Origin: Candidatus Agathobaculum intestinipullorum
GTDB taxonomy: Bacteria; Bacillota; Clostridia; Oscillospirales; Butyricicoccaceae
Assembly: GCA_019117485.1 (NCBI GenBank)
Contig: DWZQ01000021.1
Location: 23,604-87,603 of the forward strand
Length of the DNA: 64,000 bases
Reading direction: 5' to 3'
In this document: positions 1 to 64,000 of the stretch, piece by piece
Layout: each line of letters starts with the position of its first letter
Numbering within the stretch: the first letter of the stretch is position 1
Translations under genes and position numbers: made by a program
Notes under the pieces: generated by a model
Database searches by the model: none
What the model was told of the DNA's origin: nothing
The model's input: the letters and a program-made list of their open reading frames with translations, nothing else

Positions 1-100
1 CATATCTTATATGCTCAGCGGGTATTACGGCCTATATAGCGAGCAGAAGATCCTGTATTCCAAACTGCGGCCGCAGTTTATCGACCGCAAGACCAAATGA
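1..100 (+). CDS. 3' end of an unrecognised gene (partial)
   Basis: An open frame enters from the left edge (codons begin at base 2) and stops at TGA 98-100. The visible tail is about 32 residues, ending YSKLRPQFIDRKTK, rich in Tyr, Leu and Lys. It is too short to assign and has no motif I recognise. It is included because the frame is open to the window edge and the next gene begins only 27 bases later, so the two may be co-transcribed. Confidence 0.5.
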   Translation, partial: ISYMLSGYYGLYSEQKILYSKLRPQFIDRKTK

Positions 101-127
101 TATTGTTTGACGGGAGGATAGGCGGCC

Positions 128-784
128 ATGAACGGATTCAAGGGCGCGATTTTTGATATGGACGGTACGCTGCTCGATTCGATGCGCGTGTGGAAACGGC
201 TGACGCAGGGATACCTAACGCAATTCGGCCTACATGTCACCGATGAGGAATATGCCGCGTGCGAGGGCTTTTCCCAGCCGCAGGTTGCGCAGTACTTTGC
301 CGACCGATATCCGCAGCTGCCCGGGGGCGCGGCGGGATTGATGGAGGGTATGGACCAGCTGATCACCGCGCGGTATGAGACTGTGGCGAAACCTAGGGAC
401 GGCGTGCTGCCGTTTCTCGATGGGCTGCGCCGCCGTGGCGTGAAAATGGCGGTTGCAACCTTGACCGCGCGACGGCATGCGGAAAAGGCGTTGCGCGACC
501 GCGATATGCTGGACTATTTTGATTTCATGCTGACGATCGAGGATGTCGGCGTGTCCAAGTATCAGCCGGACATTTACCTGATGAGCGCCGAACGGCTGGG
601 ACTGACCCCGGCGGATTGCGTCGTGTTTGAGGACGCGCCCTATGCCTGTACTACGGCAAAAAAGGCAGGGTTCCGCGTGTGCGGTGTAGTCGAAGCGGCC
701 TACGCCGCGGGCGAACAAGAGCTGCGCGCATCGAGCGACCTGATTATTGAGCATTCTTTCGACGAATTGGCGGGAAAATTGTAA
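128..784 (+). CDS. HAD-superfamily hydrolase, beta-phosphoglucomutase-like
   Basis: A 218-residue soluble protein, the usual length for HAD subfamily I phosphatases or phosphomutases with a small helical cap. Motif I is FDMDGTLLDS, with nucleophile Asp10 and acid/base Asp12. The cap covers roughly residues 20-85. The motif II Thr is in VATLTA, the motif III Lys is just before QPDIY, and the motif IV acidic pair is in VVFEDA. The family hydrolyses or transfers phosphate on small metabolites with Mg2+; the substrate cannot be told from sequence. GGGAGG lies 11 bases before the ATG. The gene sits alone between an upstream partial gene and the MATE leader region. Family assignment is firm, specific function unknown. 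Confidence 0.88.
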   Translation: MNGFKGAIFDMDGTLLDSMRVWKRLTQGYLTQFGLHVTDEEYAACEGFSQPQVAQYFADRYPQLPGGAAGLMEGMDQLITARYETVAKPRDGVLPFLDGLRRRGVKMAVATLTARRHAEKALRDRDMLDYFDFMLTIEDVGVSKYQPDIYLMSAERLGLTPADCVVFEDAPYACTTAKKAGFRVCGVVEAAYAAGEQELRASSDLIIEHSFDELAGKL

Positions 785-791
785 GAAGGGC

Positions 792-820
792 TTGCAATTT
801 GATTTATTATCCCGTACACT
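792..820 (+). promoter_or_regulatory. sigma-A-type promoter for the MATE leader
   Basis: TTGCAA, a 17-base spacer, then TACACT, just after the HAD stop codon. Transcription would begin near base 827 and run through the leader ORF and hairpin before the MATE gene. Read by eye. Confidence 0.5.
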
Positions 821-838
821 ATATAGGAAGAAAAATTG

Positions 839-892
839 ATGGCTGCGCCGGACAAGTTCCGGTGCGGCTTCGTTTTTGGTGAGGGGGAATGA
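839..892 (+). CDS. putative 17-residue leader peptide upstream of the MATE gene
   Basis: A short ORF begins at ATG 839, with AGGAAG eight bases upstream, and encodes MAAPDKFRCGFVFGEGE before TGA 890-892. It is too short for the ORF track. Its codons cover the whole terminator-like hairpin at 842-876, and its stop lies four bases before the TTG start of the MATE gene. That geometry is what one expects of a translated attenuator, where a slowed ribosome would keep the hairpin from forming. It could equally be a chance ORF. No homology is claimed. Confidence 0.4.
   Translation: MAAPDKFRCGFVFGEGE
842..876 (+). terminator. terminator-like hairpin / possible attenuator before the MATE gene
   Basis: GCTGCGCCGGA pairs with TCCGGTGCGGC (two G-T pairs) around a five-base loop, followed by TTCGTTTTT. 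It may simply end the HAD transcript. However, the only promoter seen for the downstream gene lies before it, so MATE transcription would have to pass through it. Confidence 0.6.
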
Positions 893-895
893 GTT

Positions 896-2284
896 TTGGA
901 AGAACAAAACAAAATGGGCACCGCGCGGATGGGTCCGCTGATCTTTTCGATGGCGTTGCCTGCGATGATCTCGATGATCATCAACGCACTGTACAACATC
1001 GTGGACAGTATTTTTGTGGCACAGTATTCGCAAAGCGCGTTGGCTGCTGTTTCGCTGGTGTTTCCGTTGCAGACGCTGGTCGTCGCCATCGGCGTAGGCA
1101 CCGGCGTGGGCGTCAATTCGCTGATTGCCCGTCGGTTGGGTGAAAAGCGGCGTTTGCACGCCAACTCGGCTGCTGAGCATGGCGTCGCGCTTGCAATCAT
1201 TGGTGGCATCGTGTTCCTTGTGCTGGGCTTCGGCTTGTCGGGCGTGTTTGTGCGTGCCTTTGGTGCAGCTGAGGATGTTACGGTGCAGGCTATCCAGTAT
1301 TCGCATATTGCAGTGGGTCTGAGCATTTTTGTTATGATTTCTATGATGTGCGAAAAGGTACAGCAATCAACAGGCAACATGATTATCCCCATGTGCCAAG
1401 GGTTAACCGGCGCAATTGTGAACATCATCCTCGACCCGTTGATGATCTTTGGCATCGGCCCGTTTCCCGAGATGGGTGTGCGCGGCGCGGCGCTGGCGAC
1501 CGTCATCGGCCAGATCTGCGGCATGCTGATCGGCCTGTGGGGTGTGTTTTTCCAGCAGAAGGTACTCAAGGTGAATATGCGCGAATTCAAGTGGCGCGCG
1601 CAGACGGTTAAGGATATTTACCGCGTCGGTTTGCCTGGTATCGTCATGCAGAGCGTCGTATCGGTGATGACGGCAGGATTGAACGCCATCCTGATCGGCT
1701 TTTCGCAAACTGCGGTTAACGTGTTGGCGGTGTACTTCAAATTGCAGACCTTTGTGTTCATGCCGGTGTTCGGCCTGAACCAAGGCGCGCTGCCCGTTAT
1801 GGGGTATAACTACGGCGCACGTAACAAACAGCGTCTGTTTGGCGCATACAAAATCGCGCTGATTTCTGCGGTCGTTATCATGCTAATCGGCCTTGTGCTG
1901 TTCCAGCTGTTCGCGGAGCAGATGCTGATGATGTTCGTCGACCGTACGGATGCGGCGGCGATCGAGGATATGATCACGGTCGGCGTGCCCGCGCTCAAGA
2001 TCATCAGCCTGTCGTTCCTCGGCGCAGCGTTTGGTATCATCAACTCGACGATGTTCCAAGCGACGGCCCGCGGCTTAAATAGCTTGATCGTGTCGGTTTG
2101 CCGCCAGTTGGTCATTATCTTACCGGCGGCGTGGCTGTTGGGTAAGTGGTTTGGATTGGATGCAATCTGGTATTCCTTCCCGATCGCAGAGATCGCGGCT
2201 TTCTTTATCTCTTATGTGCTGTTGTGGAGGGAATACCGCACAGAGTTGCGCTATCTCGGTATGGAAAGGGAGAAGAACACATGA
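896..2284 (+). CDS. MATE-family multidrug efflux transporter
   Basis: A 462-residue, strongly hydrophobic protein with about twelve membrane helices in two similar halves. The N-terminus (GTARMGPLIFSMALPAMISMIINALYN) and the repeated 'GVGVNSLIARRLGE' / 'LNQGALPVMGYNYGARN' pattern are typical of the MATE (NorM/DinF) fold. MATE proteins export cationic compounds in exchange for Na+ or H+. The start is TTG 896, with AGGGGGA at proper spacing; no ATG fits. Its stop overlaps the luxS start (ATGA), so the two are translationally coupled. The upstream leader ORF and hairpin suggest attenuation control. Substrate unknown. Confidence 0.9.
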   Translation: MEEQNKMGTARMGPLIFSMALPAMISMIINALYNIVDSIFVAQYSQSALAAVSLVFPLQTLVVAIGVGTGVGVNSLIARRLGEKRRLHANSAAEHGVALAIIGGIVFLVLGFGLSGVFVRAFGAAEDVTVQAIQYSHIAVGLSIFVMISMMCEKVQQSTGNMIIPMCQGLTGAIVNIILDPLMIFGIGPFPEMGVRGAALATVIGQICGMLIGLWGVFFQQKVLKVNMREFKWRAQTVKDIYRVGLPGIVMQSVVSVMTAGLNAILIGFSQTAVNVLAVYFKLQTFVFMPVFGLNQGALPVMGYNYGARNKQRLFGAYKIALISAVVIMLIGLVLFQLFAEQMLMMFVDRTDAAAIEDMITVGVPALKIISLSFLGAAFGIINSTMFQATARGLNSLIVSVCRQLVIILPAAWLLGKWFGLDAIWYSFPIAEIAAFFISYVLLWREYRTELRYLGMEREKNT

Positions 2285-2739
2285 AACGTATTGCAAGCTT
2301 TGAAGTCAATCATGACAAACTGAAGCCCGGCATGTATACTTCGCGCATCGACGGCGATGTGACGACGTACGATATCCGTATGGTGTATCCCAACGCGGGC
2401 ACTTATATCCAGCCGGCGGCAGGGCATACGTTCGAGCACCTGTTTGCGACCTATGCACGCAATTCGCGCTTTGCCGACCATATCATCTACTGCGGTCCCA
2501 TGGGCTGCCAGACCGGATTTTATTTCCTCGTGCGCGATCTTGCGCCATCGGACGCAATCGACCTGATGCGCGAGACAATGGACTTCGTCGCGGCGTATGA
2601 AGGGGAAATCCCGGGTGCGAGCCGCATTGAGTGTGGCAATTACCTACTGCACGATCTGGCGGGCGCCAAAGCGCTTGCTGCGTCCATGATCCCGGTGCTC
2701 GCGGATTGGACGGAAGAAAAATTGGTTTATGAAAAATAA
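2281..2739 (+). CDS. luxS: S-ribosylhomocysteine lyase (autoinducer-2 synthase) LuxS
   Basis: 152 residues. LuxS cleaves S-ribosylhomocysteine to homocysteine and DPD, the precursor of AI-2, in the activated methyl cycle. The metal site is complete: His49 and His53 in HTFEHLF and Cys118 in ECGNY; the CGPMGCQTGFY segment is also diagnostic. The ORF track extends upstream to 2146, but that part overlaps the MATE gene in another frame; the true start is ATG 2281, overlapping the MATE stop. Coupling of luxS to an exporter gene rather than to a nucleosidase (mtn/pfs) gene is unusual; any role of the exporter in signal handling is speculation. Confidence 0.96.
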   Translation: MKRIASFEVNHDKLKPGMYTSRIDGDVTTYDIRMVYPNAGTYIQPAAGHTFEHLFATYARNSRFADHIIYCGPMGCQTGFYFLVRDLAPSDAIDLMRETMDFVAAYEGEIPGASRIECGNYLLHDLAGAKALAASMIPVLADWTEEKLVYEK

Positions 2740-2742
2740 TAC

Positions 2743-2771
2743 TTGCATTTTGTCGTTCGGTATGGTATCAT
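2743..2771 (+). promoter_or_regulatory. sigma-A-type promoter for rpmE
   Basis: TTGCAT, a 17-base spacer, then TATCAT, right after the luxS stop and about 57 bases before the rpmE start. Read by eye. Confidence 0.5.
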
Positions 2772-2827
2772 ATCCTTACGACTGCAAGAAGTATTTTGTG
2801 ATTTTCCGTGGAAAGAGGTGAAACAAC

Positions 2828-3031
2828 ATGAAACAGGGCATCCATCCCGAGTACAAGCAGACCACGATCCGCTGTGCCTGCGGCAATGTCATTGAGACCG
2901 GCTCCACCAAGGAGAATATCGTCGTTGACGTTTGCTCCAAGTGCCATCCCTTCTTCACGGGCAAGCAGAAGCTGGTAGACACCGGCGGACGTGTTGATCG
3001 CTTCAAGAAGCGTTTCAATCTGGACAAGTAA
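2828..3031 (+). CDS. rpmE: 50S ribosomal protein L31, zinc-binding type
   Basis: 67 residues, the normal length for bacterial L31. It begins [21 protein letters not shown] and contains the CxC (Cys16, Cys18) and CxxC ([10 protein letters not shown]) pairs that hold zinc in the C+ form of the protein. L31 sits at the intersubunit bridge of the large ribosomal subunit and can be replaced by a zinc-free paralogue under zinc limitation in some species; no such paralogue is in this window. AAAGAGG precedes the ATG. The gene has its own promoter and a strong terminator immediately downstream, so it is likely a single-gene transcript. Confidence 0.97.
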
Positions 3032-3038
3032 GAAAAAG

Positions 3039-3083
3039 CCATCGAAACGGTTGCTGATGAAGTGCGTTTCGATGGTTTTTTTT
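3039..3083 (+). terminator. rho-independent terminator of rpmE
   Basis: CCATCGAAAC and GTTTCGATGG form a perfect 10-bp stem around a 17-base loop, followed by eight T residues. Confidence 0.85.
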
Positions 3084-3136
3084 ATTCGCAAAACCGTCTT
3101 TGGGCGGTTGACCCCACAGAGGGGAGGAATTTTAAT

Positions 3137-4423
3137 ATGACCGAACTGGAACAGAACACAAAAGCCGAGCGCGCGGTGCTCGTTGGGCTTTCCTGTCCGT
3201 CGTTTACCGCACAGCAGGATGCAGATGAGCGGACGATGGATGAGCTGCGTGCGTTGGCTGAAACTGCGGGCGCCGAAGCGGTAGCGATGACATTGCAGCG
3301 CCGCCCGTCACCCGACCCGCGCACCTTTATCGGCGAAGGTAAGGCCGAGGAAGTGCGGCAACTGGCTGAGGTCAATGAGGCCACGCTGGTGCTGTTTGAC
3401 AATGAGCTGTCGCCCTCACAGACGCGCAACCTCGAGGAGTTGACCAAATGCACCGTGCTCGACCGCTCGGCGCTCATTCTGGATATTTTCGCCCAGCGCG
3501 CCCGTACGGGAGAGGGTAAATTGCAGGTTGAACTGGCACAGTACCAGTATATCCTGCCGCGCCTTGCCGGCATGTGGACGCATCTGGTGCGTCAGACCGC
3601 GGGCGGCGGTAAAAGTCCGATCGGTACGCGTGGCCCGGGCGAAACCCAGCTGGAAACCGACCGGCGGCATATTCGCAAGCGCATTGATAAGCTCAAGCAT
3701 GAGCTGGAGCAGGTGCGGCAGGTGCGTGCGGTGCAGCGCCGCCAGCGCAAAAAGACCGAACTGCCGTTGGTCGCGATTGTGGGCTACACCAATGCGGGCA
3801 AGTCGACGTTGCTCAATACGCTGACCGGTGCGGGCATCGAGGCCAACGACCGTCTGTTTGATACGCTCGACCCAACGACCCGGAAAAAACGCATTTCGGA
3901 TACGCAGGAGATCCTGCTGTCCGATACCGTTGGTTTTATCCGTAAGCTGCCGCACCATTTGGTGAGCGCGTTCAAGGCAACGCTGGAGGAATTGGCTTAC
4001 GCCGACCTGCTGCTGCATGTTGTCGACGTGTCGGACGAGGATTGGCGCATACAGGCTGAGACGGTCGAGGGCGTCATTACGCAGATGGGCGCGCAGGACA
4101 TCCCGCGCCTGATGGTATACAACAAGGCGGACAAGTGCACGCCCGACGCGTTGCCATACTTCCGGGCGGATGAGGGCGTTGCCATCTCGGCCAAGACGGG
4201 TGAGGGCGTGGAGACGTTGCTTTCCGCTATCGAGCACGCGCTTGGACGCGGTAAGCACCGTGTCAAGCTGCTGATTCCCTATGCGGATGGCGCAGTGCTT
4301 GACATGCTCCACCGCGAGGCGCAGATCGAGTCGACTGATTACGCCGCCGAGGGTACGGTGGTCGAAGCGATCGTCGACGACAAGACCTATGGCCGCGTGA
4401 TGCAATACCAGACGGAGGAGTAA
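3137..4423 (+). CDS. hflX: GTPase HflX
   Basis: 428 residues. HflX is a TRAFAC-class GTPase that binds the 50S subunit and splits stalled or heat-damaged ribosomes. The N-terminal HflX domain holds the glycine-rich TAGGGKSPIGTRGPGETQLE segment, followed by a basic coiled coil near residues 175-205. The G domain shows G1 GYTNAGKST (about 216-224), G3 DTVGF and G4 NKAD. The ORF track start at 3062 is too far upstream and runs into the rpmE terminator; ATG 3137 follows GGGGAGGA at proper spacing and gives the expected N-terminus. The YigZ gene starts 19 bases after its stop, so the two are probably co-transcribed. Confidence 0.93.
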   Translation: MTELEQNTKAERAVLVGLSCPSFTAQQDADERTMDELRALAETAGAEAVAMTLQRRPSPDPRTFIGEGKAEEVRQLAEVNEATLVLFDNELSPSQTRNLEELTKCTVLDRSALILDIFAQRARTGEGKLQVELAQYQYILPRLAGMWTHLVRQTAGGGKSPIGTRGPGETQLETDRRHIRKRIDKLKHELEQVRQVRAVQRRQRKKTELPLVAIVGYTNAGKSTLLNTLTGAGIEANDRLFDTLDPTTRKKRISDTQEILLSDTVGFIRKLPHHLVSAFKATLEELAYADLLLHVVDVSDEDWRIQAETVEGVITQMGAQDIPRLMVYNKADKCTPDALPYFRADEGVAISAKTGEGVETLLSAIEHALGRGKHRVKLLIPYADGAVLDMLHREAQIESTDYAAEGTVVEAIVDDKTYGRVMQYQTEE

Positions 4424-4442
4424 CCGCAAGCGGGGAGTCACG

Positions 4443-5078
4443 ATGGAAAAGGATTATTTTGTGCCGTTCGCCGATTATGGCGAGGATAAATTTGAAGAGA
4501 AGCGCTCCAAGTTCACCGGGCGGCTGTGGCGTGTGGAAACTGCGGAGGAGGCGGTTTCCCGCATCAAGGAGATGCGCGAGACCTACTGGGACGCGACGCA
4601 CAATTGCTACGCCTATATCCTGCGCGAGGGCAATGTTATACGTTATTCGGATGACGGGGAGCCGCAGGGCACGGCGGGCATGCCTATGCTGGATGTGCTG
4701 CGGCACGAGCAGTTGGAAGACTGCCTGTGCGTGGTGACGCGCTATTTCGGTGGCATCCTGCTCGGTACGGGCGGTCTGGTGCGCGCCTATACCAAGGGTG
4801 CGCAGATCGCGGTTGCGGCGGCGGGTGTGCAGCGTATGAGCCTGTTTTCGGTTGCGCTGATCGCATGCCCGTACAACCTGTACGAGTTGGTGCAGCGTCT
4901 GTTACCCGACCATGACTGTACGGCCGAACAGACGGATTTCGGCGCGGATGTGACGTTAACGGTCACGCTGCCCGCAGGCGGGGAAGAGAAGCTCAACGCT
5001 GCATTGGCCGAGGCTACTGCCGGTCAGGTATACGCCGAGGTGATGGAGACCCGGTTCATGGGTCGACGTGTCAAATAA
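4443..5078 (+). CDS. YigZ/IMPACT-family protein (UPF0029)
   Basis: 211 residues, the usual length for the bacterial YigZ/YvyE family. The N-terminal IMPACT domain shows the family hallmarks: EKRSKFTG near residue 20, 'THNCYAYI' near 55, and 'DDGEPQGTAGMPML' followed by 'VTRYFGGILLGTGGLVRAY' at about 70-120. The smaller C-terminal domain (DUF1949, ferredoxin-like) follows. Biochemical function is unsettled in bacteria; the eukaryotic relative binds the translation machinery. ATG 4443 has GGGGAG upstream. It follows hflX by 19 bases. Confidence 0.9.
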   Translation: MEKDYFVPFADYGEDKFEEKRSKFTGRLWRVETAEEAVSRIKEMRETYWDATHNCYAYILREGNVIRYSDDGEPQGTAGMPMLDVLRHEQLEDCLCVVTRYFGGILLGTGGLVRAYTKGAQIAVAAAGVQRMSLFSVALIACPYNLYELVQRLLPDHDCTAEQTDFGADVTLTVTLPAGGEEKLNAALAEATAGQVYAEVMETRFMGRRVK

Positions 5079-5175
5079 AAATCCGAAATACTTTGCGCGA
5101 AAAAAAGGGTTTTGCCGTTTGACATCGTATAAATCAATATAGACGGCTTTATGAAACAACGGAAGGGGGAGCGGT

Positions 5176-6177
5176 ATGACGATCCGGGAGCACCAGGAAC
5201 AGCGCGAGCGGCGCACGCTTGCCGCGTGGGCGACTTTTGCCGACGCTTCGCGCGGTCGGCAGCGCGATATGACGCCATGCCCTTATCGCACCTGTTTTCA
5301 GCGTGACCGCGACCGTATCATTCATTCCAAAGCGTTTCGGCGGCTATCCAACAAGACACAGGTGTTTATTTCGCCAGAGGGCGATCATTATCGTGCCCGT
5401 CTGACGCATACGCTCGAGGTTTCACAGATCGCGCGCACGGTTGCACGTGCCCTGTGCCTCAATGAGGACTTGACCGAGGCGATTGCCCTTGGTCACGATC
5501 TGGGGCACACGCCGTTTGGCCATGCGGGCGAGCGTGCGCTGGCTGAGGTCTGTCCGTTCGGCTTCCGTCACAACGAGCAGAGCCTGCGTATGGTGGATAT
5601 ACTTGAGGAACTGAATCTGACGGATGAGGTGCGCGATGGTATCGTGTGCCATACGGGGGCCAAAAAGGCGGACACGCCAGAAGGGCGCATTATTCACTAT
5701 GCCGACCGCATTGCTTATATCAACCATGATATTGATGATGCTGTGCGCGGCGGGCTGATTAAGGGTACCGACATCCCGAAATATTTGCGCCGTCGGCTGG
5801 GCGATAGCCACGGTAAGCGTATTGACACGATGGTAACGGCGATGATTGAATACGGTATGGCGCATCAGGAGATCGGCATGGATGGGCAAGTGCATGACGA
5901 TATGATGGAACTGCGTCAGTTTATGTTCGATCATGTGTATCACGGTACGGAGGCGCAACGCGAAGAAGCACGCGCCAAAACCATGCTGCGCAGCCTATAC
6001 CAGTATTTTGTCGATCACCCAGATGAACTACCGGGCGACTATTTTGTGCTGATGACGCGGGGAGAACCGCTTGAACGTGTTGTTTGCGATTATATTGCCT
6101 GCATGACCGACCGGTATTCCATCGCGGTTTATAAAAAAATATTCATTCCAAGAAGCTGGAATAAGATTGACGGATAA
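5176..6177 (+). CDS. dgt: deoxyguanosinetriphosphate triphosphohydrolase (HD superfamily)
   Basis: 333 residues. The family hydrolyses dGTP (often other dNTPs) to the deoxynucleoside and triphosphate, tuning nucleotide pools. The N-terminus has SRGRQRD and the 'FQRDRDRIIHSKAFRRLSNKTQVF' signature; the metal-binding HD residues are His in THTLEVSQIAR and the His-Asp pair in ALGHDLGHTPFGHAGE, with a late Asp in 'YADRIAYINHDIDD'. The length fits the shorter Gram-positive type. ATG 5176 follows GGAAGGGGGA. dnaG begins 33 bases downstream, so a replication-linked operon dgt-dnaG-rpoD is likely, an arrangement familiar in Clostridia. Confidence 0.93.
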   Translation: MTIREHQEQRERRTLAAWATFADASRGRQRDMTPCPYRTCFQRDRDRIIHSKAFRRLSNKTQVFISPEGDHYRARLTHTLEVSQIARTVARALCLNEDLTEAIALGHDLGHTPFGHAGERALAEVCPFGFRHNEQSLRMVDILEELNLTDEVRDGIVCHTGAKKADTPEGRIIHYADRIAYINHDIDDAVRGGLIKGTDIPKYLRRRLGDSHGKRIDTMVTAMIEYGMAHQEIGMDGQVHDDMMELRQFMFDHVYHGTEAQREEARAKTMLRSLYQYFVDHPDELPGDYFVLMTRGEPLERVVCDYIACMTDRYSIAVYKKIFIPRSWNKIDG

Positions 6178-6210
6178 AAAATCCGGCTATCCTACAAAGG
6201 AGGTGGGCAA

Positions 6211-7977
6211 ATGGCGTTTGACCGTGGATTTCTGGACGAGTTATCCGCGCGCAGCGATATTGTGGATATCGTATCCCAATACGTGCAGCTGAAAAAAAGC
6301 GGCGCAAACTACTTTGCCCTTTGCCCATTCCACAACGAGAAAACGCCGTCCTTTTCGGTTGCACCGGACAAGCAGATTTTTCACTGCTTTGGCTGCGGTG
6401 CAGGCGGCGGTGTCATCACCTTCGTGATGAAGGCCGAAGGACTGGAATTTCCAGATGCGGTGCGCTATCTGGCGGCGCGCGCAGGCATGGAGGTACCCGA
6501 GCAGGGGGAGGCTGATCGTAAGGCCGCACGCCATCGTGACCGGTTGTATGCTCTGTGCAAAGATGCGGCGCGGTTCTATTATGATACGTTATGGCTGCCG
6601 GAAAACCGCGCGGCACAGCAGTATTTCCTCCGGCGTGGATTGCACCGGCGCACGATGAACCGCTTCGGGTTGGGCTATGCGCCTGATTCCTTTCATGCAT
6701 TGCTCGACGCGATGACCGCCAAAGGCTATACACGCGACGAGATGATGGACGCAGGTTTGCTCAGCCGCAGTGAAAAGGGGCATGTGTACGACCGTTTTCG
6801 CGGGCGCGTCATGTTCCCAATCATTGACGTGCGTGGCAATGTGATCGCCTTCGGTGGGCGCGTGCTGGACGATTCCAAGCCTAAGTACCTCAACTCGCCC
6901 GAAACACCGATATTCCATAAGAGCCGCAACCTGTTTGCGCTCAACCTGTCCAAGACGACCAAAAGCGGATATTTTATCTTAGCTGAGGGCTATATGGACG
7001 TGATTGCACTGCACCAGGCTGGGTTTGATTGTGCGGTGGCTTCGCTCGGTACTTCGCTGACGGAAGAGCAGGCGCGTATCATCGCACGCCATGTCGACCG
7101 TATCGTTATTTCCTACGATGCGGATGGGGCAGGGCAGGCGGCCGCGCAACGCGCAATCGACATTTTGAAAAAATGCGATTTACAGGTCAAGGTGCTTAAG
7201 ATCCCCGGGGCGAAAGATCCGGATGAGTTTATCAAGGCCAAGGGGTCGGACGCGTTCCGCGCGCTCATTGAGCATAGCGAGGATCACAATGCGTTCCGAC
7301 TGGAACAGATTGCGGGCAAGTATGACCTTGAAGATGACGAAGCGCGCGTGCTGTTCTTACGGGACGCAGCACGCATGCTTGCGGGCATTGAGAGCAGCAT
7401 CGAGCGCGAGGTATATGCCGGACGCGCGGCCAAAATGGCGGGCGTGACCGCAGAGGCAATGAATGTCGAGGTGCGGCGCGAGCTGGGCGTGCGCCGCAAG
7501 CGGCAGAAAACCGCCGAGCGACGCGAGATCCGTTCGCCGGTCGGCATGGCGCAGCCTAAGGACAGAACGCTTGCCTATGCGGATGTCAAGTCTGCAAAGG
7601 CGGAGGAAAACGTGCTGCGGCTATTGTTTTTCGATCAGAAGCTGATGGCGGGCATGGAAAAAAAACTGCCGCCGTCGTGGTTTTCTGCGCCGGTGCTGCG
7701 TAAGATATATGAGCGCGCGCTTGCGCTCGACCAGAATGGCCAGATGGTGGATATCCTGTCCTTCGAGGGGTGGCTGGAAGAAAACGAGATGAGCTTGCTT
7801 TCCGGCATCCTCGGGCAGGGCATCCCGCCGGGTGACCACCGGCAGGAATTGCAGGAATACATAGGTACGATACGCATGCAGCGTGTCAAGGACGGTACGA
7901 TTACCGAGGCGGGTGAGGATCCGCTGCTGACTTTTGGACGCATAAAAAAACAAAACGCGGGAGGACAAACGATATGA
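6211..7977 (+). CDS. dnaG: DNA primase
   Basis: 588 residues. DnaG lays down RNA primers for replication. The zinc-ribbon CHC2 domain is at residues about 36-62 ([11 protein letters not shown]...HCFGCGAGG). The catalytic core has the basic '[20 protein letters not shown]' block and the TOPRIM fold with Glu in ILAEGYMDV and the acidic 'SYDADGAGQ' motif; the C-terminal part is the helical DnaB-interacting region. The start is ATG 6211 behind a near-perfect AAAGGAGGTGG. Its last codons overlap the rpoD start by four bases (ATGA), indicating translational coupling in the classic primase-sigma macromolecular synthesis arrangement. Confidence 0.97.
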
Positions 7978-9206
7978 CGACGACGGGCAACGCAAACACA
8001 CCGGAGCAGGCAGTGGATCCGCAGCAGGTAGTAAGAGACCTGTTGGCCCTTGGCAAGAAAAACGGCAGGCTGACTCTTAAGGAGATCGCGGATGCACTCA
8101 GCCAGTTGGATATGGAGAGCGAAGACATCGACAAGCTGTACGAAACGCTCGAATCCATGGGCATCGAGATCGAAACCGAGGGTGTGTTGGAAAAGGCGCT
8201 GGGTGACGATGACGACGAAGTGTTCGAGCCGGAGGATGTCGAGGAGGTTCCCGAGGAGGAGCTGATCGATACCTCAGCGATGGCTGAAACCTTTGCGATT
8301 GACGATCCGGTGCGCATGTACCTCAAGGAGATCGGCAAGGTTGACCTGCTTTCACCCGAGGAGGAGGTCACGCTGGCCGAACAGATGCAGAAGGGCAATG
8401 AGGCGGTTGCGCGCATTGCAGCCGAGGGCGACAACATCCCGGCTGATGAACGTGTCGTTCTCGATCGTGATGTGAAAATCGGCGAAAAAGCGAAAAAACG
8501 TCTGGCCGAGGCGAACCTTCGTCTGGTCGTGTCGATTGCCAAGCGTTATGTCGGCCGTGGCATGCTCTTCCTTGACCTGATTCAAGAAGGTAATCTCGGC
8601 CTGATTAAGGCGGTTGAGAAGTTCGATTCGACCAAAGGCTTTAAATTCTCGACCTATGCAACATGGTGGATCCGGCAGGCAATCACGCGCGCGATTGCCG
8701 ATCAGGCGCGCACAATCCGCATCCCGGTACACATGGTCGAGACGATCAACAAGGTCATCCGTGTTTCGCGCCAGCTGTTGCAGGAACTCGGTCACGACCC
8801 CAGCCCGGAGGAAATTGCTAAGGAGATGAATATGCCGGTTGACCGCGTGCGCGATATCCTTAAGATCGCGCAGGAGCCGGTATCGCTCGAAACTCCGATT
8901 GGCGAGGAGGAGGACTCCCACCTTGGCGACTTTATCCCGGACGACGATGCGCCCGAACCGGCCGAAGCGGCTTCGTTCATGCTGCTCAAGGAGCAGCTGG
9001 TTGAGGTACTCAAGACACTGACCCCGCGTGAGGAAAAAGTGCTGCGTCTGCGCTTCGGTATCGAGGACGGACACACCCGTACGCTCGAAGAGGTTGGCAA
9101 GGAGTTCAATGTGACGCGCGAACGTATCCGCCAGATTGAGGCTAAGGCGTTGCGTAAGCTGCGCCACCCCTCGCGCTCGAAGAAGTTGAAAGATTTCTTG
9201 AACTGA
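7974..9206 (+). CDS. rpoD: primary RNA polymerase sigma factor (RpoD/SigA)
   Basis: 410 residues. The housekeeping sigma factor directs RNA polymerase to -35/-10 promoters such as those noted in this window. It has a region 1.1-like N-terminus, region 1.2 '[21 protein letters not shown]', region 2 '[40 protein letters not shown]' (-10 melting and recognition), region 3, and region 4.2 '[33 protein letters not shown]' (-35 recognition). It is slightly longer than the B. subtilis protein because of an acidic stretch near residues 75-95. It overlaps dnaG by ATGA and is followed by a strong terminator. Confidence 0.97.
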
Positions 9207-9214
9207 AAAAAGGA

Positions 9215-9248
9215 AGCCCCGGCCGATTGTTCGGCCGGGGCTTTGTTG
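9215..9248 (+). terminator. rho-independent terminator of the dgt-dnaG-rpoD operon
   Basis: AGCCCCGGCCGA and TCGGCCGGGGCT form a perfect 12-bp stem with a TTGT loop, followed by TTTGTTGT. Confidence 0.88.
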
Positions 9249-9313
9249 TCAAACTGGCAGGGCTGTTCTGAAGAGAGGGCTGCCGGATGGCAGCAGATGG
9301 TGGTATTGGAGAA

Positions 9314-9355
9314 GCAAAAAGCAGGCCGGCATGGCTTTCCGCCATGCCGGCCTGC
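9314..9355 (-). terminator. rho-independent terminator of the lipoprotein gene
   Basis: On the - strand GCAGGCCGGCATGGC pairs perfectly (15 bp) with GCCATGCCGGCCTGC around GGAAA, followed by TTTTTGCTT. It lies 29 bases past the stop of the lipoprotein gene and faces the rpoD terminator. Confidence 0.88.
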
Positions 9356-9384
9356 AACAATTCAGCGACTGCGCATAGGTTCCG

Positions 9385-10497
9385 TTATTCTTCTGTTTCC
9401 TGCTCGGTGGAGTCAGGTGAGGTGGTGGAATCTGTGCCGGTCTTGATAGCCGTATCACCTTCGGTTGGCAAGTCGGTCGGTATGTCGCTCAGTTTAACTT
9501 CTTCAACCTGATCAGAGCCTTCGCCGACCTGATGATATAGTGTGGAGGTGTCCGATGAAATGAAGTAGGTACCCATCAGCGAATTGGTGCCGACATCGTT
9601 TTTGCCATAGACATAGACGGTCAGGCATGCTTTTCCGTCCACCATGACAAAGCCAGGGCCGGGTTTCAGGCTGTACTCGGTCATGGATTCGCCCGGAAGT
9701 CCGATCTCTTCCGGTGTGACTGAATACATCAGAACCTTGGCACCCGAGAAAGACAGGAAAGAACCGGCTTCCTGAAGCGAAGTAGTAAAGTCCTGCCCGT
9801 CAATTTGATCCAGTGTGATCAGGCAGCTGGTCGGCGTCCAGTCGATTCGGACACGGAATCGCCTTTGAGTGTTGTGCTCATATTCCGCATAGGTAAGGGA
9901 GGCTGCATCCTCTGCATTTTCCTCGTCCCCATCGCTCTGTTCTTTGCTTTCTTCACCTTCGCTCTCTGCGCTGGTTTCGCTGGTAGTTCCGGCGGTAGAG
10001 GACTGTATCGGCGCGCCGCTTTCATCTGTGGCAACTGCCTGACGGTACATCGTAACCGAACCTACGCGGGTATCATAGGATACAGGCTCGTCCTCACTGC
10101 CTTCGAGTTGCAGCGCGTATTCCTCGCCTTCCAGCAGGCTCACATAAGATTGCACGACCGCAGCCGATTGCCCTTCAAGGAATTGCTGGTAGTCGTAGGC
10201 AATATAGTTTTCTACTTCTGTTTCAGTGGCTGCGGCAGCATCTTGTTCGCCGTCCTGTTCGGCGGTATCCTGCTCTTCATCAGCGCCGCTGTCTCCCTCG
10301 CCTTCTTCTTCAGAGACCGGAGAAAGCGTTGCAACAAGTTGTCCGCCGGTTTCCGCGGTGAGAAATTGCTCAATAGAGGGGATAGTATCCCCTTCAAAGG
10401 TGTAAGAAGAGAGCGTATTATCCTCCGCCTTATCCTTGCCGCAGGCCGAAAGCAAGATACATATCATCAGAGGAAGCAATAGCCGATATCGTTTCAT
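9385..10497 (-). CDS. uncharacterised lipoprotein with acidic low-complexity segments
   Basis: About 370 residues from ATG 10497. The N-terminus MKRYRLLLPLMICILLSACGKDK is a lipoprotein signal peptide with lipobox LSAC, so the mature protein should be anchored outside the cell membrane at Cys19. The longer start in the ORF track would bury this signal. Two acidic Glu/Ser/Asp-rich stretches (about residues 45-80 and 170-205) separate predicted beta-rich segments. I recognise no domain. AAAGGAG is 16 bases before the ATG, rather far. The gene is monocistronic, with its own promoter and terminator, and is divergent from the chemoreceptor gene. A cell-surface role is inferred only from the signal. 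Confidence 0.78.
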   Translation of the reverse strand: MKRYRLLLPLMICILLSACGKDKAEDNTLSSYTFEGDTIPSIEQFLTAETGGQLVATLSPVSEEEGEGDSGADEEQDTAEQDGEQDAAAATETEVENYIAYDYQQFLEGQSAAVVQSYVSLLEGEEYALQLEGSEDEPVSYDTRVGSVTMYRQAVATDESGAPIQSSTAGTTSETSAESEGEESKEQSDGDEENAEDAASLTYAEYEHNTQRRFRVRIDWTPTSCLITLDQIDGQDFTTSLQEAGSFLSFSGAKVLMYSVTPEEIGLPGESMTEYSLKPGPGFVMVDGKACLTVYVYGKNDVGTNSLMGTYFISSDTSTLYHQVGEGSDQVEEVKLSDIPTDLPTEGDTAIKTGTDSTTSPDSTEQETEE

Positions 10498-10544
10498 CTG
10501 TTGAAAATTGATGCTCCTTTCGAGAATTATGCTATACATTAAAT

Positions 10545-10573
10545 ATAGTACATGCTTTGCACGATAAACGCAA
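10545..10573 (-). promoter_or_regulatory. sigma-A-type promoter of the lipoprotein gene
   Basis: On the - strand TTGCGT, a 17-base spacer, then TACTAT, about 48 bases ahead of the lipoprotein start codon. Read by eye. Confidence 0.5.
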
Positions 10574-10723
10574 GGGTTATCTAAAAAAAAGCCTGTGATT
10601 TCCACAAAGAAGAGAGATGATAAAAAAATCACAAAAGATCGTTATCTTCGGAAAAGAATGGACGATATATAAAAATATCTATTATCTTACAAAAAATTAG
10701 GTGAGGGGAAAAGGTGGTTGCAC

Positions 10724-12697
10724 ATGAAAAGTGTGAAAAGTAAGATCTTGCTTGGGATGGTGGCTACTATTGTAATTGGCATGCTTGTGGTAGGCCTGAC
10801 GAGCATCTTCTTGAGCCTAACCAGTTCGAAAGAAATGCTGCAAACATCGATGCAGGGCACAGCAGATATTGCGGCTGCACGCGTGGAGTTTGAGCTTCGC
10901 GCTTATACTGAAACAGCATCTATGGCTGGACAGAATGCACTACTGTCTGATGAGACGGCCACGGTTGCGGAAAAGGAAGAGTATGTTAACCGGATGGCTA
11001 CTGAGTTTGGCATGACGCGTGGCAATCTGCTTGATTTGAATGGTGACAGCCTGTTTGATGGCAATAACTACGCGGACCGTGAGTACTTCCAGCGCGCTAA
11101 GGGAGGCGAGAGCTTTGTATCCACGCCTACGCTTAGTAAGGTTACCGGCGAACTGTCTATTTTGGTTGCGGCACCGGTTTATGAGGGTGGCAACAACGCA
11201 AACGAGATCGTAGGTGTAGTATATTTTGTGCCGGAAGAGACATTCTTGAACGATATTATGATGTCGGTCAATGTCAGCGAGAACAGCGAAGCATTTATGC
11301 TGGATAAAACCGGTACGACTATTGCGGATATTACAATGGAAACGGTTTCCACGCAAAACGTTGAGGAAGAAGCCAAGTCGGATTCTTCCTTGGAGCAGTT
11401 GGCGGTATATGCTGCGGACATGCGTGCAGGCAACACCGGCGTTGGTGAGTATACCATGAGTGGCTCAACAAAGCTTTTGGCATATGCGCCAATAAATAAT
11501 ACTGATGGCTGGAGCTTGGGTGTGGCAACGCCCCTTTCGGATTTGATGGGCAGCGTTTATACTTCTTCAATCATTATTGGTATCCTGATTGTAGCTGTGA
11601 CGCTCATCGGTGTTGTTGTTGCAATCCGTGTGGCTACTGCGATTGGCCGCCCGTTGCAGCTGTGCACGGAACGTATCCATCAGTTGAGCGAAGGTGACCT
11701 TTCTTCCCCGGTTCCTGAGATTAAGAGCAAGGACGAAACTGGCAGGTTGGCAAGACAGACCACCTTGATTGTCGAGCACTTGCAGGATCTGATCGGGGAT
11801 ATGGTGTACCTGCTGGGTGAAATGTCGGAAGGTAATTTCAATGTCCGCTCCAAGAGCTATGACTTCTATAAGGGCGACTATGAAATGCTGCTGATCAATT
11901 TCCGTCAGATTGCGCATGGATTAAGCGACACCATGCAGCAGATTGGTACGGCCTCCCATCAAGTTTCCGCAGGTGCGGAGCAGGTTTCTTCTGGCGCGCA
12001 GTCGCTAGCACAGGGTGCGACGGAGCAGGCCAGCGCAGTGGAAGAATTGTCAGCAACGATCAATGATATCGCTAACGATAGTCAGCGCACCGCTGAATTG
12101 GCGATGCAGTCGAAGCAGGCTGCTGATAGCGCGGGTGCAGAGTTGACCGCGAGCAACGAGTACATCCAGACTCTGGGCGACGCGATGAAGAATATTTCCG
12201 AGTCGTCGCAGGAAATTAGCAAGATTATTGCTACTATCGAAAATATTGCATTCCAGACCAATATTCTGGCGCTGAACGCTGCGGTTGAGGCAGCGCGTGC
12301 AGGTACGGCGGGCAAGGGCTTTGCGGTTGTTGCAGATGAGGTGCGCAATTTGGCTTCCAAGTCGGATCAGGCGGCTAAGGCGACCAAGGATCTCATCGAA
12401 AAGTCCATCAATGCGGTGAGTGACGGCGTGGGCCTGATGGATAAGGTTTCCAGTGCAGTCAATAGCGTTATGCAGTCGGCATCTGTCGCTGTTACCGGCA
12501 TGGATGAAGTGGCAGAGGCTGTGCAGCGCGAGACAGAGGCTGTCCTGCAGATTACGCAGGGTATTGACCAGATCTCCAGCGTTGTTCAGACGAACTCCGC
12601 AACGGCGGAAGAGTCTGCTGCGGCAAGCGAAGAGCTTTCCGGTCAGGCCGAGATGCTCAAGTCTTTGATCGGCAACTTCAAGCTGCGTCAGGACTAA
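10724..12697 (+). CDS. methyl-accepting chemotaxis protein
   Basis: 657 residues from ATG 10724, which has AAGGTGG at good spacing; the TTG at 10718 in the ORF track lies against that site. The N-terminal membrane helix (about 8-30) and a second helix (about 280-302) flank an extracellular sensor of the dCache type, with the '[37 protein letters not shown]' pattern. A HAMP domain follows (about 305-360), then a long signalling coiled coil with the tip '[46 protein letters not shown]'. It senses a small extracellular ligand and should control CheA, which is not encoded here. The ligand is unknown. It lies just upstream of the flagellar operon and has its own terminator. Confidence 0.95.
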
Positions 12698-12702
12698 TGG
12701 AT

Positions 12703-12737
12703 AACTCCCCGTCTGAACAGGCGGGGAGTTGCTTTTT
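12703..12737 (+). terminator. rho-independent terminator of the chemoreceptor gene
   Basis: AACTCCCCG and CGGGGAGTT form the stem (extended by weak pairs inside), followed by GCTTTTT. Confidence 0.82.
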
Positions 12738-12811
12738 AGTCTTATTTTCTTTAGGTGCTGGACGATAAGAAATATAAGGATTGCTATGCGAAATTAGGAA
12801 GGAGATGGCAA

Positions 12812-15070
12812 TTGGATATGCGGAAGAGATGGGAACGGATTCTTGCGCTACTATTATCCGTGTTTTTGGTATTGCCTACGGCAGCGTTTGCTGTGGACGA
12901 AGGTGAGGGTGGTGAGTCTGGAAGCGGCAATGATAAGACGGCGCAGGTGTCTTTCAAAGGGACTTCCTGGACATGGGGTAACGATGTGGATACTGTGGTG
13001 AAAGCAGGAGGGAGCACATCGTTTCCGATTACCATGAAAGAAGGCAGCCGGCTGAAAACTGTGCTGGTGAAGATAGCGGGCGAAGATGCTGAGGATGATG
13101 AGGATGGCGTAACCATTGAGCTGAATGCAGACACCATCACCGGCACCGCTGACGATATTACGGCGACGATTGATGCGTGGCCGGTGCGGTCGCGCACCTT
13201 TAGCCTGACTGTGGCGGCAGACGCTTCTCTGGCTGACAACCTTGTTGTCTCTGTTTCGGCCACGACGGAGTCGATCCGCTATAGTGCGCGTATTCATGAA
13301 GAAAGCGGTTCCGCGATCACGAATGGTAGTCAGGACGAGGCCAAACACGGCAGCGAGGTTACGCTTGGCGTAGTGCCGGACGATGGCTATCGACTCAGTA
13401 GCTTGGAGATCGAATATGGGTCTGCCACCACGACATTGACCGCTGGTGTGGACGATTGGAATGGATTGGAAGTCACATGGAACGCCGAGGGCAATACCAC
13501 GGTATCGGGTGAGATTTATGATAATCTGGACGTTGAAGCCGTGGTAGAGGAAATACCGATAGAATACGATGTGACGATCGACGTTGACAGCGGAATGGAA
13601 TTGGTGCGGCCGAGCAACCGGGTTACCAGTCTGCTGCAGGGAGAGCGTTTGGAAGTACGCGTTAAAGCCAAGACCGGCTATCTGATCAGCGATTGTTCGA
13701 TTCGATATGGAAAGAGTTATGCGACCTGGGCTAGCGGCCAGAGTGCAATGCAGATGGGCAATGACCGTGTGCAGGTGCAACAAAAGTCCGGTGAGGTATG
13801 GTTTTACCTGCCGGAGGTATATGCAGATACCGACATTGTGTTCACTTCGGATTATGACCCGGATAATATCCCCATAGAGATCGACGAGGGTTACCGTATC
13901 AATATAGACAGTAGCTGTGGCGAAACCGTAGCGCGTGGCGATGACGCAGAATTTTATATCTATACGACATCAGACAGCTATTCGGTTAACAAGGTCACGC
14001 TGACCGTTGGCGAAAGCACGGCCTCGGCTGACCCGTCGGACGGTGAGATCCGCGTCGGGCGTAAAACGTACGAGATCGAGGACATGGGCGACGGAGAGTA
14101 CACGCTTTACGTGGATAATATTACCGAGCCGGTGACGGTTGCGGCGACTTCGTCCGGTTCGGAGACGGTTTCCCGGCCGACGCTGACGATCAAATCTTCC
14201 AGCCATGTGACAATTACCAAGAGCGTATCTTCCAGCCGGGTTGATGCGGGCGATGATGTAAATTTCTACTTTACGCCCAGCACCAATTATAAGATAGATC
14301 AGATTACGCTCAAAGTTGGTAGTAATTCACGTACAGTCAGCGCGGATAAGACATATATTCGGGTGGATGGTGAAACCTATCAGATGAGTCGCAGCGCAAG
14401 CGGTACAGTGACGCTGTTTGTGACCGATATTGACCAGAATATTACTGTTTCTGCCACAACATACTATTCAACCAGCCCGATCGAACCGACCAATACGATC
14501 CGGATCAATACGTCCAGTCGCAGCGCATTTATGAATGGTTATGCGGATGGAACATTCCGACCGCAGAGTTATATGACGCGCGCAGAAGCCGTTGTGATGC
14601 TGTACCGGTTGTGTACGGTTAATGTAGACAGCGGTACGGTGGGGAGTTCGTTCCGCGATGTGCCGTCGGGTATGTGGTGCGCGCGGGAGGTAAACGCGTT
14701 TGCATATGCGGGTATTATCGATCAGACCAGCTATTTCTACCCGGATACATATATCACCCGGGCGGAACTGACTGAAATGCTGTACCGTCTGGCGGGTTCG
14801 CCGAGCGTAAGCAGTAGTGCGCCTTCGTTCAATGATATCGGTAATGTTTCCAGTAGCAACGCTATCCGCTACGCTGCATATCGTGGCTGGGTAAACGGCT
14901 ATGATGATGGATCGTTCCGGCCATATGTATATATCGAGCGCAGCGAGGTGGCAGCACTTATGACGCGTGTGCTGGGTCGTACATCGGGAGGCACCAGTAT
15001 TTATTATTCGGATGTACCGTATACGCATTGGGCATATCGCTATATTCAACTAGCATCTTCCTATGTGTAA
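12812..15070 (+). CDS. S-layer homology (SLH) domain surface protein
   Basis: About 752 residues. I chose TTG 12812, seven bases after GGAAGGAG; ATG 12818 is the alternative, and the track start at 12755 has no ribosome site. A signal peptide ends near TAAFA. Residues about 30-560 are four divergent beta-rich repeats that share turns like 'SLEIEYGS', 'DCSIRYGK', 'KVTLTVGE' and 'QITLKVGS'. Three C-terminal SLH domains (about 570-752) contain GYADGTFRP, FRDVPSGMW, 'YPDTYITRAELTEMLYRLAG' and 'GYDDGSFRPYVYIERSEVA'. SLH triplets normally hold proteins to cell-wall polysaccharide. The role of the repeats is unknown. It is monocistronic, between a chemoreceptor gene and the flagellar operon. Confidence 0.9.
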   Translation: MDMRKRWERILALLLSVFLVLPTAAFAVDEGEGGESGSGNDKTAQVSFKGTSWTWGNDVDTVVKAGGSTSFPITMKEGSRLKTVLVKIAGEDAEDDEDGVTIELNADTITGTADDITATIDAWPVRSRTFSLTVAADASLADNLVVSVSATTESIRYSARIHEESGSAITNGSQDEAKHGSEVTLGVVPDDGYRLSSLEIEYGSATTTLTAGVDDWNGLEVTWNAEGNTTVSGEIYDNLDVEAVVEEIPIEYDVTIDVDSGMELVRPSNRVTSLLQGERLEVRVKAKTGYLISDCSIRYGKSYATWASGQSAMQMGNDRVQVQQKSGEVWFYLPEVYADTDIVFTSDYDPDNIPIEIDEGYRINIDSSCGETVARGDDAEFYIYTTSDSYSVNKVTLTVGESTASADPSDGEIRVGRKTYEIEDMGDGEYTLYVDNITEPVTVAATSSGSETVSRPTLTIKSSSHVTITKSVSSSRVDAGDDVNFYFTPSTNYKIDQITLKVGSNSRTVSADKTYIRVDGETYQMSRSASGTVTLFVTDIDQNITVSATTYYSTSPIEPTNTIRINTSSRSAFMNGYADGTFRPQSYMTRAEAVVMLYRLCTVNVDSGTVGSSFRDVPSGMWCAREVNAFAYAGIIDQTSYFYPDTYITRAELTEMLYRLAGSPSVSSSAPSFNDIGNVSSSNAIRYAAYRGWVNGYDDGSFRPYVYIERSEVAALMTRVLGRTSGGTSIYYSDVPYTHWAYRYIQLASSYV

Positions 15071-15075
15071 TGGAG

Positions 15076-15122
15076 CTGCACAGGCTTAGTCATATGACTA
15101 AGCCTGTGCAGTTTTTGTTTTT
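15076..15122 (+). terminator. rho-independent terminator of the SLH gene
   Basis: CTGCACAGGCTTAGTCAT and its exact complement ATGACTAAGCCTGTGCAG form one long palindrome, followed by TTTTTGTTTTTT. It also insulates the flagellar operon from upstream transcription. Confidence 0.9.
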
Positions 15123-15433
15123 TACATAGCAGGTTAAATCTGGATAAAATGACATGTTATAGGTGGCTGTGAGGAGGCAAACCAAAGTATACAAAAAAAA
15201 GTTGCGCTGCGAAAATAAATGAGTATCGCGCCTTCGAATAATTATTATCCAACAAATTTGGCACATTTAGATATAAAAAAAGCGAAAAATACAAAGAAAA
15301 ATGCCTTGTTTGTGCAATGTGACAAGAAAGATGAGAAAAAAATGCCGGAAGTTATTGAAAAAATGCTCGTTTGATAGTAAAATATAAACAAACTTATATA
15401 CGCATGAAAAGATAGTTGGGAGGCCCAAACGAT
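15123..15433 (+). other. AT-rich gene-free region before the flagellar operon
   Basis: About 310 bases with no credible ORF, clearly richer in A and T than its surroundings. The only elements I can support are the promoter at 15355-15383 and the flgB ribosome site. Upstream A-tracts (around 15191, 15274, 15334) are spaced so that they could bend DNA or act as UP elements. I see no clear sigma-D (TAAA...CCGATAT) site. Confidence 0.6.
15355..15383 (+). promoter_or_regulatory. sigma-A-type promoter of the flagellar operon
   Basis: TTGAAA, a 17-base spacer, then TAAAAT, 51 bases before the flgB start. It is the best promoter in this region and suggests the early flagellar operon is read by the primary sigma factor, as in Bacillus. 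Confidence 0.6.
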
Positions 15434-15817
15434 ATGGAATCGATTACCAGCAATGCGCTGTTGATGATGGAGAAGTCACTGGACTTCTTATGGACAAAGC
15501 AGACGGCGATTTTAGACAATCTGGCCAATGTAGAAACGCCCAACTACAAAACCAAATATGTAACGTTTGAAGAAACGTTCCGCTCCCGGTTGCAAGCGGC
15601 GGCTGGAGGCAATGCGTCGGATCTGCGTGAGACAATTGACGGTGCACAGGCAACGGTGCATGTAGCGGAAAATGAAAGTGCGCGCATGGATGGGAACGGT
15701 GTGGATGCCACTGAGCAGAGCATCGAGTTAGCGCGCAACGCGTTGCAGCAGCAGCATGTAATGAACGCGATATCGGATAATTTAGCTTTGCTGCGTGCAG
15801 CGATCCGTGGACAGTAA
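15434..15817 (+). CDS. flgB: flagellar basal-body rod protein FlgB
   Basis: 127 residues, usual length. FlgB forms part of the proximal rod. The N-terminal amphipathic helix and the rod-protein signature 'AILDNLANVETPNYKTKYVTFEETF' are clear, and the C-terminal 'QQHVMNAISDNLALLRAAIRGQ' helix packs against it in the rod. ATG 15434 has GGGAGG ten bases upstream; the TTG in the ORF track is less likely. It is the first gene of the operon and is followed by flgC after 15 bases. Confidence 0.95.
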   Translation: MESITSNALLMMEKSLDFLWTKQTAILDNLANVETPNYKTKYVTFEETFRSRLQAAAGGNASDLRETIDGAQATVHVAENESARMDGNGVDATEQSIELARNALQQQHVMNAISDNLALLRAAIRGQ

Positions 15818-15832
15818 GGAGGGGAATGAACA

Positions 15833-16300
15833 ATGGCTTTTCTGAGCTCGATGAATATTACCGGGTCGGGGCTGACTGCACAACAGCTGCGGCTGGATGT
15901 CATTTCAGAAAATGTATCTAACATCAATACTACGCGCGTGGAGGGCGGCGGCGGTCCGTATCAGCGCAAAATTGTAGTCATGGAGGCCGATGGAGGCAGA
16001 AATACGTTTAGGGATGTGCTCGCAAAGGCTGCGGGTAATATTCCTGCGGCTACAGGGGATTTATCAGAAACGGGCGGGGTCCGCGTCACGCAAATCGTGG
16101 AGGACACTAGCCCGTTTAAGCTGCAATATGACCCGACGCATCCGGATGCCAACGAAGAGGGCTATGTGGAAATGCCCAACGTTGACTTGGTCAAGGAAGT
16201 CACGGATGCCATGGCGGCTACGCAGGCGTTTTCGGCTAATGTAACCGCGTTTAATACGCTCAAAACAGTAGCCACGCGTGCGCTCGATATCGGCAAATAA
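15833..16300 (+). CDS. flgC: flagellar basal-body rod protein FlgC
   Basis: 155 residues. Proximal rod protein exported by the flagellar type III apparatus. The start MAFLSSMNITGSGLTAQQLRLDVISENVSNINTTR is the family signature, and the C-terminal 'VEMPNVDLVKEVTDAMAATQAFSANVTAFNTLKTVATRALDIGK' is the conserved coiled helix. AGGAGGGG precedes the ATG. It lies between flgB and fliE, the canonical order. Confidence 0.96.
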   Translation: MAFLSSMNITGSGLTAQQLRLDVISENVSNINTTRVEGGGGPYQRKIVVMEADGGRNTFRDVLAKAAGNIPAATGDLSETGGVRVTQIVEDTSPFKLQYDPTHPDANEEGYVEMPNVDLVKEVTDAMAATQAFSANVTAFNTLKTVATRALDIGK

Positions 16301-16318
16301 AAGGGGAGGGAATAAGTT

Positions 16319-16630
16319 ATGGCGACGATTAATTCGATACAACCTTTGTGGGACTCGCTCTTTACTGAGCAGGCTGGCATGCAGGATGCAAATCAGGTGC
16401 AGGAGGGCATGCCGATCTTTGAGGATGTGTTCCGGGATATGCTTGATACGGTCAAGCAGACCGATGCGGAAAAGAATGAGGCAGAGTATCTGCTGGCTAC
16501 CGGCCAGCTGGATAACCCTTCTGTGCGGTCGATTGCAAGTGCGAAAGCGTTGCTGTCCGTGCAGCTGCTCGCAGAGCTGCGGAACAGGGCGCTTGATGCT
16601 TATAGTGAAATCTCGCGCATGAGCATCTAA
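16319..16630 (+). CDS. fliE: flagellar hook-basal body complex protein FliE
   Basis: 103 residues. FliE links the MS ring to the rod. The C-terminal half 'AEYLLATGQLDNPSVRSIASAKALLSVQLLAELRNRALDAYSEISRMSI' fits the family pattern (helix, G-x-x-D-N/S-P turn, helix ending E-I-x-R-M). The N-terminus is poorly conserved, as usual. GGGGAGGG lies upstream of ATG 16319. Position between flgC and fliF supports the call. Confidence 0.93.
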   Translation: MATINSIQPLWDSLFTEQAGMQDANQVQEGMPIFEDVFRDMLDTVKQTDAEKNEAEYLLATGQLDNPSVRSIASAKALLSVQLLAELRNRALDAYSEISRMSI

Positions 16631-16688
16631 GTTATGCAGAAAGTAATCGGCAGAATGTGGGGAACTCTGGAATGAGGCGGAGAAAACA

Positions 16689-18305
16689 GTGAAAGAGAAG
16701 TTACAGGGCGGTCTGGAGAAGGTAAAAGGTTTTTATGCCGGCGAACAAAAGTCAAAGCACATAAAAATCACCGCGGTCGTTTTGGTCGTGGTTATTGCCG
16801 TTTCTGTGATTATCGCGCTGATTTTGAATAACCGGCCGTATGAAACGCTGGTTACAGGGTTGACAAGCGAAGAGATGTCAACAATTGCAACCAAGCTGGA
16901 AGAATACGGCGCAACGGATTATAAAATAGAGGGCGATACGATCAAGGTACCGGAAGCACAAGTCGCCAACCTGCAAGCTAAGCTGGTGGTGGACGGCTAT
17001 CCGAAAAGTGGCTTCCTATATGGTACATATTTGGATAACATCGGCTTAATGTCGAGTGAATCCGACCGGGAAACGCTGAAGAACTATGAATTGCAGGATC
17101 GCATGGCGGCGGTCATCCGGAATTTTACCGGCGTGAAGGACGCCGTGGTGGATATCACACCGGGTTCGGACCAGCGCTATGTACTCGACAGCGATAACGC
17201 GACCCCGGCATCGGCGGCAGTTTTCGTGGAGATGTCGGACGGCGGCGCGCTGCCGGAAAATTATGTCGATGCGATTGGCAATTTTGTGGCGCACAGCGTG
17301 CAGGGGCTGGATTTTGAGAGTGTGACCATTACGGACTCGCTCGGTAACAGCTACACACCGGGCAGTCAGGATACTTCCACCGCATCGGCTTCCGACCTGA
17401 AGCTGCGGCTGGAAAATCAGGTTAACAACCGCGTCCGTAACGAGGTGTTGCAGGCGCTTAGCCCGATCTATGGATCGGATAATGTGCGCGTAAGCGTCAC
17501 CAGTACGGTGGATGTCAGCCGCCGTGTACAGGAGACAACCGAGTATACCACGCCGGAAGGTGCACCGGACGGCGAGGGCATCATCGGCCACCGCGAGTAC
17601 GATCAAGAATTGGCGCGCGGCGAGGATGACGAGGCGGGCGGCGCGGTCGGTACGACGACCAATGCGGATATCCCGACCTATATGGAGACCGAGGCCGCAG
17701 TTAACGGTAACGAAACCTATATTAAAAATAGCGGCACCGAGGATATGAACGTCAACACCACCAAGGAGCAGGCTGAGATGAACTCCGGCGTGGTGACTGA
17801 TGTGATGATCGCGGTGACCATCAATCAGGATACGGCGGGCAACGTAGGTACCGCACAGCTGATCAGCCATATTGCCCGTGCGGCAGGTATTTCGGTCGAT
17901 CAGCAGGCAGATAAGATCAACGTGCTGGTGGCTCCGTTCTACAACCCGACCACCGAGAATATCCCGTCGTCAATTCTGGAGAGCCTGCAGATCCCGAAGT
18001 GGGCGCTTTATGTAGCGGCTGGCGTGCTGGGTCTGTTGTTGCTGCTGATTGTACTGCTGATTATCCGCGCCAAGAAGCGGAAGAAGGCAGAGGCGCTTCT
18101 GCTGGCACAGCAGGAGGAAGAATGGGCGGCAGAGCAGGCTGCGGCGGCGATGGAAGCCGAAGAACAGGTCGACAATGTTTTGGAGATCAAGAACGAGAAG
18201 AGTATGGAACTGAAGCAGGATATTCGCAAGTTTACCGAGGAAAACCCGGAAATTGCGGCGCAGATGATCCGTACCTGGCTGAGAGGGGAGGGTGTAAATG
18301 GCTGA
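16689..18305 (+). CDS. fliF: flagellar MS-ring protein FliF
   Basis: 538 residues, start GTG 16689. FliF makes the membrane-embedded MS ring that houses the export gate and carries the C-ring. There are two membrane helices, about 28-48 and 440-463 ('WALYVAAGVLGLLLLLIVLLII'). The periplasmic side has ring-building motifs including 'YETLVTGLTSEEMSTIATKLEEYGATDYKIEGDTIKVP' and 'YELQDRMAAVIRNFTGVKDAVVDITPG'. The C-terminus, 'AAQMIRTWLRGEGVNG', is the FliG-binding tail. It overlaps fliG by eight bases. Confidence 0.96.
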   Translation: MKEKLQGGLEKVKGFYAGEQKSKHIKITAVVLVVVIAVSVIIALILNNRPYETLVTGLTSEEMSTIATKLEEYGATDYKIEGDTIKVPEAQVANLQAKLVVDGYPKSGFLYGTYLDNIGLMSSESDRETLKNYELQDRMAAVIRNFTGVKDAVVDITPGSDQRYVLDSDNATPASAAVFVEMSDGGALPENYVDAIGNFVAHSVQGLDFESVTITDSLGNSYTPGSQDTSTASASDLKLRLENQVNNRVRNEVLQALSPIYGSDNVRVSVTSTVDVSRRVQETTEYTTPEGAPDGEGIIGHREYDQELARGEDDEAGGAVGTTTNADIPTYMETEAAVNGNETYIKNSGTEDMNVNTTKEQAEMNSGVVTDVMIAVTINQDTAGNVGTAQLISHIARAAGISVDQQADKINVLVAPFYNPTTENIPSSILESLQIPKWALYVAAGVLGLLLLLIVLLIIRAKKRKKAEALLLAQQEEEWAAEQAAAAMEAEEQVDNVLEIKNEKSMELKQDIRKFTEENPEIAAQMIRTWLRGEGVNG

Positions 18306-19308
18306 GCAGCAGGAGCTTACGCCCGCGCAAAAAGCGGCGACTGTTATCGTTGCCATTGGCACGGAAAAGGCATCCCGTATCTATCAGTACATGAACCCGG
18401 ATGAGCTTGAGCAGCTGACTATTGAAGTTGCCAAGCTTGGATATGTCGATCCGGTAAGCACCGAGAAGGTGCTGGAAGACTTTTATCAGATGTGCCTGAC
18501 CAACAAGGCCATCACCGAGGGCGGCATGGAGTACGCGCGTTCGGTTCTGCAAAAGGCATTTGGTGACCAGGCAGCTGAGCAGTTGCTCAGTAAGGTGACC
18601 AAGGCGCTGAGCAACCGTTCGTTCTCGTTCCTCAATAAGACCGACGCCAAGACGCTGCTATCCACATTGCAGCATGAGCGCGCACAGACGATTGCGCTGG
18701 TGCTGTCCTATGTCGATCCGGATAAAGCGGCGGCGGTGCTCGAGGAATTGCCGCCGACAAAGAAGTTGCGCGTCGTCAAGAGTATCGCGCGTATGGACAG
18801 CGCATCCCCGAATGCGGTCAAGATGATCGAAGACGAGTTGCAGAAGAAGTTCTCCAGCATCATCGTCACCGAGAATGTGCAGATCGGCGGTCTGGATCAT
18901 ATTGCAGCCATCATGAACAATTTGGAGCGTTCGAGCGAAAAGGCGATTTTCGATGGCCTGTCCCAGAGCGACGAGACGCTGGCCGAGGAGATCCGCAAGC
19001 GTATGTTCGTTTTCGAGGACGTTGTCAATATGGACGACCGCTCGGTGCAGCGCTTTATCCGCGACTGCGATATGCGCGATATTGTGCTGGCACTCAAGGG
19101 TGCCAACCGCGAAGTGGCCAACAAGCTGTTCTCCAATATGTCTACGCGTATGCGTCAGAACATCGAGGAGGATCTCGAGATTACCACAAACGTGCGTATC
19201 CGCGATGTCGAAGAGGCGCAGCAGCGTATTGTTGGTATTATTCGTGACTTGGAGGAGCGCAATGAGATCATCATCCTGAAGGGCGGAAAGGATGAGATAA
19301 TTGCCTAG
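18298..19308 (+). CDS. fliG: flagellar motor switch protein FliG
   Basis: 336 residues, normal length. FliG is the C-ring protein that touches the stator and MS ring. The N-terminal part 'QKAATVIVAIGTEKASRIYQYMNPDELEQLTIEVAKL' binds FliF; the middle domain holds the EHPQ-equivalent 'LQHERAQTIALVLSYVDPDKAAAVLEELP', where the usual His-Pro is His-Glu; the C-terminal domain has the charged torque helix 'RKRMFVFEDVVNMDDRSVQRFIRDCDMRDIVLALKGA'. The ATG lies inside the fliF end, and its stop overlaps the fliH start. Confidence 0.96.
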   Translation: MAEQQELTPAQKAATVIVAIGTEKASRIYQYMNPDELEQLTIEVAKLGYVDPVSTEKVLEDFYQMCLTNKAITEGGMEYARSVLQKAFGDQAAEQLLSKVTKALSNRSFSFLNKTDAKTLLSTLQHERAQTIALVLSYVDPDKAAAVLEELPPTKKLRVVKSIARMDSASPNAVKMIEDELQKKFSSIIVTENVQIGGLDHIAAIMNNLERSSEKAIFDGLSQSDETLAEEIRKRMFVFEDVVNMDDRSVQRFIRDCDMRDIVLALKGANREVANKLFSNMSTRMRQNIEEDLEITTNVRIRDVEEAQQRIVGIIRDLEERNEIIILKGGKDEIIA

Positions 19309-20164
19309 TATCCTGAAGTATTTCATGAAGCCGAAGGCGGAGGATTATGAACTGCCTAACGAGGAGCAGCTCATCAGCCAGCTGGAGGAAATGATACGCC
19401 TGAAGGAGAGCATCCCGGGGGACGGGACGGAAACGGTACACCATGAGGAGCCGGACGAACCCGTCCAACCGGTGCAGGCGGAAGAGCAAAGGGAGAAAAG
19501 GGCTGAACCGACCCGTAGCTTTGAGCAGGAGATGTCCTTGGCGCAGGCCGAGGCCGACCGCCTGATCCAGAATGCCAAAGCGCAGGCCGAGCATATCATA
19601 GAACAAGCCAAGCAGGCGGCGGAGACTGAGGTTTCACGGATCTATCAACGTGCAAGCGAGGATGGATACAATCAAGGGTATGCCGAAGGGCATCAGAAAG
19701 GGCAGCAGGAGGCTTCGGCTGCAATGCGCAAAGCCGCACAGGATGCGGTGGACGCGGTGCAGCGCTTCCTTTCGCAGGCCAACCAGACCCGCGATGCGGA
19801 GATCGACAAGCTCAGCGCCGAGGTGCTGGATGTGGCGGTCGCGGTTGCGGAAAAGGTCATCCACGTCAGCCTGAAAAGCAGTGAGGAGATCATCAAACGC
19901 ATGATCATCACGGCAACGGAAAAACTCAAGCGTCGCCAGTGGGTGCAGATTTATGTAGCCGACTGCGACGTGAAGGGTGTGGCGCAGAGCGACCCCTCGC
20001 TGGCCGCGGCGCTATCCAGCCTGTCCGACCATATTAAGATCGTACCGATGAAGGATGCCGAGCCAGGCACCTGCATTGTCGAAATGCCGGATGAGATCAT
20101 TGACGCGAGCGCGTCGACCCAGCTTGAGAATATCCGGTCAGTCATCCACGAGAATTATTCCTAA
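19301..20164 (+). CDS. fliH: flagellar assembly protein FliH
   Basis: 287 residues. FliH dimers bind and restrain the FliI ATPase and deliver it to the export gate. The N-terminal third is low-complexity and acidic; residues about 65-160 form a long Ala/Gln/Glu coiled coil including 'GYNQGYAEGHQKGQQEA', the Gly-x3-Gly repeat typical of FliH. The C-terminal domain ('VAVAEKVIHVSLKSSEEIIKRMI') resembles the V-ATPase E subunit. The start TTG 19301 overlaps the fliG stop, implying coupling. Confidence 0.93.
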   Translation: MPSILKYFMKPKAEDYELPNEEQLISQLEEMIRLKESIPGDGTETVHHEEPDEPVQPVQAEEQREKRAEPTRSFEQEMSLAQAEADRLIQNAKAQAEHIIEQAKQAAETEVSRIYQRASEDGYNQGYAEGHQKGQQEASAAMRKAAQDAVDAVQRFLSQANQTRDAEIDKLSAEVLDVAVAVAEKVIHVSLKSSEEIIKRMIITATEKLKRRQWVQIYVADCDVKGVAQSDPSLAAALSSLSDHIKIVPMKDAEPGTCIVEMPDEIIDASASTQLENIRSVIHENYS

Positions 20165-20185
20165 GGCCCATCTGGGGAGAACAGC

Positions 20186-21487
20186 ATGTTTGAGCAAGTC
20201 ATTCAACAGATCAAGGATACGGATACGCTGAGCCGCACCGGCAAGATTGAGAATATCGTCGGTATGTCGATAGAAGCATCGGGCGGCCGGGGCGCTATTG
20301 GGGATATCTGCCGCATTTATTCCGCAGAGTCCAACAGCCAGATCTTAGCCGAGGTGGTTGGCTTCAAAAGCGACCGGATGCTGCTCATGCCGTATCAGAA
20401 TATGAATGGTCTGGCGCCCGGCAGTTTTGTCCGCAATACCGGACGACGGCTGCGGTTGCAGGTAGGCGACTTCCTGCGCGGGCGCATCATCAACGCGATG
20501 GGTAAGCCGATAGACGGGCTAGCCCCTTTTCCGGAAGGGGATAGCTACTTTGTCGACAGCCCCTATATCAACCCGCTTAGCCGTCCGCCGATCCGTGAGC
20601 GCGTCGACTTTGGCGTGCGGGCGATCGACTCGACGCTGACCATTGGTAAGGGACAGCGTATCGGCATTTTCGCCGGTTCCGGTGTTGGTAAATCCACGCT
20701 GATGGGCATGATTGCGAAAAACGTAAAAACAGACATTAACGTCATTGCGCTTGTAGGCGAGCGTGGACGTGAGGTTTTGGAATTTGTCCAGAAGGATTTA
20801 GGCGAGGAGGGCATGCGGCGGTCAATCTTGGTCGTAGCAACATCCGACCAGCCCGCCATGCTGCGCATGAAGTGCCCTTCGGTGGCGACTGCCATTGCAG
20901 AGTATTTCCGCGATCAGGGTAAGGACGTGCTGCTGATGATGGATTCACTGACACGTTTTGCCATGGCGCAGCGCGAGATCGGTCTTGCGGTCGGTGAGCC
21001 TCCGGTAGCGCGCGGCTATACGCCTTCCATTTACGCTGAGTTGCCGAAACTGCTTGAGCGCAGCGGCAATTTTGAGCACGGCTCAATCACTGGTGTATAT
21101 ACCGTACTGGTTGAGGGCGACGATACCAACGAACCAATTGCGGATACCGTGCGTGGTATTCTGGACGGACATATCGTGTTATCGCGTAAGCTGGCCAACG
21201 CAAACCACTTCCCGGCGATCGACGTTTCAGCGAGTATTTCCCGTCTGATGGTTGAGATCGTGTCGCCCAAGCATCGGGCGCTGGCCGGAAAGCTGCGTGA
21301 TATCCTGAGTGTCTACGAAAAGAATGAAGACCTGTTGGCGATCGGTGCATATAAATCAGGCACCAATCCCCGTTTGGATTATGCGGTCTCTAAAATCGAC
21401 CAGATCAATGGCTTCCTGATGCAGGGCATCGATGAGGCGTTCAGCTACGAAGAAAGTCTCAAGGAACTGGAAGCTATCTTACAATAA
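20186..21487 (+). CDS. fliI: flagellum-specific ATP synthase FliI
   Basis: 433 residues. Hexameric ATPase that energises substrate loading at the flagellar export gate; homologous to the F1 beta subunit. Walker A 'GIFAGSGVGKSTLMGMIA' lies at about 161-178, the catalytic segment 'ALVGERGREVLEFVQKDLG' follows, and Walker B is 'VLLMMDSLTRFAMAQREIGL'. 'PPVARGYTPSIYAELPKLLERSG' is a family mark. ATG 20186 follows GGGGAG. It sits between fliH and fliJ as usual. Confidence 0.97.
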   Translation: MFEQVIQQIKDTDTLSRTGKIENIVGMSIEASGGRGAIGDICRIYSAESNSQILAEVVGFKSDRMLLMPYQNMNGLAPGSFVRNTGRRLRLQVGDFLRGRIINAMGKPIDGLAPFPEGDSYFVDSPYINPLSRPPIRERVDFGVRAIDSTLTIGKGQRIGIFAGSGVGKSTLMGMIAKNVKTDINVIALVGERGREVLEFVQKDLGEEGMRRSILVVATSDQPAMLRMKCPSVATAIAEYFRDQGKDVLLMMDSLTRFAMAQREIGLAVGEPPVARGYTPSIYAELPKLLERSGNFEHGSITGVYTVLVEGDDTNEPIADTVRGILDGHIVLSRKLANANHFPAIDVSASISRLMVEIVSPKHRALAGKLRDILSVYEKNEDLLAIGAYKSGTNPRLDYAVSKIDQINGFLMQGIDEAFSYEESLKELEAILQ

Positions 21488-21526
21488 CGCAAAGAAGTAT
21501 AAATCAAGGCAAAGGGGATGGTTCCG

Positions 21527-21982
21527 ATGAAGAAATTCCGTTTTTCCATGGAAACTGTGCTGCATTATCGGGAACAGCTTCTGGACTCCTTGCGCATCGA
21601 GCACGCTGCGGCGATTGCCCGTGTGCGTGAGCAGGAAGCGGTTGTGCAGACATTGCAGCAACAGTTTGACGAGGTCAACGCAGAGTACCGGGACCGGAAA
21701 CAGCAGGGTATGACGATTGCAGATGCCGTCGGTTATGACCTGATGCTCCGGGTGCAGGAGAAGGAAATCGAAAAAGCGAATGACGAGCTCCGTGCGCGTA
21801 AGCGCGCAGAAGAGAGCAAGCGCAAGGAAGTTATCCATGCCAAGACCGATAAGGCGACCATTGAGAAGCTGAAAGAGAAAAAGTATCAGCTATATCAGAA
21901 GGCCGTTCAGAAGAGCGAAGAACAGTTTATTGATGAATTTGTATCCAACGCCCGTGTGATGGCAGGCGCGGCGATCCACTAA
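21527..21982 (+). CDS. fliJ: flagellar export protein FliJ
   Basis: 151 residues from ATG 21527, nine bases after AAAGGGG; the ATG at 21518 directly abuts that site. The whole protein is a charged coiled coil beginning MKKFRFSMETVLHYREQ, matching the FliJ pattern of 'F.f..vL..re..'. FliJ is the central stalk of the export ATPase, comparable to F1 gamma, and promotes ATP-driven export. Sequence conservation in the family is weak, so the call rests on the N-terminus, coiled-coil nature and position between fliI and fliK. Confidence 0.9.
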   Translation: MKKFRFSMETVLHYREQLLDSLRIEHAAAIARVREQEAVVQTLQQQFDEVNAEYRDRKQQGMTIADAVGYDLMLRVQEKEIEKANDELRARKRAEESKRKEVIHAKTDKATIEKLKEKKYQLYQKAVQKSEEQFIDEFVSNARVMAGAAIH

Positions 21983-22052
21983 GAGAAACCGCGGGCGTTT
22001 GTGCTTTTGCACGCCGCGCCTGCCCATTCTAATAGGGAAAGGAGGTGGAAAC

Positions 22053-23195
22053 GTGAACATGGAGCAGATCAACATGATGGCGCAGATGGTGATGCAGCAG
22101 GGTCAGGTATCCGGGGCGTCTTCCGGCAAGGATTCGGACAGTTCGTTTCAGGATATGATGAACCAGAAGCAGGACGTTGCTTCGTCTACGCAGCAGGAGC
22201 CTTCCAAGCAGCAGCCGACAAACTCTGAAGCTACGCAGGAAGAACCGGTGCAGCAGCCCGGAGAGGCGGCTGATACCGGCGCAAGCGAGGTATCCGATGA
22301 GGTGCGTCAGTTACTGGCGGCGATGATTTTCCAGCAGTATGTACCGCAGGAGAATATCGAGGCGCAACCAGTGGTTGTCGAAACTGTGGCAGCCGTTCCG
22401 ATGGCTGAGGCAGCAGTACCGCAGGCATCCGCGCAGGAACTGGTGGCAACGGTCCAGACGCCGGAAGCCGCTGTCCCGCAGACGGAAGTGGCCGGTGCTA
22501 CCGTACAGACCGCACAGCAGGTTGTGCCGGGGCAGGAACAGTCGGCTGAGCCGACGGCCGCCCTCCAGCAGGATAACGTGCAGCCGCAGGTCGTACAGGA
22601 AGCACAGACGCAGCAGAATCCGCAGCAGCAATCCACCGGTGAAGAAAACACCGCGATGGATACCGCCGGTGCGAAAAAGACGGAAGAACCGTCCGTATCG
22701 GTGGCGCAGCAGGAACAGCCGCTGTTTGGCGAAGTGGAAACCGTTCCGGTCAAGGTCGGTGAAACAACGCCCAAGATCAACACCGAAGCGCCAGACATGG
22801 AGAAACAGCTGGCAGATACCATTGAGGCTAACCTGAAAACTGCAGGCGATAAGGTGGAAGTTCAGCTGGAGCCGGAGAACCTTGGCCGCATCACGATCGA
22901 GATGGTGCAGCATGAGGGCAAACTCGGTTTGGTGATCTATGCAGAAAGCACTAAGACGACTTCGCTGCTGGCGCAGCATGCGGGTAATCTGTGTGCATTA
23001 CTGGAGGATCGCAGCGGTCAGATCGTACAGGTTCAGGTGCAGCAGCAGGAACAGCAGCCGCAGTACGACGGCCACAACCAGCAGGAACAGCAGCAGGAAC
23101 AGCAACAGCAACAGCACCCGCAGCAAAGCAAGGCTGAGCAGGATAGCTTTTTGGGGCAGCTTCGCTTGGGCTTGACCCAGCTGGAATCACTTTGA
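22053..23195 (+). CDS. fliK: flagellar hook-length control protein FliK
   Basis: About 380 residues from GTG 22053, which has GGAGG seven bases upstream; ATG 22059 is an alternative. FliK is a secreted ruler that stops hook growth and switches export to filament-type substrates. Residues about 20-240 are a Gln/Ala/Val/Pro-rich disordered region. The C-terminal Flg_hook domain (about 265-335) has the diagnostic 'VEVQLEPENLGRITIEMVQHEGKLGLVIYAES'. After it comes a second very Gln-rich tail (about 328-360) encoded by a CAG/CAA run. Position between fliJ and flgD is canonical. Confidence 0.9.
   Translation: MNMEQINMMAQMVMQQGQVSGASSGKDSDSSFQDMMNQKQDVASSTQQEPSKQQPTNSEATQEEPVQQPGEAADTGASEVSDEVRQLLAAMIFQQYVPQENIEAQPVVVETVAAVPMAEAAVPQASAQELVATVQTPEAAVPQTEVAGATVQTAQQVVPGQEQSAEPTAALQQDNVQPQVVQEAQTQQNPQQQSTGEENTAMDTAGAKKTEEPSVSVAQQEQPLFGEVETVPVKVGETTPKINTEAPDMEKQLADTIEANLKTAGDKVEVQLEPENLGRITIEMVQHEGKLGLVIYAESTKTTSLLAQHAGNLCALLEDRSGQIVQVQVQQQEQQPQYDGHNQQEQQQEQQQQQHPQQSKAEQDSFLGQLRLGLTQLESL
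23038..23127 (+). repeat. CAG/CAA-rich codon run in fliK
   Basis: An imperfect trinucleotide run of CAG, CAA and GAA codons encoding mainly Gln with some Glu, directly after the Flg_hook domain. Length variation by slippage here would change FliK length without shifting the frame. Confidence 0.75.
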
Positions 23196-23213
23196 GGAAA
23201 GGAGTGAAAGCGG

Positions 23214-23786
23214 ATGAGCGATTTATTTATGCCGACGATTGCGAGGTCGTCCAACCAAAATACTTATACCAATAGCACTCAATCGTCCTCGAAAACGGCG
23301 GACGATAGTAATATCGGTTATCTGACTGATAGCAGCGCGGATAACCTGACGCTGACGATGCAAGATTTTCTGCAGCTGATGATCGCACAGTTCCAGAATC
23401 AGGATATTGACAATCCTGCTTCGACGAGCGATATGATGAACCAGTTGATGCAGATGTCCACCATTCAGGCCATGGCTACGATGACCGATGCTACCACTAT
23501 GACCTATGCCGCCTCTCTGGTTGGCAAGACGGTGACCATCGGTGAGTATAGCAGCGGGCAGGGACTGAAAGAGATTGTTGGTGTGGTGACCGGTACAGGT
23601 ACCTATGATGGCGAGCAAGTCATCTTTGTCAACGGCAAGAGTTATAAGCTCAGCTCGATCATGGCGGTTGGCGAACTGCCAGATGAAGAAGAGGGAGACA
23701 CGGATGTGTCTGACCCGGATAACCCGGATCCTGATTATGGGGTTGACCCAGATAAACCGATGCCGGATCCTTTGGGTTCGGAGTGA
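23214..23786 (+). CDS. flgD: flagellar hook assembly protein FlgD
   Basis: 190 residues. FlgD is the cap on which hook subunits assemble. The conserved N-terminal segment 'LTMQDFLQLMIAQFQNQDIDNPASTSDMMNQLMQMSTIQAM' at about 42-85 is unmistakable. The rest forms a short FlgD-like beta domain ('SLVGKTVTIGEYSSGQGLKEIVGVVTG') and a Pro/Asp-rich tail of D-P-D repeats. The long Fn3-type C-terminal domain of enterobacterial FlgD is absent, as is common in Firmicutes. GGAAAGGAG precedes ATG 23214. Confidence 0.94.
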   Translation: MSDLFMPTIARSSNQNTYTNSTQSSSKTADDSNIGYLTDSSADNLTLTMQDFLQLMIAQFQNQDIDNPASTSDMMNQLMQMSTIQAMATMTDATTMTYAASLVGKTVTIGEYSSGQGLKEIVGVVTGTGTYDGEQVIFVNGKSYKLSSIMAVGELPDEEEGDTDVSDPDNPDPDYGVDPDKPMPDPLGSE

Positions 23787-23814
23787 ATCTGGGAAAGAAA
23801 GATGGCGATAGAAA

Positions 23815-24204
23815 ATGATTGACCGAATTAGTGGAAACAGTTCGATAGGCCAACCATTACAACAGACAGCGCAGACCTCTACAAGTACTTTCGGTGACTT
23901 ACTGCGGCAGCGCATGGAGCAGCTTGGCGCAGGCCAGCATGCTACACCGTCGGTAGAGTTTTCCAAGCATGCACAGCAGCGCGCGGAGGAGCGTGGGATC
24001 GAAATGACCGACGACCTGATGACGCAGCTGGCAAATTCAGTGGAAAAAGCACAGGAAAAGGGTGCGAAAAACATCCTGGTCTTTGACGCAAGCCGTGCCT
24101 TTATCGTTAACGTGCCGCAAAACCGTGTGATCACCGCGATCTCACAAGAGGAAATGCAGGATAACGTGTTTACCAATATTGACGGTGCTGTTCTTTTAAA
24201 GTAA
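23815..24204 (+). CDS. flagellar operon protein, TIGR02530-like
   Basis: 129 residues. Between flgD and flgE, Firmicutes and relatives often carry a small conserved gene known only as a flagellar operon protein (TIGR02530 family). This one fits: a variable N-terminus followed by 'VEFSKHAQQRAEERGIEMTDDLMTQLANSVEKAQEKGAKNILVFDASRAFIVNVPQNRVITAIS'. The 'FSKHA..R...R.I' start and 'F.V.V.N..VITA' end are the family marks. Function is not established; a hook-assembly accessory role is inferred from position. No signal peptide or membrane segment. Confidence 0.86.
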   Translation: MIDRISGNSSIGQPLQQTAQTSTSTFGDLLRQRMEQLGAGQHATPSVEFSKHAQQRAEERGIEMTDDLMTQLANSVEKAQEKGAKNILVFDASRAFIVNVPQNRVITAISQEEMQDNVFTNIDGAVLLK

Positions 24205-24295
24205 GAAGGCAGGTCCTTTTTAGGGTGCTTTGGAGTGCGGTCCGTTTGACCGGCTCTGACAGTACCGTGCGGATTAGAAGGAGCAAATTTAACTT

Positions 24296-25402
24296 ATGAC
24301 AGGTTCAATGTACGCTGCAATTGCGGGTTTGCAGACCCATATGCAGAAGATGAATGTTATTGGCAATAACATCGCAAATGCCAATACATATGGTTTTAAG
24401 CCGGGTGTTACATCGTTTAGTGAGTCCATGTACACCTCGATCAGAAATAGTACTGAGGGCGGCACGCAGTATGGCGGTACGAACGCTTCGCAGATTGGTT
24501 ACGGTTCTCAGGTGGCTTCGATCGACCTGAACATGACCGGCGGTACTTACGCGCCGACTGGCATCAACTCGCATCTGTATCTTGATGGCAACGGCTACTT
24601 TATGGTTGGCCCGAAGCCGGATGAGACGATTGGTTATGTATCAGATCCCAATGACCTGACGCTTAAGCGTGTCGGCAATTTCTTCCTTGATTCGGACGGT
24701 TATTTGGTTGACAATAACGGTAACGGTTATTGCGTCTACGGCTTCATGCCGCAGGGCAATGAAAACGGTACAATTCGCATGGATGGCGATAATGTTGTTT
24801 GGGATACTTGCCTGCGTCCGATCCGGATTCCGGTGATGTCGCCGGCGAGCGACCCCCAAAATACTGACCTGAAAGAGGGCGGCGCACTTTATCCGCAGGT
24901 TTCAGATGATGGTACCAATGCGCTGGAGTATCCGGATGATGTTGCTGGTGTGGATGTAGATGTAGAAAAGCGTGTCGACCTGCAAAGCGTAAACCTGAGT
25001 GTTGATCAGAACGGTGTAATCACGGCGGTTACGCAGGGGAATATTGCGGTGACGGTAGGCATCATCCCGATTGGCAGCGTGGTAAACCCGAACGGCCTGA
25101 CTAAGGAAAGCGATGGCTATTACAAGGCGGGTAACAATGCTGGTGAGGTCGTAGTTGGCACCTGTGGCGGTGTCATCACTGGTGGGTTAAATAATTTGGA
25201 TGATGTAGATGATGCGGCATATCAGGGCATTACAGGTGCGGGCACGACAGAGATCCTGTCCGGCGGTCTGGAATCTTCCAAGACCGACATCGCGACCGAG
25301 TTTGCTGACCTCATCACCACGCAGCGTGGTTTTCAGGCCAACACCAAGATCATCACGGTCACCGATGAGATGCTGTCCGATCTGGTCAGCATGAAGCGCT
25401 GA
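24296..25402 (+). CDS. flgE: flagellar hook protein FlgE
   Basis: 368 residues. The N-terminus MTGSMYAAIAGLQTHMQKMNVIGNNIANANTYGFKPGVTSF and C-terminus 'SSKTDIATEFADLITTQRGFQANTKIITVTDEMLSDLVSMKR' are the paired helical D0 segments of hook/rod proteins. The middle (about 80-330) is beta-rich ('HLYLDGNGYFMVG' begins the FlgE-type D1 domain). Position after flgD and TIGR02530 supports the hook protein rather than another rod protein. AAGGAG lies about 12 bases before the ATG. A perfect hairpin follows in the 103-base gap to flbD. Confidence 0.93.
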   Translation: MTGSMYAAIAGLQTHMQKMNVIGNNIANANTYGFKPGVTSFSESMYTSIRNSTEGGTQYGGTNASQIGYGSQVASIDLNMTGGTYAPTGINSHLYLDGNGYFMVGPKPDETIGYVSDPNDLTLKRVGNFFLDSDGYLVDNNGNGYCVYGFMPQGNENGTIRMDGDNVVWDTCLRPIRIPVMSPASDPQNTDLKEGGALYPQVSDDGTNALEYPDDVAGVDVDVEKRVDLQSVNLSVDQNGVITAVTQGNIAVTVGIIPIGSVVNPNGLTKESDGYYKAGNNAGEVVVGTCGGVITGGLNNLDDVDDAAYQGITGAGTTEILSGGLESSKTDIATEFADLITTQRGFQANTKIITVTDEMLSDLVSMKR

Positions 25403-25444
25403 TAACGGCGTAGGTGAATCAATAGGCAGATAGAGAGCAGGCGG

Positions 25445-25467
25445 CCGGGGACGCCATGCGTCCCCGG
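25445..25467 (+). other. perfect intergenic hairpin between flgE and flbD, no T-tract
   Basis: CCGGGGACGC and GCGTCCCCGG form a perfect 10-bp GC-rich stem around CAT. It is not followed by a run of T, so it is unlikely to be a simple terminator; it may protect the upstream hook mRNA or mark a processing site. Confidence 0.6.
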
Positions 25468-25505
25468 TGGCTTGAACCAAAAGGGAATGGGAAAGGTGAT
25501 ATAAC

Positions 25506-25727
25506 ATGATTCGGTTAACAAAACTGAACAGGGAAGTTTTTCTGCTCAACCACATGCAGATTGAAACAATTGAAATGATTCCCGAAACTAAGATTATTAT
25601 GATGAATCATGACTATTATATCGTAAGGGAAACACCGGAGGCGGTTGTCCGCCAAATCGAAAATTATACCGCCCGTGTGCGGGATATTTACCGTGAAATC
25701 ACGATCTCCGACAAGCGCGGGGACTAA
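25506..25727 (+). CDS. flbD: flagellar protein FlbD (SwrD-like)
   Basis: 73 residues. FlbD/SwrD is a small cytoplasmic protein encoded between flgE and the motor genes in many Gram-positives; in Bacillus subtilis SwrD raises flagellar torque. The start MIRLTKLNREVFLLNHMQIETIEMIPETKIIMMNHDYYIVRETPEAVVRQI matches the family (I-x-L-T-x-L-N, N-x-x-x-I-E-x-x-E-x-x-P-D/E-T). GGGAAAGG lies ahead of ATG 25506. Its place directly before motA fits a role with the stator. Confidence 0.9.
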   Translation: MIRLTKLNREVFLLNHMQIETIEMIPETKIIMMNHDYYIVRETPEAVVRQIENYTARVRDIYREITISDKRGD

Positions 25728-25768
25728 ACATAGACGTAGCAAATTAACAGACAGGAAGCGAGAATAAC

Positions 25769-26614
25769 ATGAAAATAAATCTAACATTTATTATTGGCAT
25801 TCTCTTTGGCCTGGGCATGATCATTTATGGTATTGTCATCGACGGTTCGCTGATTAACCTGAATTTCACGCAGCTCATTCGTTTTGTTGATGCATCCAGT
25901 GTCCTGATCGTTATCGGCGGTACGTTGGCGACCATGATCGCGGGTAATCCACCCCGGGCGCTGATCAAGTTCCCCAAGCATTTGGGTATTATTCTGAATC
26001 AGAAGCGGTTTGATCCCAAGGCGATCATTGACGAAGTGGTTGAACTGGCGCAGATCGCCCGCAAAAACGGCCTGCTGGCGCTGGAAGAGCGCGCAAACCA
26101 GATGGAAAATAATCCGTTTTTCCAGAAGAGCATCATGCTTATTGTAGATGGTAACGATGCCGATAAGGTGCGCGAGATGTTGCAGAGCGACATTGATCAA
26201 TTGAGCACCCGCCATGACGACGTTGCTTCGATGTACGAAAAAGCCTCGTCTGCGGCGCCTGCATTCGGTATGATCGGTACGTTGATTGGCTTGATCAACA
26301 TGCTCAGCGGTATGGATGTATCGAGTGGCAGTTCCTCAATCGGTAAGGATATGGGCGTTGCGCTGATTACTACGTTCTACGGCTGTATTCTGGCGCACTT
26401 GATCTTCAACCCGATTGCCAATAACCTGCGCACGCGAGACGAGGAAGAATGCCTGTGCTTGCAGATTATTGTAGATGGCGTGATGTCCATCCAGTCAGGT
26501 GAAAACCCCAAGTTTATCCGTGAAAAGTTGGAGGGCTATCTGGAACAGACGGCTACCAATGAAAAAGGCGGCAAGGGCGGTAAGCGTGGTAAGGCTGCGC
26601 AAAACGAGGAATGA
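25769..26614 (+). CDS. motA: flagellar motor stator protein MotA
   Basis: 281 residues. MotA and MotB form the ion-driven stator. Four membrane helices are visible (about 3-22, 33-52, 150-175 and 195-215). The cytoplasmic loop carries the charged segment that contacts FliG, and 'SSAAPAFGMIGTLIGLINML' holds the conserved Pro and helix 3 of the family. The C-terminus is basic with a Gly-Lys-rich tail (KGGKGGKRGK). Whether H+ or Na+ is used cannot be decided from MotA alone. motB follows after 17 bases. Confidence 0.95.
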   Translation: MKINLTFIIGILFGLGMIIYGIVIDGSLINLNFTQLIRFVDASSVLIVIGGTLATMIAGNPPRALIKFPKHLGIILNQKRFDPKAIIDEVVELAQIARKNGLLALEERANQMENNPFFQKSIMLIVDGNDADKVREMLQSDIDQLSTRHDDVASMYEKASSAAPAFGMIGTLIGLINMLSGMDVSSGSSSIGKDMGVALITTFYGCILAHLIFNPIANNLRTRDEEECLCLQIIVDGVMSIQSGENPKFIREKLEGYLEQTATNEKGGKGGKRGKAAQNEE

Positions 26615-26631
26615 TGGAAAAGAGGTAGGAC

Positions 26632-27405
26632 ATGAAACGGGTAAAAAAAGGTGGCGGCGGCGCCAGCTGGATGGATACATACGGCGATATGGTTACGCTG
26701 CTCCTCTGCTTCTTCGTTCTGCTGTATAGTATGTCGACCATCAATGAAACCAAATGGGCGATGATTGTGCAGAGTTTCAAGCGTGATACGACATCAGAAA
26801 CCATGGGAACACCTGGAAAGGGAACTGGTCTGGAGGATGACCAGAGCGATACAGAAGAAGCCACGCAGGAAGATGTTTCAGCGGCGTTGGATCAGATCGC
26901 CATGGCGCTCAATGATTACAGTGATAAGAATAATCTGGAGCAGCAGATGTCCATTACACAGGGCGCGGATTATGTTTTCATTACCTTTCAGGACGCAGTA
27001 TTCTTTACGGGAGATAGTTGGGAACTCCTTGACGCAGGCAAGCAAATGCTTGATCAGGTAGCACAGGCGATCACACCGCAAAATGATCTGATTGATGAAC
27101 TGCGTGTGATGGGCCACACCTCGCAGGGCGACCCCAACAAGGCGAACAATCCGACGGTTGACCGTTTCCTCGCGTCTAATCGCGCGGCGACGGTGACGGT
27201 ATACCTACAGGAAAAGAACGTGATCGATCCGGATAAGCTGGTTAGCGTAGGTTATGGCCAGTGGCGTCCGATCGCCGGGTTCGATACCGATGAGGAACGG
27301 GCGAAAAACCGCCGGGTGGAAATTTTGATCACCGGATTGAATCCGGACAGTGCGGAGAATAGCGTGGAGAAATACTTCACGATCCGTGAGGGCGGAGCCG
27401 AGTAG
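26632..27405 (+). CDS. motB: flagellar motor stator protein MotB
   Basis: 257 residues. A single N-terminal membrane helix with 'WMDTYGDMVTLLLCFFVLLYSMS'; Asp19 is the ion-carrying residue. The C-terminal OmpA/MotB peptidoglycan-binding domain (about 110-245) contains 'VMGHTSQGDPNKANNPTVDRFLASNRAATVTVYL' and 'VGYGQWRPIAGFDTDEERAKNRRVEILI', which anchors the stator to the wall. It is paired with motA and followed by fliM. Confidence 0.95.
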   Translation: MKRVKKGGGGASWMDTYGDMVTLLLCFFVLLYSMSTINETKWAMIVQSFKRDTTSETMGTPGKGTGLEDDQSDTEEATQEDVSAALDQIAMALNDYSDKNNLEQQMSITQGADYVFITFQDAVFFTGDSWELLDAGKQMLDQVAQAITPQNDLIDELRVMGHTSQGDPNKANNPTVDRFLASNRAATVTVYLQEKNVIDPDKLVSVGYGQWRPIAGFDTDEERAKNRRVEILITGLNPDSAENSVEKYFTIREGGAE

Positions 27406-27433
27406 AGTTCATTAAGTAGAAGGATTTGTTATA

Positions 27434-28465
27434 ATGTCTGAAGTTTTATCACAAAGCCAAATCGATGCCCTGCTTGCCGCCGCACGGAACGGTGACATGG
27501 ACATGGGGACGGCCGAGAAAGATAAATCCGAAGAAAAACGGTACCCCAAGTACGATTTCTATAGCCCGAAAAAATTTACGCGTGACCGTCTGAAGATGAT
27601 CAGCAGCGTATTTGAGAGCTATGTTCGGATATTATCCTCCCGGCTGAACGCCATGTTGCATATGTCCTGTGAGTTAGAAGTAGATTCGGTGGAGGAACAG
27701 AGGTATTTCGAATTTTCCAATGCGTTGTCAGAACGGGACGTTCTTACATTGGCAGAGGATTCATTCGATGATGCAGTGGAGAAAGAGCCGATCTTGTTCC
27801 ACGTGACAACCGGCATCATGCTGAGCATGATGGATCGGATGCTGGGCGGAGACGGCGACGTAGAGAGCGAAATTAATTCGGATTATCAGTATACGGATAT
27901 TGAATTGCGGCTGTATAAGGATTTTATGACCAGTATGGTCGATAGCCTGTCCAATGCATGGAAGAATTATATTGATATCAATTTTAAATACCAGAGGGTT
28001 GAGGTAAACCCAACTTTGGTGCAGCTCATCGGGCTGGAAGAAGCGGTCGTGATCGTAGGCATCACAATCCGGACACCGGTAAGCCGGGGGAGGTTCAGTA
28101 TCGTGCTCCCGGGGACGATGCTGAGCGACGTATTTGGTCTGATGAATCGGGAAACGGCCAGTGTCCGCCAGGCAAGCCAGCGCGATAGCGAAGAAATCAT
28201 GGATTTCCTGCGCGTATCCGACTTGGAAATCACAGCGGAATTTCAACATACAACCTTGCGGCTGGAAGATATCTATCATCTGCATGTCGGTGATGTGATC
28301 TTTCTGGATCAGCCAAAAGACTCCAATATTTTCTTGAACATTGGAGGAAAGCGCTGGTTCGATGGCAAATTGGGTGTATTTCAGAAAAACAAGGCGGTTC
28401 GGATAGATAAAACATATGTGCTGTCCGAAATGGAAAATACGCAGGATGAAGGAGAGAGGCAGTAA
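27434..28465 (+). CDS. fliM: flagellar motor switch protein FliM
   Basis: 343 residues. FliM is the middle protein of the C-ring. The N-terminal peptide VLSQSQIDALLAA is the docking site for CheY-P. A CheC-like middle domain (about 45-235) lacks the CheC catalytic Glu/Asn pairs, and the C-terminal SpoA domain (about 255-330) has 'LRLEDIYHLHVGDVIFLDQP'. ATG 27434 lies 28 bases past motB. It is immediately followed by fliY. Confidence 0.96.
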   Translation: MSEVLSQSQIDALLAAARNGDMDMGTAEKDKSEEKRYPKYDFYSPKKFTRDRLKMISSVFESYVRILSSRLNAMLHMSCELEVDSVEEQRYFEFSNALSERDVLTLAEDSFDDAVEKEPILFHVTTGIMLSMMDRMLGGDGDVESEINSDYQYTDIELRLYKDFMTSMVDSLSNAWKNYIDINFKYQRVEVNPTLVQLIGLEEAVVIVGITIRTPVSRGRFSIVLPGTMLSDVFGLMNRETASVRQASQRDSEEIMDFLRVSDLEITAEFQHTTLRLEDIYHLHVGDVIFLDQPKDSNIFLNIGGKRWFDGKLGVFQKNKAVRIDKTYVLSEMENTQDEGERQ

Positions 28466-28467
28466 GA

Positions 28468-29895
28468 ATGGGATCGAGTATATTTAGCCCAATGGCAATG
28501 GATGCGATTGGAGAAATCTTTAATATCAGTCTGGGTTCCTCTGCAACCGCAGTTTCCAACATGCTTGCGCGGCGCGTGGACATCACCACGCCAACGGTCA
28601 GCGTTGTTTCTGCCAAGGATTTCACGCTGGGGGACCTGCAGCCGGCTATTGGTGTTAAGATTGATTATGTGGCTGGCTTGAGCGGCAGCAATATTATGCT
28701 GCTCAAGCGGAGCGATGTCCGTGCAATCGTAGATATCCTGATGGGAACCACGACCAAGGACGAGGATTTCGAGATTAATGAGCTCAACATGAGCGCGATC
28801 TGCGAAGTTATGAACCAGATGATGGGCGCGGCTTCGACCGCGATGTCGGATTTCCTCAGCCGTATGGTCAATATCTCGACGCCGCAGGCGTTTGAGATCG
28901 CAAGCTTACAGGAATTTGTCGATGAGTATTTCCCAGCCAACGGTACTTTGGTCGTTGTCCGGTTCAAGTTTGGCATTGAAGACGCAGTAGAAAGCGAATT
29001 TATGAGTGCGCTGAGTACCGATCTGGCACGCGACCTGTTGCAAGGCTTCGGCATCGGCGGTGCAGATGTAGGCCTTGGGGATGACCAGCAGGAGGCAGCT
29101 CCGGCACCGGAGCCGGAATCGGCTAAGGATAGTGGCGCGGCCCTCAGCCAGGATGAGATCGAAAAGCTGATGGCGCAGAACTTTGCGTCTGAACAGGCTG
29201 CGGCACCCCAGCCGGTGATGACACCGGAGCCGGCCAAGGATAGCGGGGCGGCCCTTAGTCAGGAAGAGATCGAAAAACTGATGGCGCAAAACATGGCGGC
29301 TGAACAGCCGGCTTCGCCGCCGGTGCAGCAGCCTGCACCGCAGCCGGCAGCTACACAACCGGTACCAGCCGCGCAACCCGCCGTACCGCAACAGGCACCG
29401 CAGATGCAGCAGGGTATGCCGCCGATGCAAGGCATGCCGCCTATGACGCAAGACATGCAGCAGGCTTATGCCGGTATGCCGTATCCGCCGTATGGTATGC
29501 AGATGCCGTACCCGCCGATGTACTATATGCCGCCGCAGCAAGCACCGGCACCTGCGCCTGCGGAACCCAAGACAATTAAAACCAGCAAGCCGTCGATGCC
29601 CAAGTTTGAGGAAAGGGCAGCAAGCCTGAACGAAGAACAGGAGGGCAACCTCGACCTGTTGATGTCGGTGCCGGTGGATGTGGCAGTCGAGATCGGCCGT
29701 ACCCGCCGTCGCGTAAAGGATATCCTCAACTACACCAAGGGCTCGCTTGTCGTGCTTGACCGTCTGGCAGGAGACCGGGCGGATCTGTATGTAAATGGCA
29801 AGTGCATTGCCAAGGGTGATATCGTTGTCGTGGATGACAACTTCGGCCTGCGTATTGCGGAGATCGTAGAACCGCTTGCGTTGGAAGACCTTTAA
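28468..29895 (+). CDS. fliY: flagellar motor switch phosphatase FliY (CheC-like + FliN)
   Basis: 475 residues. FliY dephosphorylates CheY-P at the motor and replaces FliN in the C-ring. The CheC-like domain (1-200) has two intact active sites: Asp12/Glu16/Asn19 with Pro42, and Ser109/Glu113/Asn116 with Pro139. The C-terminal SpoA/FliN domain (about 390-475) contains 'LLMSVPVDVAVEIGRTRRRVKDILNYTKGSLVVLDRLAG'. The linker (about 205-385) is Pro/Gln/Ala/Met-rich and holds two copies of a LSQ[DE]EIEKLMAQN peptide resembling the FliM CheY-P-docking motif. The N-terminal docking peptide found in B. subtilis FliY is missing here. The start is two bases after fliM. Confidence 0.94.
   Translation: MGSSIFSPMAMDAIGEIFNISLGSSATAVSNMLARRVDITTPTVSVVSAKDFTLGDLQPAIGVKIDYVAGLSGSNIMLLKRSDVRAIVDILMGTTTKDEDFEINELNMSAICEVMNQMMGAASTAMSDFLSRMVNISTPQAFEIASLQEFVDEYFPANGTLVVVRFKFGIEDAVESEFMSALSTDLARDLLQGFGIGGADVGLGDDQQEAAPAPEPESAKDSGAALSQDEIEKLMAQNFASEQAAAPQPVMTPEPAKDSGAALSQEEIEKLMAQNMAAEQPASPPVQQPAPQPAATQPVPAAQPAVPQQAPQMQQGMPPMQGMPPMTQDMQQAYAGMPYPPYGMQMPYPPMYYMPPQQAPAPAPAEPKTIKTSKPSMPKFEERAASLNEEQEGNLDLLMSVPVDVAVEIGRTRRRVKDILNYTKGSLVVLDRLAGDRADLYVNGKCIAKGDIVVVDDNFGLRIAEIVEPLALEDL
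29122..29181 (+). repeat. FliY linker repeat, copy 1 (FliM-like docking peptide)
   Basis: Twenty codons encoding AKDSGAALSQDEIEKLMAQN. The core LSQDEIEKLM resembles FliM's LSQSQIDALL in this window. Copy 2 begins 111 bases after the start of copy 1. Confidence 0.85.
29233..29292 (+). repeat. FliY linker repeat, copy 2 (FliM-like docking peptide)
   Basis: Twenty codons encoding AKDSGAALSQEEIEKLMAQN, identical to copy 1 at 19 of 20 residues, with scattered silent base changes, so the repeat is kept at the protein level. Confidence 0.85.
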
Positions 29896-29950
29896 TCCAG
29901 TAAACAATATAATTTGATAATATTTTGAAATTGAAAAGGATGGTAAAACA

Positions 29951-30316
29951 ATGGCTAAGATTTTATTGGTAGATGATGCGGCGTTTATGCGAATGATGGT
30001 CAAGAATACGCTGAACGAAAACGGCTACACCGATACTTACGAAGCGAGCGACGGTGCGGAAGCCGTGAACAAGTATGCGGAGTTGCAGCCGGACTTGGTC
30101 ATCATGGACATCACCATGCCGAATATGGATGGTCTGGAAGCACTCAAGGCGATCCGCAAGGCAGACCCGAATGCGTCGGTTGTTATGTGTTCTGCTATGG
30201 GTCAGGAAGCCATGGTTATTGAAGCGATCAAGTCGGGCGCAAAGGACTTTATCGTCAAGCCCTTCAAGCCGGACCGTATCATCAAGACCGTCAGCTCGAT
30301 TGTCGGCGCACCGTAA
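29951..30316 (+). CDS. cheY: chemotaxis response regulator CheY
   Basis: 121 residues, a single receiver domain. The acidic pair Asp8-Asp9 (LLVDDAAFMR), phosphoacceptor Asp53 (VIMDITMPNMDG), switch Ser in VVMCSAMG and Lys in FIVKPFKPD are all present. When phosphorylated by CheA it binds FliM and changes motor rotation. Its place right behind fliY, between the C-ring and export-gate genes, matches Bacillus. CheA itself is not encoded in the window. fliO starts three bases after its stop. Confidence 0.95.
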   Translation: MAKILLVDDAAFMRMMVKNTLNENGYTDTYEASDGAEAVNKYAELQPDLVIMDITMPNMDGLEALKAIRKADPNASVVMCSAMGQEAMVIEAIKSGAKDFIVKPFKPDRIIKTVSSIVGAP

Positions 30317-30319
30317 GCG

Positions 30320-30700
30320 ATGGGAGATGTGCTTCCACTGCTCGGCATGCTGCTGAGTGTCGTTGTTATCCTCTATTTGGCATACTGGGTTACGCGGCGC
30401 GTGGCTATGGGAAGCGGGGCAGGGGTCGGCGCGGCAGGCAACAACATCCGGGTCTATGACCGGCTGGTACTGGGGCAGAATAAATCGCTGGTGATCGTGC
30501 GTGTTGGCGTGCGATGGCTTGTGCTTGGCGTGGCAGACGGGCAGATTACGCTCGTTACCGAGCTTTCTGAAGAGGAGTCGCGGATCTGGCGGCAGCCCAG
30601 ACAGGTCGGCGAGAAGGCTGCGCCTCCCCGCTTTGCAGATATTCTTTCGGATGCCCTGCGTGGCAAAAAGCATGACAAGCAGCAGGGAGGGGACGAGTAA
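30320..30700 (+). CDS. fliO: flagellar biosynthesis protein FliO
   Basis: 126 residues. FliO is a small, poorly conserved membrane protein that helps FliP assemble into the export gate. One N-terminal membrane helix (MGDVLPLLGMLLSVVVILYLAYWVTRRV) is followed by a small beta domain ('IRVYDRLVLGQNKSLVIVRVGVRWLVLGVADGQITLVTEL'), the FliO/FliZ pattern. The charged C-terminal tail is cytoplasmic. Its stop overlaps the fliP start (TAATG), and this position just before fliP is diagnostic. Confidence 0.88.
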   Translation: MGDVLPLLGMLLSVVVILYLAYWVTRRVAMGSGAGVGAAGNNIRVYDRLVLGQNKSLVIVRVGVRWLVLGVADGQITLVTELSEEESRIWRQPRQVGEKAAPPRFADILSDALRGKKHDKQQGGDE

Positions 30701-31365
30701 TGGCGGAAGGCCTGATCAATGTAAATGGCGACAGCGTGCAAACGCTGGAGATATTGTTCCTGACCACAGTCATTACGCTGCTGCCTTCTATGCTTGTGAT
30801 GATGACGTCCTTTTCGCGTATCATCATCTCGCTTTCCTTTTTGCGTACTGCGCTGGGCACGCAGCAGAATCCACCCAATATGGTGCTGATTGGCATTGCG
30901 CTTTTTTTGACGTTGTTCATTATGAATCCAGTGCTGACGCAGATTCAGCAGGAAGCATATGAGCCGTATACCCGGCAGGAGATCACGCAGGAAGAAGCGT
31001 TGGATCGGGCGCAGGTGCCGCTCAAGAATTTCATGCTGCGCAATACTGAGTCTTCTGCATTGACGCTGTTTTGTGACCTTGCGGGCGTAGACGAACCGGC
31101 CACTGATGAGGCGGCCATGGAGCTGCCGCTGCGTGTGGTGATTCCGTCTTATATGACAAGCGAACTCAAAGCGGCGTTTCAGATTGGTTTCTTCCTGTAT
31201 ATCCCTTTCATGCTGATCGATATCGTGGTTTCGTCCACTCTGATGAGTATGGGCATGATCATGCTGCCGCCGGCAATGATTTCCATGCCGTTTAAGCTTT
31301 TACTGTTTATTACGGTGGATGGCTGGCAGCTTCTGTTTTCAACGCTGGCCCAGGGATTCCGGTAG
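30700..31365 (+). CDS. fliP: flagellar export-gate protein FliP
   Basis: 221 residues with four membrane helices. FliP forms the helical core of the type III export gate with FliQ and FliR. Family signatures: 'LLPSMLVMMTSFSRIIISLSFLRTALGTQQNPPN' and 'LKAAFQIGFFLYIPFMLIDIVVSSTLMSMGMIMLPP'. No cleavable signal peptide is evident, unlike enterobacterial FliP. It overlaps fliO by one base and is followed by fliQ. Confidence 0.96.
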   Translation: MAEGLINVNGDSVQTLEILFLTTVITLLPSMLVMMTSFSRIIISLSFLRTALGTQQNPPNMVLIGIALFLTLFIMNPVLTQIQQEAYEPYTRQEITQEEALDRAQVPLKNFMLRNTESSALTLFCDLAGVDEPATDEAAMELPLRVVIPSYMTSELKAAFQIGFFLYIPFMLIDIVVSSTLMSMGMIMLPPAMISMPFKLLLFITVDGWQLLFSTLAQGFR

Positions 31366-31384
31366 CAGATAGGGAGGTTGAGCC

Positions 31385-31645
31385 TTGGATCAAAATCAGA
31401 TTATTGATATCCTGCGGGAAGGGATCTGGGTCGCACTTAAGATCAGCGGGCCGATGCTGGTGCTTAGTATGGCGGTTGGCGTGCTGGTGGCGATTTTCCA
31501 GGCAGCGACGCAGATCCATGAGCAGACGCTGGCGTTCATCCCGAAACTGCTGCTCATTGTGGCCTTTTTCCTGCTGGCCGGCAGTTGGATGCTGTCGAGT
31601 ATGCAGGATTTTACACGAATGATATTTACCCAGATGATAAGTTGA
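31385..31645 (+). CDS. fliQ: flagellar export-gate protein FliQ
   Basis: 86 residues with two membrane helices; standard length. The sequence 'VALKISGPMLVLSMAVGVLVAIFQAATQIHEQTLAFIPKLL' is the FliQ signature. Start TTG 31385 follows GGGAGG at good spacing. FliQ stacks around the FliP/FliR core of the gate. It lies between fliP and fliR as in most flagellar operons. Confidence 0.95.
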   Translation: MDQNQIIDILREGIWVALKISGPMLVLSMAVGVLVAIFQAATQIHEQTLAFIPKLLLIVAFFLLAGSWMLSSMQDFTRMIFTQMIS

Positions 31646-31667
31646 CGAGGAGGGGACAGCGAGCAGG

Positions 31668-32444
31668 ATGATCGATGAAGCAGAGCTGACGCTGTTCCTG
31701 TATATCCTGATGCGTATGACGGGATTTGTGGTGTTTAACCCGCTGTTAGGCGGGCGTACCGATATCCCGGCTTTGATCAAAGCGGGCATGACCATGGTGC
31801 TGGCGGTGGCGGTTTTTTCTTTGACCGACCCTGTGCAGCCTGCGGTGCCGACCACGGTGATAGAGTTTGCGGTTCGCGCATTGCTTGAACTGGCGTTGGG
31901 TTATCTTGTCGCAGTACTGGTTCACTTCTTTTTTTATGTGGTTTTGCAGGCGGGCCAGATGATTGACGCCCAGATGGGCATGAACATGTCGGAAACGTAT
32001 GACCCAACTATGGGCACCAATACGTCGATGACGGGTACGATGCTCAATATCATGATGGTGCTCATTTTCTTCACGGCGGGTGGACATATCACGCTGTTGC
32101 GCATCCTGCTTGGTTCAGGGGAGATTATCCCGTTCGGGACAGTTTCGCTCGGTACAGCGGCTGCAACCTATGTGCTGGAGATGTTTGCATCCTGTGTTGT
32201 GCTGGCGCTTAAACTGTGTATGCCGATTTTGGCGGCGGAATTGCTTGGCCAACTGGGAATGGGTATTTTGATGAAGGTCATCCCGCAGATCAATGTATTT
32301 GCGATCAATTTTGAATTAAAGATTATTTTGGGCATGGCTATGGTGCTGCTGCTCCTGCCTTTGATGGGTGAGTTTGTACTGGGTATGGAAAAGCAGATGT
32401 TGGTTGCGATTGAGCAGTCGATGAAGGTGATAGCCGGAGCCTGA
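31668..32444 (+). CDS. fliR: flagellar export-gate protein FliR
   Basis: 258 residues with about six hydrophobic segments. FliR completes the FliPQR gate. The segment 'YLVAVLVHFFFYVVLQAGQMIDAQMGMNMSETYDPTMGTNTSMTG' is characteristic. GAGGAGGGG precedes ATG 31668. flhB follows after 30 bases. Confidence 0.94.
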   Translation: MIDEAELTLFLYILMRMTGFVVFNPLLGGRTDIPALIKAGMTMVLAVAVFSLTDPVQPAVPTTVIEFAVRALLELALGYLVAVLVHFFFYVVLQAGQMIDAQMGMNMSETYDPTMGTNTSMTGTMLNIMMVLIFFTAGGHITLLRILLGSGEIIPFGTVSLGTAAATYVLEMFASCVVLALKLCMPILAAELLGQLGMGILMKVIPQINVFAINFELKIILGMAMVLLLLPLMGEFVLGMEKQMLVAIEQSMKVIAGA

Positions 32445-32474
32445 TAAAAGGCGTTATAAAGGGGGGAATGTACC

Positions 32475-33551
32475 ATGCCGGGTGGCGCAGGCGAAAAAAC
32501 AGAAAAAGCCACACCAAAAAAACGGCGTGACGAACGAAAAAAAGGTAATGTCATGATGAGTCAGGACGCCGTGGCGGTGGCAACGCTGTTTGCCAGCTAT
32601 GTTGCGCTGCGGTTTGGCCTTTCTCTTATGGTAGACGCCATGGCAAGCGTGGTGAAGTATTGCATCAGTCTGGTTGGCAGCGTGCCAACCGGCGGCGCGA
32701 GCGCCATCGGGACGGAGATGATGGCCCGTACGACGATGGCGTTGGCGCAGTCGGTTGCAATCCCGTTGCTGGCGACGGTGCTTGCAGCCGTCGTGGCGAC
32801 CTTTGCACAGACGAGGCTGTTGGTCACATTTGAGGCCCTGCGGCCGAAATTCAGCCGGATGAACCCACTCGAGGGTATCAAACGCCTGTTTTCTTTGAAA
32901 AGCATCGTAGAAGCGCTTAAGGGCGTGCTCAAGATCTCGATCTTGCTGTTCCTGATTTACCGGTTTGTCACCGGATCGTTGCTGACGTTTTCCCGCTATA
33001 TGGATTCTGATTTGGCTGTGGCGTTGGTATCAATGCGCGATTTGGCTTTTCAGCTGATCCTTGAGGTCGGCGTTGCTTTTCTGGTGCTTGCTTTTTTCGA
33101 TTTCCTGTATCAACGTTGGAATTTTGAGCGTCAGCTCAGGATGTCCAAGGAAGAGGTTAAGGAAGAATACAAGCAGACAGAAGGCGACCCGAAAATCAAG
33201 GGTAAGATCAAGGAAGCGCAGCGCAAGATCGCGCAGTCCCGTATGATGCAGGCGGTGCCGGGCGCGGATGTTGTCATCCGTAACCCGACGCATTATGCCG
33301 TCGCATTGAGGTACAAGCCGGGCAAGGATGCCGCGCCGGTGGTTGTGGCAAAGGGACAGGACGCGTTGGCGCTCCGCATTGTTGCAGTTGCGGAGGAAAG
33401 CGGCGTGACCGTGATCGAAAACAGGCCGTTGGCTCGCGCGCTGTATGCCAGCGCGGAGGTGGGGCAGATGATCCCACCCGACCAGTATGGCCCGGTCGCG
33501 GAGGTTCTGGTTTATATTTACAAGCTCAATCACCGTAGCCTTCCGAAATAG
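32475..33551 (+). CDS. flhB: flagellar export switch protein FlhB
   Basis: 358 residues. The N-terminus GEKTEKATPKKRRDERKKGNV is the classic FlhB/YscU start. Four membrane helices follow (about 30-215). The cytoplasmic domain has the self-cleaving NPTH motif ('VVIRNPTHYAVALRY') at about 265, whose cleavage switches export from rod/hook to filament substrates. 'ARALYASAEVGQMIPPDQYGPVAEVLVYIYKLN' is the conserved C-terminal part. GGGGGGAATG precedes the start. Confidence 0.96.
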   Translation: MPGGAGEKTEKATPKKRRDERKKGNVMMSQDAVAVATLFASYVALRFGLSLMVDAMASVVKYCISLVGSVPTGGASAIGTEMMARTTMALAQSVAIPLLATVLAAVVATFAQTRLLVTFEALRPKFSRMNPLEGIKRLFSLKSIVEALKGVLKISILLFLIYRFVTGSLLTFSRYMDSDLAVALVSMRDLAFQLILEVGVAFLVLAFFDFLYQRWNFERQLRMSKEEVKEEYKQTEGDPKIKGKIKEAQRKIAQSRMMQAVPGADVVIRNPTHYAVALRYKPGKDAAPVVVAKGQDALALRIVAVAEESGVTVIENRPLARALYASAEVGQMIPPDQYGPVAEVLVYIYKLNHRSLPK

Positions 33552-33581
33552 ATCTAAAACGGTGATAGAAATGGTGGAGTT

Positions 33582-35657
33582 ATGAAACGACTTTTTGACA
33601 ACGTGATATCGGTTTTTGTCGTGGTCATCGTGTTGTTCCTACTGATCCCACTGCCGCCGTTCCTGCTGGACGTATTCTTTATCATCAACATCTCTCTGGC
33701 GCTGATCATTTTGTTGATCACCATGAATATCCATGAGCCGCTGGAGTTTTCGATTTTCCCATCCCTGTTGTTGATTACAACGCTGTTCCGCTTGGGTTTG
33801 AATGTATCGTCCACCCGTCTGATCCTCTCTGAGGGCGGACAGGCAGGTCAGGTCATTCAGGTGTTCGGTGAATTTGTTATTCAGGGCAACGTGGTCATTG
33901 GTGTTATCATCTTCCTGATCATCGTTTTGATGCAGTTCATCGTTATCACCAAGGGCGCCGAGCGCGTGGCCGAGGTTGCTGCCCGCTTTACGCTCGATTC
34001 GATGCCCGGCAAACAAATGGCGATCGACGCCGACCTGTCCTCTGGTCTGATAGATGAGCAGGAGGCTAAGCAGCGCCGCTATAAGATTCAGCGTGAAGCG
34101 GATTTCTACGGCGCCATGGACGGTGCTACCAAGATCGTCAAGGGCGACGCGATTATGTCGATCATTATCACGTCGATCAACTTTATCGCAGGTTCAATCA
34201 TTGGCATTGTGCAGTCGGGTATGGAGCTGAGTGAGGTGCTCAGCGTTTACTCGATTGCCACCATCGGTGACGGTCTGGTTTCCCAGCTACCGGCACTGAT
34301 GATTTCAACGGCAACGGGCATGATTGTTACCCGTGCGGTATCCGAGGACAGCCTGAACAAGGATGTTATCAAGCAGTTCTTGGCGCAGCCGCAGTCGTTG
34401 ATGATTGCCGCAGTGATTCTAGGTGTGTTTGCGATTCTGCCGGGCACCCCGCATATCCAGCTGATTTTGATTGCCGCGGCGCTGTTTTTCACCAGCCGTC
34501 GAGTTACAGCGAACATGCTGGCATTGCAGCGTGAAAAGGAAGCCCTGCCGGCCGCACAGGAGCAGGCCAAAAAGCAGGCCGAAGCGCAGCAGACCGAAAT
34601 GGAATACTACAAGGATGTTAACAACATCTATTCTCTGATTAACGTAGAGCCAATCGAAATGGAATTTGGTTACAGCCTGATTCCGTTGGTGGACGAGTCC
34701 CGTGGCGGCAAGCTGATCAGCCGTATCGTTATTTTCCGTCGACAGTATGCGCAGGAGATGGGCTTTGTCGTGCCTTCGATTCGTTTGCGCGACGCGTCTA
34801 TGCTGGGCACAAACCAGTATGTGATCAAGATCAAGGGCGAAGAGGTCGCGCGCGGCGAGATCCTGCTCGACTATTATTTGGCGCTTGAACCAGCCAATCC
34901 CGCTGGAGAGATCGAAGGTATTGAGACGATCGAACCGGCATACGGTATCCCGTCCCGTTGGATTCTGCCGGAGAACAAGGAAATGGCGGAAATCTATGGT
35001 TATACTGTCATCGACCCGCTTTCGGTTATGCTCACGCACCTGTCCGAAACGGTGAAAAAGCATACCTATGAATTGCTCAACCGTGCGGAGACCATCCAAC
35101 TGGTCGAAAACCTCAAGCGCACTGCACCGCAGCTGGTAGAGGAAGCATTCCCCAATGTGGTGTCGTATGCCATGCTGGAGAAAATCCTGTGTAACCTGCT
35201 CAAAGAGGGCATTCCGATCAAGGATATGGGCACGATCGTCGAAACCACGGTGGATGCGCTGGCGATCACGCGTGACGTTGATCTGATTACGGAAAGCGTG
35301 CGTGCGCAGCTGAAGCGCACGATCACACACCGCTTCTGCGAGGACGGCCGCCTGAGCGTGATTACGCTGGACGCCGAGGTAGAGAAGAAGATCGTTGCAA
35401 GCCTGACCAAGAACGACCAAGGCGTGTATCTGGCGCTGGGGCCTGAACTGATGCAGCGTCTGTTGGGTCAGCTTAACGAACATCTGAAGAAATTTTCCGA
35501 GCTGTCGCAAAAGCCAATTTTGCTGACCAGCCATATCATCCGTATTTATCTCAGCCGGTTGCTGGATCAATTCTATCCGGAACTGATCGTACTTTCGTTT
35601 AACGAGGTGATCACAAGCGTACAGATCCAGGCGCTGGGCAATATCACACTGTCGTAA
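33582..35657 (+). CDS. flhA: flagellar export-gate protein FlhA
   Basis: 691 residues, the normal length. Seven to eight membrane helices (1-320) contain the FHIPEP-family stretch 'FRLGLNVSSTRLILSEGGQAGQVIQVFGEFVIQGN' and 'RVAEVAARFTLDSMPGKQMAIDADLSSGLIDEQEAKQRR', which is also the proton-interaction loop. The C-terminal domain forms the nonameric docking ring for export substrates and chaperones. In Bacillus and many Clostridia flhF and flhG follow flhA; here the sigma factor gene comes next, 23 bases later. Confidence 0.96.
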   Translation: MKRLFDNVISVFVVVIVLFLLIPLPPFLLDVFFIINISLALIILLITMNIHEPLEFSIFPSLLLITTLFRLGLNVSSTRLILSEGGQAGQVIQVFGEFVIQGNVVIGVIIFLIIVLMQFIVITKGAERVAEVAARFTLDSMPGKQMAIDADLSSGLIDEQEAKQRRYKIQREADFYGAMDGATKIVKGDAIMSIIITSINFIAGSIIGIVQSGMELSEVLSVYSIATIGDGLVSQLPALMISTATGMIVTRAVSEDSLNKDVIKQFLAQPQSLMIAAVILGVFAILPGTPHIQLILIAAALFFTSRRVTANMLALQREKEALPAAQEQAKKQAEAQQTEMEYYKDVNNIYSLINVEPIEMEFGYSLIPLVDESRGGKLISRIVIFRRQYAQEMGFVVPSIRLRDASMLGTNQYVIKIKGEEVARGEILLDYYLALEPANPAGEIEGIETIEPAYGIPSRWILPENKEMAEIYGYTVIDPLSVMLTHLSETVKKHTYELLNRAETIQLVENLKRTAPQLVEEAFPNVVSYAMLEKILCNLLKEGIPIKDMGTIVETTVDALAITRDVDLITESVRAQLKRTITHRFCEDGRLSVITLDAEVEKKIVASLTKNDQGVYLALGPELMQRLLGQLNEHLKKFSELSQKPILLTSHIIRIYLSRLLDQFYPELIVLSFNEVITSVQIQALGNITLS

Positions 35658-35680
35658 GGCTTATATGAGGGGGGAACGCC

Positions 35681-36463
35681 TTGGCATCGCAAAAAGAATG
35701 GGAGGAGATGCCCAATGAGGCGCTCCTCGAAGAATACAAACAGACAGGCGATCCGGAACTGAAAAAAGTGCTGGTGATGCGCTATGTCTATCTTGTAAAA
35801 AATATTGCGTTAAAATTACGCGGAGTTTATTTGAGTTTTGCGCAAGTTGATGATATGATAAATGAGGGCATCATCCTGCTTATGGGCGCGCTGGATAAAT
35901 TTGACCTGAGCCAGAACGTCAAGTTTGAGACCTTTGTCTCCAAACGGCTGCGCGGCATGATCATTGATCTGGCACGCAGACAGGATTGGCTGCCGCGTTC
36001 GGTACGCAAGCGCATGCGCGAGATTGATACAGCGACCAACGAGTTATTTACCAAGTTGGGCCGCTCGCCAACCGATAAGGAAATCGCGGCCAGTTTGGGG
36101 CTGACGGAAACGCGTTATCAGGAAGAGCTGGCGAAAACGGCGCTGTGTAATGTGATGTCGCTCGATATGCTGCTGGATGAACGGGATTCCGACCTGCCGG
36201 CGAAGCATTTGCCGCAAACCGATGCCGATGCCCAGCCGGAGGAACATTTCCAGAAGAAAGAAATGTATGAGGTGCTGAAAACCAGCATCAGCGAGCTGCG
36301 TGAAAACGAGCAGTTGGTGTTGTCATTATATTATCAGAAAGCCTACCAGATGAAGGAGATCGCGCAGGTGCTCGGCGTGAGTGAGCCGCGGGTTTCGCAG
36401 ATTCATTCCAATGCCATCCGCAAGCTGCGGATCTCCATGCAGAAATACATTTGTGGTACATAA
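35681..36463 (+). CDS. fliA: flagellar sigma factor (FliA/SigD, WhiG family)
   Basis: 260 residues, start TTG 35681 after GAGGGGGGAA. This alternative sigma-70 factor transcribes late flagellar and chemotaxis genes. Region 2 ('YVYLVKNIALKLRGVYLSFAQVDDMINEGIILLMGALDKFDLSQNVKFETFVSKRLRGMIIDLARRQDWLPRSVRK'), region 3 ('LGRSPTDKEIAASLGLTETRYQ') and region 4 ('QLVLSLYYQKAYQMKEIAQVLGVSEPRVSQIHSNAIRKLR') are all clear. The Asp-Trp-Leu-Pro-Arg-Ser stretch is typical of FliA/SigD. No anti-sigma flgM gene lies in the window. Confidence 0.95.
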   Translation: MASQKEWEEMPNEALLEEYKQTGDPELKKVLVMRYVYLVKNIALKLRGVYLSFAQVDDMINEGIILLMGALDKFDLSQNVKFETFVSKRLRGMIIDLARRQDWLPRSVRKRMREIDTATNELFTKLGRSPTDKEIAASLGLTETRYQEELAKTALCNVMSLDMLLDERDSDLPAKHLPQTDADAQPEEHFQKKEMYEVLKTSISELRENEQLVLSLYYQKAYQMKEIAQVLGVSEPRVSQIHSNAIRKLRISMQKYICGT

Positions 36464-36481
36464 GGCTGAGGGGAGTGCAAT

Positions 36482-37237
36482 ATGTTTAAAGGGTTTTATG
36501 ATTTGAGTTCCGCTATGCTGACACAGACCAGAAATCTGGATGTGGTTGGCAACAACATGAGCAACACGGCGACTACCGGCTACAAGGCCGACCGGTATGC
36601 GGACACAACGTTTGACGAAGTGATGCGCAGCCGGATCGGCAACAAGGAAAAGCAGCCGCAGGAGCTTGGCACGACCACCAGCTATATCACGGCGCTCGAT
36701 GAGGTTTATACCGACCATTCGCAGGGCGCGCTTCAGTCGACTGGCCTGCCGCTGGATTTCGGTCTGGAGGGCGATGGCTACTTTGCCATACAGGCCGAGG
36801 GCGGGCGTCTTTACACCCGAAACGGTTCGTTTATGTTGGACGATCAAGGCTACCTGTCCTTAGCTGGGCAGGGGCGTGTGCTGGGACGTAATGGTCAGGC
36901 GATTTATCTGGGTACGGATAAGATCACCGCATCGACGGATGGCACTATCTATACCGAAGACGGTCAGATGCTTGGCCAGCTTGGCCTTTTCACCTTTGCT
37001 GACCCGGCGCAGGATTTGCAGAAGGCGGATGAGGGCATGTTCACGGCGGCCGGGCAGCCGCAGCTGTCGGACAATACCGTGGTTCATCATGAAATGATCG
37101 AACGCGCCAACACGGATCTGGTGCAGCAGATGACTGAACTGATCACCTGCCAGCGGGCGTTGCAAAGCGCATCGCAGTTGAGCAAAATGTACGATCAGCT
37201 GATGAGCAAAACCGCGACCGAGATCGGCCGTGTATAA
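36482..37237 (+). CDS. flagellar hook-basal body rod protein (FlgF/FlgG family, FlhO-like)
   Basis: 251 residues. N-terminal rod signature 'MLTQTRNLDVVGNNMSNTATTGYKADRYADTTFDEVM' and C-terminal 'NTDLVQQMTELITCQRALQSASQLSKMYDQLMSKTATEIG' form the paired helices of distal-rod proteins; the middle has 'FGLEGDGYFAIQAEGGRLYTRNGSFMLDDQGYLSLAGQGRVLG'. It is the first of a tandem pair like flhO-flhP of Bacillus or flgF-flgG of enterics. Assignment as FlgF rests on order. It starts 18 bases after fliA. Confidence 0.9.
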   Translation: MFKGFYDLSSAMLTQTRNLDVVGNNMSNTATTGYKADRYADTTFDEVMRSRIGNKEKQPQELGTTTSYITALDEVYTDHSQGALQSTGLPLDFGLEGDGYFAIQAEGGRLYTRNGSFMLDDQGYLSLAGQGRVLGRNGQAIYLGTDKITASTDGTIYTEDGQMLGQLGLFTFADPAQDLQKADEGMFTAAGQPQLSDNTVVHHEMIERANTDLVQQMTELITCQRALQSASQLSKMYDQLMSKTATEIGRV

Positions 37238-37261
37238 ACCGGTGGAAAGGAGTACACCCCA

Positions 37262-37981
37262 GTGAACCAATCCTTTTATGCTGCCGCGGTAGCGGCATCA
37301 CAGCAGCAGCAGCGAATGAATGTAACGGCGAACAATCTGGCAAACGTCAACACAGCGGGCTTTAAGGCGGAACAGGCCAACTTTTCCGACTTGCTGTACC
37401 GCAATTGGACTGGGCCGGATGACGTCCAGTTGCCGCGCGGTTCGGGCAGCCGCATGATCCAGACCACGACCGATTTTGCCCAAGGCGCTCTGATGCAAAA
37501 AAATGAAGGGCAGAATTACGCAATCAGCGGCGACGGATTTTTTGCCCTGCGCAATCCCGAGACTGGCGAGGTAAGCTACACCCGGTCGGGCAATTTCCAC
37601 TGGGGCAGCGTGCAGCAGCAGGATGGCACGGTGTTTTACCTGTGCGATCCGGATGGCTACTATGTACTCAATCAGGCGGGGCAGCCGATTCCGCTGGGTG
37701 AGGACAGCGAAGCTGACTATCCGGTGGGTGTGTTTGATTTCGCCAATACCGACGGCATGTTGCATCTGGGCAGCAACCGCTTTGCACCGGTGGCAAAGAA
37801 CGGCGCGGTGATGGAGGGTACCGGCACGGTGATTCACGGGATGCTGGAGGCTTCCAACGCGGATGTCGGTACGGAGTTTGCCAAGGTGATCGAGGCGCAG
37901 CGTTCGTATTCGTATGCGCTGAAGATGGTTCAGACACAGGACGAAATCGAATCGACCATCAATGGTCTGCGGAATGGATAA
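37262..37981 (+). CDS. flagellar hook-basal body rod protein (FlgG family, FlhP-like)
   Basis: 239 residues, start GTG 37262 after GGAAAGGAG. Same fold as its neighbour: N-terminus 'AAAVAASQQQQRMNVTANNLANVNTAGFKAEQANFSDLLY' and C-terminus 'SNADVGTEFAKVIEAQRSYSYALKMVQTQDEIESTINGLRNG'. The body contains 'NYAISGDGFFALRNPETGEVSYTRSGNFHWGS'. Distal rod protein, exported by the type III gate. The exact FlgF/FlgG label is uncertain because both genes are divergent. Confidence 0.88.
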   Translation: MNQSFYAAAVAASQQQQRMNVTANNLANVNTAGFKAEQANFSDLLYRNWTGPDDVQLPRGSGSRMIQTTTDFAQGALMQKNEGQNYAISGDGFFALRNPETGEVSYTRSGNFHWGSVQQQDGTVFYLCDPDGYYVLNQAGQPIPLGEDSEADYPVGVFDFANTDGMLHLGSNRFAPVAKNGAVMEGTGTVIHGMLEASNADVGTEFAKVIEAQRSYSYALKMVQTQDEIESTINGLRNG

Positions 37982-37995
37982 AGGAAGTGTAATCT

Positions 37996-38619
37996 TTGGA
38001 TTTGCGAAAATATGAGGACATGAACTCCTTACAGATCGACGCACTGCGTGAAATTGGCAGTATCGGCACGGGCAACGCGGCTACCGCGCTGTCCAGCATG
38101 CTGGGCATGGAAGTGCGTATTCCGCTGCCTGAGGTGCAGATTCTGGAGTTTAATGCAGCGGTGGAAAAGCTGGGCGGCTTTGAAACGATTTCCGCAGGTA
38201 TTATTTCTGATCTGCGCGGCGAGATCAACGGTCTGATGCTGGCGTTGTTCCAGCTTGATGCGATCAATCTGCTACTGGGCAAGATGATGGGCAAAAAGAT
38301 CAACGATTACGATGAATTGACCGAGATCGAAAATTCGGCAATTATTGAAATTGGCAATATCCTGATTTCTTCGTTCATCAATGCGCTTTCCGGTTTGTCC
38401 GGCGTGCGGATCACGCCGTCTGTGCCGCAGATCTCCATTGATATGCAGGGTGCGATCATTACGGTGCCGATGGCGGCTTATGGTAGCCAGTCGGATTATA
38501 TCATGCTGATCGGCGGCAGCTTCTTGGTGGAGCACAAGGAAGTGCCGTGCAGGCTATTGCTTGCGCCGGATATGCGATCCCTGAATTATCTGTTACACAG
38601 ATTGGGGATATTGGAATGA
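37996..38619 (+). CDS. cheC: chemotaxis protein CheC (CheY-P phosphatase)
   Basis: 207 residues, start TTG 37996. CheC removes phosphate from CheY-P and binds CheD to modulate adaptation. The family motif is [DS]xxxExxN with a Pro 23 residues on. The first site is Asp15, Glu19, then Ser22 instead of Asn, with Pro45; the second is intact: Ser114, Glu118, Asn121, Pro144. So one of the two catalytic sites looks degenerate. Its end overlaps the cheD start (ATGA), so CheC and CheD are made together. Confidence 0.93.
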   Translation: MDLRKYEDMNSLQIDALREIGSIGTGNAATALSSMLGMEVRIPLPEVQILEFNAAVEKLGGFETISAGIISDLRGEINGLMLALFQLDAINLLLGKMMGKKINDYDELTEIENSAIIEIGNILISSFINALSGLSGVRITPSVPQISIDMQGAIITVPMAAYGSQSDYIMLIGGSFLVEHKEVPCRLLLAPDMRSLNYLLHRLGILE

Positions 38620-39095
38620 ACAAACTGACGATTGGCATTGCAGATATGAAAATGGCAAAAGGGGAAGGGGTACTGATTACCTATGCATTGGGCTCCTGCA
38701 TCGGTGTTTGCCTGTATGATCCCTTCATCCGTTTGGGTGCTTTGGTTCATATCATGCTGCCGCTTAACATGGAGACGAACCGGACGTCGCCGCTGAAATA
38801 TGCAGATACCGGCATCCGGCTGACTTTAAGCAAAATGGAGCAGATGGGCGCAAAGCGCGCACGCATTGTCGCAAAGATTGCGGGCGGTGCGAAAATGTTT
38901 GATGTAGCAGGGAACGGCAGCCTGGGCAACATCGGCCAGCGCAATATCGAAAGCGTGCATCATGTGCTGCAGCAGGAACGTATTCGCCTGCTGAAGGAGG
39001 ACGTGGGCGGCTCTACCGCGCGTACATTGCTGTTCGACGTCGCCACTGGAGAAGGCTGCATTAAGATATATGGCAAAGCGGAACGCTTTTTGTGA
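38616..39095 (+). CDS. cheD: chemoreceptor glutamine deamidase CheD
   Basis: 159 residues from ATG 38616; the longer start in the ORF track lies inside cheC. CheD deamidates receptor glutamines and, in the Bacillus scheme, boosts CheC activity when bound to it. The catalytic Cys is in 'LGSCIGVCLYDP', with His in 'LVHIMLP' and Thr in the 'KYADTGIRLT' stretch; the 'AKIAGGAKMF' and 'NIGQRNIESV' motifs are also standard. Translationally coupled to cheC. Confidence 0.94.
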   Translation: MNKLTIGIADMKMAKGEGVLITYALGSCIGVCLYDPFIRLGALVHIMLPLNMETNRTSPLKYADTGIRLTLSKMEQMGAKRARIVAKIAGGAKMFDVAGNGSLGNIGQRNIESVHHVLQQERIRLLKEDVGGSTARTLLFDVATGEGCIKIYGKAERFL

Positions 39096-39121
39096 TAGCG
39101 AGTGAAGAAGGAGTGAATATC

Positions 39122-40057
39122 ATGCAAGATAACGAACGCGGAAAGATCTTGCTCGAATCGGGTACCAATGAGATCGAGATCATGCAGTTTACCATCGACG
39201 ATAACCTGTATGGCATCAATGTGGCAAAGGTCAGAGAAATTATGATGAGCGCGCCGGTAAAGTCGATGCCGCACGCGCACCCGGCTGTCGAGGGTATTTT
39301 CAAGCCGCGCGACACGGTGCTGACCGTGGTCGACCTGCCGTTCTATCTGACGGGTAAGAAGTCCGAGCCGGATCCGAAGCAGCTGTTTATCGTCACGAAT
39401 TTTAACAAGATGTACATAGCCTTCCGTGTACACACGGTAGTCGGCATCAGCCGTATCTCGTGGACAGCTATCCAGAAGCCGGATAAGACGATTTCCGGCG
39501 GGGAAGAAGGTGTGGCAACCGGCATCGCGCAGTGCGACGACCAGCTTGTTACCGTGCTGGATTTTGAGAAGATCGTCGCGGAGATCGCGCCGGAGACTAC
39601 CATCCAGATGCGGGAAATTGAAAAGATGGGCAACCGTATCAGCCACGACTGCCCTGTTCTGGTTGCTGAGGACTCCATCCTGCTTTCTCGTATGATTCAG
39701 GAAGCCTTGCAAAAAGCAGGCTTTACCAACCTGACGATGTTTGCGAACGGGCAGGAGCTGTGGGATTACCTCCATCCGCTGGCCAGCTATCCCGAAGTGC
39801 TGCCGCAGAAGGCGGCTATGGTCATCACGGATATCGAGATGCCAAGCATGGATGGGCATCGTTTGACCAAGCTGATCAAGTCCGATAAGGTACTTAAGAA
39901 AATTCCGGTTATTATCTTCTCTTCGTTGGTTACGGAGGAAATGCGCATCAAGGGTAAGCAGCTTGGTGCCGATGAACAGCTGTCCAAACCGGAGATTGGC
40001 CATCTGGTAGATGTGATGGATGGCCTGCTGGCACGTCAGGGAAACGGAGCGAACTAA
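39122..40057 (+). CDS. cheV: chemotaxis coupling protein CheV (CheW + receiver)
   Basis: 311 residues from ATG 39122, eight bases after AAGGAG. The CheW-like domain (about 15-160) contains 'LYGINVAKVREIMMSAPVKSMPHAHPAVEGIFKPRDTVLTVVDL'. The receiver domain (about 175-305) has 'VLVAEDSILLSRMI', phosphoacceptor Asp in 'VITDIEMPSMDGHRL' and Lys in 'QLSKPEIG'. CheV joins receptors to CheA and is itself phosphorylated for adaptation. It is the only CheW-type coupler in this window. The poly-G tract begins four bases after its stop. Confidence 0.95.
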   Translation: MQDNERGKILLESGTNEIEIMQFTIDDNLYGINVAKVREIMMSAPVKSMPHAHPAVEGIFKPRDTVLTVVDLPFYLTGKKSEPDPKQLFIVTNFNKMYIAFRVHTVVGISRISWTAIQKPDKTISGGEEGVATGIAQCDDQLVTVLDFEKIVAEIAPETTIQMREIEKMGNRISHDCPVLVAEDSILLSRMIQEALQKAGFTNLTMFANGQELWDYLHPLASYPEVLPQKAAMVITDIEMPSMDGHRLTKLIKSDKVLKKIPVIIFSSLVTEEMRIKGKQLGADEQLSKPEIGHLVDVMDGLLARQGNGAN

Positions 40058-40061
40058 ACAC

Positions 40062-40071
40062 GGGGGGGGGG
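40062..40071 (+). repeat. G10 homopolymer in the ribosome-binding region of the HDOD gene
   Basis: Ten consecutive G lie between the cheV stop and ATG 40080, where the ribosome site is expected; there is no AGGAGG alternative. Such tracts are slippage-prone in replication and also error-prone in sequencing. Confidence 0.8.
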
Positions 40072-40079
40072 CGGCAATC

Positions 40080-41372
40080 ATGGAAAGAAGTAGATATATC
40101 GTAAGACAGGCAATCAAGGATGCGGATAACCATATCCTTGGTTACGAGATCAAATATTCCGGCAGTGAAGCCTATGGTGGAGAGAGCGGCAACGATGTTT
40201 CGGCAGCAGAAACAATCTATAATTTTCTGATGCAGAATTCGGAAAAGGCGCTCCGTGATTCCAGAACGTTTATGACGTTTACCAGCTCCCTGTTAGCGAA
40301 AAGAACGCCGCATTTGTTTAAAAATAAGGATCTGGTTATCCAGATCGATGACAGCGTTATCATCCATCCGTTTGCGATGCATCTGGTGCAGCAGTATGTC
40401 AAGGAAGGTTATGAGATCGCGGCCAATGATTTTCAGTTTATGCCGCGCTATCTGGCGCTGATGGAGTACTTATCCTATATCAAAATTGATTTGTCGCAGA
40501 TGAGTGCCAGTGCAGCGGAGAACATTATGCGTGTGGCGCATAGCATGCATAAAAAGGTGATTGCAACCGGCGTAGATTCTCAGCAGCAGCGCGATGTCGC
40601 AATCAGCCTGGGCGTGCATGGCATGCAGGGGCAGTATATTGCCGGCCAGCTGGCGAACAAGGTGCATCAGAGTAGCTACTTGCGTAGCAATTTCTTCCGC
40701 CTTGTGGTTGCAGTAACGCGTGAGGAACCCGATATCCACGAGATCGAGCAGATTGTTTCGACGGATGTTACGCTGTCGTACAGCTTGCTCAAGATTGCAA
40801 ACTCCGCGTACTTTGCGCGGCGGACGCAGACAACGTCCATCCAGCAGGCAATTGTTACGCTGGGTTTAAGCCAACTTAAGCGCTGGGTATACCTGCTCAG
40901 TGCGGGCGATACCGATGATTCGCATCTGCAGGATTCGGAAGAGTTCATCAAGATTTCTTTCATGCGTGCAAGCTTTGCAAGCGAGCTGCAGAAGTATGTT
41001 AAGCACCCAGTGTTGACTCGTTCCGAGGCATACCTGCTTGGCATGTTCTCCACGCTTGAATATCTGATCGATGCACCGATGGCGGAGATCATTGCGGATA
41101 TCCCGATGGTGGACGAATTGAAGAATGCGTTGCTCAACCGTGAGGGGTCGGGCGGCATGCTGCTTGAACTTGTCATCAGCTATGAAAAGGCCGACTGGAA
41201 GAAGATCACGGAAAATGCGGAAGCGCTGGGTATTCCTTCGGCGCAGTTGTCGACGATCTACTTCAATTGCATGGAAGAAGTTAACCGGATTTGGGAACAG
41301 ATGCTCAACCCGTCGCCAGTCGCATCAAAGGAAGAACTGGTAGACATGGCAATGCATAACGACCCACAGTAA
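40080..41372 (+). CDS. EAL-like plus HDOD domain signalling protein (YuxH-like)
   Basis: 430 residues from ATG 40080. The N-terminal half (about 5-195) has an EAL-type fold: 'RQAIKDADNHILGYEIKYSG' replaces the E-A-L motif, and 'YIKIDLSQM' and 'VIATGVDSQQQRDVAISLGVHGMQGQYI' keep only part of the catalytic set, so cyclic-di-GMP hydrolysis is doubtful. The C-terminal HDOD domain (about 200-400, 'QIVSTDVTLSYSLLKIANSAYFARRTQTTSIQQAIVTLGLSQLKRWVYLLS') is a non-enzymatic HD relative. This EAL-HDOD layout is widespread (YuxH family) and linked to motility/signalling, with unsettled function. It lies directly after cheV. Confidence 0.88.
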   Translation: MERSRYIVRQAIKDADNHILGYEIKYSGSEAYGGESGNDVSAAETIYNFLMQNSEKALRDSRTFMTFTSSLLAKRTPHLFKNKDLVIQIDDSVIIHPFAMHLVQQYVKEGYEIAANDFQFMPRYLALMEYLSYIKIDLSQMSASAAENIMRVAHSMHKKVIATGVDSQQQRDVAISLGVHGMQGQYIAGQLANKVHQSSYLRSNFFRLVVAVTREEPDIHEIEQIVSTDVTLSYSLLKIANSAYFARRTQTTSIQQAIVTLGLSQLKRWVYLLSAGDTDDSHLQDSEEFIKISFMRASFASELQKYVKHPVLTRSEAYLLGMFSTLEYLIDAPMAEIIADIPMVDELKNALLNREGSGGMLLELVISYEKADWKKITENAEALGIPSAQLSTIYFNCMEEVNRIWEQMLNPSPVASKEELVDMAMHNDPQ

Positions 41373-41418
41373 CGGCAAGAAAACAGGGCAAAAGACCGGC
41401 TACATGTAATGTAATGGC

Positions 41419-41458
41419 GGCGGCAAGGGACATAGCAAAGGCCTTGCCGCCCTATTTT
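41419..41458 (+). terminator. rho-independent terminator after the flagellar/chemotaxis/HDOD operon
   Basis: GGCGGCAAGG and CCTTGCCGCC form a perfect 10-bp stem with a 13-base loop, followed by CTATTTT. The T-tract is modest, and no promoter is obvious before the next gene, so some read-through is plausible. Confidence 0.7.
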
Positions 41459-41499
41459 AAAATGCAGAAAAGTCACGGACATGAAAGAGGAAAAGCAAT

Positions 41500-42753
41500 A
41501 TGTTAGCGTTACCTGGTGGAGAATTATTTGAAATCCTCACCCGGTCGTTAAACCGTGTCAATGATTTGTTGGTGGGGCATGGCGAACGGGTTGCTTATGG
41601 TGTGATGGCCTTATTGGATCAGGATGGGAGGTTTTCACAACAAGATATCTGCCAGATCATATGGACGGTTCTTTTTCATGATATCGGGAGTTTTCGCAGG
41701 ACGGATACATGGAGCTTAGAGTTAATGGAAAATGACCCGCGAGATACGCATGCCTTGTATGGCTTTGTGTTCTTGAAAACTTTTTTCCCATTTTCCCATT
41801 ATACACCGATTGTCCGATATCATCATGCAAGTGAAAGCGTGGTGGAGCAAGCGCCGTTTTGCGGCCAGATCAAACAGGCGGTTAAATATCTGCGATGTGT
41901 AGATGCGACGGACCTGCATCGCGTGAAGTTTCCTAAGTGTACCAAACAGGAAATCCTTGCGTTTTACCGACAGCAGCTTGAAATGTTTGGTTTGCATGCA
42001 ATGCCTGATGCGGTATTACAGGCAGCGGTGCCTGACAATACGGAGGCATGCCACGAGTATGTGAAAGCACGGCTGATGCAGATGCCGTTGTCCGATTTAG
42101 AATGTCAGGCACTTTTGCGGACGTTGGTATGTGCAATGGACTTCCGAAGCCACTACACAGCGCTGCACTGCACCATTATGGTACATGCAAGTGATATGCT
42201 AGCGGAATATTGTGGCTTGGATCAACACGACCGGTATAATGTTCATATTGGCGCAATTTTGCACGATCTCGGAAAAATTGCGATTCCCGTGCTGATTTTA
42301 GAGGCGCCGGGCAAGCTGGATGGCCGTCTGTGGGAGATTATGAAATCCCATGTGATGCTCACTGAAGATATCTTAAAGGGGTATGTCAGTGATGAAATCT
42401 TACAGATCGCCGTGCGCCATCACGAGAGGCTGGACGGATCGGGATATCCACGCGGGTTGGGCGCAGATGACTTGACATTGCCACAGCGCATCGTCGCGGT
42501 GGGTGATATCGTCAGTGCGTTATCGGAGCAGCGGAGCTATAAGCCGTCGTTTCCGCTGGAGGAAGTAATGCAGATTCTTCGAGATATGGGGCAGGCCGGT
42601 AAATTATGTCCATATGTGCTTGGTGTATTAGAGAAAAACCAACAGAAAATTTATCAATCGATTTTGCAGGAAGGTTTGCATACGGCCGGCGCGTTTGAGC
42701 AGGTTTACGAGGAATACTACCGCCTGTTAGATTTGGGGCAGACGGGGAGTTAA
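41500..42753 (+). CDS. tandem HD / HD-GYP domain protein, putative c-di-GMP phosphodiesterase
   Basis: 417 residues. The C-terminal HD-GYP domain (about 215-405) has 'HIGAILHDLGKIAIP', 'KSHVMLTEDIL' and 'VRHHERLDGSGYPRGLGADDLTLPQRIVAVGDIVSAL', the full metal and GYP motif set that hydrolyses cyclic-di-GMP. The N-terminal half is a second HD-like domain with 'VGHGERVAYG', 'LFHDIGSFRR', 'HALYG' and 'VRYHHASES', which also retains the His-Asp pair. Tandem HD architecture without a sensor domain is less common. AGAGGAAA precedes ATG 41500. The next gene overlaps its stop (TAATG). Confidence 0.9.
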   Translation: MLALPGGELFEILTRSLNRVNDLLVGHGERVAYGVMALLDQDGRFSQQDICQIIWTVLFHDIGSFRRTDTWSLELMENDPRDTHALYGFVFLKTFFPFSHYTPIVRYHHASESVVEQAPFCGQIKQAVKYLRCVDATDLHRVKFPKCTKQEILAFYRQQLEMFGLHAMPDAVLQAAVPDNTEACHEYVKARLMQMPLSDLECQALLRTLVCAMDFRSHYTALHCTIMVHASDMLAEYCGLDQHDRYNVHIGAILHDLGKIAIPVLILEAPGKLDGRLWEIMKSHVMLTEDILKGYVSDEILQIAVRHHERLDGSGYPRGLGADDLTLPQRIVAVGDIVSALSEQRSYKPSFPLEEVMQILRDMGQAGKLCPYVLGVLEKNQQKIYQSILQEGLHTAGAFEQVYEEYYRLLDLGQTGS

Positions 42754-45700
42754 TGCTTTGGCAGAGCATATCGAAAGCACTGCTTTGGAATGAGATAGAG
42801 GCCACAAGGGAAAAGGGATGGTTGCGTATGGGAGCGGTCTGGGAGTTCTTTGAGGAACTGGGAGAACGGGTATATGTATCGGAGGTAGAGACTAACGCAC
42901 TGGTCTATATGAATGCCAGCTTGCGACAGTCGCTGGGCTATCAATCGAATGAAGGGTATTGCGGTGAAAAGTGTTACCATGTATTGTATGGAAAGAAGGA
43001 ACCCTGCCCTTTTTGTAACAATCAGGAATTGCGGACAGGAGAATACATCACGCGGGTTTATAAAAACCCCTTACTTGAGCGCAGTTCTTTGATCAAGGAT
43101 TGCCTGATCGAATCGGATGGAACGCAGTACCGCGTTGAGATTGCGATGGATTGGGATGAAGCGGAAGAAAAGCAGACGACGGTTTTTACAGCACGCAGCG
43201 GGGAAATTCTCAACGGATGTTTGCAGCAGGTATTTGCTACAACCAGCCCAGAGGAGGCCCTGATGAGGATGTTGGCCTATATTGGGAATACCCTGTTGTG
43301 TGACCGCGTCTATATTTTCGAACTGCGCAATGCACAATGGATGGATAATACCTATGAATGGTGTGCCAAAGGCGTAGAACCGCAAAAACACATGCTTCAG
43401 AATGTGTCGACGGACAGTGTGGCATGCTTTCTACCAATGCTGGAAGAAGACCGTGTAGCTGTTGTGCGGTCCGCCGATGAAATCAGTTCCACCAGCCCTG
43501 CGGAATACGCTTTTATGAAATCTTTGCAGATATCTTCCTTTGCAGCCGGACCAATCCGGAGCGATGGAAAGATTATAGGCTATGTCGGGGTGGATGAGCC
43601 GAACAAAGATATGATGGGGTTGCTCCAGCCGTTGTTGGAGGTTATCGGTTATTTTGTCGCGTCACTGCTCAAGCGGCGCGCCATGATTGGCCGTTTGCGG
43701 GAAATGAGCTTTCACGATCAGCTTACAGGCGCATACAACCGCAACGCGCTGGTAGAATATTGTGAACAGACGCCAATGCATATGGTAGGCGTTATTTATT
43801 GCGATATTACAGGGCTTAAACGCGTCAATGATGTGTTGGGGCACATGGAAGGGGATCGGATGATCCAGCATTGCTACCAGCTGATCAGTGAGAATCTGGA
43901 AACCGATCTGATCTATCGCATCGGCGGCGATGAATTTGTCATTCTATATCCAAACTGCCCTCAGAAGGATTTTCGAAAACAGGTGCAGCTGTTGCAAAAG
44001 CTAGTCCGTCAAGATGATTATCACATTGCAATTGGCTCGGTGTGGTCAGATCGTCAGCCGCTGCACTTGAAGAAGCTGATCGAGCAGGCAGATAGCAATA
44101 TGTACGAAAATAAACGTGACTTTTACGCGTGGCAGCGTATAACGAAGGAGGACGGGCGAAATCATATGTCTCAACCAGAGCATTTAGAAGCGGTAGAGGA
44201 AAAAAGCGAATTTCAGAAATTTTTGGAAAATACCTATTATGATATGGAATTCGTATTCCAATCTATGTCGCAGCAGAACTCTTCCAGTTACTTTTATTTT
44301 GGCGATATGCAAAAAGACATGTTTTACATCTCGGATAATATGCGGGATGACTTCGGGTTCCAGAGCAATGTCGTCAACGGATTGTTCCGGTTGTGGTCAC
44401 AGCGGATCAGCACGCCGGAATTTCAGGATATCTTTTGGCAGGATATTTCCGCCATGTTGCGTGAAAAGCGCGAGTCGCACGACCTGCGCTATCAGGTGCG
44501 TGATGTCAACGGGAATAATAAGTGGGTTCACTGCTATGGCATTATGAAATGGACAGAGGACAGGACTAAGCCGCTGTTTTTCTCTGGCCGTATTTTACAT
44601 CAGGATAATAATTTTGTTGTTGACCCGGTGACGAATTTTCCACATGAGTATGCGGCGTTCGGTCAACTGAACGATTTGCAACATAAAGGTGAGAAAACAG
44701 TGGTGGTTGGCTTCAGCCTCAACAGCATCACCGAGATTAACAGCACCAAGGGGCGGGCCTACGCGGACCGTCTGCTGAAAAATATTGCCGATAAGCTGAC
44801 GGAAATGCTCTCGTGGAAGATGAGCTTCCATCGTCTGGAAGGTATGCGCTGTATGGCGGTTGTCAATGCCATGTGCATGGAACCGAAGGAAGATGTTGTG
44901 CAACAGATTCGGGAGATTGTTGAAGAAGGCTATGAAGCAATGGGCATTTCGGTTCGCAATGCCTGTTCCTTTGGCGTTTTGGAATATCCTTGTGAGGATA
45001 TGACGCCGGAGGATGTGGTGGAAAACCTCATTGCACTGATTCGTATTGCGAAGCAGGACGCTGACCAACCGTTTATGGAGTATTCTGTGGATAACCTCAA
45101 GCGGATCAAAAAGATGTCCAACATGGCGCTGGCGCTGGGCGAAGATGTGATGCACAACATGGAGAATTTCCGTGTTGTGGTGCAGCCTGTTGTGGCGGCA
45201 CAGACGGGCAAGGTCATTGGCGGGGAAGTGCTGCTGCGCTGGCAGTTTGAAGGAAAGGATATTTCGCCCGGACTGTTCATTCCGGTTTTGGAGAAAAACG
45301 GGATGATCCATATTGCAGGACGATGGGTTTTTGAGCAGGCAGTGCGCAACTGCTTGCAGATGCTGACCTACAATCCGGATTTTTATCTCACGTTTAATAT
45401 CAGCCTGCATCAGCTATCCGATACTGAATTACTGGGCTTTATGCAGCAAACGTTGGAGAAATACCATCTGCCCGGTTCGCATCTGGTTGCAGAATTGACA
45501 GAAAGCTGTCTGGACGAGCAGCCGGAAAAGCTGGAACAGTTGGTTGCGCATTGTAGCAATCTGGGTATGCGGATCGCGTTGGATGATTTCGGTAGCGGCT
45601 ATTCGTCGCTTCGGATGCTGCTGCAATATCCGTCCAGCATCATCAAGCTGGATCGCTCGCTGTTGCAGGAGATTACGGAGTCGGACGAGAAAATGCATTT

Positions 45701-45884
45701 TATCGGCAGTATTGTGTATGCATGCCATCAGTTTGGTAAAAAGGTATGCATGGAGGGTGTTGAGCGGGAGGATCAGAATACTATTATCCGCGACACCGGC
45801 TGCGATATGATCCAAGGGTTTTATTATTACCGTCCGATGGAATTGTCGGCATTGCACCGGCTGCTGAGCGGTGCGGAAGGGTAA
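42753..45884 (+). CDS. multidomain GGDEF/EAL cyclic-di-GMP protein
   Basis: 1043 residues, no membrane segment. In order: a PAS-like domain with a CPFC pair (about 25-130), a GAF-like domain (about 150-315), a GGDEF domain with intact 'RIGGDEFVILYPN' (about 325-465), a second PAS-like region (about 490-620), a degenerate GGDEF-like domain (625-780, LEGMRC in place of GGDEF), and an EAL domain (about 795-1040). The EAL part retains 'GGEVLLRW', 'AELTES', 'LDDFGSGYSS', 'IKLDRSLL' and 'MEGVERED', so it may be active. The protein could both make and break c-di-GMP. Its start overlaps the HD-GYP stop. Confidence 0.9.
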   Translation: MLWQSISKALLWNEIEATREKGWLRMGAVWEFFEELGERVYVSEVETNALVYMNASLRQSLGYQSNEGYCGEKCYHVLYGKKEPCPFCNNQELRTGEYITRVYKNPLLERSSLIKDCLIESDGTQYRVEIAMDWDEAEEKQTTVFTARSGEILNGCLQQVFATTSPEEALMRMLAYIGNTLLCDRVYIFELRNAQWMDNTYEWCAKGVEPQKHMLQNVSTDSVACFLPMLEEDRVAVVRSADEISSTSPAEYAFMKSLQISSFAAGPIRSDGKIIGYVGVDEPNKDMMGLLQPLLEVIGYFVASLLKRRAMIGRLREMSFHDQLTGAYNRNALVEYCEQTPMHMVGVIYCDITGLKRVNDVLGHMEGDRMIQHCYQLISENLETDLIYRIGGDEFVILYPNCPQKDFRKQVQLLQKLVRQDDYHIAIGSVWSDRQPLHLKKLIEQADSNMYENKRDFYAWQRITKEDGRNHMSQPEHLEAVEEKSEFQKFLENTYYDMEFVFQSMSQQNSSSYFYFGDMQKDMFYISDNMRDDFGFQSNVVNGLFRLWSQRISTPEFQDIFWQDISAMLREKRESHDLRYQVRDVNGNNKWVHCYGIMKWTEDRTKPLFFSGRILHQDNNFVVDPVTNFPHEYAAFGQLNDLQHKGEKTVVVGFSLNSITEINSTKGRAYADRLLKNIADKLTEMLSWKMSFHRLEGMRCMAVVNAMCMEPKEDVVQQIREIVEEGYEAMGISVRNACSFGVLEYPCEDMTPEDVVENLIALIRIAKQDADQPFMEYSVDNLKRIKKMSNMALALGEDVMHNMENFRVVVQPVVAAQTGKVIGGEVLLRWQFEGKDISPGLFIPVLEKNGMIHIAGRWVFEQAVRNCLQMLTYNPDFYLTFNISLHQLSDTELLGFMQQTLEKYHLPGSHLVAELTESCLDEQPEKLEQLVAHCSNLGMRIALDDFGSGYSSLRMLLQYPSSIIKLDRSLLQEITESDEKMHFIGSIVYACHQFGKKVCMEGVEREDQNTIIRDTGCDMIQGFYYYRPMELSALHRLLSGAEG

Positions 45885-45955
45885 TTGATCAGGATGAGCG
45901 GCCCGGGTGTGATATGGGCTGGATATCTATTTTGGTATAAGGTCTATATAGGGGT

Positions 45956-45996
45956 GCCGTCATGGAAGTTTCCGACTTCCATGACGGCGCTTCTTT
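45956..45996 (+). terminator. rho-independent terminator after the GGDEF/EAL gene
   Basis: GCCGTCATGGAAGT and ACTTCCATGACGGC form a perfect 14-bp stem around TTCCG, followed by GCTTCTTTG. Confidence 0.8.
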
Positions 45997-46081
45997 GTGT
46001 CATAAAGGAATTGCTGAATCCAGATGCGTGTGAAGCATGCTTTTTTGTTGGATTTGACAGCACGAAGCAAAACGTGTTTCC

Positions 46082-46110
46082 TTTACCGTCCTGTGCAGTT
46101 GTGGTACAAT
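46082..46110 (+). promoter_or_regulatory. sigma-A-type promoter of the VOC/hydrolase/aminotransferase/xth operon
   Basis: TTTACC, a 17-base spacer, then TACAAT, about 58 bases before the first start codon. The -10 is good, the -35 weak. Confidence 0.45.
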
Positions 46111-46168
46111 AAAAATAAAAGCATGTGAAACACTGCGGTAACATGCAGATAGGGAGGGGAGGAATAGC

Positions 46169-46621
46169 GTGCTACAATATAAAATGCCCGTGTTGGCGGT
46201 GCGTGATATGGAAGTCTCCAAGCAATTTTACCATGACTTGTTCGATCAGGAGGTTGTGCTCGATTTAGGGCGCAATGTAACGCTTTCGGGCGGCTTTTCC
46301 TTGCAGGCGGATTTTGATGAGTTGGTCGATATCCCGAAGTGTACGATCCTGCATCAATCAAACAATATGGAACTGTACTTCGAGACGGATGATTTTGATG
46401 CGTTTGTTGAAAAATTGCACGATTTCCTTGATATTGAGTTAGTACACCCGCTTAAGATGCATGAATGGCAGCAGCGTGTTGTGCGTCTGTACGATCCGGA
46501 CTGGCATATTATCGAGGTGGGAGAGCCGATGGATAATGTGGTGCAACGCCTGCTTGGCGAGGGGTATGATGTGGAGGAGACAGCCCGCATAACACAGATG
46601 CCGAAAGCATTTGTTGAGTAA
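46169..46621 (+). CDS. VOC-superfamily protein (glyoxalase/bleomycin-resistance fold)
   Basis: 150 residues, start GTG 46169 after GGGAGGGGAGG. The two beta-alpha-beta-beta-beta units are visible: 'MPVLAVRDMEVSKQFYHDLFDQEVVLDLGRNVTLSGGFSLQ' and 'MELYFETDDFDAFVEKL...VVRLYDPDWHIIEVGE'. The final Glu in 'HIIEVGE' is the usual metal ligand. Members include lyases, dioxygenases and antibiotic-binding proteins; the substrate cannot be predicted. The stop overlaps the next start (TAATG). Confidence 0.85.
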   Translation: MLQYKMPVLAVRDMEVSKQFYHDLFDQEVVLDLGRNVTLSGGFSLQADFDELVDIPKCTILHQSNNMELYFETDDFDAFVEKLHDFLDIELVHPLKMHEWQQRVVRLYDPDWHIIEVGEPMDNVVQRLLGEGYDVEETARITQMPKAFVE

Positions 46622-47367
46622 TGCAAGAAAGGTTTGGAATAGATATGTTTTGTTTTCAGCCGGCGTTTGCTGACTGTGGCGACGCGCAAATTGCATATTA
46701 TGATGCAGGACGAGGCAAGCCGCTTGTGCTGCTGCATGGCAACGGGGAGGATAGCTCGTACTGGAAAGCGCAGATTCCTGAGTTTACCCGTTTTTTCCGT
46801 GTGATTGCGGTGGACAGCCGCGGGCATGGCGCATCCGAAAGCGGTAAGCAGGGGCTGTCATTTGATTTGATGGCGCACGATCTGAAAACCGTGCTGGATA
46901 CGCTCGGTATCCAAAAGGCACATATTCTCGGTTTTTCCGATGGGGGCAACTTGGCGATCAAGTTTGCGATGCTGTTCCCGGACTATGTGGACAAGCTCAT
47001 TCTGAACGGTGCAAACGTTGAGATGTTCGCGGGCATGAAGCCACATTTCCAGCTGCCGGTTTACGCGGCATATGGTGCGCTGCGCGTGCTGGGTAAGGTT
47101 AGCCCGCGGGCGGCGCGCAGGCGCGATGTGTTCGGTCTGATGGTGCATCCGTATGGGGTGTCTATGAACGATCTGGCGCGGTTGACCATGCCGACACTGA
47201 TCATCGTTGGTGAGCACGACATCGTGCGCACCAGCCAGACGCGTGAAATGGCCGCGCGTATCCCATACTGCCGCGTGGAAACCTTCCGCGACGGTGACCA
47301 TTTCGTCGCGGCCAAGCAGCCGTCCCGTTTTAATCGGACGGTGGTGGAATTTTTGTTGGGGAGATAA
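46621..47367 (+). CDS. alpha/beta-hydrolase fold protein
   Basis: 248 residues, typical length. The oxyanion segment 'LVLLHGNGEDSSYW', the 'VDSRGHGAS' turn, nucleophile Ser in 'LGFSDGGNLA', acid Asp in 'VGEHDIV' and His in 'DGDHFVA' give a complete triad. A small cap lies after the nucleophile. Such proteins are esterases, thioesterases or C-C hydrolases; nothing visible sets the substrate. ATG 46621 overlaps the previous stop; ATG 46645 is a possible alternative. Next in the operon is an aminotransferase. Confidence 0.88.
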   Translation: MQERFGIDMFCFQPAFADCGDAQIAYYDAGRGKPLVLLHGNGEDSSYWKAQIPEFTRFFRVIAVDSRGHGASESGKQGLSFDLMAHDLKTVLDTLGIQKAHILGFSDGGNLAIKFAMLFPDYVDKLILNGANVEMFAGMKPHFQLPVYAAYGALRVLGKVSPRAARRRDVFGLMVHPYGVSMNDLARLTMPTLIIVGEHDIVRTSQTREMAARIPYCRVETFRDGDHFVAAKQPSRFNRTVVEFLLGR

Positions 47368-47372
47368 TCAAT

Positions 47373-48539
47373 ATGCAGTTTATCAAGGCGGGGCAGACCG
47401 CAGAAAGCAATATTTTCAATCGGCTCGATGAGCGTAAGCGCGCGTTGATCGCAGGTGGTGCGGACGTTATCAACCTGTCGATCGGCACGCCGGATTTCCA
47501 GCCGGATGCGCATGTGATGGAAGCAGTCAGCCGCGCGGCGCTTGAACCGGAACAGTACAAGTATTCGTTGACCGAAACACCAGCGCTGCTCGCGGCTGTG
47601 CAGGATTGGTATCAGCGCCGCTACGGGGTGACGCTCGCGGAAGATGAGATCATGGCGGTCTGTGGTTCGCAGGAGGGCATCGCGCACGTTGCATTCGCGT
47701 TTGCCGGCGCGGACGACCTGATCCTCGCGCCAGACCCGGGCTATCCCATTTTCTCGTTCGGCCCGATGATGACCGGTGCGACAATCGGCCTGTACCCGCT
47801 TAAAGCGGAAAACAACTGGCAGCTCGACTTTGCCGATATTCCGGACGATGTGGCCGATCGTGCCAAGGCGATCGTAGTGTCTTATCCGAACAATCCGACC
47901 ACCGCAGTGGCTGACCGTGCGTTTTACGAAAAACTGGTCGCCTACGCGCGCAAGCATGACCTGATCGTCATTCATGATAACGCCTATTCCGACCTGCTGC
48001 TCAATGGGGAAGAGGGATTATCGTTCTTGTCCATTCCGGGCGCGAAGGAGGTTGGCATCGAGTTTAACTCACTGAGTAAAACATATAACTTAACTGGTAT
48101 GCGTGTTTCGTTTGCGCTGGGCAACCGTGATGTGCTCGCGCGTTTCCGTGCGTTCCGTTCGCAGATCGACTACGGCATGTTCTATCCCATTCAGGCGGGC
48201 GCTGTTGCAGCGCTGACCGGGCCGCAGGATATCGTGCGGCGCAACCGGGAAGGCTACATGGCGCGGCGCGACGCACTGTGCGGCGGCCTACGCCGTATCG
48301 GCTGGGACGTGCCGGACGCGCAGGGTACGATGTTCGTGTGGGCCAAGATTCCGGCTCGATTTGCCTCTTCTGTCGACTTCGTGCTGGAACTGATGGAAAA
48401 GACCGGCGTCATTTGTGTGCCGGGCAGCTCGTTCGGCCAGCAGGGCGAGGGTTATGTGCGATTTGCGCTGGTCGTGCCGCCAGAACGGATGGAAGAAGCT
48501 GTGCGCCGCATAGACGAAAGCGGCATCCTACAAGGATAA
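47373..48539 (+). CDS. PLP-dependent class I/II aminotransferase
   Basis: 388 residues. Fold type I aminotransferase of the DapL/aspartate group. The start 'RLDERKRALIAGGADVINLSIGTPDFQPDAHVM', the 'YPNNPTTAVADRAFYEKLVAYARKHDLIVIHDNAYSDLLLNG' segment with the PLP-binding Asn, Asp and Tyr, the Schiff-base Lys in 'EFNSLSKTYNLTGMRVSFALGN', and 'GEGYVRFALVVPPERMEEAVRRI' are present. It resembles proteins often annotated as LL-diaminopimelate aminotransferase, but substrate specificity is not decided by these motifs. It starts five bases after the hydrolase gene. Confidence 0.9.
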   Translation: MQFIKAGQTAESNIFNRLDERKRALIAGGADVINLSIGTPDFQPDAHVMEAVSRAALEPEQYKYSLTETPALLAAVQDWYQRRYGVTLAEDEIMAVCGSQEGIAHVAFAFAGADDLILAPDPGYPIFSFGPMMTGATIGLYPLKAENNWQLDFADIPDDVADRAKAIVVSYPNNPTTAVADRAFYEKLVAYARKHDLIVIHDNAYSDLLLNGEEGLSFLSIPGAKEVGIEFNSLSKTYNLTGMRVSFALGNRDVLARFRAFRSQIDYGMFYPIQAGAVAALTGPQDIVRRNREGYMARRDALCGGLRRIGWDVPDAQGTMFVWAKIPARFASSVDFVLELMEKTGVICVPGSSFGQQGEGYVRFALVVPPERMEEAVRRIDESGILQG

Positions 48540-48551
48540 GGAGAACGCACG

Positions 48552-48932
48552 ATGAAAATTGAGCATGTTTCGCTATATACCAGGGATCTGGCGCGCGCCC
48601 GCGCGTTTTACGAGACCTATTTTGACGGCATTGCTGGTGCATTGTATCACAACCCGAAAACCGGCCTGCAAACCTACTTTTTGTCATTTGCGGACGGCGC
48701 GCGGCTTGAGCTGATGACCCGGCCGGAGTTGGCGGAGACAGCGGAGGGTATGCGCGTCGGTTGGGCGCATCTGGCGTTTTCTACCGGCTCGCGTGAGCAG
48801 GTAGATGGGCTGACTGCGCGTCTGCGGGCGGACGGGTATTCTGTTGTTAGCGGCCCTCGTGTGACAGGAGACGGCTATTACGAGAGCTGTGTGCTTGACC
48901 CGGATGGAAATACTGTTGAAATTACCGTATAA
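48552..48932 (+). CDS. VOC-superfamily protein, lactoylglutathione-lyase-like
   Basis: 126 residues, standard single-domain VOC length. Begins [25 protein letters not shown], with the His and '[12 protein letters not shown]' pattern of the glyoxalase fold, and ends '[18 protein letters not shown]' with the metal-binding Glu. Its other ligand-type residue is the Glu in '[11 protein letters not shown]'. It is a different paralogue from the operon's first gene. Substrate unknown. AAGGAGAA precedes the ATG. Confidence 0.88.
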
Positions 48933-48943
48933 AAGGAGCAACA

Positions 48944-49693
48944 ATGAAGCTGATCTCATGGAACGTTAACGGCTTGCGCGCTTGCGTGGGCAAGGGCTTT
49001 TTTGACTTTGTCGCGGCTGAAGAGCCGGATATGCTGTGCCTGCAGGAAACGAAGTTACAGCCGGAGCAGGCGCCTGAAATCGAGGGTTATCACGAATACT
49101 GGAACTCGGCCGAAAAGAAGGGCTACTCAGGTGTGGCGCTGTTTGCCAAAACAGAGCCGCAGGGGGTAACCTATGGCCTTGGTATTGACGAGCACGACCA
49201 CGAGGGGCGCGTGATCACGGCGGACTTCGGGGATTTTTACCTTGTCACGGTTTATACACCTAACTCGCAGGATGAACTCAAGCGTCTGGACTACCGTATG
49301 CGATGGGACGATGATTTCCGCGCATATCTGCAAAAGCTGGACGCAGAAAAACCGGTTATCGTGTGCGGCGATATGAATGTCGCCCATCAGGAGATCGATT
49401 TGAAAAACCCCAAGACCAACCGCCGCAATGCGGGATTCACCGATGAGGAACGTGAGAAAATGACAGCGTTGCTGGACGCGGGCTTTACCGATACCTTCCG
49501 TCATTTTTATCCTGACCTCACGGGCGCGTATTCGTGGTGGAGTTATCGTTTCAAGGCGCGTGAGAAGAACGCGGGGTGGCGTATCGACTATTTCCTCGTG
49601 TCGGATCGGTTTGTCGACCGTGTTAAGGACGCGCGTATCTTGAGTGACGTGTTTGGCTCGGATCATTGCCCGGTTCTGATCGAGATTGCATAA
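48944..49693 (+). CDS. xth: exodeoxyribonuclease III / AP endonuclease
   Basis: 249 residues. Removes abasic sites and 3' blocks in base-excision repair. Catalytic motifs are all present: '[10 protein letters not shown]', metal Glu in 'LCLQETKLQ', 'VYTPNSQ', the '[26 protein letters not shown]' block, '[12 protein letters not shown]' and the catalytic His in '[11 protein letters not shown]'. The length fits the ExoA type. It ends the operon and is followed by a bidirectional terminator. Confidence 0.96.
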
Positions 49694-49695
49694 GC

Positions 49696-49730
49696 AAAAG
49701 GCTGCAAGCCATTTCGGCTTGCAGCCTTTT
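49696..49730. terminator. bidirectional terminator between xth and the AEC transporter gene
   Basis: AAAAGGCTGCAAGCC and GGCTTGCAGCCTTTT form a perfect 15-bp stem around ATTTC. A-tracts and T-tracts on the two sides let it serve both convergent genes. Confidence 0.85.
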
Positions 49731-49742
49731 GGTTTGTGGATG

Positions 49743-50678
49743 TCAGCCGCCGAGCAGGGTGCTCAGCGCGATAATGCCCGGGATAGTGATAGCGGAAAAA
49801 ATAGTCGAAACTGCGACGACGCGCGTGGAGAACAGATAGTCCGTGTGGTAGGTCTGTCCGAATAGCGAACATATCAGTGCGACCGGCGCAGCCGCACACA
49901 CAAGCATGGAGTTGCGCAATGTGTGCTCAAGCGGGAGAAGGAGAAAAATGGCCATCGTTAGCAGCGGCATGATAAGCAGGCGCAGCGAGGAAAGGAAATA
50001 AACCTGACTGTCACGGAAGCAGGAGCGCAGGTCACACTGGGCAAGGAATGCGCCGATCACCAGCATGGCGACAGGGGTGTTGAGCGAGGCCATGTAGGAC
50101 ACCGCGGAAGCGGCGACGGTCGGCAATTGGAACGGCGTCAGGAAAAAGAACAGGCCGATCACGATGGATACCGTACCGGGATTGATAAGTACATTGCGGA
50201 TACGCTGCGCACGCGGTACGTCACGCGACAGCTGCGCTACTCCATAACTCCACAGCAGCAGGTTGTTGACTACAATAAACGACGAGCCGAGGAAGATACC
50301 GTAAGAGCCATACAACGCGTCGAGCAACGGCAGGCCCATAAAACCACAGTTCGTGAATACCAGACACATACGCCGATCAGCAAAATTGGCATGCGGGCCA
50401 TTGGGGCGGAATAGAATTTGCCCAACTACAATGGAGAGCCCCATCGCGATGAACGCGCATAGGGCAGACATGACCAGCGCGTACCCAAGCTCCGGCTCAA
50501 ATTTGCGCTGGAATGAATCGATAATGACGCATGACGCGACGATACGCGTCAGTATGAGCGACAGCTGCGCTGTACCCTGATTGTCCAGATATTTCAGCCG
50601 GAAACAGATGTAGCCCACCGCCATGAGCAGGAACATGACCAATAGTTGGGATACCAAAATCTGTATGTTTTCAAGCAA
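49743..50678 (-). CDS. AEC-family transporter (auxin efflux carrier/malate permease type)
   Basis: 311 residues and about ten membrane helices in two five-helix halves. The start 'ILVSQLLVMFLLMAVGYICFRLKYLDNQGTAQLSLILTRIVASCVIIDSF' and the last third 'MLVCAAAPVALICSLFGQTYHTDYLFSTRVVAVSTIFSAITIPGIIAL' are typical of the family. Members move organic anions or related small molecules; the substrate is not predictable. It is a monocistronic - strand gene convergent with xth and divergent from dacF. Confidence 0.88.
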   Translation of the reverse strand: MLENIQILVSQLLVMFLLMAVGYICFRLKYLDNQGTAQLSLILTRIVASCVIIDSFQRKFEPELGYALVMSALCAFIAMGLSIVVGQILFRPNGPHANFADRRMCLVFTNCGFMGLPLLDALYGSYGIFLGSSFIVVNNLLLWSYGVAQLSRDVPRAQRIRNVLINPGTVSIVIGLFFFLTPFQLPTVAASAVSYMASLNTPVAMLVIGAFLAQCDLRSCFRDSQVYFLSSLRLLIMPLLTMAIFLLLPLEHTLRNSMLVCAAAPVALICSLFGQTYHTDYLFSTRVVAVSTIFSAITIPGIIALSTLLGG

Positions 50679-50720
50679 ATCAAACGCCTCCGATGGATGA
50701 TAAATTGCAAGTTATCTTTT

Positions 50721-50750
50721 ATCTTAATGCAACACAAGGGGTGCTGTCAA
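50721..50750 (-). promoter_or_regulatory. sigma-A-type promoter of the AEC transporter gene
   Basis: On the - strand TTGACA, an 18-base spacer, then TAAGAT, about 42 bases before the start codon. Confidence 0.6.
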
Positions 50751-50802
50751 TGGGGCAGGCATGCTTTTCCGGTGCCGGGCATAGGATATTGCGAAAGGGT
50801 GG

Positions 50803-51945
50803 ATGGCTGTGAAAAAAATGATCTGCGCTGCGGCGCTGGGTGGATTGCTGCTCGTGCAGGCGGCAGCACTGCCCGAAATGGGTGCATTGAACGCGAAATC
50901 GGCTGCATTATATGCGGCAAATGGGCAGGAGCTGTATTCAGTCAATGCGGATGAGCCGCTACAGCCTGCATCCGTGACCAAGATCATGACCATGCTGCTG
51001 ACTATGGAAGCACTGGAGCGCGGTGAGGTGACGCTGGACACCATGATCACAGGCAGTGAATATGCCTGTTCGATGGGCGGCACGCAGGTCTGGCTGGAGC
51101 CGGGTGAGCAGCTGTCGCTGGATGAGATGCTCAAGGCAATCGCGGTCGGCTCAGCAAATGATTGCGCAGTTGCCGTGGCAGAGCATCTGGCGGGAACGGA
51201 AGCGGCGTTCGTTGAGCGGATGAATGCGCGCGCGTTGGAACTGGGTTGCACCAGCACGCAGTTTATCAACGCCAACGGGCTGGACGGTATGGGACAAAAG
51301 ACCATGACCTCGGCGCACGATATTGCGCTTATCTCCTGCGAGCTGCTGCGGCATCCCAAGATCCTTGAATATACCGGCATCTGGATGGACAGCATCCGCG
51401 GTGGTAAGTTCTCGCTGGCAAATACAAATAAGATGCTCAAAAGCTATCCTGGACTGACCGGGCTCAAAACCGGCTACATCTCGGAGGCGGGGTATTGCAT
51501 TTCGGCCAGCGCCGAGCGGGATGGCCTAAGCCTCGTCGCAGTCGTGATGGCGGCGCCGACCAAGGAGACTCGCATGGCGGATGCGTCAGCGTTACTCAAT
51601 TATGGCTTTGCCAACTTTACTGTGTATGAGCCGCCTGCGGGGCTGCTCGAGCCGGTACCGGTTACGCTCGGTACAACGTCAACTGTGCAGCCGGTGGTGC
51701 AGGATACGGAGTCGATCGTGATTGAAAAGGCGCAGGCAGGTACGTTGGAAACGCAGCTTTCATTACCGGAAAGCTTGACGGCGCCTATCGAGGCGGGGCA
51801 GCAGATCGGCGAATTGACCGTGCTGAGTGGCGGCGAGACGCTGCTCACCCTGCCGGTGACTGCGGCGGAGTCTGTCGGCGCACTGGGGATTTCCGGTTTA
51901 CTGCGCGCTTTTTTGGGCGGGCTGGCCAGTGGTGGGGCGGCCTGA
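50803..51945 (+). CDS. dacF: D-alanyl-D-alanine carboxypeptidase (PBP5/DacF type)
   Basis: 380 residues with an N-terminal signal peptide (KKMICAAALGGLLLVQAAALP). Low-molecular-weight penicillin-binding protein that trims the terminal D-Ala from cell-wall pentapeptides. Active-site motifs: SVTK (catalytic Ser and Lys) in 'QPASVTKIMTMLLTMEAL', SAN in 'VGSANDCAVAVAEHL', and KTG in 'GLKTGYISEAGYCI'. A C-terminal beta domain and a Leu/Gly-rich amphipathic tail ('GISGLLRAFLGGLASGG') suggest membrane attachment. GAAAGGGTGG precedes ATG 50803. The dacF versus dacA label is tentative. Confidence 0.93.
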   Translation: MAVKKMICAAALGGLLLVQAAALPEMGALNAKSAALYAANGQELYSVNADEPLQPASVTKIMTMLLTMEALERGEVTLDTMITGSEYACSMGGTQVWLEPGEQLSLDEMLKAIAVGSANDCAVAVAEHLAGTEAAFVERMNARALELGCTSTQFINANGLDGMGQKTMTSAHDIALISCELLRHPKILEYTGIWMDSIRGGKFSLANTNKMLKSYPGLTGLKTGYISEAGYCISASAERDGLSLVAVVMAAPTKETRMADASALLNYGFANFTVYEPPAGLLEPVPVTLGTTSTVQPVVQDTESIVIEKAQAGTLETQLSLPESLTAPIEAGQQIGELTVLSGGETLLTLPVTAAESVGALGISGLLRAFLGGLASGGAA

Positions 51946-51980
51946 TATGGACAAAATGACGGAAAGTTTATAAATGATGC

Positions 51981-52009
51981 TTGAGGTTTCGGGCAAACTA
52001 TGGTACACT
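51981..52009 (+). promoter_or_regulatory. sigma-A-type promoter of the mini P-loop gene
   Basis: TTGAGG, a 17-base spacer, then TACACT, 36 bases before the start codon. Confidence 0.6.
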
Positions 52010-52044
52010 AAGAACAACCTCAAAGGTTGGGAGGATATAAAACT

Positions 52045-52455
52045 ATGGTAAAACTCATTATTGGCGGTACGGGTTCTGGTAAGACCAAGGAATTGATCGA
52101 CCAGGTCAACACCGCGGTAAAAGAAGAAAAGGGAAGCGTGGTTTGCATTTCGCGCGGCAATAAGCTGACTTTCGATATTTCGCATGATGCGCGCCTGATC
52201 AATGCGACCGACTATCCGCTCAAGGATTACGCGAGCCTGCTCGGGTTCCTGTGCGGCATCCATGCCGGCAACTATGACATCACGCGTGTATTTATCGACG
52301 GCCTGTACAAGATTACCGGTATCAAGGACGTTGCGAAGGCAGAGGATTTCCTCAACATGCTTGATGCTTTCTCCGCGCAGCATAGCGTAAACTTTACGGT
52401 TTCCCTGAGCGAGGAGCCGTCTGCCGCAACCGAAGGCATGAAGCGTTTCCTGTAA
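52045..52455 (+). CDS. small P-loop NTPase-like protein of unknown function
   Basis: 136 residues from ATG 52045, with GGGAGG upstream. The N-terminus VKLIIGGTGSGKTKELIDQVN is a clean Walker A. 'YDITRVFIDGL' around residue 80 looks like a Walker B strand. The rest is mixed alpha/beta with no other domain, and no membrane segment. Such proteins are often labelled PilT-like from the P-loop alone, which is not supported here: there are no pilus genes nearby and it is far too short for PilT. It is monocistronic, with its own promoter and terminator. Confidence 0.82.
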   Translation: MVKLIIGGTGSGKTKELIDQVNTAVKEEKGSVVCISRGNKLTFDISHDARLINATDYPLKDYASLLGFLCGIHAGNYDITRVFIDGLYKITGIKDVAKAEDFLNMLDAFSAQHSVNFTVSLSEEPSAATEGMKRFL

Positions 52456-52553
52456 GTTCGGTACTTAGCGGCCCGTTAACTGCTTTTCGTCCAGACCACT
52501 GGTTGGCGAAATGCGGTGCAGCAAGTCAAAACTTGCTGTAACTCAGGTATCCG

Positions 52554-52583
52554 AGCGCCCGGCTTTTGCCGGGCGCTTTTTGT
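52554..52583 (+). terminator. rho-independent terminator of the mini P-loop transcript
   Basis: AGCGCCCGGC and GCCGGGCGCT form a perfect 10-bp stem with a TTTT loop, followed by TTTTTG. It lies about 100 bases after the stop codon, farther than is usual here. Confidence 0.85.
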
Positions 52584-52731
52584 TGTGTCTTGGCAAGTAG
52601 CAGGGAATATAAGAGGAAACCTTTCCCCACAAAAATAGTCGGAATAGACAAGATTATCCGGTGGGTTTGTGCGGAATGTATGGAGAATGACAGTCGCAGG
52701 AAAAATATTTAGAAATCTTCTATAAAAACTG

Positions 52732-52760
52732 TTTCACTTTTTCGTCAGGTTAGGTATAAT
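52732..52760 (+). promoter_or_regulatory. promoter of the ATP synthase operon
   Basis: A perfect TATAAT with TTTCAC 17 bases upstream. The -35 is weak, the -10 consensus. It lies about 86 bases before the first operon gene. Confidence 0.5.
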
Positions 52761-52845
52761 AAAGACTGATATGTGGGATAAGCGGTCTGCCATTTCGGCG
52801 GGCTGTGCTCGAAATATCAAATTGGTTACCAATGGGGGAATGCGG

Positions 52846-53103
52846 TTGAGTCAAAACAGGCATCATTGGAGTACGCTGCGATACCTGATTTATTTCAGTC
52901 AGGTAGGGATGACGGTCGTCACCCCGCCGGTGCTCTGCTGTTTCGGCGCGGTTTGGCTGCGCAACCGGTTCGGCTGGGGCAACGGCGTGGTATTGGCTGG
53001 TATCCTGCTCGGGATAGCTGTCGCAGCCTGCGCACTGCGGGACTTCCTGCGGTTTACCGAGCGAAAAGCCAGAGAAAGCGAAGGAAAGGAGAAACTGCCT
53101 TGA
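52846..53103 (+). CDS. atpZ: AtpZ-like F0F1 ATPase accessory subunit
   Basis: About 85 residues from TTG 52846, seven bases after GGGGG; the ATG at 52840 is too close to that site and the track start has none. Two membrane helices with 'YLIYFSQVGMTVVTPPVLCCFGAVWLRNRFG' and 'VVLAGILLGIAVAACALRDFLRF' fit the AtpZ/AtpI-related (PF09527) family, found as the first gene of many Na+ and alkaliphile ATP synthase operons. It may assist ion supply or rotor assembly. It overlaps the next gene (TTGA). Confidence 0.8.
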   Translation: MSQNRHHWSTLRYLIYFSQVGMTVVTPPVLCCFGAVWLRNRFGWGNGVVLAGILLGIAVAACALRDFLRFTERKARESEGKEKLP

Positions 53104-53483
53104 CGGGGATGCAAATTGTGCGCGAGGAAACCGCGCGCATGCTGCGCGGTTTCGCACCGCTGACGTTGATCGCGTTTGGCGCATTTGTGATAGCTGGCTG
53201 TGACCCGTTGCGTGCGGGTATTAGCTTGTTGCTGGGTGCGGGATATGCGCTCTTGCTGTTCCGCATGCTTGCTGTAAGTGCGGCGCGCGCGGCGTTGTTT
53301 CCGCCTGCTCAGGCGGTTCGACGGGTGCGGGCAGGCTATCTGTTCCGCTATGTGCTGACCGGGATCATGGTGTTCGCGGCGATCAAAGTGCCGTTTATCC
53401 ATCCGCTGGCAGCGGTTTTGCCCCTCTTCTTTCCCAAGGTAATCTTACTCTGGTGCAATATAGTTCAGAGGAAAGGAGGTTAG
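53100..53483 (+). CDS. atpI: ATP synthase subunit I (AtpI, rotor assembly factor)
   Basis: 127 residues from TTG 53100, eight bases after AAGGAG; the track begins far upstream in the wrong region, and ATG 53109 is too distant from the site. Four hydrophobic segments, including 'FAPLTLIAFGAFVIAGCDPLRAGISLLLGAGYALLLFRML' and 'YLFRYVLTGIMVFAAIKVPFIHPLAAVLPLFFPKVILLW', match the AtpI/UncI (PF03899) pattern. AtpI helps assemble the c-ring in several bacteria. It precedes atpB by three bases. Confidence 0.82.
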   Translation: MTGMQIVREETARMLRGFAPLTLIAFGAFVIAGCDPLRAGISLLLGAGYALLLFRMLAVSAARAALFPPAQAVRRVRAGYLFRYVLTGIMVFAAIKVPFIHPLAAVLPLFFPKVILLWCNIVQRKGG

Positions 53484-53486
53484 ACG

Positions 53487-54206
53487 GTGAATGTAGAAAT
53501 CAATGGCCCGGAAATATTGGGATATCTTTTTGGCAACCCCAACCTGCCCATTACGGAAACCATGCGCAATGCGTGGATCGTAATGGCGTTCATCCTGTTC
53601 CTGTGCATTTTCCTGACCCGGCGCATGGAGAAAATCCCCAAAGGGAAACAGGCGCTGGCGGAAAAGGCTGTCATTATGATCGACAATCTGGTCGATAACA
53701 CCATGGGACAGGGATGCCGGGCCTTTTCGCCCTATATCGCTACGCTGCTGATGAGTTCGTTGTTCGGTTCGTTGGCAACATTGTTCTGGATGCGTCCGGT
53801 TACGGCCGATCTGAACACTACGATGGGATGGGCGTTGATCACGTTTTTCCTGATCACGTTCAACAAGATCAAATACGGCGGCATCGGCGGTTATCTCAAG
53901 GGTTTTCTGGAGCCGGTATTCGTCATGGCGCCGCTTAATGTGCTCAGCGAGGTGGCGACCCCGGTTTCCATGTCGTTCCGTCACTTCGGCAACATGGCGG
54001 GCGGTTTGGTCATCTCTACGCTGATGATGGGTGCACTGGAAGTGCTGTCGAATGCAGTGCTGGGCTTTTTGCCCGTACCGCTGCTTCAAATCGGTATTCC
54101 CGGCGTATTGTCGCTGTATTTTGACTGCTTCACCGCCTGTATGCAGGCGTTCATCTTCAGCATGCTGACGATGGCCTATGTCGGCGACGCGCGCGGCAGC
54201 AGCTGA
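53487..54206 (+). CDS. atpB: ATP synthase F0 subunit a
   Basis: 239 residues, start GTG 53487 after AAAGGAGGT. Subunit a forms the ion half-channels against the c-ring. Five to six membrane helices; the essential Arg is in 'TPVSMSFRHFGNMAGGLVI', and 'MAPLNVLSEVATP' is the preceding family signature. The final helix 'YFDCFTACMQAFIFSMLTMAYVG' is also standard. It is the first core gene of the operon. Confidence 0.95.
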   Translation: MNVEINGPEILGYLFGNPNLPITETMRNAWIVMAFILFLCIFLTRRMEKIPKGKQALAEKAVIMIDNLVDNTMGQGCRAFSPYIATLLMSSLFGSLATLFWMRPVTADLNTTMGWALITFFLITFNKIKYGGIGGYLKGFLEPVFVMAPLNVLSEVATPVSMSFRHFGNMAGGLVISTLMMGALEVLSNAVLGFLPVPLLQIGIPGVLSLYFDCFTACMQAFIFSMLTMAYVGDARGSS

Positions 54207-54240
54207 ACACGGCGCAGTACAACAATTTAGTTCATTTTAA

Positions 54241-54525
<285 letters not shown>

Positions 54526-54586
54526 TTATAGGATCGGCTTTACAGCATGAACGGAGCACACTTCCGTTTGGGAAGGAGGTAAAACA

Positions 54587-55081
54587 GTGGGATTTGAGTC
54601 CTTTGTGTATATCAACGGATGGAACATCTTCGTGACGATGTGCAACACGCTCATCACCTTTTTGATCATCAAAAAGTTCCTGTTCGGGCCGGTGCGCAAA
54701 ATGCTGGCCGCTCGGGAGGAAGAGGTGCAGACGATGTATGCCAACGCCGAACAGGCACAGTCCGAGGCTGAAAACCTGCGCGTTGAGTACACCACGCGCC
54801 TGTCCAAGGCCAAGGAGGAGGCTGCCGAGATCGTCGGTTCTGCTACCCGCCGTGCGACCGTGCGCAGTGAGGAAATCCTAAAGGAATCCTCGCAGCAGGC
54901 CGCTGCCATGATGAAGAAGGCAGAGAGCACGATCGAGCAGGAGCGCAAGAAGGCCATGAATGAGCTGAAGGACGAGGTTGCAAGCCTGTCTGTCATGATC
55001 GCCTCCAAGGTCGTCGAGCGTGACGTTAAGCAGGCCGATCACGACCGCTTCATCGAAGAGTTCATTGACAAGGTAGGGTGA
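54587..55081 (+). CDS. atpF: ATP synthase F0 subunit b
   Basis: 164 residues, start GTG 54587 after GGAAGGAGG. One N-terminal membrane helix ('GWNIFVTMCNTLITFLIIKKFLFGPVRKMLAAR') followed by a long charged coiled coil, the peripheral stalk that holds F1 still against the rotor. The 'F.F.PV.K.L..R' junction after the helix is the family mark. It lies between atpE and atpH, as usual. Confidence 0.95.
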   Translation: MGFESFVYINGWNIFVTMCNTLITFLIIKKFLFGPVRKMLAAREEEVQTMYANAEQAQSEAENLRVEYTTRLSKAKEEAAEIVGSATRRATVRSEEILKESSQQAAAMMKKAESTIEQERKKAMNELKDEVASLSVMIASKVVERDVKQADHDRFIEEFIDKVG

Positions 55082-55087
55082 GCGCGG

Positions 55088-57152
<2,065 letters not shown>

Positions 57153-57173
57153 CGCGGGGAGGGGGACTGAACT

Positions 57174-59467
<2,294 letters not shown>

Positions 59468-59468
59468 T

Positions 59469-59870
59469 ATGGCTACCTTCCATCTCAAGGTGCTGACGGT
59501 CGACCGCTGCTTCTTTGATGACGAGGTCGACCAGATCGTCATCCGCACCACGCAGGGCGATGTCGGTATCCTGCCGAATCATGTGCCGTATACCGCGGCG
59601 CTTGGCATCGGTGGGCTGAACATCATCCAAAATGGGCAGTCCCGTGTGGCCGCGATCGCCGGTGGTTTTGTCGACGTGTCGCGTGAGCAGACAGTCGTGC
59701 TCGCCCGCACCTGCGAATGGGCAGACGAGATCGACATTAACCGTGCCCGCGAGGCCGCCGAGCGCGCCCGTGCCATCCTTCAGCAGAAGGAGAGCGAGCA
59801 CGAGCACGACGTGGCGCAGGTTAAGCTGAAAAAGGCCATCAACCGCATGCGCATTGCGGGGGATAAATAA
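59469..59870 (+). CDS. atpC: ATP synthase F1 subunit epsilon
   Basis: 133 residues from ATG 59469, overlapping the end region of atpD (two bases after its stop); the longer start in the track is spurious. N-terminal beta barrel 'FHLKVLTVDRCFFDDEVDQIVIRTTQGDVGILPNHVPYTAALGIG' and a C-terminal helical hairpin rich in Arg, Glu and His. Epsilon regulates ATP hydrolysis from the base of the stalk. It closes the operon, ahead of a strong terminator. Confidence 0.95.
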   Translation: MATFHLKVLTVDRCFFDDEVDQIVIRTTQGDVGILPNHVPYTAALGIGGLNIIQNGQSRVAAIAGGFVDVSREQTVVLARTCEWADEIDINRAREAAERARAILQQKESEHEHDVAQVKLKKAINRMRIAGDK

Positions 59871-59873
59871 GCA

Positions 59874-59908
59874 AAAGCCGTCCGTTGTTGAAACGGACGG
59901 CTTTTTTT
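59874..59908 (+). terminator. rho-independent terminator of the ATP synthase operon
   Basis: AAAAGCCGTCCGTT pairs with AACGGACGGCTTTT around a short GTTGA loop, and continues into eight T. The next promoter's -35 lies in its loop and right arm. Confidence 0.88.
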
Positions 59909-59916
59909 GCTATACT
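59888..59916 (+). promoter_or_regulatory. sigma-A-type promoter of the YoaK-like gene, nested in the terminator
   Basis: TTGAAA, a 17-base spacer, then TATACT. The -35 overlaps the loop and right stem of the atp terminator and the spacer covers its T-tract. Confidence 0.6.
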
Positions 59917-59947
59917 GGGGAGCGGAACGAAAAATGAAGGTGAAATT

Positions 59948-60637
59948 ATGGAAGAAAAAAACGGCCAGATGTCGGAATCGCTCTTGCTGGGTGGCCTGCT
60001 CGCGCTGGCGGGCGGCTTTTTTGACGCGTATACATATCTCTGTCGTGGCGGGGTGTTCGCCAATGCGCAAACCGGCAATATCGTACTGTTTGGCTTGAAG
60101 TTGGCCGAGCGGGAGTGGTTGCGCGCGCTGACCTATCTGCTGCCCATTCTGGCGTTTGCGCTGGGCGTGGTTGCAGCCGAGCTGGTCAAGCGGCGCGGCA
60201 AGCGGGAGCACCGTCCGGACGGTACACTGCACTGGCGGCAAACCATCGTTTTGGCAGAAGTTTGCATCTTGGCGGCAGTATCGTTTGCACCGCAGGAATA
60301 CAACACGGCGGTCAACATTGCCATTTCATTTGTCTGCGCGATGCAGGTGGAGACCTTCCGCAAGGTGCGAGGCAGCGCGTTTGCAACCACCATGTGCACA
60401 GGCAACCTGCGCTCCGGTACGGAGCAGCTGGTGCTTTGGCGGCAGACAGGCGACCGTAAGGCTGCGCGCAAGGCGCGGCATTATTATGCTATTATCCTGT
60501 GGTTTATCGCGGGGGCAGCACTTGGCGCGCTATGCACCGACGCGTGGGGGGAGCGGGCATTGTTGCTGACCTGCGTGCCGTTGCTGGCGGTGTTTGGCCT
60601 GATGTTCCGCGAGCAGGAGGCTCACGCGCTCCGCTGA
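59948..60637 (+). CDS. YoaK-family (DUF1275) membrane protein
   Basis: 229 residues from ATG 59948, after GAAGGTG; the track's earlier start overlaps the terminator and promoter. Six membrane helices. 'LLLGGLLALAGGFFDAYTYLCRGGVFANAQTGNIVLFGLKLAERE' and 'FAFVCAMQ.E.FRK..G..F.TTMCTGNLRS'-type segments are the DUF1275 marks. Function is unknown; distant similarity to transporters has been suggested for the family. It is monocistronic. Confidence 0.88.
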   Translation: MEEKNGQMSESLLLGGLLALAGGFFDAYTYLCRGGVFANAQTGNIVLFGLKLAEREWLRALTYLLPILAFALGVVAAELVKRRGKREHRPDGTLHWRQTIVLAEVCILAAVSFAPQEYNTAVNIAISFVCAMQVETFRKVRGSAFATTMCTGNLRSGTEQLVLWRQTGDRKAARKARHYYAIILWFIAGAALGALCTDAWGERALLLTCVPLLAVFGLMFREQEAHALR

Positions 60638-60638
60638 T

Positions 60639-60670
60639 AAAAAAGTGCGCCTATTGGGCGCACTTTTTTT
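60639..60670 (+). terminator. rho-independent terminator of the YoaK-like gene
   Basis: AGTGCGCC and GGCGCACT flanked by A6 and T7 form a strong stem with a short loop directly after the stop codon. Confidence 0.85.
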
Positions 60671-60704
60671 GTCGATTTTGGCCGACAACGCGACAGCCGC
60701 TTTG

Positions 60705-60733
60705 TTGACATTTGCTAACTGCCATTTTATAAT
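60705..60733 (+). promoter_or_regulatory. consensus sigma-A promoter of feoAB
   Basis: TTGACA, a 17-base spacer, then TATAAT: a perfect match to consensus, which usually implies control by a repressor. Confidence 0.85.
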
Positions 60734-60738
60734 AAAAG

Positions 60739-60764
60739 TGCATGTAGCCAATTGGCAATGCATG
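60739..60764 (+). promoter_or_regulatory. operator-like palindrome over the feoAB transcription start
   Basis: TGCATGTAGCCAATTGGCAATGCATG contains a perfect core GCCAATTGGC with flanking GCAT/ATGC. It starts five bases after the -10 box, where a bound repressor would block initiation. It does not match the Fur or DtxR/IdeR consensus I know. Confidence 0.5.
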
Positions 60765-60774
60765 GGGGCAAAAT

Positions 60775-61005
60775 ATGAAAACACTTAATAATTTAAAGCC
60801 GGGGCAGAGCGGTATCGTCGAGTCGATTACGGCTGACGGCGCACTCAAACGGCATTTTCTGGATATGGGTATCACCAAGGGCGTGATCGTGACGATGGAG
60901 CGTATTGCGCCGTTTGGCGATCCGGTTGCGGTGCGTCTGCGGGGGTATAGCCTGTCGCTGCGCCGCGAAGAAGCGAAAAAGATTGTGCTGGAGGAAGGCG
61001 CATGA
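60775..61005 (+). CDS. feoA: ferrous iron transport protein A
   Basis: 76 residues, a small SH3-like protein. 'LKPGQSGIVESITADGALKRHFLDMGITKGVIVTMERIAPFGDPVAVRLRGYSLSLRREEAKKIVLEE' shows the FeoA pattern 'G..G.V..I........RL.dmG...G..v.v...aP.GDP..v...g..l.lr..eA..I.v'. FeoA assists FeoB, the Fe2+ importer. The stop overlaps the feoB start (ATGA). Confidence 0.94.
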   Translation: MKTLNNLKPGQSGIVESITADGALKRHFLDMGITKGVIVTMERIAPFGDPVAVRLRGYSLSLRREEAKKIVLEEGA

Positions 61006-63023
61006 GCAGCAAAAAAACCGTTGCCATCATCGGCAATCCGAACAGTGGCAAGACCACGCTGTTCAACCGGCTGACCGGCTCCAACCAGCATGTCGGCAAC
61101 TGGCCGGGTGTAACGGTCGACCGCAAGACCGGCCACATCTGCCACGACGGCGTGGGTATTGACATTGTCGATCTGCCCGGTATTTATTCTCTCTCGCCTT
61201 ACACACAGGAGGAGATTATCGCGCGCGAGTTCGTACTGTCGGACGAGCTTGACGGCATCCTGAATATCGTCGACGCGGCGAACATTGAGCGCAACCTGTA
61301 CCTGACGTTGCAGCTGATTGCTATGGGCCTGCCGATGGTAGTCGCGCTTGGGTTTATGGATGATGTCCGTGCGCAGGGGATTGTAATCGACTGCAAGGCG
61401 CTGTCCGAGCGGCTTGGCGTTCCGGTTGTACCGATCTCGGCCAAAAAAGGCGAAAATATGCATGATCTGCTGGATGAATTGGCGCACGGCATGCGTGCGC
61501 CGGCAAAGCAGCCTGCATACTTACATGGTGTAGGCGCGGCCATCCGCCGTGCAGCCGAGCAGTTGCAGCCGTTGCCGTTGCGCCGGTGCAGCTTACCATT
61601 TTACGCGGCAAAGCTCTTGGAGGGCGACTCTGCGATGTGGGGGCAGATGGATCGCATCCAGATGCCGCAGGCTATGCGCGACGAAATCAATTCGATTGCA
61701 GCTGGCATGCAGAGCCATGCAAACCTGACGGATAAGGAAATGGTGCTGGCCGACGCGCTCTATGATTACATCGAGGAGATCGTGCACGCATCCTATCGCC
61801 GTCCCAAAGTGCGGCAGGAAACGCTGACCGAGCGTATCGACAAGATAGTATTGCACCGGGTTTGGGCACTGCCAATTTTCGCATTCTTCATGTTCCTGAT
61901 GTTCTGGTGTACATTCGGGCCGCTTGGCACACTGCTGGGTGACGGTATGGAGTATCTCATCCAAAGTGTGATTTCGCCTGCAATCCGCAGTGGGTTGACC
62001 GCTGTCGGTACGGCGGAGTGGCTGATTGGTCTGATTTGTGACGGTGCGATCGGTGGTGTGGGTGGCGTGTTGAGCTTCCTGCCGCAGATTGTGATTTTGT
62101 TTTTCTTCCTCTCTGTGCTCGAGGATACTGGGTATCTCGCGCGCGTGGCGTTTATCATGGACACGCTGCTGCGTCGGATTGGCCTTTCGGGTAAGTCGTT
62201 CGTGCCGATGCTGATGGGTTTTGGCTGCACGACGCCTGCGGTCATGGCGGCGCGAACCATGGAAAACGACGCAGACCGCCGTATGACCATTATGCTGACA
62301 CCCTTTATGTCCTGCGGCGCCAAGTTGCCGGTGTATGCGTTGGTGGCGGGGGCGATCTTTGGCAGACATCAGGGTTTGGTTGTCATCAGCCTGTATGTGC
62401 TGGGCATATTGATGGGAATTTTGGCCGGATTTATCCTGAAAAAGACGATTTTCAAAGAGGTTTCTTCGGGCTTTGTGCTGGAATTACCGACCTATCGCAT
62501 GCCGTCTTTTAAGGGCACGGTGCTTAACATGTGGCAGAAGGCTAAGGACTTCATCACACGCGCCGGTACGCTGATCTTTCTGATGAGCGTTGTGATCTGG
62601 CTGTTGCAAAACTTTACGCCGTCTCTCGGCGTTGCAAAGAACGCAGGTGAGAGCATCCTCGGTGTGATCGGCACGTTTATCGCACCGGTGTTCGCGCCGC
62701 TTGGCTTTGGCCAGTGGCAGGAGTCGGTTGCGCTGCTTACTGGCTTGGTCGCCAAGGAAGCGGTGGTTTCCACGATGAACGTGCTGTACGGCGCGGGTGG
62801 GGACAGCGCAGTGCTGACCGGATTGCTCGGCTCGGTGTTTACGCCGCTGTCGGCTTATTCGTTTTTGGTGTTTACATTGTTGTACATGCCTTGTATGTCC
62901 GCTTTTGCAACCATCAAGCGGGAGATGGGCGGTTGGCGCTGGGCGTTCGGTGCTGCCGTGTTCCAGACGGCGTTGGCCTATCTCGCGGCGTTGGTGATTT
63001 ATCAGGTAGGATGCCTGTTGTAA
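61002..63023 (+). CDS. feoB: ferrous iron transporter FeoB
   Basis: 673 residues. The N-terminal G domain (G1 GNPNSGKTTLFNRLTG at about 10-25, 'DLPGIYSLSPYTQEE' switch region) gates a membrane domain of about eight helices. Two Gate/nucleoside-recognition segments, including 'IGGVGGVLSFLPQIVILFFFLSVLEDTGYLARVAFIMDTLLRRIGLSGKSFVPMLMGFGCTTPAVMAARTMEN', carry the conserved Cys and Glu/Asp of the iron path. The G4 position reads 'ALGFMDD', not the usual NxxD, so guanine selectivity may be altered. It imports Fe2+ under anaerobic conditions. Confidence 0.95.
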   Translation: MSSKKTVAIIGNPNSGKTTLFNRLTGSNQHVGNWPGVTVDRKTGHICHDGVGIDIVDLPGIYSLSPYTQEEIIAREFVLSDELDGILNIVDAANIERNLYLTLQLIAMGLPMVVALGFMDDVRAQGIVIDCKALSERLGVPVVPISAKKGENMHDLLDELAHGMRAPAKQPAYLHGVGAAIRRAAEQLQPLPLRRCSLPFYAAKLLEGDSAMWGQMDRIQMPQAMRDEINSIAAGMQSHANLTDKEMVLADALYDYIEEIVHASYRRPKVRQETLTERIDKIVLHRVWALPIFAFFMFLMFWCTFGPLGTLLGDGMEYLIQSVISPAIRSGLTAVGTAEWLIGLICDGAIGGVGGVLSFLPQIVILFFFLSVLEDTGYLARVAFIMDTLLRRIGLSGKSFVPMLMGFGCTTPAVMAARTMENDADRRMTIMLTPFMSCGAKLPVYALVAGAIFGRHQGLVVISLYVLGILMGILAGFILKKTIFKEVSSGFVLELPTYRMPSFKGTVLNMWQKAKDFITRAGTLIFLMSVVIWLLQNFTPSLGVAKNAGESILGVIGTFIAPVFAPLGFGQWQESVALLTGLVAKEAVVSTMNVLYGAGGDSAVLTGLLGSVFTPLSAYSFLVFTLLYMPCMSAFATIKREMGGWRWAFGAAVFQTALAYLAALVIYQVGCLL

Positions 63024-63059
63024 GCAGGCCAAAAGAGGAGAAAGGGAAGGAATGGACGC

Positions 63060-63866
63060 ATGTCAATCAAACTGATTGCCGCCGATATGGACGGCACGCT
63101 GCTGGACAGCCAAAAACGGCTGCCGGAGGGTCTGTTTTCGCTTATCCACACGCTGCGGGAGCGGGGCGTGCGCTTTGCACCCGCGTCCGGGCGGCAGTAT
63201 TATACGCTCTATGAGCAGTTCGGTGAAATTGCGGACGAGTTGGTTTACATTTGCGAAAACGGCTCGGTGGTTTGTGACGGTTCGCGTATGCTCTCGTTTG
63301 AGGCTATGCCGGCCGACGAAGTATGCCGTTCGATTGAACTGGTGCGCGCGTTGCCGGGCGTGGAAGCAATTGTATCTGCGCGGCATGGCGGCTTTTATGA
63401 GACAGCGGATAATCCGGCCTTTTTGGAGAATGCGGCGCAGTACAGCGTGCGGCGCACGCTGGTGACTGATCTGCTGGAGTTCTGCCGCAACGAGCCGGTG
63501 TGTAAAGTGGCGGTATATTGCAAAGACCGTGCAGAAGAAGTGCTGCTACCGGCGTTCCACGCGTTTGCGGAGACGTCGCAGCTGGTGGTTTCGGGCGAGG
63601 ACTGGATGGATCTGACGCGTCCCGGTATCAGTAAGGGGCTGGCGTTTGGCGCACTGTGTAAGAGCCTGCATATCTCGCCAGACGAGTGCATGGCGTTCGG
63701 CGATTACATGAATGACCTTGAGTTATTGCAGGCGGCCGGGGAGTCGTATGCGATGGCGAACGGACACGAGGATCTGAAAAAAGCGGCCAAATATATCTGC
63801 CCGTCTAACGACGAGGACGGCGTGTGCCGCACAATCCGTCGCGTGTTCGGGCTTGACAAGGCGTAA
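63060..63866 (+). CDS. Cof-type HAD hydrolase
   Basis: 268 residues, standard for HAD subfamily IIB. Motif I 'AADMDGTLLDSQKRLPEG' (nucleophile Asp9, Asp11), an alpha/beta cap (about 85-185), Lys in 'GISKGLAFGAL', and the acidic 'AFGDYMNDLELLQAAGESYAMANGHEDLKKAAKYICPSNDEDGV' end are typical. Likely dephosphorylates a sugar phosphate or flavin-type metabolite; the substrate is unknown. It starts 36 bases after feoB. Its last codons contain the -35 box of the riboswitch promoter. Confidence 0.92.
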   Translation: MSIKLIAADMDGTLLDSQKRLPEGLFSLIHTLRERGVRFAPASGRQYYTLYEQFGEIADELVYICENGSVVCDGSRMLSFEAMPADEVCRSIELVRALPGVEAIVSARHGGFYETADNPAFLENAAQYSVRRTLVTDLLEFCRNEPVCKVAVYCKDRAEEVLLPAFHAFAETSQLVVSGEDWMDLTRPGISKGLAFGALCKSLHISPDECMAFGDYMNDLELLQAAGESYAMANGHEDLKKAAKYICPSNDEDGVCRTIRRVFGLDKA

Positions 63867-63880
63867 AAGCATGATACAAT
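63853..63880 (+). promoter_or_regulatory. sigma-A-type promoter of the THF-riboswitch transcript
   Basis: TTGACA, a 16-base spacer, then TACAAT. The -35 lies inside the end of the HAD gene. The start would fall near 63887, just before the riboswitch. Confidence 0.7.
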
Positions 63881-63894
63881 AGAAAACGGAAAAA

Positions 63895-63999
63895 GCAGAG
63901 TAGACTGCAATGCGTTAAGTGCCGCTGAGACGGGGAGTTGTTCAGCGGACGAAAGGGACGAAAATCCCCTGCGGTGTTGTAGTCGCATCCCGCTGCTGC
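63895..63999 (+). ncRNA. tetrahydrofolate (THF) riboswitch
   Basis: The sequence matches the THF-I class: P1 GCAG/CTGC closes the element, P2 is GACTGCAA (63903) with TTGTAGTC (63977), the conserved GCGTTAAGTG follows P2, P3 is CCGCTGA (63922) with TCAGCGG (63942), and CGGGGA in the P3 loop can pair with TCCCG at 63988 as the known pseudoknot. 'AGAGTAGA' at the start and 'GCATCCCGCTGCT' at the end are class marks. The regulated gene is beyond the window; folT or another folate gene is expected. Confidence 0.85.
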
Positions 64000-64000
64000 A

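Follow-up and report, generated by a model that had tools for sequence, protein, structure and literature searches.

The fliY gene of this locus raises the question of what two near-identical peptides, each resembling the N-terminus of FliM, are doing in the linker of a flagellar motor switch phosphatase, and what they bind. An earlier note on this DNA had described tandem 20-residue copies, differing at a single residue and offset by 37, and had taken them for docking sites of phosphorylated CheY (CheY-P); both its coordinates and its wording proved correct for the window, by which we mean the whole 64,000-nucleotide stretch analysed here (Table 1). Sequence comparison and structure prediction lead us to regard it as probable that the linker peptides are CheY-P docking motifs placed beside an intact two-site phosphatase domain. 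The source genome, of a member of Clostridia that its relatives place in Butyricicoccaceae, measures 2.09 Mb; its closest named relative is an uncultured Agathobaculum, with a FliY identity of 92%.

Table 1. Positions in the window of fliY, its parts and the genes on either side.
Feature	Position	Strand	Basis and remarks
fliM	27434..28465	+	TIGR01397 200.7 bits, PF02154
FliM N-terminal CheY-P docking motif LSQSQIDALL	27446-27475	+	motif
fliY, flagellar motor switch phosphatase	28468..29895	+	ORF, 475 aa; between fliM and cheY
CheC-like phosphatase domain, aa 5-195	28480..29052	+	PF04509 in two stretches; pLDDT mostly >90; no preceding peptide
Phosphatase active site 1, D12-x3-E16-x2-N19-x22-P42	28501..28593	+	signature search
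Phosphatase active site 2, S109-x3-E113-x2-N116-x22-P139	28792..28884	+	signature search
P/A/Q/M-rich disordered linker, aa 201-386	29068..29625	+	composition; pLDDT mostly <60
Linker peptide copy 1, AKDSGAALSQDEIEKLMAQN, aa 219-238	29122..29181	+	core LSQDEIEKLM at 29143-29172; predicted helix aa 228-237
Linker peptide copy 2, AKDSGAALSQEEIEKLMAQN, aa 256-275	29233..29292	+	core LSQEEIEKLM at 29254-29283; predicted helix aa 265-274
FliN/SPOA C-ring domain, aa 394-468	29647..29871	+	TIGR02480 91 bits
cheY, presumed ligand of the linker peptides	29951..30316	+	PF00072

The protein has the hallmarks of the FliY class: a CheC-like domain and a FliN/SPOA domain on a single chain, encoded by a gene that adjoins fliM and cheY. 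In profile searches it matches NCBIfam NF005995 at 296 bits (cut-off 218) and both Pfam CheC and FliMN_C, and its AlphaFold model, run with 50 relatives, matches Thermotoga maritima FliY (4hyn) in the phosphatase fold. Both CheC-type signatures, [DS]x3Ex2Nx22P, were found intact here and in 80 of 80 relatives; E16, N19 and P42 of the first site are invariant in FliY alignment A2, as are S109, E113, N116 and P139 of the second in the FliY alignment. As the earlier note had stated, the N-terminus leads straight into the CheC domain, so that the motif ahead of this domain that marks the Bacillus subtilis type is lacking; the idea that a wrong start codon had hidden such a peptide was rejected, because upstream of the start the ORF runs for just six codons until a stop. 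Degenerate M/P/Q/Y-rich repeats (MQGMPPM, PYPPYGMQMPYPPMYYMP; 29401-29534), conserved in close relatives but not clade-wide, also occur in the linker's second half. Downstream, at 37996-40057, come a separate CheC, a CheV-like CheW-REC protein and a CheD, the listed ORF of which overlaps the CheC end, so the cell has more CheY-P sinks than FliY; an EAL-HDOD domain protein follows these chemotaxis genes immediately (40020-41372).

The two copies, which start 37 residues (111 bp) apart, share AKDSGAALSQ[D/E]EIEKLMAQN and differ only in the D/E residue. Twelve of their 20 codons are the same in both copies, 7 show silent differences and 1 carries the residue change, and the DNA repeat around them reaches 89 nt at 83% identity. 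Their likeness to the N-terminus of FliM (MSEVLSQSQIDALL, from the gene start at 27434), also claimed by the note, stands out genome-wide: a DNA pattern for LSQxxI[D/E]xL, run over both strands, has exactly three matches, one in FliM and one in each FliY copy, and none is found for the reversed control pattern in the same whole-genome scan. Both copies are of the EIDAL class in sequence (LSQxEI(D)xLL-like, with the invariant I and an acid at position 12), the acid being E, not D.

In the AlphaFold model the CheC domain is modelled with confidence, the FliN domain weakly and the linker as disordered, and within the linker proper exactly two helices of at least 4 residues are predicted, one on each copy; an additional helix at aa 389-398 is part of the start of the FliN domain. 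In a relative with four copies, helices are predicted on 3 of the 4. A helical propensity within a disordered segment is thus predicted for the linker peptides, with helices modelled at moderate confidence only (pLDDT about 50-70); searched against solved structures, in chains of at least 20 residues, the linker peptide has no match. Predicted helices between two ring-forming domains, in a copy number that varies with linker length, might be read as structural or assembly elements: amphipathic helices that bind within the C-ring (to CheC, to FliM/FliN domains or to FliH) and space the FliY subunits. We consider this decidedly unlikely, as the model, with its moderate-confidence helices, gives no sign of docking on either domain, and as 0-4 copies in close relatives, together with outright losses, ill fit an essential element.

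Another key observation concerns the constancy of the core. The 153 copies in the 80 relatives conform to [LM]SQEEIE[KR][LM][LM], in which Q, I and E12 are invariant (100%) and S reaches 99%. We measured selection on 103 pairs of copies, both members of each pair lying within one protein, and took ten codons as the core. Silent divergence is alike in core and flanks (pS 0.52-0.58; 0.535 in the core), whereas pN rises from 0.041 in the core to 0.28-0.31 in the flanks, which gives pN/pS values of 0.077 for the core and of 0.535 and 0.532 for the flanks. These values point clearly to strong purifying selection on the core of each copy, and they bear out, over many proteins, what the note had read from the mostly silent differences of a single gene. 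Chance resemblance to the docking motif is ruled out by the genome pattern scan, the relatives' consensus and pN/pS taken together.

Copies within one protein are more alike than copies between species (core 0.93 vs 0.77, flanks 0.63 vs 0.32), which suggests that duplication or homogenisation has recurred. A comparison of the window with L122, its nearest relative, covers few sites and shows paralogous copies to be about as far apart as orthologous ones, at 15-22 differences per 90 nt. The same within-protein similarity is what duplication turnover would give if this were neutral repeat expansion in a low-complexity linker, the extra copies being functionless, and some relatives do lack any copy. 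Such an origin is nevertheless very improbable: the core has changed so little in residue despite frequent silent differences, and two or more copies are retained in 57 of the 80 relatives. The contrast between core and flanks instead indicates that the extra copies are kept by selection.

How widespread is this arrangement? When FliY of related Clostridia was aligned for copy number and placement, as the note had proposed, the N-terminal motif was found in 0 of 80 named relatives, and the linker held one copy in 21, two in 39, three in 14, four in 4 and none in 2 (L126 and L128), variants included. The strict pattern gives 0 in 4, 1 in 20, 2 in 39, 3 in 13 and 4 in 4; the two additional zeros have variant copies, MSQEEMDALM three times in L194 and MSQEEIMELM once in L197. 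Linker length and copy number vary together. The start of the first copy is 22-74 residues (median 32) past the CheC domain and the last copy lies a median 110 residues ahead of the FliN domain; the peptides sit on the tether of the phosphatase domain, nearer to it than to the FliN domain. In a class-wide sample, 54 loci of other Clostridia have a single LSQEEIDALL-like motif ahead of the CheC domain and an empty linker, the form that the note had given for B. subtilis, and none of the sampled sequences has both an N-terminal and a linker motif. The array is real, but it is not peculiar to this FliY, being a clade-wide series of 0-4 copies.

On a FliY tree built from the two domains with the linker excluded, one clade of 89 rows (SH-aLRT 99) holds all 81 linker-motif rows, apart from the N-terminal type; the tree is midpoint-rooted, and long branches lead to several of its basal rows. 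The linker label needs a minimum of six changes on this tree, which fits one gain and a few losses (the Butyricicoccus group, L126, L005). The clade, a sizeable group of gut clostridia, covers Oscillospiraceae, Butyricicoccaceae, Acutalibacteraceae and part of Lachnospiraceae, and its named carriers include Flavonifractor plautii, Agathobaculum desmolans, Oscillibacter valericigenes and Lacrimispora species. Clostridium sp. 12(A) falls in it, whereas other members of its family (f30) have the N-terminal type, so a transfer of flagellar genes is likely. One assembly (G028) has two near-identical FliY genes on separate contigs (L012 and L031), one with two intact copies and the other with a degraded first copy (SGQEEIEKLM); this pair reflects either a strain mixture or a recent copy loss. 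The linker trait is thus real, selected and clade-wide, and apparently undescribed: we found no description of a linker-type FliY in the open-access literature, subscription literature lying outside that search.

The flhF and flhG genes usually lie between flhA and fliA in Bacillota. Here fliA (sigma factor) comes immediately after flhA, and flgF/flgG-like genes come next (33582-36463 of the window), with no flhF-flhG, and FlhF was not found elsewhere in the source genome. Across the sample, FlhF scores above cut-off in 25 of 27 N-terminal-type genomes and in 0 of 40 linker-type genomes (43 entries less 3 that list a genome a second time), an association that is not statistically independent, as it largely contrasts one clade with another. 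Of 18 N-terminal-type genomes tested, 17 give FlhG-class matches of 206-290 bits (the query's own genome apart); linker-type genomes give none, their best match, 92 bits, being at the level of MinD/ParA. These contents bear on whether the linker copies could be docking sites for FlhG, given that in Bacillus/Geobacillus FlhG binding requires the first 36 residues of FliY, which also suffice for it (PMC12327844). A FlhG-binding FliY would be expected in a genome that encodes FlhF/FlhG; this one does not, and FlhG, being absent from linker-type genomes, cannot explain the linker copies. We reject FlhG docking on gene content and give it almost no credence. Six genomes with neither motif nor FlhF (L004, L009, L077, L078, L079 and L081) lie close to the base of the linker clade, which suggests that FlhF and the N-terminal motif were lost before the linker copies arose.

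The known C-ring ligands of such a peptide are CheY-P and FlhG, and with FlhG gone from linker-type genomes CheY-P is the most likely ligand. CheY binds the EIDAL motif of FliM (PMC6946799, PMC9126983), FliM residues 8-15 being helical on CheY and Asp12 forming a salt bridge (PMC7012829); the FliY linker motif retains an acid, E, at the Asp12 position. In Caulobacter, mutation of the I-D pair in the motif abolishes binding of CheY-like proteins (PMC5677366). We hypothesize that FliM/FliY-type docking motifs for CheY-P moved from the N-terminus of FliY to the linker behind the CheC domain and then multiplied. Each peptide would fold into a short helix upon meeting CheY-P, which, docked 22-74 residues (median 32) from the phosphatase domain, would be held beside the two active sites; the signal would then be hydrolysed, or buffered, at the C-ring, its place of action. 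The N-terminal placement was probably lost with FlhF/FlhG, seeing that FlhG uses the first residues of FliY in Bacillus/Geobacillus.

We infer that the linker peptides would bind CheY-P, that this would affect hydrolysis and that more copies would mean more capture. In a worm-like-chain estimate, tethers of 22-110 residues yield some millimolar of effective concentration over 3 nm, so that exact placement would matter little and copy number would mainly multiply the sites. A gain in local CheY-P concentration is thus plausible, to an order of magnitude. It is a tentative possibility that a dual-use N-terminal peptide was abandoned on the loss of FlhF/FlhG and replaced by an evolvable array of 1-4 CheY-P-capture sites, the repeat number of which would set the signal-erasing capacity of the C-ring.

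Several points do not fit CheY-P docking. In linker-type genomes, FliM always or nearly always has SQID (SQIDA) and the FliY linker copies always or nearly always have EEIE, mostly followed by K or R; given this split, the two kinds of peptide would not be interchangeable and may differ in ligand. Position 92 of CheY, a known FliM contact (PMC8225110), is E in the linker clade and Q in the N-terminal type, and FliM Q10 accompanies CheY E92 in 100 loci and FliM E10 accompanies CheY Q92 in 22, with no exception among the 122. (In the window, FliM codon 9, at 27458-27460, corresponds to E. coli FliM position 10, and CheY E86 to E. coli position 92.) The two Clostridia clades may differ by a compensatory charge swap where FliM and CheY meet. 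The FliY linker copies keep E10 and do not follow the swap, so the linker peptide may bind CheY differently or bind another thing. The FliM-binding face shows no enrichment in clade-fixed CheY differences (rank test, p=0.84), nearly fixed sites on that face give Fisher p=0.04, and coevolution of the CheY face, not significant overall, was set aside as proof of the ligand. The nearest solved sequences to the window CheY are those of T. maritima CheY, including 4iga.

These discrepancies leave room for a motif of the same ancestral docking type that now serves another partner, such as CheV, a CheY paralogue or an assembly factor replacing FlhG. The clade with the trait is the clade that lost FlhF/FlhG, which makes it conceivable that a new partner took over, and a CheW-REC protein resembling CheV is encoded at 39092. 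We nonetheless judge another partner rather unlikely: no candidate was found to track the motif, in a search that was not systematic, and the hydrophobic I/L positions and the position-12 acid match the known CheY-binding peptide. On the side of CheY-P docking, the note had named as adverse the case of relatives that lack the motif with chemotaxis unchanged, and this case is found in part: some relatives without a linker motif still have FliM, CheY and CheA (CheA is retained in motif-less G007, G043, G044, G047, G049 and G052), which makes the motif dispensable for keeping chemotaxis. T. maritima FliY, according to a review (PMC7355467), shows no preference for activated CheY.

The clade is useful in its own right, as the CheY-P and FlhG roles of the N-terminal peptide of FliY are hard to separate in Bacillus. 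The linker clade separates both roles naturally, FlhF/FlhG and the N-terminal peptide being absent and the linker peptides being under selection, and the 0-4 copies among close relatives form a natural series on docking-site number versus CheY-P turnover at the motor.

Known systems share most of the parts. FliY of the B. subtilis type (NF005995) likewise combines a CheC-like domain with two active sites, a FliN domain and a FliM-like peptide, but it has one LSQEEIDALL peptide at the N-terminus, which also serves FlhG, whereas the linker type has no N-terminal peptide and repeats EEIE[KR] 1-4 times in the linker. The FliM docking peptide (structures 1F4V and 4IGA) shares with the linker copies the helix pattern L-S-Q-x-x-I-acid-x-hydrophobic-hydrophobic; in the linker clade it is N-terminal, single and SQIDALL, in contrast to EEIE[KR][LM][LM] in FliY. 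T. maritima FliY (4hyn) and CheC (1xkr) have the same phosphatase domain fold as the window FliY, and as structures of the CheC domain only they are uninformative on linker peptides. Both the peptide class and the protein are known; what is new here is the placement of the peptide and its multiplication.
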